Position numbers and translations under genes: made by a program. A stretch of DNA of 64,000 nt from an uncultured Lachnospiraceae bacterium (GTDB taxonomy: Bacteria; Bacillota; Clostridia; Lachnospirales; Lachnospiraceae). The notes beneath the pieces are model-generated. The model saw nothing but the letters and a program-made list of their open reading frames with translations, made no database searches and was not told where the DNA came from. The DNA lies in NCBI GenBank assembly GCA_900316855.1, contig ONEK01000001.1, positions 124,001 through 188,000 of the forward strand, in the 5' to 3' direction. How positions within the stretch are numbered: the first letter of the stretch is position 1; every line of letters begins with the position of its first letter. This document shows positions 1-64,000 of this stretch, piece by piece.

Positions 1-1
1 C

Positions 2-1366
2 GAAATCCCGCATCACGTCACCGGGGACTTCACAAACCCGGAACGGAGGACCGCGTTCGAATACCGGACGGGCAAAGCACTCCGCACCCGGGACATCCTC
101 CGCATTGACAGCCGCTTCGTGCGGCTGCTGCATTGGCTCGGGAACGGCCACATCGCAGTGCAGCTCTCCGGAGCACCGGCCGAAGGCGGGTATGCGGTTT
201 ACCGGATCCGCGCCGTGGACGTGAACGGGAACGAGAGCCTGCAGACTGCGAACAATGATTTCCTGCAGCTCATCATCCGCAGGATGCTCGCCTCCGATCC
301 GAGGGAGCAGGAGGATCCGGAGCAGGAGAAGGAGCAGGAGGCGGCCGACGAATCGATTCTCCTCACGGACATGCCTGCCATGATCGATTACCTGGCCTGT
401 GCCGAGGAGTCGCTCCCGGACAACATCCGGAGCTGGGCACACCGGCAGATTGCCATGGTGAAATCCGGCACGGTCTCCGAGGAGGAGAAGCGCCACGCAA
501 AGCGCGCACTCTCCATGATGCTGAACATCCAGTGGAAGGGATCCTATTTCGAACCCGTGGATCCCGCGGCGGCGAGGAGAATCCTCGACGAGGAGCTGTA
601 CGGCATGGAGAAGGTGAAGCAGCGCGTCATCGAGACCATCATCCAGATCAACCGCACGCATACGCTGCCGAGCTACGGTCTGCTGCTCGCAGGGCCAGCC
701 GGCACCGGCAAGTCACAGATCGCCTACGCGGTCGCAAGGATCCTGCGGCTTCCGTGGACGAGTCTTGACATGAGCGCCATCCACGACACGGAACAGCTGA
801 CGGGAAGCCCCAGGGTTTACGTCAACGCGAAGCCCGGCAAAATCATGGAGGCCTTTTCACAGGCGGGAGCCTCGAACCTGGTGTTCATCATCAATGAGCT
901 CGACAAGGCGGATTCACAGAACGGCTCGGGCAATCCCGCGGATGCCCTGCTCACACTGCTGGACAATCTGGGCTATACGGATAATTATATAGAGTGTACG
1001 ATCCCGACGGGCGGGGTATACCCGATTGCCACGGCAAACGACAAATCAAGGATCTCGGATCCGCTGCTTACACGGTTTGCCGTCATTGATATTCCGGACT
1101 ATACACCGGATGAGAAGCGGATTATCTTCACGGATTATTCGCTTCCGAAGATTCTGCGGCGCATGGGCATGCGGGAAGGGGAGCTGCAGCTGTCCGAATC
1201 CGCTGTGGACGCGGTCGTGGAATGCTACCGTGACCTGCCGGGCGTGCGGGATCTCGAGCAGGCGGCTGAGCATCTGGCGGCAAATGCGCTGTTCCAGATC
1301 GAGACAAGGGGTGTCAGCTTCGTCCGGTTTGACGCCGGGGGAGTGCGGACCCTGCTGGATCTTTGA
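2..1366 (+). CDS. Lon-like AAA+ ATPase lacking a protease domain (5' end outside window)
   Basis: The frame is open from base 2, so the start lies upstream of the window. After an N-terminal region with a Glu-rich stretch (nt 300-350) comes an AAA+ module close to that of Lon: a YGMEKVKQRV segment before the P-loop, Walker A GPAGTGKS (nt 692-715), a Walker B-like strand ending INELDKAD, a TANDKS sensor-1-like region and an LPGVRDLEQ sensor-2 region. Lon normally has DE in Walker B; here the Asp is Asn, with the Glu kept. The protein stops right after the AAA+ lid, so no Ser-Lys protease domain follows. It is probably an ATP-driven unfoldase or remodeller with an unknown partner. The AAA+ family is certain; the role is not. 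Confidence 0.8.
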   Translation, partial: EIPHHVTGDFTNPERRTAFEYRTGKALRTRDILRIDSRFVRLLHWLGNGHIAVQLSGAPAEGGYAVYRIRAVDVNGNESLQTANNDFLQLIIRRMLASDPREQEDPEQEKEQEAADESILLTDMPAMIDYLACAEESLPDNIRSWAHRQIAMVKSGTVSEEEKRHAKRALSMMLNIQWKGSYFEPVDPAAARRILDEELYGMEKVKQRVIETIIQINRTHTLPSYGLLLAGPAGTGKSQIAYAVARILRLPWTSLDMSAIHDTEQLTGSPRVYVNAKPGKIMEAFSQAGASNLVFIINELDKADSQNGSGNPADALLTLLDNLGYTDNYIECTIPTGGVYPIATANDKSRISDPLLTRFAVIDIPDYTPDEKRIIFTDYSLPKILRRMGMREGELQLSESAVDAVVECYRDLPGVRDLEQAAEHLAANALFQIETRGVSFVRFDAGGVRTLLDL

Positions 1367-1393
1367 GAGTGAAGGGTCCGGCTGGCGCAGGCA

Positions 1394-1422
1394 TTTACAA
1401 AAATTTTAAATAAAGGTATATT
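1394..1422 (+). promoter_or_regulatory. Predicted sigma-A promoter for the pot operon
   Basis: TTTACA (1394-1399) and TATATT (1417-1422) are separated by 17 nt, in an A+T-rich patch just after the ATPase gene. It would give a leader of about 120 nt before potA. Confidence 0.6.
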
Positions 1423-1548
1423 CAAAATCCTTCTTATCTTCTAAAATCTATAGCAATCAGCTGTGATACGCAGCAAGATCAGGCCAGAGAGGGCCGTGCC
1501 GGAGGATCCGGCGGGATGAGCCCCGAGGAGCCGGGGTGGAGGTGGGAC

Positions 1549-2625
1549 TTGAACAGGAAAGAATTAATCCGACTGGAGCATATCTCGAAATCGTTTGACG
1601 GCCAGATGATCCTGGACGACCTGAACCTTGTCATCCATGAGAATGAATTCGTGACGCTTCTGGGCCCCTCCGGCTGCGGCAAGACAACGACGCTCCGGAT
1701 TATCGGGGGCTTCGAGCATCCCGATTCCGGCAGGGTGATATTCGACGGCGAGGATATCACGAACCTGGCGCCGAACAGGCGGCAGCTGAACACGGTGTTC
1801 CAGAAGTACGCCCTGTTCACCCACATGGACATCGCGGAGAATATCGCCTTCGGCCTGAAAATCCAGAATAAACCGGAGGACTATATCAACGACAAGATCC
1901 GCTATGCGCTGAAGCTCGTCAATCTCGAGGGCTATGAGCACCGGATGCCGGACTCGCTCTCCGGCGGCCAGCAGCAGAGGATTGCCATTGCGCGTGCCAT
2001 CGTGTGCGAGCCGAAGGTGCTGCTGCTGGACGAGCCTCTCGGGGCGCTGGATTTAAAGCTGCGCCAGGAGATGCAGTACGAGCTGATCCGCCTGAAAAAC
2101 GAGCTCGGCATCACGTTTATCTACGTCACACATGACCAGGAGGAAGCCCTGACCATGTCCGACCACATCGTGGTCATGAACCAGGGCTATATCCAGCAGG
2201 AGGGCAGCCCCGAGAAGATTTACAACGAGCCGGAGAATGCCTTTGTCGCGGACTTCATCGGCGACTCCAATATCATTCCCGCCACGATGGTGCGCGACCG
2301 GCTCGTGCGGATCCTGGGCGCGGAATTTGCCTGTGTGGACACGGGCTTCGGCACGGAAAAGCCCGTGGACGTCGTCATCCGTCCCGAGGACGTGGAGCTT
2401 GTGAAGCCGGAGGAGGGGACACTGTCCGGAAAGGTGACGGAGGTCATCTTCAAGGGAGTACACTACGAGATGTCCGTCATGGCGGGAGGCTTTGAGTGGC
2501 TCGTTCACTCCACAAAGCTTTCGGAATCCGGAACAGACGTCGGAATCCGTGTGGATCCGTTCAATATTCAGGTTATGAACCGTCCGGAATCGGAGGACGA
2601 GGAGGCAATCGGCGTCGATGTTTAG
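1549..2625 (+). CDS. potA: Spermidine/putrescine ABC transporter, ATP-binding protein
   Basis: Cytoplasmic ATPase that powers polyamine import with PotB and PotC-D. Visible motifs are Walker A GPSGCGKT (about residues 39-46), the ABC signature LSGGQQQR (about 134), Walker B LLLDEP, the H-loop THD and a C-terminal TOBE-like domain. At 358 aa it matches the family. I prefer the TTG start at 1549 (protein begins [16 protein letters not shown]) because GGAGGT lies 5 nt upstream; an in-frame ATG at 1516 with its own GGAGG is possible and would add 11 residues. The gene overlaps potB by 8 bp. Confidence 0.92.
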
Positions 2626-3439
2626 TGACAGAAAAACATCCCGGGTCATGGCTTCCCCCTATGCCGCCTGGGCACTGATTTTTATTCTGGTCCCCCTGGG
2701 GATGATCTTCTATTACGGTCTCACGGATGAGACCGGGCGCTTCACGCTGGCCAATATTGCCGCCATATCCCAGCCCGAGCACCTGAAGGCGCTGGGACTG
2801 GCGCTTCTGCTGTCTGTGATCAGCACGGCGGTGTGCTTCTTCCTTGCCTACCCTGTTGCCATGATCCTGGCAAAGAACCGGGTTTCGTCGCAGGGACTTA
2901 TAACAACGCTCTTCATCCTGCCGATGTGGATGAATTTCCTGCTGCGCACGCTTGCCTGGATGACCCTGCTGGAGAATAAGGGCGTCATCAACACGGCGCT
3001 TTCGCTCCTTCACCTGCCGGAGCTCAATATCATCAACACGCCGGCGGCGATCGTGATCGGCATGGTCTACAATTTCCTCCCGTTCATGATTCTGCCCCTG
3101 TATAACTCCCTGTCCAGAATCGATGAAAATGTGATCAATGCGGCACGGGACCTGGGTGCGAACGAGGTGCAGACATTCTTCCGCGTCATCCTGCCGCTGT
3201 CCGTGCCGGGTATTGTCAGCGGCATCACCATGGTATTCATTCCGGCCCTGACAACGTTTGCGATTTCCACGATGCTGGGAGGCTCGAAGATTCTCCTCAT
3301 CGGCAACGTCATTGAGCAGGAATTCACCTTAAGCTACAACTGGAACCTTGGCGCGGGGCTCTCCATCGTCCTCATGATCTTCATCATCGTGAACATGGTG
3401 ATCTCCGCGATCACGGAGCGCAGGGAGGAAGAGGATTGA
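2618..3439 (+). CDS. potB: Spermidine/putrescine ABC transporter permease PotB
   Basis: Inner-membrane permease of 273 aa with about six hydrophobic helices and the binding-protein-dependent transport loop ([20 protein letters not shown]) that docks the ATPase. It forms the channel as a heterodimer with the PotC part of the next gene. The start overlaps the end of potA and its stop overlaps the TTG start of the next gene, so translation is probably coupled. Confidence 0.92.
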
Positions 3440-5316
3440 AGACAAAGCTGGAAAAAGTCTACATGGCGGTCATTTTCCTCTTCATGTACGCGCCGATTGT
3501 GACACTGATTGTTCTCTCGTTCAATGCGTCGAAATCCAGGGCGAGGTGGGGCGGCTTCACGCTGCAGTGGTACGTGCGCCTGTTCCATGACAGTGAAGTG
3601 ATCAACGCCATGGCGAACACGCTGCTCATCGCCCTCATTTCCACGGTCGCCGCAACAATCATCGGTACGCTGACCTGTGTCGCCCTGATGGGGCTGAGGA
3701 AGAAAACCCGCACAATCATCATGGGAATCACCAACATTCCGATGATCAATGCGGATATTGTGACCGGCATCTCGCTTATGCTGCTGTTCCGCGTGCTCCA
3801 TTTTCAGACGGGCTTCGTAACGGTCCTGCTCGCACACATTACGTTTAACATTCCCTATGTCATGCTGAGCGTGATGCCGCGCATGAAGACCCTGAATCCG
3901 GATGTGTACAATGCGGCGAGGGATCTTGGCGCGGAGCCGTTCTACGCCTTTCGTAAAACAGTGCTTCCGGACCTGATGCCTGCCGTCACAGCCGGTGCGC
4001 TCATGGCGTTTACCATGTCCATCGATGATTTCATCATCACATATTTTACGAAGGGCTCCGGGTTCGATACGCTTTCGACGAAGATCTATAACGAGGTAAA
4101 GCGCGGCATCCAGCCGGAAATTTACGCCCTGTCCGCCATCATTTTCGCGCTGGTGCTGGCCCTGCTCATCCTCCGGGCGAAAATCCGGCAGAGGGCTGCG
4201 CTCCCCGCGAAGAAGAAGGCTGCACTCTACCGGAAGGAAGCACATACACGGACGAAGGTCATCGCCGGCGTCTGCGCCGCCGGAGCGGCGATTCTCATTG
4301 CCGGCATGGCATTCGGCGGCGTATTCTCCACCCGGGGCAACAAGCTGTTCGTCTACAACGCTGGGGAATATATCGACCCGGACGTCATCGATGAATTCGA
4401 ACAGGAAACCGGGATTGAGGTCGTCTATGACGAGTTCGAATCCAATGAAATCATGTACGCGAAGCTTGCACAGGACAGTGCGGCCTATGACGTGGTCTGC
4501 CCCTCGGACTACATGATTGAGAAGATGATCTCCGAGGACATGCTGCAGCCGCTCGACTGGGACTGTCTGCCGCTCTCCCGGGAGAATATAGGGGAGCAGT
4601 ATTACCGGACGGCACAGCAGTTCGATCCGGGAAACCGCTACGCGGTCCCGTATTTCTGGGGGACGATCGGTATCCTGTACAACCGGAAGATGGTTTCAGA
4701 CCCGGTCGACAGCTGGAACATCCTGTGGAATCCGAAATATAAAGGCCAGATCCTGATGCAGGACTCCATCCGGGATGCCTTCATGGTAGCCCTCATGAAG
4801 GACGGCTTTGATCCGAATACGACGGATCAGGAAGAGATTGATGAGGCGACGCAGGACCTTATCGATCAGGAGCCGCTCGTTCAGGCCTATGTGGTCGATC
4901 AGGTGCGGGACAAGATGATCGGAAACGAAGCGGCTCTCGGCGTCATCTATTCCGGCGAAGCGACCTTTACGCTGCGCGAGAATCCCGACCTTGCGTATGT
5001 CATTCCGAAGGAGGGCTCCAATGTGTGGCTCGACTGCTGGGTCATCACGAAACACGCGCGGAATAAAAAAGCCGCCCTTCAATGGATCGACTTCCTGTCA
5101 CGGGAGGACATCGCCCTGAAGAATTTCGAATTCATCACGTATTCCACGCCCAACATCCGGGCACAGGAAGCGATTGAGGACCCGATGATCCGCAATTCAA
5201 AGGCAATCTTCCCGGACGCGGACACACTTGCAAGATGCAGGACGTACTCCTATCTCGGAAAGGAGGGGGACGAGCAGTACAGTGAGGCCTGGAAAAAAGT
5301 GAAGTCCGGGGGCTGA
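3436..5316 (+). CDS. potC-potD: Fused polyamine permease PotC and substrate-binding protein PotD
   Basis: One 626-aa chain joins two proteins that are usually separate. Residues 1 to about 265 are a PotC-type permease with the docking loop [21 protein letters not shown] short basic linker and one further membrane helix (about 277-300) follow, then a full periplasmic-type polyamine-binding domain (from KLFVYNAGEYIDPDVIDEF to the end). There is no lipobox: the binding domain is tethered through the helix. The start is TTG with GGGAGGA 5 nt upstream. The reading frame is continuous through the junction, so this is a true fusion and not a missed stop. The substrate is inferred from PotD similarity; spermidine and putrescine cannot be told apart here. 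Confidence 0.92.
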   Translation: MKTKLEKVYMAVIFLFMYAPIVTLIVLSFNASKSRARWGGFTLQWYVRLFHDSEVINAMANTLLIALISTVAATIIGTLTCVALMGLRKKTRTIIMGITNIPMINADIVTGISLMLLFRVLHFQTGFVTVLLAHITFNIPYVMLSVMPRMKTLNPDVYNAARDLGAEPFYAFRKTVLPDLMPAVTAGALMAFTMSIDDFIITYFTKGSGFDTLSTKIYNEVKRGIQPEIYALSAIIFALVLALLILRAKIRQRAALPAKKKAALYRKEAHTRTKVIAGVCAAGAAILIAGMAFGGVFSTRGNKLFVYNAGEYIDPDVIDEFEQETGIEVVYDEFESNEIMYAKLAQDSAAYDVVCPSDYMIEKMISEDMLQPLDWDCLPLSRENIGEQYYRTAQQFDPGNRYAVPYFWGTIGILYNRKMVSDPVDSWNILWNPKYKGQILMQDSIRDAFMVALMKDGFDPNTTDQEEIDEATQDLIDQEPLVQAYVVDQVRDKMIGNEAALGVIYSGEATFTLRENPDLAYVIPKEGSNVWLDCWVITKHARNKKAALQWIDFLSREDIALKNFEFITYSTPNIRAQEAIEDPMIRNSKAIFPDADTLARCRTYSYLGKEGDEQYSEAWKKVKSGG

Positions 5317-5529
5317 TCCCGCTTCTGTTCATTTTTCACAATTTCATACACAGGCATGACATTAATGTTGTATAATAATCTGGATCAGTCGCCGGGATTC
5401 GGGACAGGAAATCATTCCTCTGGCTGTCCGGAAGACCGCTGCAGAATCCTGAAGCATTGCGGAGGGCGATGCAGGGAAAAGCTATGATGTGCCACCGGGC
5501 AGTGTCACGAAACAGAGAGGACTGGACGG

Positions 5530-6729
5530 ATGAATAACGCCGCAATTCTATATGCTGAGAGCTATGTTGTCAGCATTCTGCTGCTTACGATGGTGCACAG
5601 CTGGTTCCGGAGGACAGGGGATCACTCCGCTTCCGGCAACTGGTACAGTCTCATGCTGAAGGCCTTCATCGCGACGTTTGCCTTCAACCTGGTCTGGAGT
5701 CTTATCTACGGGGGAATCCTGCCCCTCGATGATCCGAACCATATCCTGATGTACGTCTTCAAGATCCTGTACTACCTGGGACTGAATGTTTCGTTCTTCG
5801 CCTGGACCGGCTACTGCGAGTACGAGCAGGGAGGCGGGTTCTATCATGACCAGGAAGCGTTCCGCATCCTGCTGTTGCCCTATATTTTCATGGGTCTGTG
5901 CATCTGCACGGACTACTGGACGCACCTGATGTTCTGGTTTGATAAGAACGGGAAGTATATCCGCAGCAACGTCTTCCAGGTGCAGATGGGCATGTTCGCC
6001 CTGTATCTGGGCGTGACGGGAATCCGTCTCGTTGCAAAGGCGAGGTATGAAACGAACCAGTCGACGAGGGCACACTATATGGCACTCGGCATCCTGTCGC
6101 CTCTTTGCGTTGCGGTTTCCTGGCTGCTGGCTGACGTGCTGGGAGATGAGGTTCCGGTTATCTCCGTCCTGAGTGCGCTCAGCATTCTGTATATTCATGT
6201 GGGGTCGTCGAGCGAGCAGATTTCCATCGACAAGCTGACCCAGATCAATAACCGGCAGAACCTGATGGAGCACATCAATCAGAGGATCCGCCAGCATGAC
6301 AGCGGTCTCTATCTCATCATGATGGATGTGGACCGGTTCAAGCAGATTAACGACAATTTCGGCCATCTCGAGGGAGATGAGGCACTCAAACATGTCGCGA
6401 ACGCTCTCAAGAGTGCGTGCGATGTCGTGAAGAAGCGCCCGTACCTCGCGCGCTACGGCGGTGACGAATTCATCATTGTCATGGAAACGGATGATTCCGG
6501 TGAGATTGAAAAGCTGAAGGCCAATATCAACGAGCAGCTGAATTATTTCAACTCCTGGAGCTCAAGCGGCTATACCCTGATGCTGAGTATCGGCGTGTGC
6601 AGGTGGGAAGAGGGAATGAACCGCGATGCGCTCATCGAACGCGCGGACGAGAATCTGTACAAGGTAAAGAGCGAGCATCACAAGCTGCTGGACCAGCAGA
6701 ATGAGGCGAAGCAGCACCCGCACGCCTGA
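5530..6729 (+). CDS. Membrane-bound diguanylate cyclase (GGDEF domain)
   Basis: The 399-aa protein has an N-terminal block of about seven hydrophobic helices (residues 1-225) and a C-terminal GGDEF domain. The catalytic GGDEF sequence is intact (about 310-314), preceded by DKLTQINNR and MMDVDRFKQINDNFGH. It should make cyclic-di-GMP from two GTP at the membrane. I see no RxxD inhibitory site immediately before the active site. The 213-bp gap upstream contains an isolated TATAAT (5371-5376) without a good -35. The gene is 42 nt upstream of dapA in the same direction but has no evident functional link. Confidence 0.9.
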   Translation: MNNAAILYAESYVVSILLLTMVHSWFRRTGDHSASGNWYSLMLKAFIATFAFNLVWSLIYGGILPLDDPNHILMYVFKILYYLGLNVSFFAWTGYCEYEQGGGFYHDQEAFRILLLPYIFMGLCICTDYWTHLMFWFDKNGKYIRSNVFQVQMGMFALYLGVTGIRLVAKARYETNQSTRAHYMALGILSPLCVAVSWLLADVLGDEVPVISVLSALSILYIHVGSSSEQISIDKLTQINNRQNLMEHINQRIRQHDSGLYLIMMDVDRFKQINDNFGHLEGDEALKHVANALKSACDVVKKRPYLARYGGDEFIIVMETDDSGEIEKLKANINEQLNYFNSWSSSGYTLMLSIGVCRWEEGMNRDALIERADENLYKVKSEHHKLLDQQNEAKQHPHA

Positions 6730-6771
6730 GGGAAAGACGAAAAATACAAAAACAAAGGAGCTAATAAACCT

Positions 6772-7668
6772 ATGCCAGTATTCAAGGGTTCTGCAGTTGC
6801 CATTGTCACACCCTTTCATGAGGATGCAGACCAGACGATTAATTTTGACGCCTTTGCGGATCTGATCGATTATCAGATCGAACACGGAACCGATGCCATT
6901 GTGGTATGCGGCTCGACCGGGGAAGCGGCGACCATGACGGAGGAGGAGCACCTGAAGGCCTGCAGGTTCGTTGTGGACTATGTGAAGAAGAGAGTTCCGG
7001 TGATCGCGGGCACCGGCTCCAACTGCACGAAGACAGCCATCGCACTGTCGAAGGAGGTCGCAGGCTATGGCGCCGACGCGCTGCTCATTGTCTCCCCCTA
7101 TTACAACAAGGGTACCCAGGAAGGCATGTTCCTGCATATGAAGGCGGTTGCGGATGCAGTGCCGGCAGTACCGGTCATCCTGTACAACGTACCTTCCCGC
7201 ACCGGCGGCAATATTCTGCCGGAGACGGCAGCCCGGGCAGTGAAGGAAGTGTCCAATATCGTCGGCATCAAGGAAGCCTCCGGCAACATCAGCCAGATCG
7301 TGAAGCTCATGACACTGACAGACGGAAACATCGAGCTCTATTCCGGCAATGATGACCAGGTCGTACCGCTTCTTGCAATGGGCGGCGCCGGCGTCATCTC
7401 CGTCGTTGCCAATGTGGCGCCGGAAGCCATGCACGACATGTGCGCAAAGTTCTTCGAGGGAGACATCGCAGGAGCTGCGAAGCTGCAGCGGGATACGCAT
7501 GCACTGTTCGAGAACCTGTTTTCCGAGGTGAACCCGATTCCCGTGAAGAAGGCGGTGAATCTCATGGGCTTCGAGGCAGGACCGCTCCGCATGCCCTTGA
7601 CGGAAATGACAGCTGCGAATGCGAAGAAGCTTGAGGACGCGATGCGTGCCTTCGGCTGCATCCGGTAA
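6772..7668 (+). CDS. dapA: 4-hydroxy-tetrahydrodipicolinate synthase
   Basis: Condenses pyruvate with aspartate semialdehyde, the first step committed to diaminopimelate and lysine. The 298-aa TIM barrel shows the Schiff-base lysine in GIKEAS (K167), the tyrosine of LYNVPSRTG (Y138) and the CGSTGEA loop. AAAGGAG lies before the ATG. It is followed by dapB after 95 nt; with dapF and dapL elsewhere in the window it forms the DapL variant of the pathway. Confidence 0.96.
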   Translation: MPVFKGSAVAIVTPFHEDADQTINFDAFADLIDYQIEHGTDAIVVCGSTGEAATMTEEEHLKACRFVVDYVKKRVPVIAGTGSNCTKTAIALSKEVAGYGADALLIVSPYYNKGTQEGMFLHMKAVADAVPAVPVILYNVPSRTGGNILPETAARAVKEVSNIVGIKEASGNISQIVKLMTLTDGNIELYSGNDDQVVPLLAMGGAGVISVVANVAPEAMHDMCAKFFEGDIAGAAKLQRDTHALFENLFSEVNPIPVKKAVNLMGFEAGPLRMPLTEMTAANAKKLEDAMRAFGCIR

Positions 7669-7763
7669 TGAAATTTTCCTGCATGTGAGGGTGTCTGCGG
7701 ATGAAAACGCCTCCGCGGACTGCACCCGGCGGGAGCCTGCGCGGACAGGCGGTGAGGTGAGCT

Positions 7764-8519
7764 ATGACGAAAATTTTACTGCACGGTGCCTGCGGCAGAA
7801 TGGGGCACATGATCGCGGACCTTGCCGAGAAGGATCCGGACGTGGAAATCACAGCCGGCGTGGACGCTTTTGGCAGTACCTTCGGCACGTTCCCGGTTGT
7901 CGCCTCGCTGGAGGATGTAACACAGGACGCGGACGTCGTGATCGATTTCTCGAACGCGAAGGCGGCGGACACACTGCTCGATTACTGCGCGGAGCATGCA
8001 CTGCCGGTCGTTCTGTGCACAACGGGTCTTTCGGATGCGCAGCTTGCGCATGTACAGGCTGTCTCGGAAAGGACGGCTGTTCTGCGAAGTGCCAATATGT
8101 CTGTCGGTATCAATCTGCTGCTGTCGCTCCTTGGGGAGGCGGCGCCGAAGCTTGCGGCTGCCGGCTTTGACTGTGAAATTGTCGAGAAGCATCACAATCA
8201 GAAGCTCGATGCTCCCTCCGGCACTGCCGTTGCCCTGGCGGATGCGGTGAACGAATCGCTGGGCGGTGATTATGAATATATCTGCGACAGACAGACGCGC
8301 AGACAGGAGCGGCCGGTGAAGGAAATCGGCATCGCCTCCGTCCGCGGCGGGACGATCCCCGGGGATCATGACGTGATCTTCGCGGGCGAGGATGAGGTGA
8401 TTACGTTCTCCCACCGGGCTTATTCCCGTGCCATCTTCGGCAAGGGAGCCCTTGCTGCGGCGAAGTTCCTGAAAGGCAGGCCCGCAGGACTGTATACGAT
8501 GCAGGATGTGCTGCAATGA
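7764..8519 (+). CDS. dapB: 4-hydroxy-tetrahydrodipicolinate reductase
   Basis: Reduces the DapA product to tetrahydrodipicolinate with NAD(P)H. The 251-aa protein has the dinucleotide fold HGACGRMG near the N-terminus and the substrate-binding motif HHNQKLDAPSGTA (lysine about 147). Its stop overlaps the ATG of the hisA-like gene by 4 bp (ATGA), so the two are translationally coupled. Confidence 0.96.
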   Translation: MTKILLHGACGRMGHMIADLAEKDPDVEITAGVDAFGSTFGTFPVVASLEDVTQDADVVIDFSNAKAADTLLDYCAEHALPVVLCTTGLSDAQLAHVQAVSERTAVLRSANMSVGINLLLSLLGEAAPKLAAAGFDCEIVEKHHNQKLDAPSGTAVALADAVNESLGGDYEYICDRQTRRQERPVKEIGIASVRGGTIPGDHDVIFAGEDEVITFSHRAYSRAIFGKGALAAAKFLKGRPAGLYTMQDVLQ

Positions 8520-9355
8520 GAATCCGGCCGTGCATTGACCTGCACGACGGGAAGGTCAAGCAGATTGTGGGGAGTTCACTCCGGGATTCGTCGGAGCGGG
8601 AGCTTCATCAGAACTATGTTTCCGATCGCGATGCCGGCTATTATGCCGGCATTTACCGACAGAAGGGCCTTACGGGAGGTCATGTCATTCTGCTGAACGC
8701 AAGGCAGACGGACCGCGGCATGTACGAGGCAGACCTGGCGCAGGCTTTTGCCGCGTTCCGGGCGTTCCCCGGCGGGCTGCAGGCTGGAGGCGGGATCACA
8801 CCGGAGAACGCGGGACAGTTTCTCGAGGCAGGTGCGTCGCACGTCATCGTGACGAGCTACTGCTTCCGGGACGGCAGGCTCGAGGAGGACCGCCTGCGGG
8901 AAATGGTACGGACAGTCGGAAGGGAGCACCTGGTGCTGGATCTGTCGTGCAGGAAGCTTAGCGACGGAACGTACCGGGTTGTGACGGACCGCTGGCAGAA
9001 GCTCACGTCGCTTCCCGTTAATGCGGACACACTTTGGGGGCTCTGCGGCAGCTGTGCGGAATTCCTCATTCACGCGGCTGACGTCGAGGGTAAACGCGGC
9101 GGGGTGGAGCAGGACCTGGTGCGGATGATCGGCGGATGGCAGATCGGAAGCGGCTTCCCCGTGACCTATGCCGGAGGCGTTCATTCCCTGCAGGACATTG
9201 AGGACATCCGCCGTCTTTCGGACGACAGAATGGATGTGACGGTCGGCAGTGCGCTTGACCTGTTCGGCGGCAGCCTCACACTCGACAGCCTCATGCGGGC
9301 GGCATCGCAGCCGGAGGGATCACAAACCCCGGAAACGCAAATACAGAAAGCATAA
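8516..9355 (+). CDS. hisA: Phosphoribosylformimino-AICAR ribotide isomerase, eukaryotic (HIS6) type
   Basis: Fourth-step isomerase of histidine synthesis, a TIM barrel of 279 aa. The N-terminus (RIRPCIDLHDGKVKQIVGS) and the long HQNYVSDRDAGYYAGIYR insertion look like the fungal/plant HIS6 class and not like ordinary bacterial HisA of about 240 aa. The catalytic aspartate of CIDLHDG is present. It is coupled to dapB and ends in a strong terminator. No other his gene adjoins it; hisC is 31 kb away. Placement in the HIS6 class is from memory of the family and would need an alignment. Confidence 0.8.
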   Translation: MRIRPCIDLHDGKVKQIVGSSLRDSSERELHQNYVSDRDAGYYAGIYRQKGLTGGHVILLNARQTDRGMYEADLAQAFAAFRAFPGGLQAGGGITPENAGQFLEAGASHVIVTSYCFRDGRLEEDRLREMVRTVGREHLVLDLSCRKLSDGTYRVVTDRWQKLTSLPVNADTLWGLCGSCAEFLIHAADVEGKRGGVEQDLVRMIGGWQIGSGFPVTYAGGVHSLQDIEDIRRLSDDRMDVTVGSALDLFGGSLTLDSLMRAASQPEGSQTPETQIQKA

Positions 9356-9388
9356 AAAGGACCACCCCGTGCGGGGTGGTCCTTTCTG
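9356..9388 (+). terminator. Rho-independent terminator of the dapA-dapB-hisA unit
   Basis: A perfect 13-bp stem (AAAGGACCACCCC, 9356-9368, with 9373-9385) closes on a GTGC loop directly after the hisA stop codon. The right arm ends in TTT. Confidence 0.85.
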
Positions 9389-9496
9389 ATACTAATCGCT
9401 CATGAACAAAACTACGATTACTGATCTACAGTAGATTACTCAACTTATATCAAGAAAAGGTACTTTCGTTTTGATCTCTTAGCCGGTTTCTGGCCA

Positions 9497-9700
9497 TCAG
9501 TTTAACTTTGTAACGTTAACGGCCTGCGGTCCCTTCTGACCCTGGATTACATCGTACTCAACTTCCTGGCCCTCATCGAGAGACTTGAATCCCTCCATGT
9601 TGAGTCCGGAATAGTGTACGAATACATCATTTCCTTCGGAATCGGAAATGAATCCGTAACCCTTCTGGTTGTTGAACCACTTAACAGTACCCTTGTTCAT
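9497..9700 (-). CDS. Cold-shock protein (CspA family)
   Basis: A 67-aa single OB-fold RNA chaperone. RNP1 (KGYGFIS) and RNP2 (VFVHYS) are intact. The ATG at 9700 (MNKGTVKWF) has GGAGGT 7 nt upstream; a longer reading from an upstream TTG would run through that ribosome-binding site and is unlikely. The leader is A+T-rich and contains a small GTCCGC/GCGGAC palindrome, but no promoter could be assigned firmly. Confidence 0.95.
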
Positions 9701-9798
9701 TCTTGTTACCTCCAACTGAATGAAAAACTTATAATGTCCGCCGCGGACGAATTATTAAAATTTCATAAATCGTTCTACAGCAAGTTAAAAGTAGCACC

Positions 9799-12141
9799 TC
9801 AATGCAAAAAAGTAAAGGAAAATCGACGTTTTGCAAGCACCAGGAACAGTGTGATGCTGATTGCAGAAATACCGCAGGCGGGAATAAATCCCCTCGGAAG
9901 GAAATGAAACGTAACGGAGTGCGTGCCCTCCGGCACGGCAACCGCCATGAGACCGTAGTCCGCTGTCACGATTTCCGCCGGCTCCCCGTCGACGAAGGCC
10001 GTGAATCCGGGATCAAAGGGGACGGAGAAGAAGACGAGATTCGCCCGTTCCAGTGTGACCTGCGCCTCAAACCCTCCCGTTGTGAACGCAAACGAATCGG
10101 CTGCCGTGGCGCGCCGCTTCGCGCACTCTGCGGCAAATTCCTCGTTGTCAGGTGATCCGGAAAGCGAAGTGTCGTGCTGCAGGAATGACCGGTAACGCTC
10201 CGCGTCCTCCGGCGACAGGATGAGATCCCTGACAAGCCGGCGGTCTTTATCCGTCTCACTGTCGATGGAATCATACTGATCCGTTGTGACGTATTCGTCA
10301 AACGTGAACCCCATCGGCAGATAGTTGGTATTCCGGTAGATGTTGTAGCCGCCGGATTCCCCTGCCTTTTCATAGCCGATCATGCCGCCCTTCTTCGAAT
10401 AGGAGTCGTCCTGGGAGATCAGGTCGTTCTCGAGATAGTATTTCGCGGAAAGGATGGCACGCGCGCCGATCCGCTGCAGGGAAAGCTTCGAGTCCACGGT
10501 ACGGCTGACCCCGATGCCGTCATAGAAGGCGAAGATGCTGGGAGCCACCGTGCTCTCAAAGCAGTGAATCGTGGGATAGCCCCACACCATTTCGTAATTC
10601 GTCGAGGTGCCGTCGGCCTCCACCCGCGCAAACTGTCCGTCCGCGCCGATGGCCTGCGGCAGCTCCGGCCTCGAATCCAGCATTTCGTATTTCCATTTGT
10701 CGCCGCCCTTTTTCGCAATGAGGGACGTGCCGTTGAACAGGACACCCATCGTCGTGACAAGGCAGCCGGCGGCGGTCAGGATCAGGATGATCCGTCCGCG
10801 GGGAACGACGGTGACAATGACGATCAGAAGAAGCAGTGCAATCCCCGTTGCGAGCACCTCAATCCAGAACAGACCCGGATATTCCATCAGCTCGCCGAAT
10901 ACCGTATAGCCGTTCTCGTCCTTCGTCGGAAGGAAGCTGCAGGCAGCAAGGAACAGGAAACCGGCGGACGCGAGCACCGTACCCTGCCGGAGCTCCCTGA
11001 GCTTTGCCTGCTCCAGCATGGTAACCGTCATGACGCAGGCAAACAGGAGCGGCATGTAAAACCAGCGCGCGTAGTATTCCTCGTTAAACGCGGCAAAGGC
11101 GGAGTTGAGGACCGGCACAAACGCGATGACAAGACAGGCGAGGAGGAGATTCTTCTTCCAGTCGCGGCTGCGGGTCTTCAGGTATGCATAGACGCCGGAC
11201 ACGCTGAAGACGGGCAGATACGCGGACAGCGAGCTGTTCTTGACCTGATCGCTCGTGAACATTGTTCCCCGCCCGATGATATCCGGAACCATGAACATGG
11301 ATTTCAGGATGGCGAGGGGAGTCGTGGGTTCGCTGTAGGCGAGGATGTCATAGCCCAGCAGCGTAGACGAAAGTCTCGTATTGCCCGCGACGGTATCAAT
11401 CACCTGTACGAGGTAGAACGCGGACATTCCCAGACCCAGCAGCCCGCATGGAACGAGCCGCGCCACATCGCCAAGAACCCTCTTTGGCTTCCTCCTGCCG
11501 CCGATCCAGTAGCGGACGACGTAATACAGGATGAGGAACAGAACCTGGCCGTAGAAGAAGAAATAGTTCACGATGCTCATCACGGCCGTCATCAGGATAA
11601 AGCCGGCGCGGTCCTTCTTCTGCACAAAGCGGTCGAAGCACAGCAGGTACAGTGGGAAGAAGGCGGTGGCGTCGTGGAAATGCTGGAAGACGATGTTGCA
11701 CGCCTGGAAACCGGAGAACGAGTACAGGAGGGCGCCGAGCAGCGCGCCCCGGTCCGTGCGGGTCAGAGTGCGGATATAGGCGTAGGATGTGGTCGCAGCG
11801 GTGCCGTATTTCAACGCCATCAGGAAGGGCATCACATAGGGAAGCGACCTTTCGGGGAACGGGAGGGACAGCCAGAAAAAAGGACTTCCGAACAGGTAGA
11901 ACGCAAACGCGCCTCCTGTTGAGGAGCCCAGATCAATATACGGATTCCAGAACAGCCTGCCCTCCCGGACGCTGCGGTGCAGCAGGATGAGAAAGGGAAC
12001 CTGCTGGACGTTGTAGTCTCCGTAATAGAAGAAATATCCCCCGTGATAAATTAAAAAAGGGAGCACGGCTGCAAGGTACAGCAGCGCGCCCCCGGCGAAG
12101 ATCTTCAGGTATTTACTGATTCTTGTCGTCTCTGTCTTCAT
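9799..12141 (-). CDS. YfhO-family polytopic membrane protein
   Basis: About 780 aa. The N-terminal two-thirds is a run of hydrophobic helices with the early extracytoplasmic motif GDYNVQQVPF typical of YfhO and GT-C-like proteins. A C-terminal soluble extracytoplasmic part (from about residue 490) ends in one more helix. In Bacillus, YfhO-type proteins are implicated in glycosylating lipoteichoic acid; that role here is inference. The ATG at 12141 is preferred over one 11 codons upstream. The gene overlaps the end of yerC by 29 bp, so both are probably one transcript. Confidence 0.8.
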   Translation of the reverse strand: MKTETTRISKYLKIFAGGALLYLAAVLPFLIYHGGYFFYYGDYNVQQVPFLILLHRSVREGRLFWNPYIDLGSSTGGAFAFYLFGSPFFWLSLPFPERSLPYVMPFLMALKYGTAATTSYAYIRTLTRTDRGALLGALLYSFSGFQACNIVFQHFHDATAFFPLYLLCFDRFVQKKDRAGFILMTAVMSIVNYFFFYGQVLFLILYYVVRYWIGGRRKPKRVLGDVARLVPCGLLGLGMSAFYLVQVIDTVAGNTRLSSTLLGYDILAYSEPTTPLAILKSMFMVPDIIGRGTMFTSDQVKNSSLSAYLPVFSVSGVYAYLKTRSRDWKKNLLLACLVIAFVPVLNSAFAAFNEEYYARWFYMPLLFACVMTVTMLEQAKLRELRQGTVLASAGFLFLAACSFLPTKDENGYTVFGELMEYPGLFWIEVLATGIALLLLIVIVTVVPRGRIILILTAAGCLVTTMGVLFNGTSLIAKKGGDKWKYEMLDSRPELPQAIGADGQFARVEADGTSTNYEMVWGYPTIHCFESTVAPSIFAFYDGIGVSRTVDSKLSLQRIGARAILSAKYYLENDLISQDDSYSKKGGMIGYEKAGESGGYNIYRNTNYLPMGFTFDEYVTTDQYDSIDSETDKDRRLVRDLILSPEDAERYRSFLQHDTSLSGSPDNEEFAAECAKRRATAADSFAFTTGGFEAQVTLERANLVFFSVPFDPGFTAFVDGEPAEIVTADYGLMAVAVPEGTHSVTFHFLPRGFIPACGISAISITLFLVLAKRRFSFTFLH

Positions 12142-12424
12142 TCTCAATCCGACCCAGTACCATGTCATAACCATCGTTACCGTAATTCAGGGCACGGTTC
12201 ACCCGGCTGATGGTCGCCGTCGAGGCGCCGGTCTGCTCCGCAATCTTCAGATAGGTGTCGTGGCGGCGCAGCATTGTGGCCACCTCGAAGCGCTGCGAGA
12301 GGGAAAGAATTTCATTCACCGTGCACAGATCCTCAAAAAAATCATAGCACTCTTGCTTATTCTGCAGCGAAAGCACCGCATCAAAAAGATGATCCACCGA
12401 AGGCGTATGTATCTTCTTATTCAT
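12113..12424 (-). CDS. yerC: YerC/YecD-family TrpR-related regulator
   Basis: A 103-aa protein of the TrpR-like YerC family: HTPSVDHLFDAVLSLQ start, FFEDLCTVNEILSLSQRFEVA, then a helix-turn-helix (YLKIAEQTGASTATISRVNRAL). The ATG at 12424 has AAGGAGA upstream; a longer reading frame of 23 more codons lacks a ribosome-binding site. Ligand and targets are unknown. Confidence 0.88.
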   Translation of the reverse strand: MNKKIHTPSVDHLFDAVLSLQNKQECYDFFEDLCTVNEILSLSQRFEVATMLRRHDTYLKIAEQTGASTATISRVNRALNYGNDGYDMVLGRIENEDRDDKNQ

Positions 12425-12493
12425 GATCAGTCTCCTTCCGCCTCTGAAGGCGGTTATTGCACTGCCGCAGAAGCAAATCTCTGACAACGGCAC

Positions 12494-12522
12494 ATTTTAG
12501 CAGGTTAAAGTGTAAAAGTAAA
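12494..12522 (-). promoter_or_regulatory. Predicted promoter for yerC-yfhO
   Basis: On the minus strand TTTACT (12522-12517) and TAAAAT (12499-12494) are 17 nt apart. It fires away from the pheB promoter, making this a divergent intergenic region. Confidence 0.6.
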
Positions 12523-12552
12523 GGCGGCGGAATCCTCCGTCCGGATCTGTCC

Positions 12553-12581
12553 TTGAACTTTACCGGCGCCGGTGCTATGAT
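12553..12581 (+). promoter_or_regulatory. Predicted sigma-A promoter for pheB-hom-lysC
   Basis: TTGAAC (12553-12558) and TATGAT (12576-12581) are spaced by 17 nt, 45 nt before the pheB start codon. Confidence 0.7.
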
Positions 12582-12625
12582 ATCCATCACGGGCGCACAA
12601 ATGTCCGCGAAGGAAAGACTGCTTC

Positions 12626-13069
12626 ATGAGCTCAGAGTATTATGTTATCAAAAAGGAAGCTGTACCCGAGGTACTGCGGAAGGTGGTGGAAGTCAACCGG
12701 CTTCTCGCAGGGGATGACAGGCTGACCATCGCACAGGCAGCAAGGCAGGCCGGCATCAGCCGCAGCTCCTATTATAAATTCAGGAATGACGTGGAGGAGT
12801 TCCACGACAGCAGGGTCGGGACAACGCTGAACCTGTCGATGGACATCACGGATGAGACGGGCGTTCTGTCCAACCTGCTCGGCATCATCGCTGAATTCGG
12901 CGCGAACATCCTCACCATTCATCAGTCCGTTCCCATGAACGGCGTGGCAACCGTATCCATCAGTATACAGCTCCTGAAAAGTGCTGACAACATCACGCAG
13001 CTGATGTCCGGACTGGAGAAACTGCGCGGTGTCAGAAAAATAAGAATAACAGGAAGGCAGGGAATATAG
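12626..13069 (+). CDS. pheB: ACT-domain protein of the PheB / UPF0735 family
   Basis: A 147-aa protein with an N-terminal helix-turn-helix-like part (LTIAQAARQAGISRSSYYKF, residues 34-53) and a C-terminal ACT domain (about 70-145) that typically binds an amino acid. In Bacillus it is called PheB, although its enzymatic role is doubtful. It lies 2 nt before homoserine dehydrogenase, so it may sense an aspartate-family amino acid; that is inference from position. Confidence 0.85.
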   Translation: MSSEYYVIKKEAVPEVLRKVVEVNRLLAGDDRLTIAQAARQAGISRSSYYKFRNDVEEFHDSRVGTTLNLSMDITDETGVLSNLLGIIAEFGANILTIHQSVPMNGVATVSISIQLLKSADNITQLMSGLEKLRGVRKIRITGRQGI

Positions 13070-13071
13070 AA

Positions 13072-14292
13072 ATGGCAGAAGTCGCAATCTTGGGATTCGG
13101 AACCGTCGGATCCGGCGTTGCGGAGGTTATCGACCGCAATCAGGCACAGATCCGCAGGGATTTTCCGGAAGGCATTCACGTCAAGTACATCCTGGACCTC
13201 CGGGATTTCCCGGACAGCCCGTACGCGGACCGGGTCGTCCATGACATCGATATTATCCTGAATGATCCGGAGATCCGTGTGATCTGCGAGACCATGGGAG
13301 GCAAAGAGCCCGCATTCACGTTCTCGAAGCGTGCGCTCGAGAAGGGCATCAGTGTCTGCACTTCCAACAAGGAGCTGGTGGACGTGCTCGGAGGGACGCT
13401 TGCCGTCATCGCGAAGGAGCACTGCTGCAGCTACCTGTTCGAGGCCTCCGTCGGAGGAGGAATTCCGCTTCTGCGCCCGCTCAGGACTTCGTTCTCCCAG
13501 GAGTTCATCACGACGATTGTCGGCATCCTGAACGGGACGACGAACTACATCCTGACGAAGATGGAAAGGGAGAACCTGCCGTTTGAGGATGCCCTGAAGC
13601 AGGCCCAGGAAAAGGGCTACGCCGAGAAGGATCCGACCGCGGACATCGAGGGTCATGATCCCTGCCGCAAGATCGCCATTCTGGCTTCCCTCGTGACCGG
13701 CGGAAATGTCAAGTTCAAGCAGGTTCCCTGTGAGGGAATTTCCGGTATTGATACCATGGACATGGAGTACGCGAGACAGCTTCACTGCAAGATCAAGCTC
13801 CTGGGCGTGTGCCGGCATGACCAGGAAACAGGGAAGGTCTACGTCAGGACGGCTCCGTACCTTGTCCGGCACGGGCATCCGCTGTACGGCGTCCATGACG
13901 TCTTCAACGGCGTCCTCGTACGCGGCAACATGGTCGGGGACCTGATGTTCTACGGCTCGGGCGCCGGCAAGCTTCCGACGGCCTCCGCCGTCGTTTCCGA
14001 CGTGGTAGAGTGCGTACAGAACGCAGGCCATACGATCAATATCGGTCTGTCAAACAGCGATGCGGACCTGTTCGACCCGATGGACTGGGAGGACCGGTAC
14101 TTTGTCCGCATCCGCAAACAGGACCTCGTGCGTGCCACGGAGCTGTTCGGCAGTGAAATCCGGATCGTCGTCAACGAGAATGCACCGGAGGAGTTCGCTT
14201 TCGTGACGCCGCTCATCGCGGAGAGAGATTTCGAGGAGAAGGTGAAGCAGATCCCTTCGTTCATGAAGAGCATACGGATTCTGAAAAACTGA
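13072..14292 (+). CDS. hom: Homoserine dehydrogenase
   Basis: Reduces aspartate semialdehyde to homoserine, the branch toward threonine and methionine. The 406-aa protein has an N-terminal Rossmann motif GFGTVGSG, the catalytic-domain stretch ILNGTTNYILTKM, the substrate region DPTADIEGHDPCRKIAILA with its lysine, and a C-terminal ACT-like regulatory segment (about 335-406). It sits between pheB and aspartate kinase. Confidence 0.95.
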   Translation: MAEVAILGFGTVGSGVAEVIDRNQAQIRRDFPEGIHVKYILDLRDFPDSPYADRVVHDIDIILNDPEIRVICETMGGKEPAFTFSKRALEKGISVCTSNKELVDVLGGTLAVIAKEHCCSYLFEASVGGGIPLLRPLRTSFSQEFITTIVGILNGTTNYILTKMERENLPFEDALKQAQEKGYAEKDPTADIEGHDPCRKIAILASLVTGGNVKFKQVPCEGISGIDTMDMEYARQLHCKIKLLGVCRHDQETGKVYVRTAPYLVRHGHPLYGVHDVFNGVLVRGNMVGDLMFYGSGAGKLPTASAVVSDVVECVQNAGHTINIGLSNSDADLFDPMDWEDRYFVRIRKQDLVRATELFGSEIRIVVNENAPEEFAFVTPLIAERDFEEKVKQIPSFMKSIRILKN

Positions 14293-14314
14293 GCGGATCC
14301 GGGGAGTAAATATT

Positions 14315-15634
14315 ATGAAAAAAGTTGTGAAGTTCGGCGGCAGCTCGCTTGCGGATGCCGCGCAGTTCAGAAAGGTCGGGGACATCATCCGCGCCGATGC
14401 ATCCCGCGTCTATGTCGTACCCTCAGCCCCGGGCAAACGGTTTTCGGGGGATACAAAGGTCACGGATCTGCTGTACCGCTGCTATGACCTGGCAAAGGGC
14501 GGGAAGGATTTCTCCGCTCCCTTTGAGGAAATTCAGGGGCGCTACCGTGAAATTATCGAGGGGCTCGGGCTTTCGTTTTCGCTCGGGGAGGAATTCCGGA
14601 CGATCGAAAAGAGTCTGAAGGAGGATCCGGACCGCGATTATACCGCTTCCCGCGGCGAATACCTGAACGGACGCGTCATGGCGGCTTACCTCGGATTTGA
14701 CTTCATCGATCCGGCGGAGGCGATCTTCTTCAACGAGGAGGGACACCTCAACGAATACAAGACCGGCAAAGTCCTCGGGAAGATGCTCGAAGAGCACGAT
14801 CACGCGGTCATCCCCGGCTTCTACGGCTGCGGCAAGGACGGCAGGGTAAAGACGTTCTCGAGAGGCGGATCGGACATCACCGGCTCCATCGTCGCGGGTG
14901 CATGTCATGCGGGCGTCTATGAGAACTGGACGGATGTATCCGGCTTCCTCGTTGCGGATCCCCGGATCATCCGGGACCCGGTGGCGATTACGACCATTAC
15001 GTACAAGGAGCTGCGCGAGCTGTCCTATATGGGAGCGGGCGTGCTGCATGAGGATGCGATCTTCCCGGTCCGCAAGGAGGGCATTCCGATCAACATCCGC
15101 AACACGAACGCGCCGGAGGATCCCGGAACCTGGATCGTGGAGTCCACTGCCCAGAAATCGGGCTATACCATCACCGGAATTGCCGGCAAGAAGGACTTCT
15201 GCGCCGTACTGATCTCCAAGGACCAGATGAACTCCGAAATCGGCTTCGGACGCAAGGTGCTGCAGGCATTTGAGGAGAACGGAATCTCGTTCGAGCATAT
15301 GCCCTCCGGCATTGACACCATGACCATCGTTGTCCATGAGTCCGAGTTCATCGACAAGGAGCAGCGGGTGGTATCTGCCATCCACCGGCTCGCGGAGCCC
15401 GACTCCATCGAGATTGAGGCGGATCTTGCACTCATTGCGGTCGTGGGACGCGGCATGAAGAGCCAGCGCGGCACCGCGGGCAGGATCTTCGCGGCACTTG
15501 CGCATGCCCATGTCAATGTGCGTATGATTGACCAGGGCTCTTCGGAGCTGAATATCATCATCGGTGTGGAAAACAGGGATTTCGAGACGGCAATCCGCGC
15601 CATTTACGCAATCTTCGTTGAGACGAAGCTGTAG
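14315..15634 (+). CDS. lysC: Aspartate kinase
   Basis: Phosphorylates aspartate, the first step of lysine, threonine and methionine synthesis. The 439-aa chain starts with KVVKFGGSSLAD, has the catalytic TVSRGGSD-like segment (KTFSRGGSDITGS) and ends in paired ACT domains (about 300-439), as feedback-inhibited kinases do. A hairpin-forming but T-poor inverted repeat follows at 15644-15672. The effector amino acid cannot be read from the sequence. Confidence 0.94.
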   Translation: MKKVVKFGGSSLADAAQFRKVGDIIRADASRVYVVPSAPGKRFSGDTKVTDLLYRCYDLAKGGKDFSAPFEEIQGRYREIIEGLGLSFSLGEEFRTIEKSLKEDPDRDYTASRGEYLNGRVMAAYLGFDFIDPAEAIFFNEEGHLNEYKTGKVLGKMLEEHDHAVIPGFYGCGKDGRVKTFSRGGSDITGSIVAGACHAGVYENWTDVSGFLVADPRIIRDPVAITTITYKELRELSYMGAGVLHEDAIFPVRKEGIPINIRNTNAPEDPGTWIVESTAQKSGYTITGIAGKKDFCAVLISKDQMNSEIGFGRKVLQAFEENGISFEHMPSGIDTMTIVVHESEFIDKEQRVVSAIHRLAEPDSIEIEADLALIAVVGRGMKSQRGTAGRIFAALAHAHVNVRMIDQGSSELNIIIGVENRDFETAIRAIYAIFVETKL

Positions 15635-15771
15635 GGTGCGCGTACGCTGCAGGCACCGTGCAGCGGTACCGGGGAACGGAACCTGACCGGAAAAGGAAAA
15701 CAGATCACACTCATACAGAACCTCCGCAGGCGTGTATAATCATTGCTATACCGTTTCGCGGAGGTTTTGGC

Positions 15772-16581
15772 ATGTCAGGCTATGATACCGTTGAGGAAGA
15801 AACAAGGGCACAGAGGAAGAAGCTCAGGGGAAAGGGCGTGAAGGCACACCTGCAGTATTACTGGGATTACTACCGGTGGCCTGTCCTCATCGCCGCGGCT
15901 GCGGTGATTTTTGCAGTTTCCATCCTGCACGGAATCCTGACGCAGAAGCAGACCGCCTTCTCTGTCGTCCTGATCAACAGCGGCACCTACAGCGGGGACA
16001 CGTACAACGCGCTGAGGGAGAAACTGGGCAGGGAGCTTGCCATTGATCCCTCCTCGGAGGAAGTCTATTTGGACCTGAATGCCACACTGAGTGTCGGCTC
16101 GTTTTCGTCCCAGTTCGATATGGCGACGCTCGAGAAGCTGGCGGCGCAGCAGTCTTCCGGCGACATTGACTGCATGATAGCCGATGCCGTGAACTTCGAG
16201 TATTACACGAAGGCGGGATCGTTCGTTCTGCTGTCGGACGTCCTGGATGAGGAGCAGATCGACGCCCTTCGGGACCGGATCTATTACGTGGACGGGGAGG
16301 AGATCGCCAAATGGCAGGAGCTGACCAGCCGGTCGGACTACGAGCTCCCGGTTCCCACCAGGGAAGAGATTGAGAAGAAGGAAGGCCGGGAGGGCTATTG
16401 CGCGCCCGACCCCGCGGACATGGAACAGCCGGAAGCAGTCGGCATTCTGCTCGATGAATCGCCGCTTCTGAATCAGTACGGATTGTACGCGAAGACCATC
16501 CCGGTTCTCGGCTTCTGCCAGGCAGCCAGGCACCCGGAGCAGGCGGCGGAATTTCTGCGGATTGCACTGCAGAATCCGTGA
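15772..16581 (+). CDS. Single-pass membrane protein of unknown function
   Basis: The ATG at 15772 has GGAGGT 6 nt upstream; a longer open frame from 15658 is unsupported. The 269-aa product has a basic N-terminus, one membrane helix (about residues 38-57) and an extracytoplasmic domain of about 210 residues. That domain includes the phrase DIDCMIADAVNFEYYTKAG, which faintly recalls solute-binding folds. It is placed between lysC and another membrane protein. I do not recognise the family. Confidence 0.75.
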   Translation: MSGYDTVEEETRAQRKKLRGKGVKAHLQYYWDYYRWPVLIAAAAVIFAVSILHGILTQKQTAFSVVLINSGTYSGDTYNALREKLGRELAIDPSSEEVYLDLNATLSVGSFSSQFDMATLEKLAAQQSSGDIDCMIADAVNFEYYTKAGSFVLLSDVLDEEQIDALRDRIYYVDGEEIAKWQELTSRSDYELPVPTREEIEKKEGREGYCAPDPADMEQPEAVGILLDESPLLNQYGLYAKTIPVLGFCQAARHPEQAAEFLRIALQNP

Positions 16582-16603
16582 GTACAGGTACGGGCGGAAT
16601 ATT

Positions 16604-16632
16604 TTGACACCCCCTGTACGGAATGTTAAGAT
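16604..16632 (+). promoter_or_regulatory. Predicted sigma-A promoter
   Basis: A consensus TTGACA (16604-16609) and TAAGAT (16627-16632) are separated by 17 nt, about 55 nt before the DUF6106-like gene. Confidence 0.7.
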
Positions 16633-16686
16633 AGAGCAATTCATGAGGTTAAAAGGTGCCGGCGGGTGCCTTCGGGAGAATGTGGA

Positions 16687-17193
16687 ATGGACAATGGTGT
16701 CATGGAAGTCGTAGTGAAGAGAAAGCCCAATGGCCTGATGTCGTTCCTCAGGATTTTCCTGATTCTTGTGGCTGTCATTTTCATTCTCATCGGGCTGTTC
16801 CGGCTGCCGGCCCTGTTCGCCGGATTCGGAGCGGCGTTCGGCGCGTGGTTTGCCTACCTCAACGTCCAGATCGATTACGAATATGATCTTGTGGACCGGG
16901 AACTGCGGCTTGCCAGGATTCAGAACCGTTCCCGCAGGAAGAGCCTGGGAAGCTATGATCTCGACAAGATGGAGATTCTGGCACCGTCCTCGTCCCATGA
17001 GCTGGACAGCTACCGCAGTCAGCAGCGCAAAATACTGGATTTCTCCGCAAAGGATCCTGCGCGGCAGGACGCGGAATATACCCTGATCCTGGAGGGAGAT
17101 TCCGGCATTCTCCTGACGCTGGAGGGTGAAGAGGGGGAAAGGCTTCTTCGCGCAATCCGCCAGTTCGCACCGAGGAAGGTCATTATGAAATAG
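16687..17193 (+). CDS. Small membrane protein, probably DUF6106 family
   Basis: A 168-aa protein with the N-terminal phrase MEVVVKRKPN, two closely spaced hydrophobic helices (about residues 20-60) and a cytoplasmic C-terminal domain (NVQIDYEYDLVDRELRLARI) resembling a membrane-anchored PH-like fold. The DUF6106 name is from memory of Lachnospiraceae proteins of this layout. The start at 16687 follows GGGAGA. It has its own promoter and terminator, so it is monocistronic. Confidence 0.7.
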   Translation: MDNGVMEVVVKRKPNGLMSFLRIFLILVAVIFILIGLFRLPALFAGFGAAFGAWFAYLNVQIDYEYDLVDRELRLARIQNRSRRKSLGSYDLDKMEILAPSSSHELDSYRSQQRKILDFSAKDPARQDAEYTLILEGDSGILLTLEGEEGERLLRAIRQFAPRKVIMK

Positions 17194-17223
17194 CGCTGCG
17201 AGCTCAGTCAGTACAGATCCGCG

Positions 17224-17262
17224 GCCGGGAGACGTTTTACGTCTCCCGGCTGGGGTTTTTTT
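17224..17262 (+). terminator. Rho-independent terminator
   Basis: A 12-bp stem (GCCGGGAGACGT, 17224-17235, with 17239-17250) has a TTT loop and is followed by TGGGG and seven T. Confidence 0.9.
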
Positions 17263-17279
17263 ATTCCCGCGAGGCACGA

Positions 17280-17405
17280 GCCACGCGAACATGCTTGCAT
17301 GTTCATGTGGCGACGCCCGCGAGGGTCAAATACCCCGCCCCTTGGGGCGCTCAAGATCAGATAGATGTTAAGTCATGCCCCGCTGCTTGCGGCGGGGTAT
17401 TTGAC
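17280..17405 (+). repeat. Intergenic multi-hairpin element A with CUUG loops, upstream of guaB
   Basis: Three local stems are each capped by CTTG on the plus strand. A1 (17280-17311) has GAACATG/CATGTTC inside GCCAC/GTGGC. A4 (17336-17349) has CGCCC/GGGCG. A3 (17378-17397) has CCCCGCTG/CGGCGGGG with one G-T pair. A perfect 15-bp long-range inverted repeat (GTCAAATACCCCGCC, 17325-17339, with 17391-17405) uses the same bases as A3 and A4, so the two folds exclude each other. The rest of the 289-bp gap to guaB has a terminator before the element and no clear promoter after it. Confidence 0.75.
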
Positions 17406-17413
17406 TACCATAA

Positions 17414-18940
<1,527 letters not shown>

Positions 18941-18954
18941 ACCAGGAGAATCCC

Positions 18955-20667
18955 ATGCATACTGACAATACGGCAAGAAAAGAAGACGGGTCCGTCGTGG
19001 AGCCCTTAAACGGGGAAAACAAGAACTTTATCGAGATGGAGATCGACAAGGATCTCGCAAGCGGCAGGTATGATCATGTTCATACCCGTTTCCCTCCGGA
19101 GCCCAACGGATACCTGCATATCGGCCATGCCAAGAGCATCCTGCTGAACTACGGCCTGGCGAAGGAATACGGCGGTCAGTTCAACCTGCGTTTTGACGAT
19201 ACGAACCCCACGAAGGAGAAGTCCGAATTCGTCGAGGCAATCATCGACAACGTCCGCTGGCTGGGCGCGGATTTCGGCGACAGGATTTACTACGCCTCCG
19301 ATTATTTCGAGGAGATGTATGACATTGCGGTGAAAATCATCCGCAAGGGACATGCCTATGTCTCGGACCTGAGTGCGGAGGAGATGAAGCAGTACCGCGG
19401 AACCCTGACGGAACCTGGCAGGGAAGATCCCTCCAGAAACCGGTCCGTCGAAGAGAACCTCGATCTGTTCCGGCGCATGAGGGAAGGCGAATTCGCGGAC
19501 GGTGAGAAGACGCTCCGTGCGAAGATCGACATGGCTTCCCCCAACATCAACATGCGGGATCCCATCCTGTACCGCGTCGCACATCTGTCCCACCAGAGGA
19601 CGGGTGACAGGTGGTGCATCTATCCGATGTATGATTTCGCACACCCGATTGAGGACGGAATCGAGGGAATCACGCATTCCATCTGCACGCTGGAGTTCGA
19701 GGATCACAGGCCCCTGTATGACTGGGTCGTGGACGAAGCGGAATTTCCGAACCCTCCGCGCCAGATCGAGTTTGCGAAGCTTTATCTCAACAATATTGTG
19801 ACCGGCAAGCGCTATATCAAGAAGCTGGTCGAGCAGAACATCGTCGACGGCTGGGATGATCCCCGCATCGTCTCCATCTCCGGCCTGAGAAGGAGAGGCT
19901 TCACGCCGGAATCCATCAAAAGGTTTGTGGAGATGGCAGGCGTATCCAAGAGCCAGGCCGTGAATGAATATGCAGCGCTGGAATACTGCATCCGGGAGGA
20001 CCTGAAGCCGAAGGCTCCCCGCATGCTGGCAGTGCTGGATCCCGTCCGCCTTGTGATTGACAATTACCCGGAAGGGCAGAGCGAGGAGCTGGAAGTGCCC
20101 AACAACCTGGAGAATCCGGAACTGGGCAGCAGGAAGGTGACGTTCTCCCGCGAGCTGTATATCGAGCGGGACGATTTCATGGCTGAGCCGGCGCCGAAGT
20201 ATAAAAGGCTGTATCCCGGCAACGAAGTGCGCCTGATGTATGCCTATTTTGTCACCGCGACAAGCTTCGAGACCGGTGCGGACGGCAGGGTGACGACGGT
20301 TCACTGCACCTATGATCCCGCAACGAGAGGCGGTGACGCGCCGGACGGCAGGAAGGTGAAGGGCACCATTCACTGGGTCAACGCAGCGGACTGCGGAACG
20401 GTGAAGACCCGTCTGTACGAGAACATCGTCGATGAGAGCAAAGGCGTCTACGATCCGGAGACCGGGGAGCTCAACCTGAATCCGCATTCCCTGACCGAGG
20501 TGCAGGCAAAGGTGGAACCGGCGCTTATCAGGGCGAAGGCCTTTGACCGGTTCCAGTTTATCCGGAACGGATTTTTCTGCGCGGACGTGAAGGATTCCGC
20601 GGAGGGCGCTCCGGTATTCAACAGGATTGTTTCACTGAAGAGTTCGTTCAAGCTGCCGGTGAAATAA
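18955..20667 (+). CDS. glnS: Glutaminyl-tRNA synthetase
   Basis: Charges tRNA-Gln directly with glutamine. The 570-aa class I enzyme shows [15 protein letters not shown] (HIGH at 55-58), the GlnRS stretch [18 protein letters not shown] and a C-terminal anticodon-binding beta-barrel region. The KMSKS-loop position reads VTGKRYIKK (about 282-290), where E. coli has VMSKRKL, a relaxed version of the motif. It is in one cluster with guaB and a MocR regulator. Confidence 0.95.
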
Positions 20668-20685
20668 TATTGCCCGGGTAAGGTG

Positions 20686-22161
20686 ATGGATCTCAATATT
20701 GAGCTGCTCCGGAACGGAATTCCATATTATGAACAGATCTATGAGGCAGTGCGGGACGATATTGTCAGCAGCGTGCTGAAACCCGGGGAGAAGCTTCCCT
20801 CGACGCGCTCACTCGCGGATTATCTGAAGGTATCCCGCAGCACAGTGATCACAGCCTATGAACAGCTCCAGTCAGAGGGATATCTCACATCGAGAGGCGG
20901 TTCCGGAAATTATGTCCAGGGGATCGAGGATCTCGCGTTTCTGGAGCCGGTGAAGCAAAACAGGGAGGTGCCTGTCCGCACGGGACAGGCACCTTTTTAT
21001 GCCATGCAGCATCCGGTCGCGAGGCCGGAGGAGCCGGGCATCATTGACTTCTCCCCGCGGCGGATTGATATGAGCGCCTTTCCCTATGCCACGTGGCGCA
21101 GGATTCTGCGGAATCTTCTCGTAGGGGAGCGGTCGGACATCTTTGAGATGGGTGACCCGCAGGGTGATCTGCCGCTTCGGGAAACCATAGCGCATTACCT
21201 TCAGCTGTCCCGCAGGGTAAAATGCAGCGCAGGCAATATCATACTCGGCGCCGGGAATGATTATATGCTGATGCTGCTGGGACGGATTCTGGGAGGGGAG
21301 AACCGCATCGGGATGGAAAACCCGACGTATCCCCGCGCAGCAATGATTTTCCGGGCACTGGGGAATTCTGTGAAGGCAGTCAGGATGGACGAAGCCGGTC
21401 TGTGTGTGGCGGACCCCGGCACGGCTGACTGCAGCATCCTCTACGTCATGCCGGCCCATCAGTATCCCATGGGCATAACGATGCCCTATTCCCGCAGGAT
21501 GGAGCTGCTGCAGTGGGCGGAGCAGTCGGACGGGCGTTACATTATCGAGGATGATTACGATTCCGAGTTCCGCTACAGCGGAAAGCCGCTGCCCTCCCTT
21601 CAGTCGGCAGACCGCAGCGGGAAGGTCCTCTATCTCGGAACGTTTTCCAAGTCAATCGCGCCTGCCATCCGCGTCAGCTTCCTGGTTCTGCCGGATCGTC
21701 TGATGCAGTGCTACCACGACAGGTGCAGCTACCTGTCATCGACGGTTTCCCGTATGGATCAGAGTCTTCTGGAGGTATTCCTGGACGAGGGTTATTTCGA
21801 GCGGTATGTGAACCGGATGCGGAACCGGTACCGCGCGAAGGAGGGACAGCTGCTGGAGCTGCTGGCACCGTTTGGTGACAGGTACCGGGTCACGGGACAG
21901 GGAGCGGGTCTGCATGTTGTGCTGCAGGAAAGGGAATCCGGGATGAAATGGGACCGGGGCAGTACTGCCTGCCGCGAGGAAGAGCTTGCGGCGAGGGCGG
22001 AGGCTGCCGGCGTCCGTGTTCATCCGCTGTCGCATCTGTATCTGCCGGATGCAGACATCCCTGCGGGACAGGCTATCACGCCGTCGTGGCTTCTTGGCTT
22101 TGCTGCGCTGACAGCAGAGGAAATCGCGGAAGGGGTTGAAAAGCTGCGGGGGGTGCTGTAA
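20686..22161 (+). CDS. MocR/PdxR-type transcriptional regulator (GntR HTH fused to aminotransferase fold)
   Basis: About 491 aa. Residues 1-75 are a GntR winged helix (GEKLPSTRSLADYLKVSRSTV). From about 110 on it is a fold-type I aminotransferase with DDYDSEFRY and the PLP lysine in GTFSKS (K322). Such proteins are usually PLP-dependent regulators. Start: GTG at 20683 is directly followed by ATG at 20686; the ATG is preferred. Its target is unknown, since no pdxST genes adjoin it. The linker between the domains is encoded by a terminator-like hairpin (20966-20998). Confidence 0.88.
   Translation: MDLNIELLRNGIPYYEQIYEAVRDDIVSSVLKPGEKLPSTRSLADYLKVSRSTVITAYEQLQSEGYLTSRGGSGNYVQGIEDLAFLEPVKQNREVPVRTGQAPFYAMQHPVARPEEPGIIDFSPRRIDMSAFPYATWRRILRNLLVGERSDIFEMGDPQGDLPLRETIAHYLQLSRRVKCSAGNIILGAGNDYMLMLLGRILGGENRIGMENPTYPRAAMIFRALGNSVKAVRMDEAGLCVADPGTADCSILYVMPAHQYPMGITMPYSRRMELLQWAEQSDGRYIIEDDYDSEFRYSGKPLPSLQSADRSGKVLYLGTFSKSIAPAIRVSFLVLPDRLMQCYHDRCSYLSSTVSRMDQSLLEVFLDEGYFERYVNRMRNRYRAKEGQLLELLAPFGDRYRVTGQGAGLHVVLQERESGMKWDRGSTACREEELAARAEAAGVRVHPLSHLYLPDADIPAGQAITPSWLLGFAALTAEEIAEGVEKLRGVL
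20966..20998 (+). terminator. Terminator-like hairpin inside the mocR coding sequence
   Basis: AGGTGCCTGTCC (20966-20977) pairs perfectly with GGACAGGCACCT (20983-20994) over a 5-nt loop, and the run TTTTT (20994-20998) follows. The DNA is fully in frame, encoding the linker EVPVRTGQAPFY between HTH and aminotransferase domains. By shape it is an intrinsic terminator; whether it works inside a translated message is unknown. Confidence 0.55.
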
Positions 22162-22165
22162 GGAT

Positions 22166-22382
22166 ACGCATCGCTTCGCCGCAGAGCGGCTCTCGCGATA
22201 GAACAGATACACGGGAAGATATATGTAAGAACACGCATCGCTTCGCCGCAGAGCGGCTCTCGCGATGCTCCAAACACTCAGAAAACGCGTGGCTTGCGCC
22301 GCGCTTTTTTCTGAGTGTTTGGCGGGGCCCAAGGTCAAAAGGCATTTCGTGCAAGCACGAAGCCTTTTGTACTTTGGTCCCC
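22166..22382 (-). repeat. Intergenic multi-hairpin element B (between convergent mocR and tetR)
   Basis: A perfect 34-bp direct repeat (22166-22199 and 22233-22266) encodes hairpin H1: arms ATCGC/GCGAT and GCCGC/GCGGC around a purine-rich internal loop. H2 (22270-22322) has 12-bp arms CCAAACACTCAG/CTGAGTGTTTGG and an inner stem whose loop is GCAA on the minus strand. H3 (22324-22382) has AAAAGGC/GCCTTTT and TTCGTG/CACGAA closing CAAG, which is G(CUUG)C on the minus strand. The loop types favour a minus-strand RNA, possibly the 3' end of the tetR transcript. The same order of hairpins occurs in element C. Confidence 0.8.
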
Positions 22383-22388
22383 TGGTTC

Positions 22389-22994
22389 TTACAGGTTTGC
22401 AGCGAGGTGTCTGAGGATTTTGAGGTAGCCGGCGATTTTGTCGCGGTAGCGGGGAATGGCATTGCTGCGGTCGATGAGGGTTTCACGCATGACCTCGAGC
22501 TTGATGTAGCGGATGATCTCCGTGATCTTCGAGATGTCGTTGATGCGCAGGTAGGACGCAGTGTCTGTGCCGGCGAGCATGTCAGCGTAGTAATCGGCGA
22601 CAGTACGGCTCTGCTGCTCGATGCTGTCGAGACCTTCCTGGTCCTCCTCGAGGCGCACGGATTCCAGAAACAGGAACAGGAAGGGGTAGGTCTCCATCAG
22701 ATGGGACTCCGTTTCGAGAATCTGGTCCTGCAGGTCGAAGTAATCGATAGCGGTATTGCGGATTTCCGAGTTGATTTCCAGTGTGGTATAGCGGGTGATA
22801 TAGTCGTACAGAAAGGCATAATAGCCTGATTTGTTGACGAAATAATGAAAAAGCAGGCCCTTGGAGATCCTGGCCTCCCTGACGATTTCATCCGTGCTGG
22901 CGTGACGATATCCGTTCAGGGCGAATATGCGCAGGCCGGCATTAATCATCCTGTCCTGCTTCTCTTTTTTCAGATCGAAGAATTTCTCGTTCAT
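22389..22994 (-). CDS. TetR-family transcriptional regulator
   Basis: A 201-aa repressor: N-terminal helix-turn-helix (INAGLRIFALNGYRHASTDEIVREARISKGLLFHYFVNK, split here as residues about 16-55) and an alpha-helical ligand domain. The ATG at 22994 (MNEKFFDLKKEKQD) follows GAGGAT; the longer frame upstream crosses the promoter region. It is divergent from the small anchored protein gene at 23185, its most likely target besides itself. The ligand is unknown. Confidence 0.88.
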   Translation of the reverse strand: MNEKFFDLKKEKQDRMINAGLRIFALNGYRHASTDEIVREARISKGLLFHYFVNKSGYYAFLYDYITRYTTLEINSEIRNTAIDYFDLQDQILETESHLMETYPFLFLFLESVRLEEDQEGLDSIEQQSRTVADYYADMLAGTDTASYLRINDISKITEIIRYIKLEVMRETLIDRSNAIPRYRDKIAGYLKILRHLAANL

Positions 22995-23006
22995 GTCATC
23001 CTCATG

Positions 23007-23019
23007 GACCAAACTGGTC
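23007..23019. promoter_or_regulatory. Small palindrome before tetR, candidate autoregulatory operator
   Basis: GACCA-AAC-TGGTC lies 12 bp upstream of the tetR start codon. TetR proteins often repress themselves at such palindromes. The match is short, so this is only a candidate. Confidence 0.35.
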
Positions 23020-23184
23020 AAAACTCTGCTATCACAATAGCACAAACGCCTGATCGTTACAATAAAAAAATTGGACGCAAATGCCTGATTTTGCTTTATT
23101 TTTGGGCCTTTGCATAGTATGATGTAACCAGTATTCAGGTCAAAAACACTAAATGTTGTTATCACTGTTTTTGGAGGACACAAG

Positions 23185-23724
23185 ATGGGTGGATTTGGAA
23201 AATTTCTTCTGGGTTCTGCTGTAATCGGTGCTGTTGCTGCCGGCGTTTATTATGTTCTGGACCAGAACAAACGTGAGCCGGAAGACGAGATGGAAGATGA
23301 ATATGAGAACGAGACCGGTGAGCCCGGGGATGGGAGCTACACTTCACTGAAGGATGCGGCAGCCCGTGCCTACACCACCATCCGTGAGACGACGGACGAG
23401 ACGATTTCCAAAGTGAAGGAGACCGTTTCGGAAAAGGGACCGGACGTGATGAGCGTCATGGGTGAGACCGCGAAGGAGGTTCGCGATACGGTCGGAGCCG
23501 CTGCCGGCAGGGTGAAGGACATCCTGAAGGATTCCGACAAGGGCTATACGGACGTTTCCACGCCGGAGGGAGAGCCTGCAGAGGAGTCATCTGCGGAAGC
23601 TTCCGGTGAGAAGGAAGAGAAGCCGGAGCCCGATCCGGCGGAGAACCTGGCGGAGGATCCCGCGGTCAGGGAGAAGGCGGATCAGGTCGAAGAGTTCTTC
23701 GATGACAACGAGCCGGAAGCATAA
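23185..23724 (+). CDS. YtxH-like membrane-anchored acidic protein
   Basis: A 179-aa protein with a Gly/Ala-rich N-terminal helix (GKFLLGSAVIGAVAAGVYYV) and a long charged region with amphipathic repeats of the type KVKETVSEKGPDVMSVMGET, ending in an acidic tail. The layout matches YtxH-like proteins tied to general stress, but similarity is weak. GGAGG precedes the ATG. A TATGAT (23118-23123) could be its -10 element, with a poor -35. It may be controlled by the divergent TetR protein. Confidence 0.65.
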   Translation: MGGFGKFLLGSAVIGAVAAGVYYVLDQNKREPEDEMEDEYENETGEPGDGSYTSLKDAAARAYTTIRETTDETISKVKETVSEKGPDVMSVMGETAKEVRDTVGAAAGRVKDILKDSDKGYTDVSTPEGEPAEESSAEASGEKEEKPEPDPAENLAEDPAVREKADQVEEFFDDNEPEA

Positions 23725-23786
23725 AGCTCCGTCGGTGCGGATGCGCCGGATACGGAAAACGGCGGAGGCGCATATCAGATAATAAC

Positions 23787-23829
23787 AAGCCACCAGAGAG
23801 GGCCGGAGGGTCTGTCTCCTGTGGCTTTT
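23787..23829 (+). promoter_or_regulatory. Hairpin in the uraA leader, terminator or possible PyrR-type attenuator
   Basis: AAGCCAC (23787-23793) pairs with GTGGCTT (23821-23827) and is followed by TTATTAT. The 5' side of the loop contains CCAGAGAGG, which matches the core of the PyrR-binding loop known from Bacillus pyr leaders (CCNGNGAGG); the bases on either side do not match well. A similar CCAGAGAGGGCC string occurs before potA near 1483, which weakens the case. Confidence 0.35.
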
Positions 23830-23863
23830 ATTATGATAGGGAATTGCGAGGGAGGAAAAAGTC

Positions 23864-25267
23864 ATGAGCAAATCAAAAGTTACCATTGGCGACCATCCGA
23901 TTTATGATGCAAAAACACTGGGAGCGCCGCGGGTTGCGGTCCTGGCATTCCAGCACGTGTTCGCCATGTTCGGCGCAACCGTCCTGGTGCCGATCCTGAC
24001 CGGGCTGTCCGTATCGACGACACTCCTGTGGGCAGGACTCGGGACGCTGCTGTTTCACCTGATTTCGAAGAGGAAGGTACCGGCGTTTCTGGGCTCTTCG
24101 TTTGCGTTTCTCGCGGGTTATGCCGCCATCGCTCCGAACGGGGAGCCGGATCTGCTGCGCTACGCGTGCTTCGGCGTTGCCTGCGCAGGTCTGTTGTATC
24201 TGGTGCTGGCTGCGCTGTTCCGTGCCTTTGGTGCCAATAAGGTCATGAAATATTTCCCGCCGGTTGTGACGGGACCGATTATCATCGCCATCGGACTGAA
24301 CCTGTCGTCATCCGCCATCGCCAACAGCGAGACAAACTGGTTTGTTGCGCTCGTAGCCATTGCGGTCGTCATCATCTGCAATATCTGGGGCAGGGGCATG
24401 GTCAAGATTGTGCCGATTCTCATCGGCGTCATCGCCTCGTATCTGACCGCAGCCTGCATGGGGCTCATTGATTTCACGCCTGTGAAGGAGGCAGCCTGGA
24501 TCGGCATTCCGGTCCAGTGGGACCGCACAGTGTTCTCGATTTTTACAGAGGGAGCTGATACCGGCCTTCTGATCACATCCGCCATCACGATTATTCCGAT
24601 TGCCTTTGCGACCATGATGGAACACATCGGTGATATTTCGGCTATTTCGTCCACGGTAGGCCGCAACTTCATCAAGGATCCCGGACTTCACAGGACGCTG
24701 ACCGGAGACGGCCTTGCGACAACGCTCGCATCACTGTTCGGAGCCCCCGCCAACACGACGTACGGCGAAAATACCGGTGTTCTGACGCTGACGAAGGTTT
24801 ACGATCCCATGGTTATCCGCTGGGCAGCCTTTATCGCGGTTGTTCTGTCGTTCTGTCCGAAATTCGCGGCAATCATCGAGGTGATGCCGGCGGCGACCAT
24901 CGGCGGCATTTCGCTGATCCTGTACGGCATGATCTCCGCCGTCGGTGTCCGCAATGTCGTGGAGACCAGGGTTGATTTTTCCAGGAGCCGCAACGTCCTG
25001 ATCGCTGCGCTGATCCTCGTCCTGTCGATCGGCATCAATTACAGTGCGGCGGGCGCCGTTTCGTTCCAGGTGGGCGCCGTGACCATTTCCCTGTCCGGTC
25101 TTGCAGTCGGATCGCTCGCGGGTATCATCCTGAACGCGGTACTGCCCGGAAGGGATTATAAGTTCGAGAATGATACGCCGGTTGACACCGGTGTGGACCT
25201 GTCCAATTCCAACAGCGAGAATCTCGCGGACGAGGCAAGGAAAAACAGGGAAGGGGAGAAAGCGTAA
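23864..25267 (+). CDS. uraA: Uracil permease (NCS2 family)
   Basis: Proton-coupled uracil importer of 467 aa with about 12-14 hydrophobic helices. The family signature is plain: LFGAPANTTYGENTGVLTLTKVYDP, with the two half-helix segments and the conserved glutamate region MMEHIGDISAIS. The N-terminal QHVFAMFGATVLVPILTGL is typical of UraA/PyrP. GGGAGG precedes the ATG. The hairpin upstream may regulate it. Confidence 0.93.
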   Translation: MSKSKVTIGDHPIYDAKTLGAPRVAVLAFQHVFAMFGATVLVPILTGLSVSTTLLWAGLGTLLFHLISKRKVPAFLGSSFAFLAGYAAIAPNGEPDLLRYACFGVACAGLLYLVLAALFRAFGANKVMKYFPPVVTGPIIIAIGLNLSSSAIANSETNWFVALVAIAVVIICNIWGRGMVKIVPILIGVIASYLTAACMGLIDFTPVKEAAWIGIPVQWDRTVFSIFTEGADTGLLITSAITIIPIAFATMMEHIGDISAISSTVGRNFIKDPGLHRTLTGDGLATTLASLFGAPANTTYGENTGVLTLTKVYDPMVIRWAAFIAVVLSFCPKFAAIIEVMPAATIGGISLILYGMISAVGVRNVVETRVDFSRSRNVLIAALILVLSIGINYSAAGAVSFQVGAVTISLSGLAVGSLAGIILNAVLPGRDYKFENDTPVDTGVDLSNSNSENLADEARKNREGEKA

Positions 25268-25272
25268 GTTCA

Positions 25273-26337
25273 ATGAAAATCGTTTTCATGATGAAAAGAG
25301 CAGGGGCAGCCTGCCTGGCACTGCTTGCAGGGATCGGGCTGTTCCTTGCCTGCCCGGGGCAGGCAATACAGGTACAGGCAGCGGCAAAGCCGGCCGTCGT
25401 GGTTCTGGATCCCGGACACGGAGGAGGTGCCAGCGAGGACCTGGGAGCCATTAAGGCCCCCTATGTGGAAAAGGCCATGACGATGTATGTATCGCTCCTT
25501 ACGAAGGCAGAGCTGGAGCAATACAGCAATGTGAAGGTCTTTCTCACCCGGACGGATGATTATTACGTCTCCCTTGCGCAGCGTGCGGAGTATGCCAGAA
25601 GTGTCGGAGCGGATCTGTTCGTCAGCCAGCACTTCAATATGAGCAGCGGGCAGAAATCCGGCGCGGAAGTGTATGTTTCCGTCGATCCCGTCATGCAGCA
25701 GCAGGGAGGCTCCCTTGCACAGCTGGTACTGCAGCAGCTGAACGGGCAGGGACTTCCCGTTCGCGGGATTTATGCAAGGAGCGGTCTCCACGGGGATTAC
25801 TACGGTGTTATCCGCAGATCCACCTCCTACAGTATTCCGTCTGTCATCATTGAGCATTGCTACATGGACAATGCCAATGACAGGGCATGGCTGTCCGATC
25901 CGAACTGCTACGCAAAGCTGGCGCATGCGGATGCGACGGCAATCGCCCAGTATCTGCATTTGAAGAGTCCGTCACTGGGCCAGGATTTCACCAATACGGC
26001 AAGACCCGGCTATACGGTTATTCCGATGAACGGGAGCGGGACCATCGGGGCAGCGGCAGCCGCGGGCGGTCCGCAGATCTCCAACATCGGACAGGTCATC
26101 GCCTACGGAAACGGCAGGGCGCAGATCACGATGTACTGCGTCGATACCACCTATGGAATTTCACAGTTCTGCTATTCCACGGACGGAGGGGCAACCTGGT
26201 CCGCACCTGTTTCGTATGGCAATTCCAATGCCGTGTGGGTGACGGATATCACCGCTTCGCGGGGGCAGCAGGTCGTTATCAAAGCCTATAACAGTAAGGG
26301 AGAATCCAAAATCAGCAATACCGTCACGGTGAAATGA
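25273..26337 (+). CDS. Secreted N-acetylmuramoyl-L-alanine amidase (Amidase_3)
   Basis: A zinc hydrolase that cuts the bond between MurNAc and the stem peptide. It has a signal peptide (about residues 1-37), then the amidase domain with zinc ligands H49 (DPGHGG), E66 (VEKAMT) and H120 (VSQHFN), and the catalytic glutamate E194 (IIEHCYMDN). Where CwlD-like enzymes read SLHAN this one has SQHFN. The C-terminal 85 residues form a beta-rich Ig-like region (QFCYSTDGGATWSAP), probably for binding. The ATG at 25273 has only a distant Shine-Dalgarno. Confidence 0.88.
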   Translation: MKIVFMMKRAGAACLALLAGIGLFLACPGQAIQVQAAAKPAVVVLDPGHGGGASEDLGAIKAPYVEKAMTMYVSLLTKAELEQYSNVKVFLTRTDDYYVSLAQRAEYARSVGADLFVSQHFNMSSGQKSGAEVYVSVDPVMQQQGGSLAQLVLQQLNGQGLPVRGIYARSGLHGDYYGVIRRSTSYSIPSVIIEHCYMDNANDRAWLSDPNCYAKLAHADATAIAQYLHLKSPSLGQDFTNTARPGYTVIPMNGSGTIGAAAAAGGPQISNIGQVIAYGNGRAQITMYCVDTTYGISQFCYSTDGGATWSAPVSYGNSNAVWVTDITASRGQQVVIKAYNSKGESKISNTVTVK

Positions 26338-26363
26338 CCTGTGACAGGCTGGATGAGGGCATC

Positions 26364-29300
26364 ATGTCAGAGAAAATAAACCGGCAGGGGATGGTGCGGT
26401 TCTGCTTCGGCGCTTCCGGCGCAGGCAAGAGCCGCAGACTGATGAACGAAGTGATCCGGGGCGCGGAAGACGCCCTGGGTCACTTTACTGATTGCGGGAA
26501 TCCGGAAGGACTCCCGATGTACCTGTATGTTGTGCCGGAGCAGTTCACGCTGGAGACCCAGAAGGACCTGGTGCTGTCATCCGGAAACCAGGGGATCCTG
26601 AACATTGACGTGCTGTCGTTCGGCAGGCTGTCACACCGGATTTTCGAGGAGCTCGGTGCGGACAGCAGGGCTGTGCTGGATGATCTCGGCAAGAGCCTGG
26701 TTCTGCGCCGGGCGGCACAGGGTGTGGAGGACCAGCTGACCGTTCTTAAGGGACGGCTCGACCGCCTCAACATGATTTCGGAGGTCAAGTCCTCCATTTC
26801 GGAGTTCATGCAGTACGACCTTTCCGTGGACGATGTCCGGGAGCTGTCCGCGTATGCGGCATCCCATGGGCAGAAAGCGCTGGCGATGCAGCTCTCCGAC
26901 CTTGCCCTGCTCTATGAGGCCTTCCTTCAGTACAAGAAGGATTCCTTCCTCACCGGAGAGGAGACGCTGGACCTTCTCGCGGAGGCCATTCCCTCCTCCG
27001 CGCTGGTGAAGAGGAGTGTCATTGTCTTCGATGGTTTCACCGGCTTCACGCCTGTCCAGTACAGGGTGCTGGAGCAGCTCATGCGCTGCGCGAGGGAGGT
27101 CATCTTCTCCCTGACGATCGCGGAGGATGGAGGCCCTTCGCCTGCCCTGACCATGGAACAGGGAGTTCCGGCGGATCCCCGGGACCTGTTCTACCTGTCC
27201 CGCAAAACCCTGAAGGACCTTCTGCGGCTTGCGGACGAGGCAGGGGCGGCACACGGTGAGGATCTTTACTGCGGCAGCGCCGGTACCGTGAACGGAAATC
27301 CGCCGCAGGCAGGCAGTGCCAGTGCTGCGGCCTGCCATGTCCCGTACCGGTTCCGGGGCCGGCCTGCGCTCGCGCACCTGGAGCGCCATCTGTTCCGCTA
27401 TCCCGCGGTCCCGTTCACTCCTGCACAGGGGAGCGCCGGGGAGAGCCGGACGGATGCCGCAGATGCGATCCGTCTGATCGCCGCATCGGATCCGGAGCAG
27501 GAAGTGCGGCAGACCATGATCGACCTGAAGAAGGCAGTGATGCAGGGAACTGCCTACCGTGAGATCGGTATTGTGTGCGGAGACCTTTCCGGGTATGAGG
27601 ACCTGATCCGCAGACTTGCGGAGGTTTACGAGGTGCCGGTTTACATTGATACGACGCGGAATGTCCTGCACAATCCGCTGACGGAGATGATCCGCGCCGC
27701 CCTGACGATCGCGGCGGGAGACTGGTCCTATGAAGCCGTATTCCGTTTCCTGCGAAGCGGGATGACGCCCCTTACTGATGCAGAGATCGACCGGCTCGAG
27801 AACTACTGCCTCAAGCACGGCATCCGTACGCGGAAGCGCTGGGAAACGGCGGCGGACGAGGACGTGGAGCCGGCAAGAGAGCGATTTCTTGCCTGTATCG
27901 CCCCGCTCACGGCCAAAACGTCCGGAACCGCCGCGGAGCGCACCCGTGCGCTGCACACGTTCCTTACGGCAGTCGGGGCGGGAGAAAGGTGTCAGGCCTT
28001 CGCGGAGCAGTCTGCCGCTTCGGGAGACCCGGTTCACGAAAAGGAGTACAGCCAGATTTATGCCGCCATCCTGCATCTTATGGATCAGGTGTATGAGCTG
28101 TGCGGGGAGGAGAAGATTTCCGCCGGGGATTATCAGGAGCTGATGGAAGCCGGCTTTGGCGAAATCCGGCTCGGAACGCTTCCCCAGCAGGCTGACCGTG
28201 TGCTTGCAGGGGATATGGAGAGGACGCGGCTGCAGCAGGTGAGGATTCTGTTCTTCCTCGGCGCCAACGACGGCAATATTCCGGGGAATACCGCCCGCGG
28301 CGGCCTCATTGCGGACCCGGACCGGGAATTTCTCAAACGCAGCGGCAGGGAGCTGTCCCCGACTCCCCGGGAACAGATGTATATCCAGCACCTGTACCTG
28401 TACCTCAACATGACGAAGCCGACAGAGAGACTCTGTGTCAGCTGGAGCGAGAGGGGAGCGGACGGAGCGTCGCTGCGTCCGTCCTATCTCGTCTCGCAGC
28501 TGCGCGGGCTGTTTCCGGGCGCCGCAGTGGAACACCCGTCCGCGGAACCCATGCGAAACCAGCTCGTATCCGGCAGGGACGCGTTCCGTTTCCTTGCAGA
28601 GTCCCTGCGCAGGTACGCCGACGGGAGGATGGAATCTGATCCGGAGGGGCAGGATTTCCCTGCCCTGTACACCGCTCTGTCTGATCCGGAGGGCGGAGAC
28701 CCGGAAAGAGTGCAGAAGCTCGCCCGCGCGGCGTTCCTTCGTTATAAGCCGCAGCCGCTTGAGAGGGCAGCGGCAGACGCCCTGTACCGGAACAGGCTCC
28801 GGGGCTCCGTCAGCAGCATGGAGACGGCGGCAAAATGCCTCCTCAGAGCCTTCCTGCAATACGGCCTTTGCCTGAAGGAGCGGGAGGTTTATTCCATTGC
28901 CTCCGCAGATACCGGCAGCATCCTGCACGGTGCTATTGAACGATTTTCCGAAAAGCTGCTGCAGCAGGGACTTGCCTGGGACAGCTTCAGTGAGGAGCAG
29001 GGTGAAAGACTAGCCGCGCAGTCCCTGAAGGAAGCGGCGGCAGACTACCACAATGAGCTCATCTACGACACGGCGCGCGGTGTGGGTATGCTGCACCGCA
29101 TGGAGCGGGTTCTGTACCGGACCGTGGATACGCTGCAGTATCAGCTGCGGCAGGGCGTCTTCGTCCCGACGCGGTTTGAGGTCCCGTTCGGGGAGCATAA
29201 CGAATGGGAGATGGACCTCGGAGAGGGCAGGATTCTGTCTCTTAGCGGGAAGATAGACCGGGTGGATCTCGCCCGGCACGCAGACAGGGAATACATCAAG

Positions 29301-29891
29301 ATCGTGGATTATAAATCAGGCAGTCAGGACCTGGAGCCGGAGGATATCCGGAAGGGACTGCGCCTGCAGCTGATGGTCTACATGGAGGCCGAAATCGCGC
29401 GCGAGAGGCTGCAGAACCCCGGGAAGCAGATCCTGCCCGCAGCCATGCTGTATTACCGCTTCGATGATCCGATTCTGGCGGAAAGTGTGCGGTGGGAGGC
29501 AGGAAAGGCGGATCCGGAAAGCCGGAAGGAGGCATCCGTCAGCGAAATCCGGAAACACCTCTGCCCTGCAGGCATGGTCAGCTCCGACGCGGACACGCTT
29601 TCGCTTCTTGCGGGAGATCCCGGGAACGGAGCAAAGGTGATTCCGGTTACGTTTAACAGGGACGGATCACCCAGGAAGTCAGAGCACCTGTTCACACAGG
29701 AGGAATATGAGAGCCTTGCGGCAAAGGTCCGCGCTCTTCTCGCGAATCTTGGCGGCAGCCAGCTGGGAGGCAGCATCGACGCAAACCCTGTGAAAACGGG
29801 AAACCGGAAAACGGCGTGCACGTACTGCCCGATGAAGGAGTCGTGCGGATACGATCCGAAGACACCGGGCTACCGCTTCCGGGATTCGTAA
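26364..29891 (+). CDS. addB: ATP-dependent nuclease subunit B
   Basis: Partner of AddA in the RecBCD-like complex that processes double-strand breaks. The 1175-aa chain shows Walker A GASGAGKS (16-23), a C-terminal nuclease domain with YIKIVDYKSGSQD, and four cysteines that can hold a 4Fe-4S cluster: one at about 825 (TAAKCLLRAF) and three at C1152, C1155, C1161 near the end (CTYCPMKESC). The ATG at 26364, behind GGATGAGGG, is preferred to one at 26334 that merely overlaps the amidase stop. addA starts 30 nt later. Confidence 0.94.
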   Translation: MSEKINRQGMVRFCFGASGAGKSRRLMNEVIRGAEDALGHFTDCGNPEGLPMYLYVVPEQFTLETQKDLVLSSGNQGILNIDVLSFGRLSHRIFEELGADSRAVLDDLGKSLVLRRAAQGVEDQLTVLKGRLDRLNMISEVKSSISEFMQYDLSVDDVRELSAYAASHGQKALAMQLSDLALLYEAFLQYKKDSFLTGEETLDLLAEAIPSSALVKRSVIVFDGFTGFTPVQYRVLEQLMRCAREVIFSLTIAEDGGPSPALTMEQGVPADPRDLFYLSRKTLKDLLRLADEAGAAHGEDLYCGSAGTVNGNPPQAGSASAAACHVPYRFRGRPALAHLERHLFRYPAVPFTPAQGSAGESRTDAADAIRLIAASDPEQEVRQTMIDLKKAVMQGTAYREIGIVCGDLSGYEDLIRRLAEVYEVPVYIDTTRNVLHNPLTEMIRAALTIAAGDWSYEAVFRFLRSGMTPLTDAEIDRLENYCLKHGIRTRKRWETAADEDVEPARERFLACIAPLTAKTSGTAAERTRALHTFLTAVGAGERCQAFAEQSAASGDPVHEKEYSQIYAAILHLMDQVYELCGEEKISAGDYQELMEAGFGEIRLGTLPQQADRVLAGDMERTRLQQVRILFFLGANDGNIPGNTARGGLIADPDREFLKRSGRELSPTPREQMYIQHLYLYLNMTKPTERLCVSWSERGADGASLRPSYLVSQLRGLFPGAAVEHPSAEPMRNQLVSGRDAFRFLAESLRRYADGRMESDPEGQDFPALYTALSDPEGGDPERVQKLARAAFLRYKPQPLERAAADALYRNRLRGSVSSMETAAKCLLRAFLQYGLCLKEREVYSIASADTGSILHGAIERFSEKLLQQGLAWDSFSEEQGERLAAQSLKEAAADYHNELIYDTARGVGMLHRMERVLYRTVDTLQYQLRQGVFVPTRFEVPFGEHNEWEMDLGEGRILSLSGKIDRVDLARHADREYIKIVDYKSGSQDLEPEDIRKGLRLQLMVYMEAEIARERLQNPGKQILPAAMLYYRFDDPILAESVRWEAGKADPESRKEASVSEIRKHLCPAGMVSSDADTLSLLAGDPGNGAKVIPVTFNRDGSPRKSEHLFTQEEYESLAAKVRALLANLGGSQLGGSIDANPVKTGNRKTACTYCPMKESCGYDPKTPGYRFRDS

Positions 29892-29921
29892 AGTACAGGC
29901 AGAAAGGGGAGGAGCACCTTC

Positions 29922-32900
29922 ATGGGTATCACATTCACACCCGCACAGGAAAAGGTATTACAGAGCCGCGGCCACAACGTGCTTGTCTCGGCTGCCGCAG
30001 GCAGCGGCAAGACAGCGGTCCTCGTGGAGCGCATCATCCGGATGATCACGGAGGGGGACCATCCGCTTGACATCGACCATCTGCTCGTTGTCACGTTTAC
30101 GCGCGCCGCCGCTGCCGAGATGCGGGAGAGGATCGGCAGGGCCATTTCCGCACGTCTTGTCCAGGATCCCGAAAACAGGCACCTGCAGGAGCAGGAGACG
30201 CTGCTGCATAACGCGAAGATCACTACTATCGACAGCTTCTGCACCTACCTTCTGCGGAACAATTTCGCGGATATCGGTCTCGATCCGGGCTTTCGCCAGA
30301 TGGATGAGACGGAGAGCAGCCTCCTCATGCATGACTGCATGGAAACCTATCTGGAGAGCTGCTATGAAAAAGGAGGGGACGAGTTTCAGGCGTGCCTTGA
30401 CACGTTCTGCCCCGGTGTGGACGACAAAGGACTCGAGGACCTGATCTTCCGGCTGTTCAACGTCTCGAATTCCCATCCCTTCCAGCGCGAGTGGCTCCTC
30501 GGGCGCAGGCAGGATTATGAAGCCAGGGATGAGGAAGAGCTGCTGCGCAAGCCCTGGATGCAGGCTCTGATCCGGGACACGCTCCGGACGTTCCGGGAGC
30601 TGTATGAGACCTATGACACCATGCTCCGGATCTGCGAGCTTCCCGGCGGTCCGTACCCCCTTTCGGAGTTTCTGCGCACGGAGCGGGACAGTCTGTTCGC
30701 ACCGTTCCTGTCATACGCGGGAGGATCAGACGAAACGGGCGGTGCTGCCGGCGAGCCGGAAGATGGCAGAGACCCTTTCACTCCGGGCGAGCCTTCGGAG
30801 GACCTCGAACGCTGCCGGCAGGTTCTGGGCTATCACTTCGACAGAATCCCTGCGATCCGGGCAGCGAAATACCCGGACATTGACCCTGAGCAGAAGAACC
30901 GGACCGCGGGTCTTCGGGACCGGGTGAAGGACGCCGTCGGGGAGCTGAAAAAACAGGGGCTGGACCTGCCTCTGCCGGAATCGGTCCGCAGAATGCAGCT
31001 TGCGGCGGGACCGCTCCGCACACTCATCGACCTCACACTCGGATTCATTGATGCCTTTGACGCGCTGAAAAAGGAGCGCAACTGTATCGATTTCGCCGAC
31101 CTTGAGCGCGACGCGCTGCAGATCCTTCTGGAGCGCAGGCCGGACGGAACCCTTGCTGAGCGAAGGGCAGCGGCGGAGTACCGGCAGTATTTCGATGAGA
31201 TCCTGATCGACGAATACCAGGACTCCAACGAGGTGCAGGAGCTGCTCCTTGGCACGATTGCCGGAGAGGCACAGGGTGTCCGCAAGCGGTTCATGGTGGG
31301 CGATGTCAAGCAGTCCATCTACCGGTTCCGGAATGCAAGACCCGAAATTTTCGTGGAAAAATATGATACCTACCGCGCGGACGATCCGGAGGAGGAACGG
31401 ATCGACCTTGACCAGAATTTCCGCTCCAGGAAGGAGGTTCTGGATGTTGTCAACGCGCTGTTCGGGCGCCTGATGCGAAAGGAAATCGGCGGCATTGATT
31501 ACGATGAAGCTGCGTCCCTCAAGCCGGGCGCCGTATTCCCGATGCCGGAGGAAGGGAGCAGCCCTTACACTCCGGAGCTCCTTGTGGTGGACGGAAGTAC
31601 ACAGGACCGCGAAGAGGCGGAAAAGTCTTCCGGGGAAAAGGACACGGATCAAAAGTCTTCCGGAAGGAAGGGATCCGGCGAACCGGAGCCTGACGATGGG
31701 GACGATGCCGCGAACCTGACAAACAGGAAAAAGCAGGCACTCGCCGTTGCGGACAGGATCCGCGGCCTTGTGGGAAAGCTTCCCGTCCGCGATGAGAAGA
31801 CGGGGACACTGCGCCCTGCAAAATACAGCGATATTGTGATCCTGGTCCGCTCGGCCGCCGCATGGAATGCGCCGATCCGTGAGATCTTCGACAGGCAGGG
31901 TATTCCTGTCTATGTCGAAGAGCGGACCGGATATTTCGCGGCGGAGGAAATCCGCCAGGTGCTGCAGTATCTGAGGGTCATGGACAACCCCCTGCAGGAT
32001 ATTCCTCTTTACGGGGCGCTCAGGGGATATTTCGGCGGCTTTTCGGAGAGCGAAATCGCCCTGATCCGCAGCACGGACAGACAATGCCTTCTGTATGACA
32101 ACCTGCAGGCATTCGCCGGAAGGGAGGAGTCAGCAGGCACACAGAGGCCCCTCGCGGAGCACTGCAGGAGCTTCCTCGGAACGCTTGCGGAGCGGAGGAA
32201 GAAGGCCAAACAGATGCCGGTGCACCGGATCGTCGACGCGCTGATCTTTGAAACCGGCTACAGCGATTATGTCAGCGCGCTTCCCGCCGGGGAACAGCGA
32301 AGGGCCAATCTGCACTCTCTTGAGGTCAAGGCCAAGGCGTTCGAGCAGACCGCTTACACGGGGCTGTTCCAGTTCCTGCGCTATATCGACAGCATGCATG
32401 ATTACGAGGTCGATTACGGGGAAGAGAACGTACTGGACGAAAAAGCCGATGTCGTGCGGGTCCTGACCATTCACAAGAGCAAGGGACTCGAATTCCCCGT
32501 CTGTATCGTGGCGGGGCTCGAGACAAGATTTGCCTTCCGCGGCAGGGATACCGGTGCCGCCCTGATCGCAGATCCGGACCTGGGGCTCGGCGTGGATACG
32601 TTTGATCCGGAGCTGCGCCTTAAGACCGGCAATATCCGCAAAAGCGCGGTGGCTAAGAAAATCCGCAGGGATGCGATGGGTGAGGAGCTGCGCGTTTTGT
32701 ATGTCGCCCTGACACGGGCACGGGAGAAGCTGATTCTCACCGGCTTCAGTCCGAACGCAGAGACAAAAATCCTGTCAGCGCAGGGCTATGTCTGCGCACC
32801 GGACACCTCCCGGGCGCAGGAGAAATGCTCTCTGCCCGCCTCTGCCATCGGGAATGCGGTGAATTATCTCGATCTCATCCTGAAGAGCAATGTGCTGACC

Positions 32901-33782
32901 CCGCAGGTGATCCGGATCCGTGACCTGCAGGTGGCAGAACAGGAGGATCTCGAGCGTCTGGGGAAACGCCTTGCGGCACTGCAGAAGCCGGCGGGGGGCT
33001 CTGCGGCGGCGGAGGCAGCAGAGCTGCTGAAGCGGTTCCGATACCGCTATCCGCACGAGAACCTTGCCGGACTGTATACGAAGACAACGGTTACGGAGCT
33101 GAAGCGTGCTTCCATGGAGGAACTGCCCGGGGAGACGGGAGAAGGCGCCGATACGCTGTATCCCGCAGCTCCTGCCCTTCCGGAGCCGAAGTTCCTTGCA
33201 CGGGATGCGGGAGGTGACGGACCGGTCCGTCTCTCCGGTGCGGAGCGCGGCACCGCGGTTCACCGCGGCTGTGAGCTGCTCGATTTCAGGAGCATGGCGG
33301 GTCCCGGCCGGGCAACGGCTAAGGAGATCGAAGCATTCGTGGAGCGGCAGATCACGGAAGGGAGGATTCCCGCGGAGTACCGCAGTGTGCTGACGCCCGG
33401 GATCTTCCTGCCGCTCCTTGGCTCAGGCCTTGCGGTCCGCATGGCGGCGGCACAGGAAAAGGGGTGGCTCCTCAGGGAGCAGCCCTTCGTACTGGGACTT
33501 CCTGCCAGCGATTTAAAGAGCAGCTTTCCGGAGAATGAAACGATCCTGGTGCAGGGTATTATTGACGCGTTCTTTTTGGAACAGGATCCGGAAACGGGAG
33601 CAAAACATCTTGTGATCGTGGATTACAAGACGGATGCCGTGAAGACACCCGGGGAGCTTCTGGAGCGCTACCGCACACAGCTGGAGTATTACGCGCGGGC
33701 GCTGGAGGGGATGCTGCACCTGCCTGTTGCGGAGAAGATTCTGTATTCGTTCCGCCTGAGGCAGGCGGTGGAAGTTGACTGA
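29922..33782 (+). CDS. addA: ATP-dependent helicase/nuclease subunit A
   Basis: UvrD-type helicase and nuclease of 1286 aa. Walker A SAAAGSGKT (23-31), helicase motif II DEILIDEYQDSNEVQ, motif III MVGDVKQSIYRFRNA, motif V VVRVLTIHKSKGLEFP, motif VI LYVALTRAREKL, and the C-terminal RecB-like nuclease motif IVDYKTD (about 1232-1238). An internal Ser/Glu/Asp/Gly-rich stretch (about 562-600) contains a short duplicated DNA segment (AAAAGTCTTCCGG), so it is probably a variable linker. It is coupled to addB and followed after 14 nt by a CYTH gene. Confidence 0.95.
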   Translation: MGITFTPAQEKVLQSRGHNVLVSAAAGSGKTAVLVERIIRMITEGDHPLDIDHLLVVTFTRAAAAEMRERIGRAISARLVQDPENRHLQEQETLLHNAKITTIDSFCTYLLRNNFADIGLDPGFRQMDETESSLLMHDCMETYLESCYEKGGDEFQACLDTFCPGVDDKGLEDLIFRLFNVSNSHPFQREWLLGRRQDYEARDEEELLRKPWMQALIRDTLRTFRELYETYDTMLRICELPGGPYPLSEFLRTERDSLFAPFLSYAGGSDETGGAAGEPEDGRDPFTPGEPSEDLERCRQVLGYHFDRIPAIRAAKYPDIDPEQKNRTAGLRDRVKDAVGELKKQGLDLPLPESVRRMQLAAGPLRTLIDLTLGFIDAFDALKKERNCIDFADLERDALQILLERRPDGTLAERRAAAEYRQYFDEILIDEYQDSNEVQELLLGTIAGEAQGVRKRFMVGDVKQSIYRFRNARPEIFVEKYDTYRADDPEEERIDLDQNFRSRKEVLDVVNALFGRLMRKEIGGIDYDEAASLKPGAVFPMPEEGSSPYTPELLVVDGSTQDREEAEKSSGEKDTDQKSSGRKGSGEPEPDDGDDAANLTNRKKQALAVADRIRGLVGKLPVRDEKTGTLRPAKYSDIVILVRSAAAWNAPIREIFDRQGIPVYVEERTGYFAAEEIRQVLQYLRVMDNPLQDIPLYGALRGYFGGFSESEIALIRSTDRQCLLYDNLQAFAGREESAGTQRPLAEHCRSFLGTLAERRKKAKQMPVHRIVDALIFETGYSDYVSALPAGEQRRANLHSLEVKAKAFEQTAYTGLFQFLRYIDSMHDYEVDYGEENVLDEKADVVRVLTIHKSKGLEFPVCIVAGLETRFAFRGRDTGAALIADPDLGLGVDTFDPELRLKTGNIRKSAVAKKIRRDAMGEELRVLYVALTRAREKLILTGFSPNAETKILSAQGYVCAPDTSRAQEKCSLPASAIGNAVNYLDLILKSNVLTPQVIRIRDLQVAEQEDLERLGKRLAALQKPAGGSAAAEAAELLKRFRYRYPHENLAGLYTKTTVTELKRASMEELPGETGEGADTLYPAAPALPEPKFLARDAGGDGPVRLSGAERGTAVHRGCELLDFRSMAGPGRATAKEIEAFVERQITEGRIPAEYRSVLTPGIFLPLLGSGLAVRMAAAQEKGWLLREQPFVLGLPASDLKSSFPENETILVQGIIDAFFLEQDPETGAKHLVIVDYKTDAVKTPGELLERYRTQLEYYARALEGMLHLPVAEKILYSFRLRQAVEVD

Positions 33783-33796
33783 GGAGGACGTTTGAG

Positions 33797-34324
33797 ATGG
33801 AGATTGAGCGCAAATGGATGGTGGAGGGGTGGCCCGGTGTCAGCCTCCCCCTTGTGAAGGAGGAGGAGATGCGGCAGGGCTATGTGTCCGTCCGCCCGAC
33901 CGTTCGGATCCGGGAGGAGAATGTCATCCGCAGCAATGCCCCGGACATTCCCGTCGGGGACCATTACGTCCTGTGCTTTAAATCGCAGGGGACCCTGGCA
34001 CGCAGGGAAATTGAAATGGAGCTTTGCGGGGAGCAGTTTGCACAGCTCGAGGATCTCATCGGCCTGCCGCTCATCCCGAAGCTGCGCAGGACGTATGCGC
34101 TGCCGGACGGGCTGTACCTGGAGGTGAATCACGTCGATGAGGGACTGCCGACGGAATTCTGGTACGCGGAGGTGGAATATCCGGCCGTGGAGGCTGCCAT
34201 AGCCTGGGACCCGGCGTCCGCGGGCCTTGCGGACTATCTGACCCGGGAAGTTACGTCGGAGCCGGGGCAGTCCATGGGGGCTTACTGGGAGCAGACAAGG
34301 CTGCAGAACGGGAGCCGCGGATGA
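33797..34324 (+). CDS. CYTH-domain protein (triphosphate tunnel family)
   Basis: A 175-aa protein that begins MEIERKWMV, the EIERKF-type signature of the family, with further tunnel residues VRIREE, CFKSQGTLARREIEMEL and KLRRTYAL. Family members hydrolyse inorganic triphosphate or bind nucleotides; the substrate here is unknown. GGAGG precedes the ATG, and the gene closes the addB-addA cluster. Confidence 0.85.
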   Translation: MEIERKWMVEGWPGVSLPLVKEEEMRQGYVSVRPTVRIREENVIRSNAPDIPVGDHYVLCFKSQGTLARREIEMELCGEQFAQLEDLIGLPLIPKLRRTYALPDGLYLEVNHVDEGLPTEFWYAEVEYPAVEAAIAWDPASAGLADYLTREVTSEPGQSMGAYWEQTRLQNGSRG

Positions 34325-34333
34325 GCACGGATG

Positions 34334-34355
34334 GTATGTTTGTATACAAACATAC
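34334..34355. promoter_or_regulatory. 22-bp perfect palindrome abutting the amino-acid ABC promoter
   Basis: Arm GTATGTTTGTA (34334-34344) is followed directly by its exact reverse complement (34345-34355). The core TTGTATACAA resembles operators of FadR-subfamily GntR regulators. It ends at the base before the -35 hexamer. Confidence 0.75.
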
Positions 34356-34384
34356 TTGCAATTACAGATGCATGCGTTTATACT
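34356..34384 (+). promoter_or_regulatory. Predicted sigma-A promoter of the amino-acid ABC transporter
   Basis: TTGCAA (34356-34361) and TATACT (34379-34384) are separated by 17 nt. The expected leader to the ATG at 34488 is about 95 nt. Confidence 0.75.
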
Positions 34385-34487
34385 TTAGAGCGTTAAAGTG
34401 AAGCCCCGATGAGCAGGCCGTTCCGGGGGATTCCATATGGGATGGGATCCTGACCGGCTGCTGCCCGGGGATCACGAGGAGGAGAAC

Positions 34488-35375
34488 ATGAAAAAATATC
34501 TGGCACTGTTACTCTCAGGGGTAGTGGCAGCATCCCTTGCCGCCTGCGGAAGCTCCAATGCTTCCGATACGGCTGCAACAGCCGCTGCTGCAGCAACCAC
34601 CGCAGCAGAAGCCGCGACAGAGGCACCCGCTGCGGACGCTGCAGCACAGAGTGCTTCCGGTTCCGCCATCGACCTGAGTCAGGACAAATACGCCGGAGAC
34701 GGTGTACTCACAGTCGGAACGAACGCAACTTTCCCGCCCTTTGAGGAAGTCGGGGACGACGGCAAGCCCGCGGGCTTCGATATCGACCTCATGAATGCCA
34801 TCGGTGAGAAGCTGGGCGTGGAAGTCGAGTGGCAGGATCTTGAATTTGATTCCCTTGTCGCTTCCATCGGAACGAAGATCGACGCTGCTGCTTCCGGCAT
34901 GACGATCACGGAGGAGAGAAAGAAGGCAGTCAACTTCAGTGATCCTTATTATGACGCTACCCAGTGCGTTCTGCTGCCCACAGATTCCACTGCAGCAGCG
35001 ATCGATGACCTCAAGGAGCTGAAGATCGGAGTTCAGAGCGGCACGACCGGCGAGACGATTTCCCGTGAGTCCATCAGCGATGCCAATACCGTTGCTTACA
35101 ACGGCTTCAACCAGGCGGTCAATGATCTTGTAAACGGCAAGGTTGGAGCGGTTGTCATCGATACCGCTCCTGCCGCAGCCTTTCAGGCGCAGTATCCGGA
35201 CCAGCTCAAGGTAGTGGACGGGTCTGTTTTCGGCTTCGACGTCGAGCAGTACGGCATTGCACTTCCGAAGGACGATCAGGCTCTGACCGATGCCGTGAAT
35301 CAGGCCCTGCAGGAGCTGAAGGACGACGGAACCTATGACAAGCTGATCGCGCAGGATATTAATGCCGCTCAGTAA
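34488..35375 (+). CDS. Amino-acid ABC transporter, substrate-binding lipoprotein
   Basis: Family 3 solute-binding protein of 295 aa. Signal peptide and lipobox LAAC with the lipidated C20, an Ala/Thr-rich linker (about 25-60), then the binding domain (LTVGTNATFPPFEEVGDDGKPAGFDIDLM, split by family motifs GFDIDLM and SGMTITEERKKAVNFSDPYY). These motifs are those of polar amino-acid binders; the exact ligand cannot be read. The ATG at 34488 follows GAGGAGGAG. A terminator after it separates it from its permease, so the binding protein may be made in excess. Confidence 0.92.
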   Translation: MKKYLALLLSGVVAASLAACGSSNASDTAATAAAAATTAAEAATEAPAADAAAQSASGSAIDLSQDKYAGDGVLTVGTNATFPPFEEVGDDGKPAGFDIDLMNAIGEKLGVEVEWQDLEFDSLVASIGTKIDAAASGMTITEERKKAVNFSDPYYDATQCVLLPTDSTAAAIDDLKELKIGVQSGTTGETISRESISDANTVAYNGFNQAVNDLVNGKVGAVVIDTAPAAAFQAQYPDQLKVVDGSVFGFDVEQYGIALPKDDQALTDAVNQALQELKDDGTYDKLIAQDINAAQ

Positions 35376-35411
35376 ACCTTTGTCCGGCAGGTTCACAGTA
35401 TGCTGGTTTCC

Positions 35412-35448
35412 AAGGGATGGACTGATTCAGGTCCATCCCTTTTCCTTT
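35412..35448 (+). terminator. Terminator after the substrate-binding protein gene
   Basis: An 11-bp perfect stem (AAGGGATGGAC, 35412-35422, with 35431-35441) has an 8-nt loop, followed by TTCCTTT. Confidence 0.8.
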
Positions 35449-35515
35449 ACCGGAACCTGCGGCGGACACAGAAATTCATATGTCATTTCGAACCGATAAT
35501 CACTCTGGCAGCTTA

Positions 35516-35564
35516 ATCATGCTATGATCTGGGTGTTAAAGGTTCCAATTGATATAACATGACA
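35516..35564 (+). repeat. Left copy of a 49-bp direct repeat flanking element C
   Basis: It matches 35723-35771 at 43 of 49 positions by eye. Both copies begin TCATGCTATGAT, containing an extended -10 (TGCTATGAT), and end with ATGACAT. The 35376-35797 gap holds no credible gene; it consists of a terminator, these repeats and the hairpins between them. Confidence 0.8.
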
Positions 35565-35566
35565 TA

Positions 35567-35710
35567 CGAATTGCTTCGCAGCTTGGCTGCTTCCGCAATT
35601 CTGCAAACATCCGAAATCCGCGCACCGCTTCGCTTTGCGCTACTTTCGGATGTTTGGCGGGTCCCAAGTCCAAATCGCTATTCGAGCAAGCTCGAAAACG
35701 ATTTGGGACT
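35567..35710 (-). repeat. Intergenic multi-hairpin element C, homologous in structure to B
   Basis: H1 (35567-35600): arms ATTGC/GCAAT and GCAGC/GCTGC. H2 (35603-35655): 13-bp arms beginning CAAACATCCGAAA. H3 (35660-35710): CAAATCG/CGATTTG below TTCGAG/CTCGAA closing CAAG, i.e. G(CUUG)C on the minus strand. Order, stem lengths and internal loops match element B while many base pairs are replaced by other pairs. The bridging sequence TGTTTGGCGGG is shared. GTCCCAA next to AAGTCC allows two alternative pairings for H3. Confidence 0.8.
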
Positions 35711-35722
35711 TTTGACCCTTAT

Positions 35723-35771
35723 GTCATGCTATGATTTGGGTGTCAAAGGTTCCTGTTGAGATAAAATGACA
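35723..35771 (+). repeat. Right copy of the 49-bp direct repeat flanking element C
   Basis: The offset to the left copy is 207 bp. It contains TGCTATGAT, a possible extended -10 element, and ends 26 nt before the permease start, so it could supply that gene with a promoter. Confidence 0.8.
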
Positions 35772-35797
35772 TGCAGGCGCAGGCACAGGAGGATACT

Positions 35798-36499
35798 ATG
35801 GGAGAATGGTGGGCAGGTGTCCGGGGACAGTTCTATGACTCGTTTGTAGACGGCAGCCTCTGGATTCAGTATTTCAAGGGGCTGGGAGTCACAGTCGAGG
35901 TTTCGATCTTCGCAGCCCTGATCGGACTGGTGCTGGGCACTGTCATCGCACTGATGAACATGTCCCGCAGAAGGGACGGGAAGCGCAACGCGGCGTCCGT
36001 GATCGCAATGGTCTATATTGACGTCATCCGCGGCACGCCCTCCGTCATCCAGCTGCTGATCATGTGGTTCATCATCCTGAAGAGCTGCACGAACGGCGTT
36101 CTGGTATCCGTCCTCGCCTTCGGCATCAACTCCGGCGCCTATGTCGCCGAGATCATCCGGGGCGGCATACAGGCTGTCGATAACGGTCAGATGGAGGCGG
36201 GCCGCTCCCTGGGCCTGTCCAAGGTCCAGACCATGATCTACGTCGTACTGCCGCAGGCATTCAAAAACGCGTTTCCGTCCCTCCTCAATGAGTTCATCAC
36301 CCTGCTGAAGGAGACGGCAATTCTGGGTTATGTCGGGATGGCGGACCTGACCCGTGTCGCCAACCAGGTCTCCGCAAGGACGTACGAGCCGTTCATGCCG
36401 CTGCTGGGGGCTGCCGCGATCTACTTCGTCGTCATCAAGGTTCTGTCGATCCTGTTCGGCAGGCTGGAGCGCAGGATGAGAGAGGGAGACCAGCACTGA
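35798..36499 (+). CDS. Amino-acid ABC transporter permease
   Basis: A 233-aa His/Glu/Gln-type permease with about four to five helices, the N-terminal [20 protein letters not shown] and the docking loop [31 protein letters not shown] lies before the ATG at 35798, which is preferred to an ATG at 35771 inside the repeat. The ATPase gene follows after 19 nt. Confidence 0.93.
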
Positions 36500-36518
36500 G
36501 GCCGGAGGGAAGAATATT

Positions 36519-37262
36519 ATGTCTGAATCTGTAAAAGCTTTGATCCGTGTAAAAGACCTGAAAAAAGACTTCGGTGAGAACCATGTGCTGCGGGGCATCA
36601 ATTACGAAATTGACAAGGGCCAGAAAATTGTCCTGGTCGGTCCTTCGGGCTGCGGAAAGTCCACGTTTCTCCGGTGTCTGAATCTGCTGGAGGAACCGAC
36701 GTCCGGGGAGGTCTGGCTCGACGAGACCATGGTGAATGACCCGAAGACGGATATCAATAAAATCCGTCAGCGGATGGGAATGGTGTTTCAGCATTTCAAC
36801 CTGTTCCAGAACCTCACGATCATGGACAACATCACCCTTGCACCGGTCAAACTGGGCCTGATGAAGCCGGAGGAAGCGAAGGAGAAGGCACTCTCCCTGC
36901 TGAAGCGGGTGAACCTGTCCGATAAGGCAGACTCGTATCCGCACCAGCTTTCCGGCGGCCAGCAGCAGCGGATTGCGATTGTCCGCTCGCTGGAGATGAA
37001 TCCGGAGGTCATGCTGTTCGATGAGCCGACATCTGCGCTGGATCCCGAAATGGTCGGAGAAGTGCTGCAGGTCATGAAGGAGCTCGCGGAGGAAGGCATG
37101 ACCATGGTCGTGGTCACCCATGAGATGGCCTTTGCAAAGGAAGTGGCGTCGAAGGTGATTTTCATTGACCAGGGGCTCATTCAGGAGGAAAATACTCCTG
37201 ATGAGTTTTTTGCCCATCCGAAAAATGAGAGGCTGAAGGATTTCCTGTCGAAGGTGCTGTGA
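36519..37262 (+). CDS. glnQ: Amino-acid ABC transporter ATP-binding protein (GlnQ-like)
   Basis: A 247-aa ATPase with Walker [10 protein letters not shown] (41-49), Q-loop MVFQHFNLF, signature LSGGQQQR, Walker [15 protein letters not shown] and H-loop VVVTHEM. The sequence is typical of polar amino-acid importers. It completes the transporter encoded by the two preceding genes. The symbol denotes similarity, not a proven glutamine substrate. Confidence 0.93.
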
Positions 37263-37301
37263 TTTCTCGGGGCGGACACCGGCAGGAACAGGTTTGTTTC
37301 A

Positions 37302-38579
37302 ATGGCATTTCACAATAATTCCCATAAGTGGTATGAGCTGGACAACGCAGCGATCATCATCCCCGGATCCGTCCGGGGGTCTGATACGCGCGTTTTCCGT
37401 ATCACCTGCGAGCTGAAGGAGGACGTGGATCCGGATATCCTGCAGAAGGCACTGGACCAGGTCCTTCCTGAATTCTCCTATCTGAACTGTGCCCTCAGAA
37501 AGGGGCTGTTCTGGTACTATCTTGACAGCATTCCGGAATCCGCAAAGGTCGGGAAGGATCATCTGCCGGCACTGTCTCCCCTGTATTTTCCCGGAAGGTA
37601 TTCCCTGCTGTACCGTGTCACCTATTACGGCAGGAGGATCAACCTTGAAATGTTCCATGTGCTGGCGGACGGCACCGGTGCGTTCGTGTTCTTCCGCAGT
37701 CTTGTCACGGAGTATCTCTCTCTGCGCCATGGCATCACGGTGACGAGGGACGTGACGGAGACCTCCTCGGGCGAAGAGAAGAGCTCGGACGCCTTCTCCC
37801 AGTACTACAGGAGGGAGAAGAAATCGAGCCAGCTCCGCCAGATGACGTCCACCCGCGCCTATCAGGTGAAGGGGGAGCATGATCCCAATCAGCAGAACCA
37901 TCTCATCGAGGGCATTGTTTCCGCGGGTCAGTTTGTCGACCTCGCACATCAGTACCACACGACGGTCGGTGTCCTGATCACGGCGCTCGTCATTGACGCC
38001 ATTGTGAAGGACATGTCGGTCCATGACCGGGCGAAGAAACCGGTCGTTATCAGTGTTCCTGTCAATCTGAGGCGCTTCTTCCCTTCGGAAACCATCCGGA
38101 ATTTCTTCGGTGTCATCAATGTGCGCTATGATGCCTCCGGCTACGACGGGAAGCTGGAGCCGGTCATCGCGGTTGTGAAGCAGTCGTTTGCGGAGCAGCT
38201 CGTGCCGGAGAAGATCTCCCAGACCATGAATTCCTACTCCGCGCTCGCCGGCAATTTTGCGGTGAAGCTGATTCCGAACCTTCTGAAGGAGCCGGGGCTG
38301 AAGTTTTTCACCTCGCTGACGAAGTCCGGCGTGACCGGCAGCGTCAGCAACCTGGAGCGGATCCGGATGCCGGAGGAGATTGCGGGCTATATTGATCACT
38401 TCGCAGCGTTCATGTCTGCCATCCGTTTCCAGATCACGATCGCATCGTACGGGGACAAGCTGGTCTTCGGCTCCGCCGGGAGCGACCTCGACCACAGGAT
38501 GATGCTGCAGTTCTACCGGACGCTGACGAAGCTCGGCCTGTCCGTCACGATCGCAACGAACGACTATAACGAGGAGTAA
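37302..38579 (+). CDS. Alcohol acetyltransferase-like / condensation-fold acyltransferase
   Basis: A 425-aa protein of the CoA-dependent acyltransferase superfamily. The catalytic HxxxD is seen as MFHVLADGTG (H119 to D123). The region DRAKKPVVISVPVNLRRFFPSETIRNFFG matches the structural part that holds the second substrate. Annotated relatives are called alcohol acetyltransferases; the true acceptor is unknown. The zinc-ribbon membrane protein gene follows after 4 nt, so they probably act together. Confidence 0.75.
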   Translation: MAFHNNSHKWYELDNAAIIIPGSVRGSDTRVFRITCELKEDVDPDILQKALDQVLPEFSYLNCALRKGLFWYYLDSIPESAKVGKDHLPALSPLYFPGRYSLLYRVTYYGRRINLEMFHVLADGTGAFVFFRSLVTEYLSLRHGITVTRDVTETSSGEEKSSDAFSQYYRREKKSSQLRQMTSTRAYQVKGEHDPNQQNHLIEGIVSAGQFVDLAHQYHTTVGVLITALVIDAIVKDMSVHDRAKKPVVISVPVNLRRFFPSETIRNFFGVINVRYDASGYDGKLEPVIAVVKQSFAEQLVPEKISQTMNSYSALAGNFAVKLIPNLLKEPGLKFFTSLTKSGVTGSVSNLERIRMPEEIAGYIDHFAAFMSAIRFQITIASYGDKLVFGSAGSDLDHRMMLQFYRTLTKLGLSVTIATNDYNEE

Positions 38580-38583
38580 ACTG

Positions 38584-39246
38584 ATGCAGTACTGTCCCAA
38601 ATGCAAAATTCAGGTGCGCGGCCGCAAGGAGTGCTGTCCGCTGTGCCAGGGGCCGCTCTCGGGTGAGCCGGAGGAAGGGGAGAGTGCCTTTCCCGTCATT
38701 GCACCGCCCAGGGTCAGCCGGGTGACGTTTTTCCGTCTGTGCACGTTTATCCTGCTGGCATTTGAGGCCGGTATGCTCATTACCGCCTATATGGTAAGGG
38801 ACGCGGCCTGGCCGGGCGTTGCGGGCATTGCGGCGCTTCTTGCGTGGGCTGACCTGTGGATTACGCTTTATTTCCGCAATAACGTCATGAAGCTCATCAA
38901 CGTACAGTTTTATATCTTCATGATTGTTCTGCTGTTCTTCTGCAATACACCGGGCAGGACAGTCGTGATCCTCTCGTTCATGCTGCCGGTCCTGTTTGTG
39001 CTGCTCGCAGTCATCACCCTGATCAGCGGGCATGCCGCCCATCTTGCCTTTGAGGTCTACGCGATCTATCTGCTGCTGGACATTGTACTGTCGTTCCTGC
39101 AGGTCATTCCGATCCTGAAGCACACCAATCCGCTGCCGCTTCCCGCGCTCATCAGCATGAGCTGCATGTTCCTCCTGGGTGCGGCCGCGGTGCTGTTCCG
39201 TCCGAGGGAGCTGAAGCGCGCCTCCGGCAAGTGGCTGCATCTGTGA
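38584..39246 (+). CDS. Zinc-ribbon integral membrane protein, DUF6320 type
   Basis: A 220-aa protein. The N-terminus is a zinc ribbon (CPKCKIQVRGRKECCPLCQG, residues 4-23), then about six membrane helices fill residues 50-205. DUF6320 is a recalled name for proteins of this layout found next to alcohol acetyltransferases in Lachnospiraceae. Function unknown; position suggests it anchors or serves the acyltransferase. Confidence 0.75.
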   Translation: MQYCPKCKIQVRGRKECCPLCQGPLSGEPEEGESAFPVIAPPRVSRVTFFRLCTFILLAFEAGMLITAYMVRDAAWPGVAGIAALLAWADLWITLYFRNNVMKLINVQFYIFMIVLLFFCNTPGRTVVILSFMLPVLFVLLAVITLISGHAAHLAFEVYAIYLLLDIVLSFLQVIPILKHTNPLPLPALISMSCMFLLGAAAVLFRPRELKRASGKWLHL

Positions 39247-39358
39247 TCGGACATTTACGGAGCTGCGGAAGCAGGAGAGCGGTTTGTACGTCATTATCAG
39301 GCACCTGACATCCGGGTTACAGGGATACGGCCTGAGACAAGCATACAGAAGGTGACAC

Positions 39359-40585
39359 ATGGCACGGGATACGGGCGCGGACAGACATCCGCAGGCGAAA
39401 AAGCTGGCTTCCGATGTGGGAAGCCTCGTCGAAAATCTCATCGGAAACGTCATTGAGCACCGGCATGAGGCGCAGGTCCTGCAGCCTGCAGAGAAGCCGC
39501 AGGCCTATGTATGGTATCAGGTTCCGCTTCGTGACGGCCTCTCGGGTGACGGCTCGGAATACCATCTGTACCTGAGGAAGGGGAGCCTGAACAGGCTGTG
39601 CGTCTTCCTGTCCGGCGGCGGTGTCGCATGGAATGAGTTCACGGCGGCAAGACCGGTAAACGGTGCGAGGACGGCTTCCGGGGAACCGAATTTCTACTGG
39701 AACAACCTGCGTCCATTCACGCAGATCATGAACATCAACGTCGGCATCACACAGAACGACCGCCAGAACCCGTTTTATGACTGGAATTTCCTTGTCATTC
39801 CTTATACGACGGGTGATTTTCATGTCGGCGACAGGGACTTCCCCTACACGGATGTGACAGGGAAACCCGCTGTCCTCCATTTCCACGGGGCGAAGAACGT
39901 AAGGGCAGCGCTGGCTATGGGAAAACATTATTTCCCGGAGGCGCAAAAGCTCCTCCTCGCCGGGGATTCCGCCGGCGCATTTGCGGTTCCCGCCCACGCA
40001 GGGGAGATTGCAGATGAATGGTATCCGGACTGCAGGGACATCACGCTGTTTTCCGACAGCGGACAGCTGCTGACTCCGGACTGGAAGCGGATCGCGCGGG
40101 ACGTATGGGGTGCGCCGAGGAAAATCTGGGCGCCGCTCAATACGCGCAATATCACACTGGACTGGTACCGGAGTCTTCTCAGCACCCATCCGGGACGGTT
40201 CCGCCTGCTGTATGCGAGTTCCACGCACGATTACCTTCTGAGCACGTTTTACAATGACATGACAAACCGTGTGTACAAGACGGACGCGGCTGTGAGGGAC
40301 GCCTATTTCCGCCAGCTGAAGACCATGGTGAAGGGACTTGTGCGTCTCGACCCCTCTTTTTCGTTTTTTATTAACAGCTGGGAAAATCCGCTGTTCACGA
40401 AGGCGCAGCGCGGTACGGTGCACACCGCGGTCCGGCAGCCTTATTTTTATGTGGAAAATCATGCAAAGCCCGGCACGCTGGAGGGCCGCCGGTGCGTCAG
40501 CGGCGTGACGATGGCGCAGTGGCTGCATGACGCGGCCGACGGAAACTGCTATGACGTCGGCACAGGATTGCTGGAAGAAGGATAA
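39359..40585 (+). CDS. Pectin acetylesterase-like serine hydrolase
   Basis: A 408-aa alpha/beta hydrolase of the pectinacetylesterase/Notum type: oxyanion-region LSGGGVAWNEFTAARP, the segment YTTGDFHVGD, and the nucleophile elbow AGDSAGAF with serine about 204. No signal peptide is visible, so if it deacetylates a glycan it acts inside the cell or on an unusual substrate. It follows the acyltransferase/DUF6320 pair, pairing an acyl donor enzyme with an esterase. AAGGTG is a weak ribosome-binding site. Confidence 0.8.
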   Translation: MARDTGADRHPQAKKLASDVGSLVENLIGNVIEHRHEAQVLQPAEKPQAYVWYQVPLRDGLSGDGSEYHLYLRKGSLNRLCVFLSGGGVAWNEFTAARPVNGARTASGEPNFYWNNLRPFTQIMNINVGITQNDRQNPFYDWNFLVIPYTTGDFHVGDRDFPYTDVTGKPAVLHFHGAKNVRAALAMGKHYFPEAQKLLLAGDSAGAFAVPAHAGEIADEWYPDCRDITLFSDSGQLLTPDWKRIARDVWGAPRKIWAPLNTRNITLDWYRSLLSTHPGRFRLLYASSTHDYLLSTFYNDMTNRVYKTDAAVRDAYFRQLKTMVKGLVRLDPSFSFFINSWENPLFTKAQRGTVHTAVRQPYFYVENHAKPGTLEGRRCVSGVTMAQWLHDAADGNCYDVGTGLLEEG

Positions 40586-40590
40586 CGATT

Positions 40591-41709
40591 ATGTCTTATG
40601 AAGATCTGGTACGCAAAGTCGAACCCTATACAGCGGGCGAACAGCCGAAGGACGCCTCGGTCATCAAGCTGAATACCAATGAGTGCCCTTACCCGCCCTC
40701 CCCTGCCGTGACAGTTGCGATCCGGGAGCTCGAGGATAAGAGCGAACGGCTCCGACTTTACCCGGATATGGATGCTTCGATGCTCGTCGGCGCGCTCGCG
40801 GACCGGTATCACGTCGATCCGGATGAAATCTTTGTCGGCGTGGGTTCGGACGACGTCCTGTCCATGAGCTTCCTGACGTTTTTCACAGCAGGGAAGAAGC
40901 TGCTGTTTCCGGATATCACCTATTCGTTTTATGACGTGTGGGCCGACCTGTACCGGATCGATTACACGGCCGTTCCGCTGAAGGATGATTTCACCATTGA
41001 TCCGCTGGACTATATCCCCGCGGCAGAGGGCGGCCGCCTGGAGCAGACCGCCGGCATCGGGGACATCAGCGGTCTCGGAGGCATCGTCTTCCCGAACCCC
41101 AACGCGCCGACCGGCGCGGAGCTTCCGCTCTCGTCCATTGAGAGCATCGTGAGGGCGAATCCCGGCGTTGTTGTCATCGTCGATGAGGCCTATGTGGATT
41201 TCGGCGCACAGTCCGCGCTGCAGCTGACAAAGAAGTACAAGAACCTTCTCATCGTGCAGACGTTCTCGAAGTCCCGCGCCATGGCGGGCCTGCGGGTCGG
41301 CTTTGCCATGGGGAACCGGAAGCTCATCCGGTACCTGAAGGACGTGAAGTTTTCGTTCAATTCCTATACGATGAATCTTCCGTCCCTTCTTATCGGCACC
41401 GCGGCCGTAAGGGACGAAGCGTATTTCCGCAAAACGACGCAGCGGATCATCGAAACAAGGGAGAGGTTCAAGAAAGATCTGACACAGCTTGGCTTCGTCT
41501 ATCCGGATTCGAAGACGAACTTCGTCTTCGCAAGGCACCCGGACGTTCACGCGAAGGTCCTGTTTGCGAAGCTCCGCGAGAGGAAGATCATCGTGCGGTA
41601 TTTTGACAAACCAAGGATAAACGAGTATCTTCGTATCACGATTGGGACAGACGGACAGATGAAGGCGGTAACGGAGGCGCTCCGGGACATCCTCGCCGGA
41701 GCCGTCTGA
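40591..41709 (+). CDS. hisC: Histidinol-phosphate aminotransferase or related class I/II aminotransferase
   Basis: A 372-aa PLP enzyme. Key parts: KLNTNECPYPPSPAV at the N-terminus, FPNPNAPTGAELPLSSIE, DEAYVDFG, the PLP lysine in QTFSKSRAMAGLRVGF (K227) and a terminal RIT motif (YLRITIGTDGQM). These fit HisC. It starts 5 nt after the esterase and is not near other his genes, so a side role on another amino acid is possible. Confidence 0.85.
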   Translation: MSYEDLVRKVEPYTAGEQPKDASVIKLNTNECPYPPSPAVTVAIRELEDKSERLRLYPDMDASMLVGALADRYHVDPDEIFVGVGSDDVLSMSFLTFFTAGKKLLFPDITYSFYDVWADLYRIDYTAVPLKDDFTIDPLDYIPAAEGGRLEQTAGIGDISGLGGIVFPNPNAPTGAELPLSSIESIVRANPGVVVIVDEAYVDFGAQSALQLTKKYKNLLIVQTFSKSRAMAGLRVGFAMGNRKLIRYLKDVKFSFNSYTMNLPSLLIGTAAVRDEAYFRKTTQRIIETRERFKKDLTQLGFVYPDSKTNFVFARHPDVHAKVLFAKLRERKIIVRYFDKPRINEYLRITIGTDGQMKAVTEALRDILAGAV

Positions 41710-41741
41710 ATGCAGGATCACATATAGTACAGGGAGAGCTT

Positions 41742-42233
41742 ATGCTGAGAAAATATTTATATGTCTTTGTCATTGCCATGGTGCCGCTCATCGAGCTTCG
41801 CGGCGCGATTCCGATTGCACAGGCGTTTCATGTGGCGGATGCATCGTTCAGCATGATTACGGCGTATATCGTCATCGCGATCGGCAACATGGTTCCGGTT
41901 CCGTTCATTTTCTTCTTCGCGAGGAGGGTGCTGGAATGGGGCGCCGACAAGAAGGTAATCGGGAAGTTTTTCCGGTTCTGCCTCGAAAAGGGGCATAAGG
42001 GCGGCGAGGCCCTGAAATCCAAGGCGGGCAGGGGCCTGTACTGGGCGCTGCTGCTGTTTGTCGGCATTCCGCTTCCGGGAACAGGTGCCTGGACCGGAAC
42101 GCTGGCGGCATCGATCCTGGATATGGATTTCAAAAAGAGCACGCTCGCGGTCATGGGCGGTGTGGCGCTTGCCGGCGTCATCATGGCGGTTCTTTCGTTC
42201 GCGGTTGCAAGCGGTGTGACGGCGGCCATGTAG
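41742..42233 (+). CDS. COG2426 small multidrug-export-type membrane protein
   Basis: A 163-aa protein with about four helices and the family motifs PLIELRGAIPIA and FVGIPLPGTGAWTGTLAA. Despite the usual name of small multidrug export protein, no substrate is established. GGGAG precedes the ATG. It lies between hisC and nadE. Confidence 0.8.
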   Translation: MLRKYLYVFVIAMVPLIELRGAIPIAQAFHVADASFSMITAYIVIAIGNMVPVPFIFFFARRVLEWGADKKVIGKFFRFCLEKGHKGGEALKSKAGRGLYWALLLFVGIPLPGTGAWTGTLAASILDMDFKKSTLAVMGGVALAGVIMAVLSFAVASGVTAAM

Positions 42234-42240
42234 AACCGGT

Positions 42241-42258
42241 ACCGCTGCTTGCAGCGGT
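42241..42258 (+). repeat. Minimal CUUG-capped hairpin (element F)
   Basis: ACCGCTG and CAGCGGT form a perfect 7-bp stem on a CTTG loop, between the COG2426 gene and nadE. Only the stem with its CTTG cap is shared with the larger elements. Confidence 0.6.
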
Positions 42259-42283
42259 GAATCTGACCTGCGGAGGTAGCAAA

Positions 42284-44215
42284 GTGAAGTATGGATTCCT
42301 GAAGGTGGCGGCCGCGGTTCCCGCGATCCGGGTTGCGGACCCGGATTACAACGCGGCAGCGGTCATTGCGGCAGGGAAGAAGGCATTCCTGAACGGGGCG
42401 CGGGTTGTGGTGTTCCCGGAGCTCGTCCTTACGGGGTATACATGCAGCGACCTGTTCCTGCAGGATGCACTGCTGTCGGGTGCCAGGAAGGCACTTCTCA
42501 AGGTGCGGGATGCGACGCGCGGAAGCGACTGCCTGTGGTTTGTCGGTTTCCCGCTGGAGTGGCAGGGCAAGCTGTACAACACGGCTGCCGTGCTGCAGGA
42601 CGGGCGTATCCTGGCGTTCATTCCGAAGCGGTTCATTCCGAATTACGCGGAATTCTACGAGGCAAGGCAGTTTGCGCCGGGCCCCGTGGAACCGGAGAAC
42701 ATCCGTTTCGCGGCAGAGACGGTCCCTTTCGGCTCCCATATTCTGCTCGACGTGGACGCGGTGCGCCAGCTTCGGATCGGGGCGGAGCTGTGCGAGGACG
42801 CCTGGGTTATGAACGCACCGGATCTCGAGCACTGTATGGCGGGGGCAAACCTCGTTGTGAATCTGTCCGCTTCCAATGAAACCGTCGGCAAGGATGATTA
42901 CCGCAGGAGCCTTGTCACCGGGATCAGCGCGCGCACGATCAGCGGCTATATTTACTGCAGTGCGGGCGACGGGGAATCGACGCAGGATATCGTCTTCGGG
43001 GGCCGCGTTCTCATTGCGGAGAACGGGAGCGTTGTCGGGGAGAAGAAAATTTTCGACAATGCGTACGGGCAGACGGCTGTCACGTACGCGGATCTGGATA
43101 TTGCAAGGCTGAACTACGAGCGCCGCAGGATGACCACCTACGCGGGCTGCAAAGAGGGAGACTATCTCATCCTGCCGGTTCATGTGCAGCAGCAGGAGAC
43201 GGAGCTTGCCCGGGTCTTTGATCCGCACCCGTTCGTGCCGGATGACAAGAACCGCCGCGATGCGCGATGCGAGGAAATCCTGAACATTCAGGCAAGGGGA
43301 CTGGCAAAGCGCCTGTCCCACATCAGCTGCGAGACAGCTGTCATCGGCGTTTCGGGAGGGCTCGATTCCACACTGGCGCTGCTGGTCACGGCGCGCGCGT
43401 TTGACCTGCTGAATCTGCCGAGGAAAAAGATTCTGGCCGTGACCATGCCCGCGTTCGGCACGACGGACAGGACGCACAACAACGCGCTGACGCTTGCCCG
43501 GACACTCCACGCGACGCTGAAGGAGGTCAATATCAGCGCGTCGGTGACGCAGCACTTTGCGGATATCGGACAGGACAGGGATGTCCACGACGTCACATAC
43601 GAAAACGGTCAGGCGAGGGAGCGGACGCAGGTACTGATGGATCTTGCCAACAAAACGGGAGGCATTGTCATCGGAACCGGGGATCTTTCGGAGCTCGCGC
43701 TCGGCTGGGCGACCTACAACGGGGATCACATGTCCATGTACGGCGTGAATTCAGGGGTTCCGAAGACGCTCGTTTCGCACCTCGTGCGGTTTTTCGCGGA
43801 GACGGCAAAGGATCCCGCTCTGTCCGCCTGCCTGTTTGACGTGCTGGATACGCCGGTCTCCCCGGAGCTGCTGCCGCCCACGGGGGACGGGAAGATTTCC
43901 CAGAAAACGGAGGACCTCGTCGGCCCGTATGAACTGCATGACTATTTCCTGTATTATATGCTGCGGTGCGGCTATTCGCCGGCGAAGGTGTACCGGATCG
44001 CAAAGCAGTCGTTTGCGGGAAAATACGATGCCGCGACGATCCTGAAATGGGAGAAGATTTTCTATAAGAGATTTTTCGCGCAGCAGTTCAAGCGGTCCTG
44101 CCTGCCGGACGGACCGAAGGTCGGGTCGGTTGCGGTATCGCCGCGCGGTGACCTGAGAATGCCAAGCGATGCCAGCAGACACCTGTGGCTGAAGGAACTG
44201 GAGGAATTATCATGA
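42284..44215 (+). CDS. nadE: Glutamine-dependent NAD+ synthetase
   Basis: Amidates deamido-NAD to NAD+ using glutamine. An N-terminal nitrilase-type amidase carries the triad E46 (FPELVLTGY), K at about 118 (IPKRFIPNY) and C at about 176 (AELCEDAW). The C-terminal synthetase has the ATP loop GVSGGLDSTLAL and GTGDLSELALGWATYNGDHMS. The start is GTG at 42284 with GGAGGT upstream; a longer frame has no ribosome-binding site. The stop overlaps dapF by 4 bp. Confidence 0.96.
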   Translation: MKYGFLKVAAAVPAIRVADPDYNAAAVIAAGKKAFLNGARVVVFPELVLTGYTCSDLFLQDALLSGARKALLKVRDATRGSDCLWFVGFPLEWQGKLYNTAAVLQDGRILAFIPKRFIPNYAEFYEARQFAPGPVEPENIRFAAETVPFGSHILLDVDAVRQLRIGAELCEDAWVMNAPDLEHCMAGANLVVNLSASNETVGKDDYRRSLVTGISARTISGYIYCSAGDGESTQDIVFGGRVLIAENGSVVGEKKIFDNAYGQTAVTYADLDIARLNYERRRMTTYAGCKEGDYLILPVHVQQQETELARVFDPHPFVPDDKNRRDARCEEILNIQARGLAKRLSHISCETAVIGVSGGLDSTLALLVTARAFDLLNLPRKKILAVTMPAFGTTDRTHNNALTLARTLHATLKEVNISASVTQHFADIGQDRDVHDVTYENGQARERTQVLMDLANKTGGIVIGTGDLSELALGWATYNGDHMSMYGVNSGVPKTLVSHLVRFFAETAKDPALSACLFDVLDTPVSPELLPPTGDGKISQKTEDLVGPYELHDYFLYYMLRCGYSPAKVYRIAKQSFAGKYDAATILKWEKIFYKRFFAQQFKRSCLPDGPKVGSVAVSPRGDLRMPSDASRHLWLKELEELS

Positions 44216-45066
44216 GTCTTCACTTTACGAAGATGGAGGGCGCCGGGAACGACTACGTCTATGTGGACGGCACCCGGGAGCATATACCGGCTGAGGAGAA
44301 GCCGGAGCTCGTGCGGAAGCTGTCGGACCGGCATTTCGGCATCGGCGGGGACGGGGTCATTTTCATCAACCCCGGCAGGAAGGCCGATTTCGAAATGGAG
44401 ATGTACAACGCGGACGGCTCGCGCGGTGAGATGTGCGGCAACGGTATCCGCTGTGTCGGCAAATACGTCTTCGATCGCGGTATGGTGACAGACCGCGAAT
44501 TTACGGTGGAGAGCTTCGGACAGGTTCACAGCCTGAGCATCATGGAACTGGATGAGAACAGAAAGGCTGCTGTACTGAGGGTCAACATGGGAAAGCCCAT
44601 CCTGAAGGCGGAGCTGATTCCGGTGAAGGCGGACACGGAGGAAGTCGTGGACGCGCCGATCGCGGTGGATGGCGAGATGGGCTACCGCATGACATGTGTA
44701 TCCATGGGAAATCCGCACGCGGTCGTCTTCGTCGATGACGTGGACCATTTCGACGTCGCCGGCATCGGGCCGATGTTCGAGCATCATGAGCGCTTCCCGA
44801 AGAGGACGAACACGGAGTTCGTGCAGGTAGTGGACCGCTCCCATGTAAAAATGCGGGTCTGGGAGAGGGGAACCGGCGAGACGCTCGCCTGCGGAACCGG
44901 GTGCTGCGCCAGCGCCGTTGCCTGTATCCTGAACGGCAGAACGGAGGACACAGTGGAGATTCAGGTGCTGGGAGGCAGAATTACCATCACCTGGGACAGG
45001 GCGTCCGGCGAGATTTTCATGACCGGTCCCGCACGGGAGGTCTTCACGGGAGAGTATGATGATTAA
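44212..45066 (+). CDS. dapF: Diaminopimelate epimerase
   Basis: Converts LL- to meso-diaminopimelate. Both active-site cysteines are visible: GEMCGNGIRC and LACGTGCCAS, along with the N-terminal GAGNDYVYVDG. The ATG at 44212, overlapping the nadE stop, follows GGAGG; the 284-aa length is normal. dapL, which makes its substrate, begins 37 nt later. Confidence 0.96.
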   Translation: MSLHFTKMEGAGNDYVYVDGTREHIPAEEKPELVRKLSDRHFGIGGDGVIFINPGRKADFEMEMYNADGSRGEMCGNGIRCVGKYVFDRGMVTDREFTVESFGQVHSLSIMELDENRKAAVLRVNMGKPILKAELIPVKADTEEVVDAPIAVDGEMGYRMTCVSMGNPHAVVFVDDVDHFDVAGIGPMFEHHERFPKRTNTEFVQVVDRSHVKMRVWERGTGETLACGTGCCASAVACILNGRTEDTVEIQVLGGRITITWDRASGEIFMTGPAREVFTGEYDD

Positions 45067-45103
45067 CCCCTGCGTAAGAGGGGAAGTTCCGGAGGAATAA
45101 GGA

Positions 45104-46321
45104 ATGTTTCAGGCAAACAGTGATTATCTGAAGTTACCGGGGAGCTATCTGTTCTCCACCATTGCGAAGAAAACGGCGGCCTACCAGAAGGAACATCCGG
45201 ACGCGAAGCTGATCCGGATGGGCATCGGGGACGTGACGCAGCCGCTTCCGCCTGCCGTGATCAAAGCCCTGCATAAGGCAGTCGATGAGATGGGCGCGGC
45301 GGAAACGTTCCGCGGCTATGCGCCGGATCTCGGCTATGAGTTCCTGCGGCATGCCATTGCTAAGAACGATTACCGTGCGAGAGGATGTGATATTGCGGAC
45401 GATGAGGTGTTCGTCTCCGACGGAGCCAAGTCGGATTCCGGCAATATCCAGGAGATTTTCGAGCGGGACAACATCATCGCCGTCTGCGATCCGGTTTATC
45501 CCGTCTATGTGGACAGCAACGTCATGGCGGGAAGAACCGGAACCTATGACGAAGCCGCAACGCGCTGGAGCAATGTCGTTTACATGCCGTGCACCGAGGA
45601 GAACGGCTTCGCCCCGGATTTCCCGGACAGGGTGCCGGACGTGATCTACATCTGCTCGCCCAATAATCCCACAGGTGAAGCACTGAAGAAGACGCAGCTG
45701 CAGTCATGGGTGGACTACGCGAACAAAAACCACGCCGTCATCATCTTCGACTCCGCGTATGAAGCCTATATCAGCGAGGATGACGTGCCGCATTCAGTCT
45801 ATGAGTGCGACGGTGCGAGAACCTGCGCCATCGAGATCAAGTCGTTCTCGAAGAACGCCGGTTTCACAGGCTTAAGACTCGGCGCAACGATTGTCCCGAA
45901 GGACCTGAAGGATCACAACGGGCAGGCACTGTATCCGCTGTGGGCACGGCGCCACGGAACGAAATACAACGGCGCTCCTTATATTGTTCAGAGAGCGGGT
46001 GAGGCGGTATACTCCGACGAAGGCAGGAAAGAGGTCAGGGCAATGGTCGGCCGCTACATGGACAACGCGGCGTTCATCAAGTCGAGTCTGAAGGAGATGG
46101 GCTACACGGTTTACGGAGGTGTGAATTCTCCTTATATCTGGCTGAAGACACCGGATGCAATGACGAGCTGGGAGTTCTTCGACTACCTGCTGGACAGAGC
46201 GAACGTCATCGGAACGCCCGGATCGGGCTTTGGTCCCTCCGGCGAGCACTTCTTCCGCCTTACCTCGTTCGGCACGAAGGAGGCGTCTGCACAGGCAATG
46301 GAGAGGATCCGCTCGCTGTAA
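45104..46321 (+). CDS. dapL: LL-diaminopimelate aminotransferase
   Basis: Makes LL-diaminopimelate from tetrahydrodipicolinate and glutamate in one step, bypassing DapD/DapC/DapE. The 405-aa PLP enzyme has LIRMGIGDVTQPLPP, the phrase FVSDGAKSDSGNIQEIF, and the PLP lysine in IKSFSKNAGFTGLRLG (K250). GGAGGAA precedes the ATG. Together with dapF next door and dapA/dapB at 6.8-8.5 kb it defines the aminotransferase pathway. Confidence 0.96.
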   Translation: MFQANSDYLKLPGSYLFSTIAKKTAAYQKEHPDAKLIRMGIGDVTQPLPPAVIKALHKAVDEMGAAETFRGYAPDLGYEFLRHAIAKNDYRARGCDIADDEVFVSDGAKSDSGNIQEIFERDNIIAVCDPVYPVYVDSNVMAGRTGTYDEAATRWSNVVYMPCTEENGFAPDFPDRVPDVIYICSPNNPTGEALKKTQLQSWVDYANKNHAVIIFDSAYEAYISEDDVPHSVYECDGARTCAIEIKSFSKNAGFTGLRLGATIVPKDLKDHNGQALYPLWARRHGTKYNGAPYIVQRAGEAVYSDEGRKEVRAMVGRYMDNAAFIKSSLKEMGYTVYGGVNSPYIWLKTPDAMTSWEFFDYLLDRANVIGTPGSGFGPSGEHFFRLTSFGTKEASAQAMERIRSL

Positions 46322-46326
46322 GGGCA

Positions 46327-46355
46327 TTGTGCGGGAGCTGCAGATGCAGTAAAAT
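46327..46355 (+). promoter_or_regulatory. Possible promoter for the SEC-C gene
   Basis: TTGTGC (46327-46332) and TAAAAT (46350-46355) are 17 nt apart, directly after the dapL stop. The -35 matches consensus only in TTG. Confidence 0.45.
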
Positions 46356-46359
46356 AATG

Positions 46360-46409
46360 GCGTTGCTCCCGCGGAAAATTCATTCCGCGGGGCAGCGCAT
46401 TCTTATTTT
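46360..46409 (+). terminator. Hairpin with T-rich tail between dapL and the SEC-C gene
   Basis: Left arm 46360-46376 (ending CCCGCGGAA) pairs with 46383-46398 (starting TTCCGCGGG) and is followed by ATTCTTATTTT. It can end dapL transcripts. If the promoter just upstream is real, it would sit at the very 5' end of the next mRNA, right before GGAGG (46411). Confidence 0.6.
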
Positions 46410-46423
46410 CGGAGGAAAACAAT

Positions 46424-46936
46424 ATGGGCTTACTCGAAGACTGGCACAAAAAGGCCTATGATGAGAAAGCGGACAGGAACGCTCTGCAGAAGCTGTGGTC
46501 TGATTATTTTTTAAAGGAAAAGAACATCTACGCCGAGCTGCTGAAGAACCCGGATGAGGAAGTAAAGGGTACCGTAAAGGAGCTCGCGGCCAAGTATGAC
46601 GTCACGGTGGAGACGATGGTCGGCTTCCTGGACGGCATCCAGGAGTCACTGAAGACCCCGAACAAAATCGAGTATGATCTCACGGAGGACACGGAGGTTT
46701 CGCTCGGCTTCGATCAGCAGAAGCTGTACATGAACATGGTCGGCGCCGGAGCGGACTGGCTGTACGGCCTGCCGGAGTGGGACGCCATCTTCGACAAGGA
46801 CGAGCAGAAGAGACTTTACCTGGAGCAGAAGAACTCCGGGACCATCCGCAAGCCCAGGAAGATTTATCCCAATGATCCCTGCCCCTGCGGGTCCGGCAAA
46901 AAGTATAAGAAGTGCCACGGCAGAAATGTCAAGTGA
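46424..46936 (+). CDS. SEC-C motif protein
   Basis: A 170-aa protein with a helical N-terminal domain of unknown role and a C-terminal SEC-C zinc motif (NDPCPCGSGKKYKKCHG, as at the end of SecA). SEC-C motifs bind zinc and contact SecB or ribosomes in SecA; here the partner is unknown. Its stop overlaps the next small gene. Confidence 0.85.
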   Translation: MGLLEDWHKKAYDEKADRNALQKLWSDYFLKEKNIYAELLKNPDEEVKGTVKELAAKYDVTVETMVGFLDGIQESLKTPNKIEYDLTEDTEVSLGFDQQKLYMNMVGAGADWLYGLPEWDAIFDKDEQKRLYLEQKNSGTIRKPRKIYPNDPCPCGSGKKYKKCHGRNVK

Positions 46937-47198
46937 TATGGATTACATTATCCTGCCGCACCGGATCTGCCGTAAGGATGAAAACGGAAGAGTCCTTGCG
47001 GAAATCAGTTTCCCGGAACACAGGCCCGGAGAGTACTGCATTGAGGACGTCTACGTCGATGCGGATCTCCCGGATTTTGCCGAAACCGGGATGGAGCTTG
47101 TGAAGCTGGCACTGAATGTCATCGACGAACACGGGGGAAGCGTGAAGGCGTCCGATCCGTTCGGAATCCACGCACTGGAAGAGCTGGGCCGGAAATGA
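46926..47198 (+). CDS. Small YjdJ-like GNAT-fold protein, apparently degenerate
   Basis: About 90 aa, overlapping the SEC-C gene by 11 bp. The order of elements (EISFPEHRPGEYCIEDVYVDADLP, split by strand turns, then a helix and HALEELGR) resembles the short YjdJ class of GNAT acetyltransferases. In those proteins the segment after VD is a Gly-rich acetyl-CoA loop (RGQG-like); here it reads PDFAET, so CoA binding seems lost. Start could be 46926 or the second ATG at 46938. Confidence 0.55.
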   Translation: MSSDMDYIILPHRICRKDENGRVLAEISFPEHRPGEYCIEDVYVDADLPDFAETGMELVKLALNVIDEHGGSVKASDPFGIHALEELGRK

Positions 47199-47323
47199 CG
47201 GGCAACGGCCGGAAAAGCAGAACATCAAAATGTGATTTTGTCACCGGATTCCGCGCAGGGATATGGTATGATTTCCGAAGCAATGAGGAAAGAGACCGGT
47301 CCCTGCGTTTCTTTCTGCAATAG

Positions 47324-47668
47324 TCAGAATACAGCCTGAACGAGGATCATATAAACGATGGTCCCTGCGGCAATGGACAGGGCCATGCTCTTCTTCCACA
47401 GGAACGAAGCAATGACGGAAACCAGTGCAATTGCCTCGGGAATGCCGTGTGTCCCGCCCTGCGAAAACGGCGTGAGCAGATCGACGTTCCGCAGACAATA
47501 GACGACGAGCAGGCCAAAGACGGCAGGTGCCAGAACCTTGCCGAGGTAGAGGATGAATTCCGGAATCTTCCTGCCCTCCGGGAAGGCAATGTAGGGAAGA
47601 AAACGGGTCAGGATCGTTGCCATTACGATTACGGCAATGGTCAGGATCATCTGCGAAGCGGTCAGCAT
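47324..47668 (-). CDS. azlD: AzlD-family small subunit of branched-chain amino-acid exporter
   Basis: A 114-aa protein of four helices with the AzlD phrase ATILTRFLPYIAFPEGRKIPEFILYLGKVLAPAVFG (recognised by TRFLPY and LGKVLAPA). It pairs with AzlC, whose gene overlaps it by 7 bp. It faces the SEC-C/GNAT genes tail to tail, with no strong terminator between. Confidence 0.92.
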   Translation of the reverse strand: MLTASQMILTIAVIVMATILTRFLPYIAFPEGRKIPEFILYLGKVLAPAVFGLLVVYCLRNVDLLTPFSQGGTHGIPEAIALVSVIASFLWKKSMALSIAAGTIVYMILVQAVF

Positions 47669-48483
47669 GAAGGCACCTCCTTCTCCCCGGAGGCATCACC
47701 GGCGTCAGCGGCATGAGCGTCCGCGATGGGCTCGAGCCGGCGGCGCAGCAGGGTCAGCGCCAGAAAAATCATGGCCATGGACGGGATGATGAATGAGTCC
47801 GGCCCAAAGAGGACAAGGCACAGCAAAGAGGAGGCAATTCCGATCAGCTCCGGCATGTGGTCCCGCCCCATCGTGCGAAGAGACGTGCCGTCCTTCAGCC
47901 ACTGGTTCATGAGAATGACGACAAACATGGCAGTCATGACAAAGTCCAGCCCTTCGGTATTGAAGGTGAGGAAGCTGCCGAACACGCCGCCCAAAAGCGC
48001 CCCGGCGACCCAGTACATCTGATCCAAAAGGGAACCCCAGAAGTAATACCAGGAGGGGTCGATTCCCTCCGGAATGACGGCGGAATAATTGACAGCGAAG
48101 GTTTCATCACTGGTCGTATAAATGAGATAAAATTTCTTCCAGCCGGTGCCGCGGTATTTCGAGAGCAGGGAAATTCCGTAGAACAGGTGCCGCGCGCCTA
48201 CCATCAGCGCCGTTGCAAACGCGGACGCCGGATTGAATGAGGATACGAAGATCGAGGTCGTCAGAAACTCCATGGATCCGGTGTAGATGAGCAGTGCCGT
48301 GATGACCGGGAGCCACCAGGGGAAACCGTTAGTCACCTGCAGAAGCCCGTACGTGATCCCCAGGAATATATATCCTGTCATGACGGGAATGGTCTGGGGA
48401 AAGCAGGCCTTCAGGGCCGGCAGGATGGCGGAGCGATGTCCGGCTTCGCCGGTATGGCTTTGTGTTTTTCCTGACGGATTCAT
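47662..48483 (-). CDS. azlC: AzlC-family branched-chain amino-acid exporter, large subunit
   Basis: A 273-aa polytopic protein with the family segments TIPVMTGYIFLGITYGLL, YTGSMEFLT and ARHLFYGISLL. The start at 48483 (MNPSGKTQSH) has GGAGGT 8 nt upstream; a 30-codon upstream extension is unsupported. AzlCD pairs export leucine-like amino acids or analogues. Confidence 0.93.
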   Translation of the reverse strand: MNPSGKTQSHTGEAGHRSAILPALKACFPQTIPVMTGYIFLGITYGLLQVTNGFPWWLPVITALLIYTGSMEFLTTSIFVSSFNPASAFATALMVGARHLFYGISLLSKYRGTGWKKFYLIYTTSDETFAVNYSAVIPEGIDPSWYYFWGSLLDQMYWVAGALLGGVFGSFLTFNTEGLDFVMTAMFVVILMNQWLKDGTSLRTMGRDHMPELIGIASSLLCLVLFGPDSFIIPSMAMIFLALTLLRRRLEPIADAHAADAGDASGEKEVPSC

Positions 48484-48574
48484 TGCTCTGCACCTCCACA
48501 TCGCGCTGGCGGACTTCCAGCTTCCCTGATTTTCTGAAAAATACCGGAGAACAAATACAGAACTTTCCTGCAAA

Positions 48575-48589
48575 ATTACGGCTCGTAAT
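48575..48589. promoter_or_regulatory. Small inverted repeat in the azlC / permease divergent region
   Basis: ATTACG-GCT-CGTAAT is a perfect 6-3-6 inverted repeat just before a TATAAT (48596-48601) directed at the plus-strand permease. It may be an operator. Confidence 0.35.
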
Positions 48590-48665
48590 CCGTATTATAA
48601 TCCCTTAAAATGGAGTAACAAGGGTCAAAAAGCAAAATCTGTATGGCAGGAGAAGGGGTCATTTC

Positions 48666-49934
48666 ATGAAGACAGCCGCTGTTGTTCTGTTTGTCGTGAT
48701 GTATACGCTGATGATTGTCCGACCGAAATGGCGCACGTGGACCGCGCTGGCAGCTGCGGTCCTTTTCGCACTGGCGGGTATCCTGCCGGCGGGGGAGATA
48801 TTCGGTGCCATTGACTTCAACGTGCTGATGATGATCGCCGGAACGATGGTGGTCGTCGATTTCTTCATCGAATCGAAGATGCCGAACCTCATCGCCGACT
48901 GTCTTCTCGACCGGGCACCCAATGTGATGTGGGTTACGATCTTCATGTCCCTGTTTGCGGGAGCGGTGTCTGCCTTCATCGACAATGTTGCGACGGTGCT
49001 CATGGTCGCGCCGGTCGGCCTTGCTGTCTGCCGTAAGCTGAAGATCGATCCCGTCCCGATGATTCTGTCTATTGCGGTATCGTCCAACCTGCAGGGCGCG
49101 GCGACACTCGTCGGGGATACGACCTCCATCATGCTCGGCTCCTATGCGGGCATGAGCTTCACGGATTTCTTCTGGATGAATGGAAAACCGGGAATATTCT
49201 TCGCCGTCGAGCTGGGGGCGCTGGCAACCGTTCCGGTGATGATGTTTGTATTCCGCGACATGAAGGAGCCGGTCGAGGCGAAGGAATTTACGAAGGTGAC
49301 AGACTATTTCCCGACCGTCATGCTGGCCATGGTGGTTGTGCTGCTCATCCTTGCTTCGTTTGTTCCGGATAAGCCTTCTGTCACGAACGGTGTGATCTGC
49401 TGCTGCCTGGGGCTGATCAGCATGGTTTATGACAGGCTCCGCACGAAGAGCTTCGAAGGGTGCAGACGCGCCCTGAAGGGGATCGATAAGCAGACGATAA
49501 TCCTGCTCGCGAGCCTTTTTGTCGTGATCGGCGGGCTGACGAACGTCGGCATCATCGACGACGTCGCCGGCTGGATCGGAAAGGTCGGGGGCGGAAACCT
49601 CTTCCTGCTGTATTCGATCATCGTCTGGGGGTCGGTTGCCATCTCCGCCTTCATCGACAACATCCCCTATGTGGCAACGATGCTGCCGGTTGTGCGGGGC
49701 GTTGCCGCGGCACTCGGCATCCCGCCGTACCTACTGTATTTTGGTCTGCTGTCCGGCGCGACGCTCGGCGGAAACCTGACACCGGTCGGCGCCTCCGCCA
49801 ACATCACGGCACTCGGTATCCTGTTCAGGGAAGGCCGCGACGTCTCCATGAAGGAATTTTTCAAAATCGGCATCCCGTTCACACTGACCGCCGTCACAGT
49901 CGGATACATCTTTCTGTGGCTCGTGTGGGGGTGA
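48666..49934 (+). CDS. ArsB/NhaD/SLC13-type ion-transporter permease
   Basis: A 422-aa protein with about 11 helices. Two internal repeats each carry the hallmark loops: AFIDNVATVLMVAP with SSNLQGAATLVGDTTS in the first half and AFIDNIPYVATMLPV with LGGNLTPVGASANITALGI in the second. Substrates in this superfamily include arsenite, sodium and dicarboxylates; none can be chosen here. Confidence 0.85.
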   Translation: MKTAAVVLFVVMYTLMIVRPKWRTWTALAAAVLFALAGILPAGEIFGAIDFNVLMMIAGTMVVVDFFIESKMPNLIADCLLDRAPNVMWVTIFMSLFAGAVSAFIDNVATVLMVAPVGLAVCRKLKIDPVPMILSIAVSSNLQGAATLVGDTTSIMLGSYAGMSFTDFFWMNGKPGIFFAVELGALATVPVMMFVFRDMKEPVEAKEFTKVTDYFPTVMLAMVVVLLILASFVPDKPSVTNGVICCCLGLISMVYDRLRTKSFEGCRRALKGIDKQTIILLASLFVVIGGLTNVGIIDDVAGWIGKVGGGNLFLLYSIIVWGSVAISAFIDNIPYVATMLPVVRGVAAALGIPPYLLYFGLLSGATLGGNLTPVGASANITALGILFREGRDVSMKEFFKIGIPFTLTAVTVGYIFLWLVWG

Positions 49935-50000
49935 TACTGACATTCGGGCATAGCTCCTGTACACCGAAGTACAGGGCGGCAGCTGACGGAAGGGTCCAAA

Positions 50001-51146
50001 ATGATTCTCGTAATAGACGCTTACAAGCTCGTCAAGGGTGCCGGCAAGAGCATCGGGATCTACAACCTGACAAAGAGTCTCGTCGAATATCTCGGGGCTG
50101 AAAATGTCAGAAGACACATGGAACAGACCATTGTTGTCCTCGGCAACGGGTACAACCGCAGGGATATGGAGCGGGAGGGCGTACAGTTTGTCAGTGTGCC
50201 GGGCAATCCGCTGTCCCGTCTTTCCTTCACCACCTGGGAGCTGTTCCGCGTGAAGCGTTACCTGCGCAGATATCAGGCGGACCGGGTACTGTTCCCGCGC
50301 GGGTACAGACCGCTGGTTTACCATGGCGATGATACGATCATTGTCCATGACCTGATTCCGTTCTGGTACGACGAACATGAAAAGGGGTATCTGAACCGGG
50401 TCGAAAATGCCTACATCATGAACCGGCTGAAGGCATCTATCCGTCGTGCAGCCCAGGTCATCACCATCTCGGATTATTCCAGGGACGCGATTGAGAAACT
50501 CGTTCCCGGGAGTCTGCGCAGAATCCGGCGGATCTATAACGGCATCAATGACATTGAACCCTGGGATGAGAAGGCGGGGGATACCTTCTCAGAGGGAAAC
50601 TATATTGCGGCGGTGACGAGCCGGATGCCGCACAAGAACGCCGCAGGAATCCTGGCGGCGTACAGCAGCTATGTAAGGCTGTGCAGTGAGCGGGCCGTCA
50701 CACCGCTGGACCTGCATGTAGTGGGAATCGGAGATGCCGCCCCGTACGCGGCGCAGGGAATACTCACGGACGAAGCCGCGGCGCATGTACAGTGCCGGAG
50801 TTATCTTGCGGAGTATTCGGACCTCTGCCGGATGATAGCCCATGCAAGGCTGTTTCTGTTCCTGTCCCTCGTGGAGGGTTTCGGTTTTCCGCCTCTTGAA
50901 GCCATGCAGCTGGATACACCCGTCGTCTGCTCGGACCGGACCTCCTTGCAGGAGGTTGTCAGCGATGCGGGCGTTCTGGTGGATCCGGAGGATCCCGGGC
51001 AGGCTGCAGAGGCAATGCTCTCATTGCAGAACGATCCGGAGCGATGTGAGACACTGGTAAAACGCGGCAGGCAGAACATCCGGCGGTTTTCCTGGGATTC
51101 GAGAACAGGGGAGTACTGGGAGGCACTGTTCGGCAGGCAGGTGTGA
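50001..51146 (+). CDS. Glycosyltransferase family 4 protein
   Basis: A 381-aa GT-B transferase. The nucleotide-sugar site EGFGFPPLEAM follows the Ex7E pattern, and the C-terminal domain opens with YIAAVTSRMPHKN. The N-terminal acceptor domain has VHDLIPFWYDEHEKG. Donor and acceptor are unknown. It precedes a second GT4 gene at once, suggesting a small polysaccharide or glycolipid pathway. Confidence 0.88.
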   Translation: MILVIDAYKLVKGAGKSIGIYNLTKSLVEYLGAENVRRHMEQTIVVLGNGYNRRDMEREGVQFVSVPGNPLSRLSFTTWELFRVKRYLRRYQADRVLFPRGYRPLVYHGDDTIIVHDLIPFWYDEHEKGYLNRVENAYIMNRLKASIRRAAQVITISDYSRDAIEKLVPGSLRRIRRIYNGINDIEPWDEKAGDTFSEGNYIAAVTSRMPHKNAAGILAAYSSYVRLCSERAVTPLDLHVVGIGDAAPYAAQGILTDEAAAHVQCRSYLAEYSDLCRMIAHARLFLFLSLVEGFGFPPLEAMQLDTPVVCSDRTSLQEVVSDAGVLVDPEDPGQAAEAMLSLQNDPERCETLVKRGRQNIRRFSWDSRTGEYWEALFGRQV

Positions 51147-51148
51147 GC

Positions 51149-52360
51149 ATGGGAAAAAGCAGGCTGATCTTTTATGACACGTCCAATTATGTGGATTTTC
51201 CCATCGGCGGGCAGCTGACGAGCGTTGGAAATCTCCTCAGGTATCTCGCGGAATGCCACCCGGAGCGCACGGGAGACGTCGTTCTGGTGGGTGTCACACC
51301 GGACCCGTCCGCGGTCGGGAAGCTGTCCTTTCTGGAGCGGGCAGGGCAGCGGTTCCGTTTCCTGCCGGTGGCTGCTGCGGAGCGTGACCTGTCCCATACG
51401 GCGCATTCGCTGCGCCTTGCCTTTGCCAGGGGACTGGTCCGCTATGGCAGACAGCTGAAGATTACGAGACAGGACTGCAACTATGTCCAGACACCGGAGG
51501 CCGTGGGTCCGGTCCGGCTCCTGTGCCCGGGAGCCCGCTATGTGATTTTCTCCCACGGCAGCTACAGGAATATGGCGAGGGGCTTCCGGTTCTATCGGGG
51601 CAATCCGCTCGTCATGAAGGGCTTTGCCGCCTACCTGCGCTATGTGCTGAAGCATGCCGCCCTGATCTTTGTGCTGGACGCGGACAGTGAGAAGGATTAC
51701 AAGCCTTACAGCAGCAGAATCGTCCGGGCGAAAAATACCATCGCGCTTCCGGAAAACTATGAGCGCTTTGTGCCGCATGATTTCCGCGGAAGGCTTCTCT
51801 TCGTCGGGAGGCTGTCGAAGGACAAGGGAGTGGACGGCATCATCAGGGCCCTGTCTCTGCTGCCGGAGGCAACGGGCCTGACCATCGTGGGCGACGGGGA
51901 ATACGGGGATACGCTGCGCTCCATGGCAGCTGCTCCAGGAAAGCCGGCCGATGTGGCAGGAAAAGAAACAGCGGGAGATAAAACTGCAAAACCCGCAGGA
52001 GACCGCATTACGTTCACCGGTGCGGTAACGCCGGACAGGGTAGCCGCGTATATGGAGGATTCGGATCTGCTCGTCATGAATTCCGCATTTGAGGGCGTTC
52101 CGATGACAATCCTGGAGGCGCTTTCGCATGGCCTTCCGGTGATTTCCACCGACGTCGGAGGGATTGGCGACACTGTCCGCTTCGGCAGCGACGCACTGGC
52201 AACGGACGGCACACCGGAATCCATAGCAGAGGCGGTCCGGGCGATCGCGCGGGATTACCGGAGATTCAGTGAAGCGGCACACGGGGATGCGAAGCAGTAT
52301 GATTACCGCACGGCAAACGCTGAGCTGTACACGCATCTGCAAAGCGTCTGGAAGGAGTAA
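51149..52360 (+). CDS. Glycosyltransferase family 4 protein
   Basis: About 403 aa, GT-B fold with LLFVGRLSKDKGVDGIIRAL and the Ex7E motif in AFEGVPMTILEALSHGLPVI. A low-complexity insertion (about residues 262-285, Ala/Lys/Gly-rich) interrupts the C-terminal domain. A GTG at 51143 overlapping the previous stop is an alternative start. It is probably co-transcribed with the upstream transferase. Confidence 0.87.
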   Translation: MGKSRLIFYDTSNYVDFPIGGQLTSVGNLLRYLAECHPERTGDVVLVGVTPDPSAVGKLSFLERAGQRFRFLPVAAAERDLSHTAHSLRLAFARGLVRYGRQLKITRQDCNYVQTPEAVGPVRLLCPGARYVIFSHGSYRNMARGFRFYRGNPLVMKGFAAYLRYVLKHAALIFVLDADSEKDYKPYSSRIVRAKNTIALPENYERFVPHDFRGRLLFVGRLSKDKGVDGIIRALSLLPEATGLTIVGDGEYGDTLRSMAAAPGKPADVAGKETAGDKTAKPAGDRITFTGAVTPDRVAAYMEDSDLLVMNSAFEGVPMTILEALSHGLPVISTDVGGIGDTVRFGSDALATDGTPESIAEAVRAIARDYRRFSEAAHGDAKQYDYRTANAELYTHLQSVWKE

Positions 52361-52515
52361 ATCCTGTCCTTCCGGATGCTGACACCGGCGGAAAACTGTG
52401 AGAAAATAACAGAGCGGGTGTGAAACAGCGGAAGCCGCCGCATACCCGCGCCTGCATGATTCACGCAGGGTGGCATATACAGCAGTTTTGCATTTGGAAA
52501 GAGTGAGGTACCAAT

Positions 52516-53061
52516 ATGAGCAATCAGAATCCGTACGCAGGAACACAGACTGAGAAGAATCTGGAAGCCGCTTTTTCAGGTGAATCCCAGGCAAGGAACA
52601 AGTATACCTATTTCGCCTCCGTCGCGAAGAAGGAAGGCTACGAGCAGATCGCTGCCCTGTTCCTGAAGACCGCGGACAATGAGAAGGAACACGCCAAGAT
52701 GTGGTTCAAGGAGCTCAAGGGCATCGGGGACACCGCTGCAAACCTGAGCGCTGCCGCAGACGGCGAGAATTACGAGTGGACGGATATGTACGCCGGCTTT
52801 GCCAAAACCGCAGAAGAGGAAGGTTTTACGGCACTGGCTGCCAAGTTCCGCATGGTTGCCGAGATCGAGAAACACCATGAGGAACGCTACCGTGCCCTGT
52901 TAAAGAACGTCGAGACGAAGCAGGTCTTCGAAAAGAGCGAGGTCAAGGTATGGGAATGCCGCAACTGCGGCCACATCATCGTCGGCACCAAGGCACCCGA
53001 CGTATGCCCCGTCTGCAGCCATCCCCAGTCCTACTTCGAAGTCCACGCCGACAACTTCTGA
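52516..53061 (+). CDS. rbr: Rubrerythrin
   Basis: A peroxide-reducing protein of anaerobes. The N-terminal ferritin-like domain has two EX(n)EH iron sites ([41 protein letters not shown]). The C-terminal rubredoxin domain has CRNCGH and CPVCSHP. The 181-aa length is regular. No PerR box is visible in the 155-bp upstream gap. Hairpin element D follows the stop by 12 nt. Confidence 0.96.
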
Positions 53062-53073
53062 CGCGTCAGCATC

Positions 53074-53211
53074 GAGAAGCGTCGACGGGAGCATAAAGAA
53101 GGATCCCCCTGCAGGCTTGCCTGCAAAGGGGGATCCTTCTTTATGCTCCGGGTGAAATGCGGCGAGAGCCGCGTTTCACGAGAGTGCGAAGCGCTCGAGT
53201 CGACGCTTCTC
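53074..53211 (+). repeat. Intergenic multi-hairpin element D, first copy with terminal inverted repeats
   Basis: The 13-bp ends GAGAAGCGTCGAC (53074-53086) and its reverse complement (53199-53211) bracket three hairpins. D1 (53088-53149) has a 22-bp perfect lower stem and a 6-bp upper stem on a G(CTTG)C cap, separated by a 2-nt bulge. D2 (53152-53179) has a 12-bp stem with one G-T pair on GAGA, a GNRA loop. D3 (about 53182-53196) has a 6-bp stem on GAA. D1 may also end rubrerythrin transcripts. Confidence 0.8.
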
Positions 53212-53218
53212 AACCTTT

Positions 53219-53278
53219 AAGGATCCCCCTGCAGGCTTGCCTGCAAAGGGGGATCCTTCTTTATGCTCCGGGTGAAAT
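53219..53278 (+). repeat. Element D, truncated second copy
   Basis: Identical over 60 bp to 53099-53158, at an offset of 120 bp. It lacks the outer left arm of hairpin D1 and stops inside D2. The remainder of the gap to 53501 holds two LacI-type palindromes and no gene. Confidence 0.9.
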
Positions 53279-53296
53279 CTATGTCCTTCGCTTTTC

Positions 53297-53308
53297 GCAA
53301 CCGGTTGC
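53297..53308. promoter_or_regulatory. LacI/CcpA-type operator candidate 1
   Basis: GCAACCGGTTGC is a perfect 12-bp palindrome fitting GNAANCGNTTNC, the core pattern of LacI-family sites and close to a CcpA cre box. Confidence 0.5.
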
Positions 53309-53446
53309 AATTTTCTCACCCCAAAAGAGAAAAACAGAATCCCGAATGATTATTTTTATGATGATCTCCGGTCTAAAATAAACGCTGTTAAGGCAGAGCA
53401 GTATCTTTCAGATGTCCGCAGCGAAATGCTCCCGGGAGGGAGAAGC

Positions 53447-53458
53447 GCAAACGGTTTC
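53447..53458. promoter_or_regulatory. LacI/CcpA-type operator candidate 2
   Basis: GCAAACGGTTTC also fits GNAANCGNTTNC, exactly 150 bp from the first site and 43 bp before the start codon of the surface protein gene. Confidence 0.5.
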
Positions 53459-53501
53459 CCAACCAACCGGGTTCTGAGAGAAAGCCGAAAGAGGTCAAAA
53501 A

Positions 53502-55781
53502 ATGAAGCTACGCAAATTGTTCGCAGGACTTGGAATTGCAGCACTCACTCTTACAACGGCGCCCATGACCGTACTCGCTGATGAGACAGATTCCGCATTA
53601 CAGCAGACGGTGGACGCTTCAGGTATCGATGATCAGACTTCGAAGAATTCATCGGCGGAAACTGATGTACAGGGCGGGGATAATCAGCAGGATCAGGATT
53701 CTGAGAATAAGATAACGTCTGAAGATGAGAAAGAGGACGACTCCGATAATCCTGAAGACTCCGATGGTGCAGAGGAGAAAGAGGCAAAAGACGCAGAGAA
53801 TCCTGATCCTGAAGCCTCTGCAAATGGTAATGAATCCCTGCCGACAGGTCATCCGGTCCCTCGCATGTTTAGGGCTCCGCAGGCAGTTGCGACGGCTGTG
53901 GAGACTGATGACGAAAACTCCTCCGACGGGGATTCCGAAGATGCCTCGGAAACCGTTTCGGCTGAGGAAATTTCGATTCACCCTGTCGAATGGCAGTACT
54001 CCAATTCGAAGACAATCTCCAACTGGGATGCGGCAGCAGGCACCGTAGATGTCTCTGACACCCTTCCCTCCGCAGAGCAGCAGCTGACGACGGATATTGT
54101 GTTTGTCGTCGACGTCTCCTCCTGCGCATCAGAGAGCGCACAGAAATTCTCTGCTTTGATGAGCGATCTGGCAGAGAGCCAGAGCAGCAGCGGCGCAGCG
54201 ATCAACGTCGGTGTGGTTTGGTTCCGCGGCGCAGCGGACATTGCCTGCCCGCTGACCACTCTGACCAGTGACAATGTTGAGGATATCAAAAACAAGATTG
54301 CTGTCACAGATTACAGTACAATCAATGAGTTTGCCCAGAAAATCGGCAAGGGTTCCAATATTCCTGCCGGACTGGCAGCGGCTGCTGATGTGCTAGGCAA
54401 GGATACTTCCACAGCAGATTCCCGCAAGAACGTTATCCTGATTTCCGATGGCAAGACCTACCTGTATATCAAGGACAGAAATTACAGCCAGGCATATTCA
54501 AGATCAACTACCAGTGAAGGAAGCGGCAGTTTATACGAGTGGACGGATAAATATTATCACAATTATTCAGGCAATCTTGCTCGACCTGATACTGATTTGA
54601 GCATGCAGGCCTTCATCAATGACATTGGGGATCGCAGGACACAGGAGTACAAGGATCATATGTATTCTTACTATGATCAGGCATATTTCAGAACTTCTAC
54701 GGCGTCATTTCAGCCTGATGTAGAAAAATCTATGGGACTTGCGTATAACACAGGCTGTGTCATCAATTGCGAGGAGTCGATGTGGCAGACCGCCAAGGCG
54801 GTTGAGGATTTCCAGGACAAGGGTATTCATTTCTACGCCGTGAACACCAGCGAGGATGACTCCGTTTTCACTGAACTGATGACCTATCTGAACGGCGGAG
54901 CAAAGATCGACTTTGACGCCGTGAAGAATGATATTTACTACCAGGCGGGGGCAGACTCCTATGTGATCGACACCATGGGACCGGACTTCGATGCCCGGAA
55001 TCTCGCAGACATGACCATCACCCTCCAGAAGGCCGGCCAGAATGAGACAGAAACCTACAAAGCGATTGCGGATGGATCGCGGGAAAACGTATATCATTTT
55101 GTGGAGGACAGCTCTGTTGACGGCGGATACCGCTACACCGTGGAATATATTCCGCAGAACGGCAGCGCAGCCGATTACCTGAAATGGACGATGCATGTGC
55201 CGGTGAGCAACTTCGAGCATGTATCCCTGAACTATTCCGAGCTTCTCGTCAACCGGCAGACCGCAGCGGGGACCTATGACGAGCTCGTCAGCACGGCGGT
55301 TCTGTATCCGACCGATTCGGATAGCAGAGAGCTTGAATCAGTCAATTTTGAAGAGCAGAAGGTAAGCTACACGGTACCGGAAGGCGGCAATCCGGACACA
55401 CCGGAGCCGGTAAATCCCGAGCCCAACCCCGGACCGGAGCCGGAACCGACCCCCGAGCCGGCACCTGAGCCGACGCCTGCACCGGAAACAACACCGGAGG
55501 TGACTCCGGCAGCACCGGAGGGCCAGGTACTGGGCGTATCCAGACCCGCGCCGGCAGTGGCAGCTGAAGCCGCGGCAGTAACGGCAGATGAGGGACAGGT
55601 GCTCGGCGCATCGAGGCCTGCACCGGAAGCACAGGCTCAGCAGGGCCAGGTCCTCGGGGCACAGAGGAATGTCGCGACCGGGGATGAGGGGACGATGCCG
55701 ATCTGGCTCTTCCTCGTGGCAGCAGCCGCGGCGGAAGGCTTCCTTCTCCTTCGCACGGCAAAGCTTTCGAAAAGAATGTAA
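53502..55781 (+). CDS. Secreted von Willebrand A surface protein with sortase-type tail
   Basis: 759 aa. Signal peptide (about 1-26), a long acidic Ser/Asp/Glu region (30-150), a vWA domain (from TDIVFVVDVSSCASES, about 196), a beta-rich region, a Pro/Glu-rich wall-spanning stretch (PEPNPGPEPEPTPEPAPEP), three copies of GQVLG(V/A)(S/Q)R, then ATGDEG, a hydrophobic helix and a basic end (KLSKRM). The MIDAS motif DxSxS reads DVSSC, with Cys at the third ligand. ATGD in place of LPxTG suggests a non-standard sortase signal. G+C is visibly lower than in the neighbours, and hairpin elements D and E flank the gene, so transfer is likely. Probably an adhesin. Confidence 0.85.
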   Translation: MKLRKLFAGLGIAALTLTTAPMTVLADETDSALQQTVDASGIDDQTSKNSSAETDVQGGDNQQDQDSENKITSEDEKEDDSDNPEDSDGAEEKEAKDAENPDPEASANGNESLPTGHPVPRMFRAPQAVATAVETDDENSSDGDSEDASETVSAEEISIHPVEWQYSNSKTISNWDAAAGTVDVSDTLPSAEQQLTTDIVFVVDVSSCASESAQKFSALMSDLAESQSSSGAAINVGVVWFRGAADIACPLTTLTSDNVEDIKNKIAVTDYSTINEFAQKIGKGSNIPAGLAAAADVLGKDTSTADSRKNVILISDGKTYLYIKDRNYSQAYSRSTTSEGSGSLYEWTDKYYHNYSGNLARPDTDLSMQAFINDIGDRRTQEYKDHMYSYYDQAYFRTSTASFQPDVEKSMGLAYNTGCVINCEESMWQTAKAVEDFQDKGIHFYAVNTSEDDSVFTELMTYLNGGAKIDFDAVKNDIYYQAGADSYVIDTMGPDFDARNLADMTITLQKAGQNETETYKAIADGSRENVYHFVEDSSVDGGYRYTVEYIPQNGSAADYLKWTMHVPVSNFEHVSLNYSELLVNRQTAAGTYDELVSTAVLYPTDSDSRELESVNFEEQKVSYTVPEGGNPDTPEPVNPEPNPGPEPEPTPEPAPEPTPAPETTPEVTPAAPEGQVLGVSRPAPAVAAEAAAVTADEGQVLGASRPAPEAQAQQGQVLGAQRNVATGDEGTMPIWLFLVAAAAAEGFLLLRTAKLSKRM

Positions 55782-55880
55782 TCCCGGCAGGACGTGACCG
55801 CGAACTGCTGAGAGGAAAGCCTTCTTTGGATGGACCCTCAGGACGGACCGGGCCTGACAGACAGCTTAATATCAGACAGG

Positions 55881-55912
55881 AAAGAGCAGGGACGGAAGCC
55901 CTGCTCTTTTTT
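55881..55912 (+). terminator. Terminator of the surface protein gene
   Basis: AAAGAGCAGGG (55881-55891) pairs with CCCTGCTCTTT (55899-55909) across a 7-nt loop and runs into a T tract. Confidence 0.9.
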
Positions 55913-55950
55913 ACTTCTGCACCATTTCCGGATCTCTATCCTCCGGACGA

Positions 55951-55982
55951 AGAAACACCAGGGCTTGCGCCCTGGTGCTTCT
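55951..55982 (+). repeat. Hairpin between terminator and element E
   Basis: CACCAGGGC (55956-55964) and GCCCTGGTG (55969-55977) form a 9-bp stem on TTGC, with AGAA/TTCT adding four pairs outside a 1-nt mismatch. Confidence 0.6.
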
Positions 55983-56015
55983 CCCGTGAATAAAGAATAG
56001 AGAATATAGCCCACC

Positions 56016-56148
56016 AGCATGCAGTGCAGAGACTGGTGAGAAAAGGCGTCGGAGTGCTTGCACTCCGGAGCCTTTTCTCACAAGGCTCTATAGGGCGTGA
56101 GCCCTCCTATCGAGCGTGTGGAACACGCGAGATAGGGCACTGCATGCT
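56016..56148 (+). repeat. Intergenic multi-hairpin element E, first copy with terminal inverted repeats
   Basis: Ends AGCATGCAGTGC (56016-56027) and GCACTGCATGCT (56137-56148) bracket three hairpins. E1 (56036-56081) has a 12-bp lower stem GTGAGAAAAGGC and CGGAGTG/CACTCCG on a G(CTTG)C cap. The next has GGGC/GCCC on GTGA, a GNRA loop. E2b (about 56106-56136) has GCGTGT/ACACGC on GGA inside CCTATC/GATAGG. The order of loop types equals that in D although the sequence differs. Confidence 0.8.
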
Positions 56149-56170
56149 AATTTACGAGGTAAACAAACGC

Positions 56171-56286
56171 GCGTCGGAGTGCTTGCACTCCGGAGCCTTT
56201 TCTCACAAGGCTCTATGCAGGCGTTCCGCCTAGGCGTGAGCCCTCTACCTCGCGTGTGAAACACGCGAAACAGGGCACTGCATGCT
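56171..56286 (+). repeat. Element E, second copy with left arm of the first hairpin missing
   Basis: 56171-56216 repeats 56046-56091 exactly, at an offset of 125 bp. The outer left arm of E1 is absent, as in the second copy of D. It continues with GGC/GCC on GTGA, CGCGTGT/ACACGCG on GAA, and ends again with GCACTGCATGCT (56275-56286). The 518-bp gap contains no credible gene. Confidence 0.85.
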
Positions 56287-56299
56287 AATTTACAAGGTT

Positions 56300-57886
56300 T
56301 TATACCCCGCTGTTTCCGTAGTTGGACAGTACGCGCGCGGACGGATCGTTGACGTCCTGAAGGCCGTTCCAGCTGCGGTTGGGCATCCAGAAGTCGGGGA
56401 TCATCTGATCCTGTCCGGGATAGTATTTCTCGAAGATTTCACGGTACAGGAGCGATTCCTTCGTGAACGGAGCGGCGTGCGTATACTTTTTGCGCTTCTC
56501 CTCGTATTCCTCATCGGTGTACAGCGATTCCGCGTAGTCCGCGAGGTCGTCCTTGAGGGAGTGCCCGACAGCGTCGGAGAAGGCTGCCTTCTCACGCATC
56601 AGGATGTCGTGCGGAATGAGCTTGTCCTCCTCGAAGGCATGACGGACGAGATATTTGCCGATGCCGTATTTGTTCAGCTTCTTCTCCGGATCGATGTGCA
56701 TGACATAATCGACGAAGTCGAGGTCGCCGAACGGCACACGTGCCTCAAGTGAGTTCACGGAGATGCAGCGGTCCGCGCGGAGCACATCATATACATTGAT
56801 CTCATGAATCCGCTTCTCGGCTTCCTTCTGGAAAGCCTCCGCGTCCGGCGCGAAATCCGTGTACTTGTAGCCGAACAGCTCATCGGAAATCTCACCGGTC
56901 AGGATGACGCGGATGTTCGTGTTCTCATGGATCCATTTGCAGACGAGATACATGCCGATGGAGGCACGCACCGTCGTGATATCAAACGTACCGAGTGCCG
57001 CAATGACGGGCTCGAGCGCATTGATGACATCGTCACGGCTGATGATGACCTCGTGGTGATTCGAACCGATATACTGCGCAACCTCACGGGCGTATTTCAG
57101 GTCGATGGCATCGAGATCCATACCGATGGAAAATGTCTCAAGCGGCTTGTCCAGGATCTTTGCCGCCATCCCGCATACCAGGGATGAATCGAGACCGCCC
57201 GACAGAAGATACCCGACCGGGGCATCGGCGTCGAGACGTTTTTCCACGCCGGCCAGCAGCTTGTCATGAATGTTTTTGCTGATCTGATCCAGATCATCGT
57301 CGAGGTAATACTCGACCTTCGCGGGATCGCGGTAGCAGTGAAATTCCCCGCCTGCGTAGTAATATCCGGGAGGGAAGGGGAGAATCCTGTCACAGAAACC
57401 GACAAGGTTTTTCGGCTCGGAGGCAAAGACAATCACACCGTCCGCGTCATACCCGTAGTAGAGGGGCCGGATGCCGATCGGATCGCGGGCCGCCACATAT
57501 TCGCCCGTTCTCCCGTCGTACAGGACGAGGGCAAACTCCGCGTCCAGCACCTTGAACATGCCGGTGCCGAGCTCCTCATAGAGCGGCAGCAGGATTTCAC
57601 AGTCGGAATCCGACTGAAAGGTGTAGCCCTTTTTCTCAAGATACTGCTTCATCGGGCGGAACCCGTAGATCTCGCCGTTGCAGACCACGTAACTGCCGTT
57701 CCGCTCAAAGGGCTGCATACCTTCCGGTGTCAGGCCCATGATGGAGAGGCGGTTGAAACCAAGATAGCCGTTTCCCGTGTCCGTGATTCTGGAATCGTCC
57801 GGACCGCGGGAGATGGTTCTGGAAAGCATCTCCTTCACTGTTTCCAGTTTGGCTGATTTACTGCAATAACCCAGGATGCTGCACAT
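56300..57886 (-). CDS. asnB: Asparagine synthase (glutamine-hydrolysing)
   Basis: A 528-aa enzyme that makes asparagine from aspartate, ATP and glutamine. The N-terminal nucleophile is C2 (MCSILGYCS), with the glutaminase residues RGPDDSR, NGEIY and DAEFALVLYDG. The synthetase half has the PPi loop LLSGGLDSSLV and GEISDELFGY. AAAGGAC precedes the ATG. The long leader carries an intrinsic terminator, so expression is probably attenuated. Confidence 0.96.
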   Translation of the reverse strand: MCSILGYCSKSAKLETVKEMLSRTISRGPDDSRITDTGNGYLGFNRLSIMGLTPEGMQPFERNGSYVVCNGEIYGFRPMKQYLEKKGYTFQSDSDCEILLPLYEELGTGMFKVLDAEFALVLYDGRTGEYVAARDPIGIRPLYYGYDADGVIVFASEPKNLVGFCDRILPFPPGYYYAGGEFHCYRDPAKVEYYLDDDLDQISKNIHDKLLAGVEKRLDADAPVGYLLSGGLDSSLVCGMAAKILDKPLETFSIGMDLDAIDLKYAREVAQYIGSNHHEVIISRDDVINALEPVIAALGTFDITTVRASIGMYLVCKWIHENTNIRVILTGEISDELFGYKYTDFAPDAEAFQKEAEKRIHEINVYDVLRADRCISVNSLEARVPFGDLDFVDYVMHIDPEKKLNKYGIGKYLVRHAFEEDKLIPHDILMREKAAFSDAVGHSLKDDLADYAESLYTDEEYEEKRKKYTHAAPFTKESLLYREIFEKYYPGQDQMIPDFWMPNRSWNGLQDVNDPSARVLSNYGNSGV

Positions 57887-57975
57887 GATAATTGTCCTTT
57901 CTATACTCTCTTCCGGCGCGGAGGCGGTTCACGGTCGCCGTCCGGAGCAGGTTACCGATACCTTCCGGCCAATGC

Positions 57976-58045
57976 AAAAAGAGCGGCAATGAAATCCCGC
58001 CTGTCAGTCTGTAACGACTGTCAGACACGACTTCATTGCCGCTCT
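57976..58045 (-). terminator. Terminator hairpin inside the asnB leader, probable attenuator
   Basis: On the minus strand AGAGCGGCAATGAA (58045-58032) pairs perfectly with TTCATTGCCGCTCT (57993-57980) and runs into TTTTT. The 38-nt loop forms a smaller imperfect hairpin (CTGACAGTC with GACTGACAG). It lies downstream of the asnB promoter and about 90 nt before the start codon, so it can stop transcription early. No T-box sequence is visible. Confidence 0.7.
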
Positions 58046-58106
58046 GCATGGTTTCGGATGATATGAGATGCGCCGCTTCGGATTCCGCGCTCGTTTTATA
58101 GATGAC

Positions 58107-58135
58107 ATTATCGTCCGAGGCCGTTGGCTTGTCAA
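58107..58135 (-). promoter_or_regulatory. Predicted sigma-A promoter of asnB
   Basis: Minus-strand TTGACA (58135-58130, consensus) and GATAAT (58112-58107) are 17 nt apart. The leader to the asnB ATG is about 210 nt. Confidence 0.8.
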
Positions 58136-58158
58136 GATGATTTTGGCCGCAGGGCAGC

Positions 58159-58746
58159 TTACCGCATCAGACCTGCAATGAGCTCCACACAGCCGTGGTA
58201 GCCGATTTTGCCTGTGTCCAGGCTCAGATGATAGTCATGATAGTCACCGAATTCATGGCCGGCATAGATCCGGTAGTAGGCTGCGCGTCTTGAATCCCTG
58301 CGTTCCACAAACCGCCGAAGATCCATGCTTCCGTTTTCATGAAGCTCTTCGGCCCGCTTCAGCCGGTGGTCCAGATCCGCGTACAGGAAGACGGACAGAC
58401 ACGGAATACCCGCTTCCTTCAGGATCACATTGGAGCATCTGCCGATGATGATGCAGGACTCCTTTTGCACCATATCCAGAATGACACCCTTCTGCGCGTT
58501 ATAAATCGCATCGGAGGAGCTCTCATATGACATGGGACTGATGAGATTTGTGAGCCAGTGCGAGCTGCCGGCATCCTCACCCTCCCTGCGGATATCTTCC
58601 TCCGAGTAGCCGCTGGCCTGTGCGGTCTTCTTCACGAAGTCCCTGTCATACCAGGGGATGCCAAGCTGTTCGGAGAGTTCCCTGGCTACCGAGCGTCCGC
58701 CCGCGGCATACTGTCTGCTGATTGTGATGACCTTGATTTCTGACAT
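58159..58746 (-). CDS. Cytidylate kinase-like family protein
   Basis: A 195-aa P-loop kinase-like protein. It starts IKVITISRQYAAGGRSVARELSEQLG, where the nucleotide loop is AAGGRS in place of the GxxGxGKS of true cytidylate kinase, and has IIIGRCSNVIL and an RRFVERRDSRRAAYYRIY lid-like region. This family is common in clostridia, with no proven substrate. It lies upstream of asnB on the same strand but the asnB promoter separates them. Confidence 0.82.
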   Translation of the reverse strand: MSEIKVITISRQYAAGGRSVARELSEQLGIPWYDRDFVKKTAQASGYSEEDIRREGEDAGSSHWLTNLISPMSYESSSDAIYNAQKGVILDMVQKESCIIIGRCSNVILKEAGIPCLSVFLYADLDHRLKRAEELHENGSMDLRRFVERRDSRRAAYYRIYAGHEFGDYHDYHLSLDTGKIGYHGCVELIAGLMR

Positions 58747-58782
58747 GAAAGTTCTGCTGCCTCCGATATAATAAATGTCCGG

Positions 58783-60732
58783 CTATGCGGTCTGTCCCTG
58801 CCTTCCGGCTGCGATGAGATACTGCCAGGCTGTGCCGGCACCGATGAAGAGGATCCCGACAATATCCGTTATCAGGCTGGGATCGATGAGAAGGATACCG
58901 CCGGCGGCCATGATGACGCGGATGACCGGATTCATGTGTGCGCCGAGATATCCCTCAAGTGCTGCCGAAACACCGAAGATGCCGATGAAAGACGTGATGA
59001 ATATCTGCACGACGGTAGCGGGCGTCGTATCAATCAGCAGCATGGCCGGGTTGAAGCAGAAAACATAGGGCACGATGAAAACGGCAATGGCGAGCTTCGT
59101 TGCCGTGAACGCTGTCTTCATCGGGTTGGACTTCGCAATCGCGGAGCCAGCGTACGCTGCGAGAGCAACAGGCGGCGTGATATCCGCTACGATGCCGAAA
59201 TAGAAAACAAAGAAGTGCGCTGCCAGCACCGGCACATTCATGCGGATGAGAATCGGTGCCGTCGTCGCGGCCATAATGCAGTAATTTGCTGTGGTCGGTA
59301 CGCCCATGCCAAGAACAATGCACGTGAGCATCGTAAGCACCAGAGCAATGATCAGCCGTCCGTCCGCGAGTGAGACAATGGCGTTGACGAGCTCGTTCGC
59401 GAGGCCTGTCATGGTGATCGTGCCGGAAATAATGCCGGCGACGCCGCAGGCTGCCGCTACGGTGATGGAGCTGCGGCCTCCGGCCTCCAGCGCGTCGACG
59501 ATCTTCGTGAAGCTGATGCGGTTGTCCCGGTCAAAAAGGGATACGACAACCGAGAGCACGATGGCGTAGCTCGCCGCCTTCTGCATGGTCATGAAATTGC
59601 CGGACACCCAGACAACGAGCATGACAAGCGGCAGGAGCAGATAGATTTTCCTCACGAGAGTGCGGAATACCGGAAGCTGATCCTTCGGAATGCCGGAGAG
59701 GCCGAGTTTTTTCGCCTCGAGATGGACAGAGATGAAGATACCGCCGAAATACAGGATGGCCGGCAGGATTGCCCTCATGATGATTGAGGAGTAAGGCACG
59801 CCTACGAAGTCCGCCATGAGGAACGCCGCTGCACCCATGATCGGGGGCATGATCTGTCCGCCTGTGGAGGAGGCGGCCTCTACCGCACCGGCGAATTCGG
59901 GTTTGTAGCCGGTCTTTTTCATCATGGGGATCGTGACGGAGCCCGTGGTGACCGTGTTGCCGACGGAGGAACCGGAGACCATGCCGCAGAGGGCGGAGGA
60001 AATGACCGATACCTTCGCGGGCCCGCCGGAGAAGCGGCCGGCGGCACAGTTCGCGAGATCAATAAAGAAGTTCGAAATCCCGGTCCGTTCCAGAAACGCG
60101 CCGAAGATGATGAACACGATAATATACTTCGAGCAGACGTTGACCGGTGTTGAGAAAATGCCTTCTTTTGTATAGAACAGGTTGCGGACGAGATACCGTA
60201 CCCTGCCGTAGAACTCCGGATTCGTCAGCCCGTAGGCAAGGGCGTAGACGAGGAAGAATCCTGCCACGATCAGGATCGGCAGGCCGACACAGCGCCTCGT
60301 GAGCTCCATGAGGGAGAGCACCGCAATGACGCCGATGACAATCTGAACCGGCGTGAACCGCGTGCCCTGCTGGATGATCGCTTCCGCGTTAAAGGTGAAA
60401 TACAGATAGGACCCCGTTCCCAGCACGGTGATGACAACATCATACCAGGGCATGTAGTTGGGCCGGTTCGCGCCGCGCTTCGCAGGATAGGTCAGGAAGC
60501 CCATCAGAATGATCAGTGCCATGAAGGAGGTCAGGCGGATCTCCTCGAGAAATGTCGCAAAGAGCGTCACCCAGATGCACCAGAGGGAGAAGACCGCGAG
60601 AATCCAGCGGATGGCGGTCCTGTACCGGCCCGTCCAGATCCGGGTATTGGACTCGCGGTCATACTGCTTCATGATCGCGTCCACGTCTGCGGCGGAGCCG
60701 TTTCCGGCGTAGCCTGCTGCTTTTTCTTTCAT
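58783..60732 (-). CDS. TRAP transporter permease, 4TM and 12TM subunits fused
   Basis: A 649-aa membrane protein. The first part (about 35-180) corresponds to the small DctQ-like subunit, the rest to the large DctM-like subunit, with VSGSSVGNTVTTGSVTIPMMKKTGY and STGGQIMPPIMGAAAFLMADF. Such fused permeases work with TAXI binding proteins, and one is encoded directly upstream. The ATG at 60732 follows AGGGGGA; a start 10 codons upstream is less likely. Substrate not predictable (dicarboxylate or amino-acid-like compounds are usual). Confidence 0.92.
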   Translation of the reverse strand: MKEKAAGYAGNGSAADVDAIMKQYDRESNTRIWTGRYRTAIRWILAVFSLWCIWVTLFATFLEEIRLTSFMALIILMGFLTYPAKRGANRPNYMPWYDVVITVLGTGSYLYFTFNAEAIIQQGTRFTPVQIVIGVIAVLSLMELTRRCVGLPILIVAGFFLVYALAYGLTNPEFYGRVRYLVRNLFYTKEGIFSTPVNVCSKYIIVFIIFGAFLERTGISNFFIDLANCAAGRFSGGPAKVSVISSALCGMVSGSSVGNTVTTGSVTIPMMKKTGYKPEFAGAVEAASSTGGQIMPPIMGAAAFLMADFVGVPYSSIIMRAILPAILYFGGIFISVHLEAKKLGLSGIPKDQLPVFRTLVRKIYLLLPLVMLVVWVSGNFMTMQKAASYAIVLSVVVSLFDRDNRISFTKIVDALEAGGRSSITVAAACGVAGIISGTITMTGLANELVNAIVSLADGRLIIALVLTMLTCIVLGMGVPTTANYCIMAATTAPILIRMNVPVLAAHFFVFYFGIVADITPPVALAAYAGSAIAKSNPMKTAFTATKLAIAVFIVPYVFCFNPAMLLIDTTPATVVQIFITSFIGIFGVSAALEGYLGAHMNPVIRVIMAAGGILLIDPSLITDIVGILFIGAGTAWQYLIAAGRQGQTA

Positions 60733-60837
60733 TAATTCCCCCTGTCTGTAATCCGCTCTCACACCTGCATCACCGAAGCTGGCCGGCAGCGGCCGTTCAG
60801 CCTGCCGCCGGAGCAGAGTCCTGTATAGTCGCTGCCC

Positions 60838-61821
60838 CTATTGAAAGGCATCCTCATCCGTTTCGACTGTCACGCCGTGTTCCGCGTAATATCTTGCTGC
60901 TCCTGCGTGAAAGGGAGCGGCCATATTCTGTGTGGCATTGTCCAGCGAGAGCTCGGCGCCCTTGGCGTTTTCCCTCGCGATTTCACCGGCGTGGTCGAAG
61001 ACTGCCGCCGTCAGCCGGTAGACCAGATCCTCGTCCAACGACGCGCTGACGACAATCGTTGCCTTGACGGTAATCGTATCGATCGGCGTATCCTGTCCGG
61101 GATATGTTCCGGCAGGAATCCGGAGCGGTGCATAATACGGACAGTCAGCCATCACTTTGTCGCGCAGCTCGCTGCTGATCGGCAGAATCGTGACGCCGTT
61201 TGTCGTTGCAAGCTCCGTGATTGCCGTTGTCGGCGCACCGGCAACGATGAATGCGGCATCGATTTTGCCGTCCTTCAATGATTCCTTGGAGTCCTCGAAC
61301 GACTGATACTGAGGCTTGATTTCATCCAGTGAGATGCCGGCGGCTGACAATACGTCAATGGCGTTGAAATAGACGCCGGAGCCGGCTTCACCGATGGAGA
61401 CCCGTTTGCCCCTGAGGTCTTCGACCGAGTCCAGATCATCATCCATGGTGATGAGCTGTACCGTCTCTGCGTAGAGACCGCCCAGAACACGGAAATCATG
61501 TGTCGGGCCATCCTTCTCGAAGGATCTTGAACCTTCCCAGGCGTAAGCCATTACATCCGATTGTGTGAAACCCAGCTGAAAGTCGCCGTCCTGAATGGAC
61601 TGCAGATTGACCTTGGACGCACCGGTGGATACGGCGGTGACCTTTGCGCCCGCATAGCGGGACATGTACTGCGCCAGAACGCCGCCATAGGAATAATAGG
61701 TACCGGCTGTACCGCCGGTGCCGAACATCATGCGTTCCCTGCCGGCGCCGCAGCCGGTCACCGAAGCCAGAACCAGCGCCAGAATCCCGGCCAGTACAGC
61801 CTGTCCTGAACGTATCTTCAC
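60838..61821 (-). CDS. TAXI-family TRAP transporter solute-binding lipoprotein
   Basis: A 327-aa protein with signal peptide and lipobox VTGC (C24). Family marks: FGTGGTAGTYYSYGGVLA at the start of the mature part, TGASKVNLQSIQDGDFQLGFTQSDV, and GEAGSGVYFNA. It captures the substrate outside the cell for the fused permease 105 nt downstream. A 24-bp inverted repeat lies in its upstream region. Confidence 0.92.
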   Translation of the reverse strand: MKIRSGQAVLAGILALVLASVTGCGAGRERMMFGTGGTAGTYYSYGGVLAQYMSRYAGAKVTAVSTGASKVNLQSIQDGDFQLGFTQSDVMAYAWEGSRSFEKDGPTHDFRVLGGLYAETVQLITMDDDLDSVEDLRGKRVSIGEAGSGVYFNAIDVLSAAGISLDEIKPQYQSFEDSKESLKDGKIDAAFIVAGAPTTAITELATTNGVTILPISSELRDKVMADCPYYAPLRIPAGTYPGQDTPIDTITVKATIVVSASLDEDLVYRLTAAVFDHAGEIARENAKGAELSLDNATQNMAAPFHAGAARYYAEHGVTVETDEDAFQ

Positions 61822-61892
61822 CGTATTGTCCCCCGTTGAAAATTCAGAATTGTCCGGACGGCGAAACCGGGCAACGGCACGCAGTCCGGCAC

Positions 61893-61916
61893 AATGTCAC
61901 ATATGTGTGTGACATT
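61893..61916. promoter_or_regulatory. Inverted repeat upstream of the TAXI-TRAP operon
   Basis: AATGTCACA (61893-61901) and TGTGACATT (61908-61916) are perfect 9-bp arms around 6 nt, 72 bp before the TAXI start. A half-site GTGTCATG follows nearby. It is a likely binding site for an unknown regulator. Confidence 0.5.
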
Positions 61917-61947
61917 GCGCTCGTGTCATGGCAACAGTATACAGGAT

Positions 61948-63450
61948 TTAATCCCGCTCGAACAGGTCGCGGGTATAGACCTTTTCCCGGACATCGTCGA
62001 GGCAGGAGCTGTAGCGGTTTGCAATGATGCACTGGCTCTTCTTCTTGAATTCGTCGAGATCGTTGACGACCCGGCTGCCGAAGAACGTGGAGCCGTCCTC
62101 GAGTGTGGGCTCGTAGATGATGACCGCCGCACCCTTTGCCTTGATCCGCTTCATGACACCCTGTATCGAGGACTGGCGGAAGTTGTCGGAGTTGCTCTTC
62201 ATGGTGAGGCGGTAGACACCGACGGTGACATCACGGTTGCGCTGCTCCTCATCCGTGCTGTAGGAAGCACTGTTGCCATAGGCCCCTGCGATGTCAAGCA
62301 CACGGTCCGCAATGAAATCCTTGCGGGTGCGGTTGCTCTCGACGATGGCCTGGATCAGGTTTTCGGGCACATCCGCGTAGTTCGCGAGCAGCTGCTTCGT
62401 ATCCTTCGGCAGGCAGTAGCCGCCGTAGCCGAACGACGGATTGTTGTAATGGGAGCCGATGCGGGGATCGAGACAGACACCGTCGATGATGTCCCGGGCA
62501 CTGAGCCCCTTGCTCTCCGCGTAGGTGTCCAGCTCATTGAAATAGGAAACACGCAGCGCGAGGTAGGTGTTGGCAAACAGCTTGACCGCTTCCGCCTCGG
62601 TAAAGCCGGGGAAGAGGGTGGGAATGCCGGTCCTGATCGCGCCCTCCTGCAGGAGCGCCGCGAAATTGTGCGATGCCTTTACAATCCGGGGATCCGCCTT
62701 ATCCGTTCCGACGATAATGCGGCTGGGATAGAGGTTGTCGTACAGTGCCTTCGACTCCCGGAGGAACTCCGGGGAGAAGATAATATTGCGCGTATGGTAT
62801 TTCTCCCGGACATGCTCCGTATAGCCCACGGGGACGGTGGATTTGATCACCATGACGGGCTGCTGCTCCTCCGGCCTCCCTTCATTGACCTTCAGGACTA
62901 GCTCAATGACAGCTTCTACGGCCGAGGTATCGAAGAAGTTCTTCTTCGGGTCGTAGTTGGTCGGGGTTGCGATAATCACATAATCCGCGTTCGCATAGGC
63001 TTCGGAGCCATCCGTTACGGCGGTGAGGTCAAGCTTTTTTTCTTTCAGGTATTTTTCAATATAATCGTCGCGGATAGGGCTCAGGCGGCGGTTGATTTTG
63101 TCCACCTTTTCGGGGACGATGTCGACGGCTGTCACATGGTTGTGCTGGGACAGAAGCGTTGCGAGCGAAAGGCCGACGTAGCCGGTGCCCGCAACAGCAA
63201 TATTAAGAGGGGACACCACGGCAAGCGGTGCCGCGTCCTGATCCTCGAAAAGCTCAGCCGGATCAAATTCCAGCACGGAGGCAAGAGATTCCAGCTGTGG
63301 AATGAGGGGCATGTAATCCTGTGTTTCGATTCTTGAGATGAGTGCACGGTTGATGCCGGTCCGGTCGGCGAGATCCTGCTGGGACAGGCCGAGCTTCCTG
63401 CGGCTGTTTGAGACCGTATCGGCAAGTTTTGCGGCTGAGAGCTTCTTCAT
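61948..63450 (-). CDS. XRE-type DNA-binding domain fused to UDP-glucose/GDP-mannose dehydrogenase
   Basis: 500 aa. Residues about 10-63 are an XRE helix-turn-helix ([27 protein letters not shown], seen as LSQQDLA...[10 protein letters not shown]). From 80 on it is a complete nucleotide-sugar dehydrogenase: NAD motif AGTGYVG (87-93), [22 protein letters not shown], and the catalytic cysteine in [10 protein letters not shown] (C346). It oxidises a nucleotide sugar, probably UDP-glucose, to the uronic acid. The ATG at 63450 follows AAAGGAA; the frame extends 40 codons upstream without support and across an operator. Two matching palindromes precede the gene, suggesting autoregulation. Confidence 0.88.
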
Positions 63451-63506
63451 AATATCAGGTTCCTTTCTTTTGCGCCTGCTGCAAATGACAGGGCACAGCT
63501 TAATAA

Positions 63507-63525
63507 ATGTTATCCAAAATAACGA
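63507..63525. promoter_or_regulatory. Operator candidate 1 before the XRE-UGD gene
   Basis: ATGTTATCCAAAATAACGA contains the inverted repeat GTTAT-CCAAA-ATAAC. It is 57 bp before the start codon and may lie between the -35 and -10 of a weak promoter (TTGTTC/TATTAA on the minus strand). Confidence 0.65.
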
Positions 63526-63605
63526 ACAATATCGGCTAATCCGATTGAAAGAATAACACAGATGAGGCATTCAGCGCAAGTGCAGAAGACAAGCCACAGA
63601 GAAAA

Positions 63606-63624
63606 ATGTTATCATAAATAACAT
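63606..63624. promoter_or_regulatory. Operator candidate 2 before the XRE-UGD gene
   Basis: ATGTTATCATAAATAACAT is a 7-5-7 perfect inverted repeat and equals site 1 at 15 of 19 positions; centres are 99 bp apart. Confidence 0.65.
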
Positions 63625-63725
63625 ATCATCATGAATTCAGGGCTGGAAATTTGCCGGGTGAAGAGACCGGGCGGCGGACATCCTGAATTCCGGGATCCTG
63701 CTGCAGAAAAAACGGAACAGATACG

Positions 63726-63760
63726 AAAAAGCCGGCGCGGAGTTTCCTCCGCACCGGCTT
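63726..63760 (-). terminator. Terminator of the hsp20 gene
   Basis: On the minus strand AAGCCGGTGCGGAG pairs with CTCCGCGCCGGCTT (one G-T pair) on a GAAA loop and runs into T residues. Confidence 0.9.
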
Positions 63761-63795
63761 CAAAGAAGGGTGTGAAATAATACAGGGGCTGCAGA

Positions 63796-64000
63796 TCAGT
63801 GAATTTCAATCTGCTTTACGTCGTCTTTCTTCTCAATTTCGGGGTTTTTCTTCGGAATGGTGAGAGTGAGAACGCCGTTTTCATAGGCTGCGGCAATCTC
63901 CTCGGGCCTGATGGCATCTCCCACGGTGAATGATCTCTGGTAAGAGCTCTCGACGCGCTCGCGGCGGATGTATTTGCCGGTCTTCTCGTCCTTCTCATCC
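63796..64000 (-). CDS. Small heat-shock protein Hsp20 (5' end outside window)
   Basis: The C-terminal 67 codons are visible. They read GKYIRRERVESSYQRSF, then EEIAAAYENGVLTLTIPKKN, the classic end of the alpha-crystallin domain (A-x-x-ENGVLTLTIPK), and finish KQIEIH with a possible IxI-like tail. The protein is an ATP-independent chaperone that holds unfolding proteins. The frame continues beyond base 64000. Confidence 0.92.
   Translation of the reverse strand, partial: DEKDEKTGKYIRRERVESSYQRSFTVGDAIRPEEIAAAYENGVLTLTIPKKNPEIEKKDDVKQIEIH

Follow-up and report, generated by a model that had tools for sequence, protein, structure and literature searches.

In a window of 64,000 nucleotides from an uncultured Lachnospiraceae bacterium, two loci (B and C) carry the same three hairpins in the same order, which raises the question of what kind of element they represent. 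The initial annotation proposed a candidate new structured RNA family, provided that no described family matched. A new family is ruled out by cmscan: both loci match Rfam RF01699 (Clostridiales-1 RNA) on the minus strand over the full model (1-166 of 166), locus B at 22391-22226 with 99.6 bits (E 2.6e-21) and locus C at 35726-35560 with 112.1 bits (E 1.1e-24), twice the gathering cut-off of 48. The sequences and hairpins were found where they had been placed, the assignment to Lachnospiraceae is borne out, and the element is indeed dispersed, not confined to two copies: the source genome (G000; 2.69 Mb) holds 50 matches at E<=1e-3, 35 of them above the cut-off. Clostridiales-1 RNA was published in 2010 as a candidate structured RNA of unknown function from "Clostridiales, human gut", and a table in that paper lists it as not cis-regulatory (Weinberg et al., 2010; PMC2864571). 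Loci B and C agree with it in strand, in the P1 stem with three hairpins and in the full-length model match. It was described as a candidate structured RNA alone, whereas mobility is an addition of the present analysis; no statement on mobility of RF01699 was found in the literature searched. Already known is the RNA motif; added here is that it looks like the body of a MITE of roughly 200 bp.

Both loci belong to RF01699. Based on this dataset, we consider it probable that the family is, at least largely, the folded core of a non-autonomous transposon (MITE) of roughly 185-215 bp that is specific to Lachnospiraceae, and that sense copies at stop codons are retained as 3'-UTR or intercistronic structures. 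Readable directly from the sequences are the family membership, the terminal inverted repeats, the target duplications (about 6 bp, rich in A+T), the patchy occurrence and high copy number, and the filled and empty sites of the stop-codon form. Both loci show the layout of the family, a closing stem and three hairpins in the same order, covarying in the alignment and in arm-swap tests. The closing terminal stem (P1) is a fourth helix, absent from the initial annotation, and gives a four-way-junction-like layout; in Rfam order, P2, P3 and P4 are the hairpins first called H3, H2 and H1. The initial annotation likewise lacks the 34-nt tail of locus C, the terminal inverted repeats with the target-site duplications, and the position of locus B at a stop codon.

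Locus C appears to be a young mobile copy. It forms a complete MITE-like unit of 201 bp on the minus strand (35526..35726), consisting of the RF01699 body (35560..35726; cmscan, alignment, fold) and a 3' tail of 34 nt (35526..35559). The P1 arms, UGACAUA (35720..35726) and UAUGUCA (35560..35566), enclose P2 with a CUUG cap (35659..35718), P3 (35603..35658) and P4 (35568..35601) in the predicted fold. The 5' terminal inverted repeat, TGACATAAGGGTCAAAAGT, begins with the 5' arm of P1; the tail ends in ...CCTTTAACACCCAGATC, the reverse complement of which, GATCTGGGTGTTAAAGG, corresponds to the 5' end of the element. The unit is flanked by two copies of a target-site duplication, ATAGCA, at 35727..35732 (7 bp, CATAGCA, if 35733 is included) and at 35520..35525 (7 bp with 35526, the last base of the tail). 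Next to it, at 35733..35766 on the same strand, lies what reads as the relic tail of an older copy, with the same 34-nt tail layout after ATGTCA, beside which locus C would have inserted.

The same architecture recurs across the family. Many copies extend past the Rfam boundary with a tail of about 15-35 nt, the end of which mirrors the 5' end (TGAT...GTCAAAAG), and these tailed units, 183-214 bp in length, are flanked by A+T-rich direct repeats of 5-8 bp. Of 22 tailed copies, 13 have direct repeats of at least 5 nt (shuffled mean 0.86, maximum 5 in 2000); of 26 in a second set, taken from other genera, 16 have them (shuffled mean 2.1, maximum 8 in 5000), and there the repeats are 89% A+T. Terminal inverted repeats are present in genome G000 (TGAYATAAGGGTCAAAAGTA / TGATTAAGGTGTCAAAAGTA) as well as in other genera (TGATACCAGGGTCAAAAG / GATGTTGGGGTCAAAAG). 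The end sequence occurs 56 times in G000 with up to 2 mismatches; a slightly longer version occurs 37 times with up to 1 mismatch, compared with a single occurrence across the 60 further species that were sampled from the genus, which indicates a lineage-specific burst. In one complete genome, paired ends lie 204 bp apart at three places. The unit has no coding capacity of its own (longest ATG reading frame of 39 aa in the median and 65 at most; no frame open in even half of 129 copies). No transposase was recognised between matching ends in G000, five relatives and three complete genomes, although draft assemblies may lack one. Two end pairs 1.3-1.5 kb apart (C6:3988-5472 and C36:234137-235451) were considered as an autonomous transposon and rejected, their open reading frames holding no recognisable transposase; a pattern search of the relatives and the three complete genomes returned 0.2-kb pairs alone and no enclosing pairs of transposon size.

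Locus B represents a different form. It lies in sense orientation on the minus strand (22226..22391; cmscan, fold), has no tail and begins exactly at a native stop codon, that of a TetR-like gene (22389-23183, minus strand). The first three bases of the 5' arm of P1, UAAGAAC (22385..22391), are this stop codon; the 3' arm is GUUCUUA (22226..22232), and the pairing runs two bases further outward, into the end of the host gene (CTGTAA). In between fold P2 with a CUUG cap (22324..22382), P3 with a GCAA cap (22270..22322) and P4 (22235..22268). Read on the plus strand, the apical part of P3 together with T6 (22287-22304) resembles an intrinsic terminator, and in the nearest relatives of G000, G029 and G004 (YchF 91% identical), an ordinary terminator follows the equivalent stop codon instead of the element. 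To judge by its sequence, locus B is a stop-codon copy in the place of an ordinary terminator between two convergent genes, with a terminator-like P3. The start at 22166 chosen in the initial annotation also has a counterpart: a partial copy of P4, the second at this locus and the third of this hairpin, can be read at about 22166-22202 (minus strand), adjoining the stop codon of the convergent GntR/aminotransferase gene. For this stop-codon form, orthologous sites with and without the element are demonstrated at locus B and at the YchF-Lgt junction, which is filled in G000, G014 and G037 and empty in G029 and G004.

Placement at stop codons is not restricted to locus B. Within a window of -9..+7 around the stop, picked after the data had been seen, begin 31 of the 54 copies with an upstream gene on the same strand, compared with 0 of 27 that close to a stop on the opposite strand (Fisher 6.6e-8, with tandem copies and sister species included, so that copies are not independent). 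The second set was selected by highest score and hence favours young copies; there, the contrast between orientations is no more than suggestive (9 of 18 vs 2 of 13, Fisher 0.066). Copies of the stop-codon form have no recognisable tail and no direct duplication, and may therefore arise otherwise than the MITE form; several apparently lie within operons, for example between PheS and PheT. Butyrivibrio hungatei XBD2006 is among the carriers of the pheS copy. It is conceivable, if quite unlikely, that a tail-less unit bounded by P1 enters in sense exactly at native stop codons by a second insertion route, in which the far side receives an inverted copy of several nucleotides of the host coding end and the stop codon thereby joins the closing stem. 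Either the end of translation or the RNA itself would guide such a route, in contrast to ordinary MITE transposition.

Both strands fold well relative to dinucleotide shuffles: locus B reaches z -10.3 on the minus and -10.9 on the plus strand, and locus C -9.8 and -9.1, so that folding of single sequences cannot choose the strand. The compensatory changes reported in the initial annotation are real, since pairing falls to chance level once arms are exchanged between copies. Among 50 distinct P1 arm pairs, taken from G000 and congeneric species, 6.1 of 7 pairs are Watson-Crick compared with 2.8 for swapped arms (maximum 3.46 in 1000); the outer stem of P4 keeps 6.07 of 7 pairs against 2.55 (maximum 3.66) and its inner stem 4.45 of 5 against 1.94 (maximum 2.66). 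A covariance model of our own (R1) gave a poor result of 16 base pairs, MAFFT having misaligned the hypervariable P2, and gave way to these direct tests and the Rfam model. A palindrome at the DNA level only, with pairing kept by cruciform formation or by template-switch correction in replication and not by selection on RNA, would fit the similar folding of the two strands, and also P2, the arms of which are merely 36% identical between copies yet still pair, almost perfectly Watson-Crick, with no excess of G-U over A-C and no strand asymmetry. We regard this as improbable, since P1 and P4 accept G-U but hardly A-C mismatches (10:0 and 13:3, respectively), which a strand-symmetric process would not yield, and since G/A-rich internal loops and the CUUG-type cap stay constant across copies while the stems vary. 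The excess of G-U over A-C indicates the sense strand of an RNA and, together with the orientation of the Rfam match, upholds the minus strand named at the outset.

This asymmetry, as well as the Rfam type of RF01699 ('Gene; sRNA'), would also suit a family of trans-acting sRNA genes, each copy with its own promoter and multiplied on account of a cellular target of the RNA. Of 63 non-stop copies in the first set, 26 have a sense -10-like box in the preceding 18 nt (shuffled mean 13.4, maximum 21), compared with 3 that have an antisense box after them, and one copy (C15:136375) is preceded by TTGACA-N17-TAAAAT. However, the second set, with 17 boxes, does not exceed shuffles of the same A+T-rich flanks (mean 13.3, maximum 22); the promoter rule was rejected, and the first excess is treated as a by-product of A+T-rich targets. 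Moreover, the element is absent from half of the related genomes (present in 31 of 61 within the genus), about a third of copies start at a stop codon and leave a promoter no room, and the direct repeats mark the flanks as insertion targets; sRNA genes seem an unlikely explanation. Somewhat more room is left for a transcription terminator or 3'-end module, kept for ending transcription, which we would still call a minority possibility. It is favoured by locus B, placed between convergent genes where relatives carry an ordinary terminator, and by its P3, which fits the terminator pattern on the plus strand; against it stand copies apparently inside operons, where termination would silence the next gene (PheS-PheT), and locus C, in which no terminator-like site was found within the element. 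A cis-regulatory leader (riboswitch or attenuator) of neighbouring genes is very improbable: a same-strand start follows some copies at a distance of 30-100 nt, but the neighbouring genes seen share no function, orientation and position vary, and the copies are mobile.

Under the favoured reading as a MITE, the unit would be moved by a transposase that recognises the TGAT...GTCAAAAG ends in trans, and copies landing within transcripts would fold as P1-P4 RNA. Sense copies directly at a stop codon would persist longest, we propose because they serve as, or at least do no harm as, structures of the 3'-UTR or between cistrons; by analogy with REP or Correia/NEMIS elements, they may protect, process or end the upstream message. 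The function would then be that of a mobile element tolerated as an mRNA 3'-end or intercistronic structure.

Correia/NEMIS, ERIC/RU-1 and RUP are bacterial MITEs with folded transcripts, and NEMIS RNA was proposed to act on adjacent mRNAs via RNase III (PMC2229807). The RF01699 unit resembles them in being non-coding and intergenic, with about 100-200 bp, terminal inverted repeats, target duplications and transcripts that would form long stem-loops. It differs in its host family, in a target of about 6 bp of A+T instead of TA, in a multi-helix RNA that is conserved across genera with compensatory changes, and in the stop-codon form, the closing stem of which contains the stop. REP/BIME sequences, with suggested functions in stabilising mRNA and in termination (PMC3733652), are likewise high-copy palindromic repeats of non-coding DNA. 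REPs, however, are 20-40 bp long with a GTAG or CGTC tag, while the present unit has about 200 bp, paired ends and direct target duplications; as a multi-helix unit with other ends, it was rejected as a REP element.

If a catalogued RNA of unknown function is a family-wide mobile element, matches to RF01699 in annotation should be reread, and covariation across paralogous copies alone does not imply a fixed RNA gene. The pairing of host codons into the element is a regular feature of the stop-codon form. Copies exactly at stop codons, some apparently within operons such as pheS-pheT, may change how many ordinary genes are expressed. Within a major family of gut bacteria the element is common: in a sample of about one genome per genus, RF01699 was found in 134 of 250 Lachnospiraceae genomes (113 above the cut-off), about half of the genera sampled, compared with 2 of 199 across the phylum.

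Scanning the window against Rfam 15 (cmscan) returns two matches, both to RF01699 (Clostridiales-1 RNA; gathering score 48) and both full-length on the minus strand: locus C at 35726–35560 (112.1 bits) and locus B at 22391–22226 (99.6 bits). The hairpins shared by these loci, as described in the initial annotation, stand as an observation, whereas the proposal of a new structured RNA family is refuted by these matches. A 2010 paper (PMC2864571) introduced RF01699 as a candidate structured RNA of Clostridiales and the human gut, and its table labels the family not cis-regulatory. Besides the three hairpins (in order H3, H2 and H1 of that annotation, here P2, P3 and P4), both loci hold a further helix, the closing stem P1, uniting both ends of each copy.

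Many copies extend beyond the Rfam 3′ end by a tail of about 15–35 nt, its end mirroring the 5′ end. The end sequences are TGACATAAGGGTCAAAAGTA and, reversed, TGATTAAGGTGTCAAAAGTA in the genome carrying the window (G000), and TGATACCAGGGTCAAAAG and GATGTTGGGGTCAAAAG in other genera. Strongly A+T-rich direct repeats of 5–8 nt flank 13 of the 22 tailed units in a first set (shuffled mean 0.86, maximum 5 in 2000). A second set, fetched after this result from other genera by highest score, displays direct repeats around 16 of 26 units (shuffled mean 2.1, maximum 8 in 5000). Units measure 183–214 bp, and one complete genome holds three exact pairs of ends 204 bp apart. Judged by these sequence features, the tailed unit is a miniature non-autonomous transposon (MITE), and its mobile nature is well supported. 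The unit at locus C (35526–35726, minus strand) lies between copies of ATAGCA at 35520–35525 and 35727–35732; the tail of an older relic adjoins it (35733–35766), which explains the look-alike sequences of about 50 nt on both sides. Within 35771–35800, an open reading frame start at 35771 falls in relic element sequence; the permease gene more likely begins with the ATG at 35798, which follows AGGAGG.

At up to 2 mismatches, G000 contains the end sequence 56 times. A slightly longer version (up to 1 mismatch) occurs 37 times there, against a single occurrence among the 60 other species of the genus sampled, so the expansion of this subfamily is recent and local. An autonomous partner with matching ends was not found in G000, five relatives and three complete genomes. 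Inverted MITE ends 1.49 kb apart (G000 C6:3988–5472, L213) enclose a 355-aa reading frame with a Cys-rich C-terminal region, in which reading of the sequence reveals no recognisable transposase. A second subfamily in the genus (L265–L322), with P1 flanked by GTATGA/TCATAC, has a different 3′ extension, ATGTTTGCGGGCA..CATGGCCACA, and one possible 8-bp duplication (L314).

A second form, to which locus B belongs, sits at stop codons and has no recognisable tail. Among copies with a same-strand upstream gene, 31/54 start between −9 and +7 relative to its stop codon, an interval picked post hoc from the same data; 0/27 are as near to the stop codon of a gene on the opposite strand (Fisher 6.6e-8). 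The contrast is weaker in the second set (9/18 vs 2/13, p 0.066), as expected if top-scoring matches are young mobile copies. The YchF stop codon (gene names not from Pfam were assigned by eye from translations) is filled with RF01699 in G000 and the species G014 and G037, and is without it in the nearest relatives G029 and G004 (YchF 91% identical) as well as in the remaining species whose site was read; the protein end is the same in filled and empty sites. The PheS stop codon is filled in G000, Butyrivibrio sp. LB2008, B. hungatei XBD2006 and one MAG, and the element is absent there in most others. In several other Lachnospiraceae (L073, L080, L084, L087, L104 and L150), palindromic sequences other than RF01699 occupy the gap directly after the PheS stop codon, which makes the site an apparent hotspot for insertion of more than one family of elements. 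Locus B lies between TetR-like and GntR/aminotransferase genes, and its P3 forms a terminator-like site on the plus strand. At the corresponding site in G029 and G004, the end of the TetR-like gene is retained and an ordinary terminator follows its stop codon.

In the stop-codon form, P1 extends outward by Watson-Crick pairs into the host coding end, with a mean of 2.84 contiguous pairs past the Rfam boundary vs 0.65 with swapped flanks (maximum 1.42 in 5000), or 2.35 vs 0.59 (maximum 1.62) without TATG(A)-flanked copies. At YchF, the 3′ arm in all three filled species complements the conserved host bases GTGTAA wholly or for the most part; downstream of the empty sites in the nearest relatives there is no complement to these bases. 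Either insertion copies host bases inverted, or adaptation has matched the far arm to a fixed coding sequence.

Within each copy the arms of P1 and of P4 pair almost fully, and arms swapped between copies pair at chance level. Mismatches in well-formed helices, counted copy by copy regardless of shared descent, are G-U rather than A-C by 10:0 in P1 and 13:3 in P4, an asymmetry that favours selection on an RNA whose sense strand is the window's minus strand. Since P2 is hypervariable (36% identity between arms) and nearly perfectly paired without G-U excess, some of its base pairs may be maintained at the level of DNA.

We consider most likely a MITE mobilised in trans: its body would be selected for RNA structure, and copies lying in sense at gene ends would be retained as 3′-UTR or intercistronic structures. 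That these loci are RF01699 and also mobile seems to us highly probable; the role at mRNA ends, suggested by orientation, place and analogy to NEMIS/REP elements, we put forward tentatively, at somewhat less than even chances. The alternative that each copy is an sRNA gene drew on an excess of −10-like boxes in the first set; it is weakened, because this excess did not recur in the second.

In G000 (2.69 Mb, with the window at C36:124001–188000), RF01699 has 50 matches at E ≤ 1e-3, of which 35 exceed the cut-off. Such counts probably fall short of the true copy numbers, because several contigs start or stop within a copy or next to one, as at C32:3–169, C42:45390–45546 and C26:1–168 of G000 and on several contigs of the genome G058 (tail near position 120). 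Under stricter filters, 60 other species of the genus hold 0 to 28 copies each. With about one genome per genus, RF01699 occurs in 134/250 genomes across the family (above the cut-off in 113); across the phylum it occurs in 2/199, both belonging to the same family, Lachnospiraceae. By PheS, the closest named relative of G000 is Lachnospiraceae bacterium NK3A20 (91%). Tandem arrays of copies or partial copies lie in G000 at C34:54705–55490, where the repeat unit is P3–P4 (about 120–127 nt), C16:65456–65923 and C31:90372–90688.
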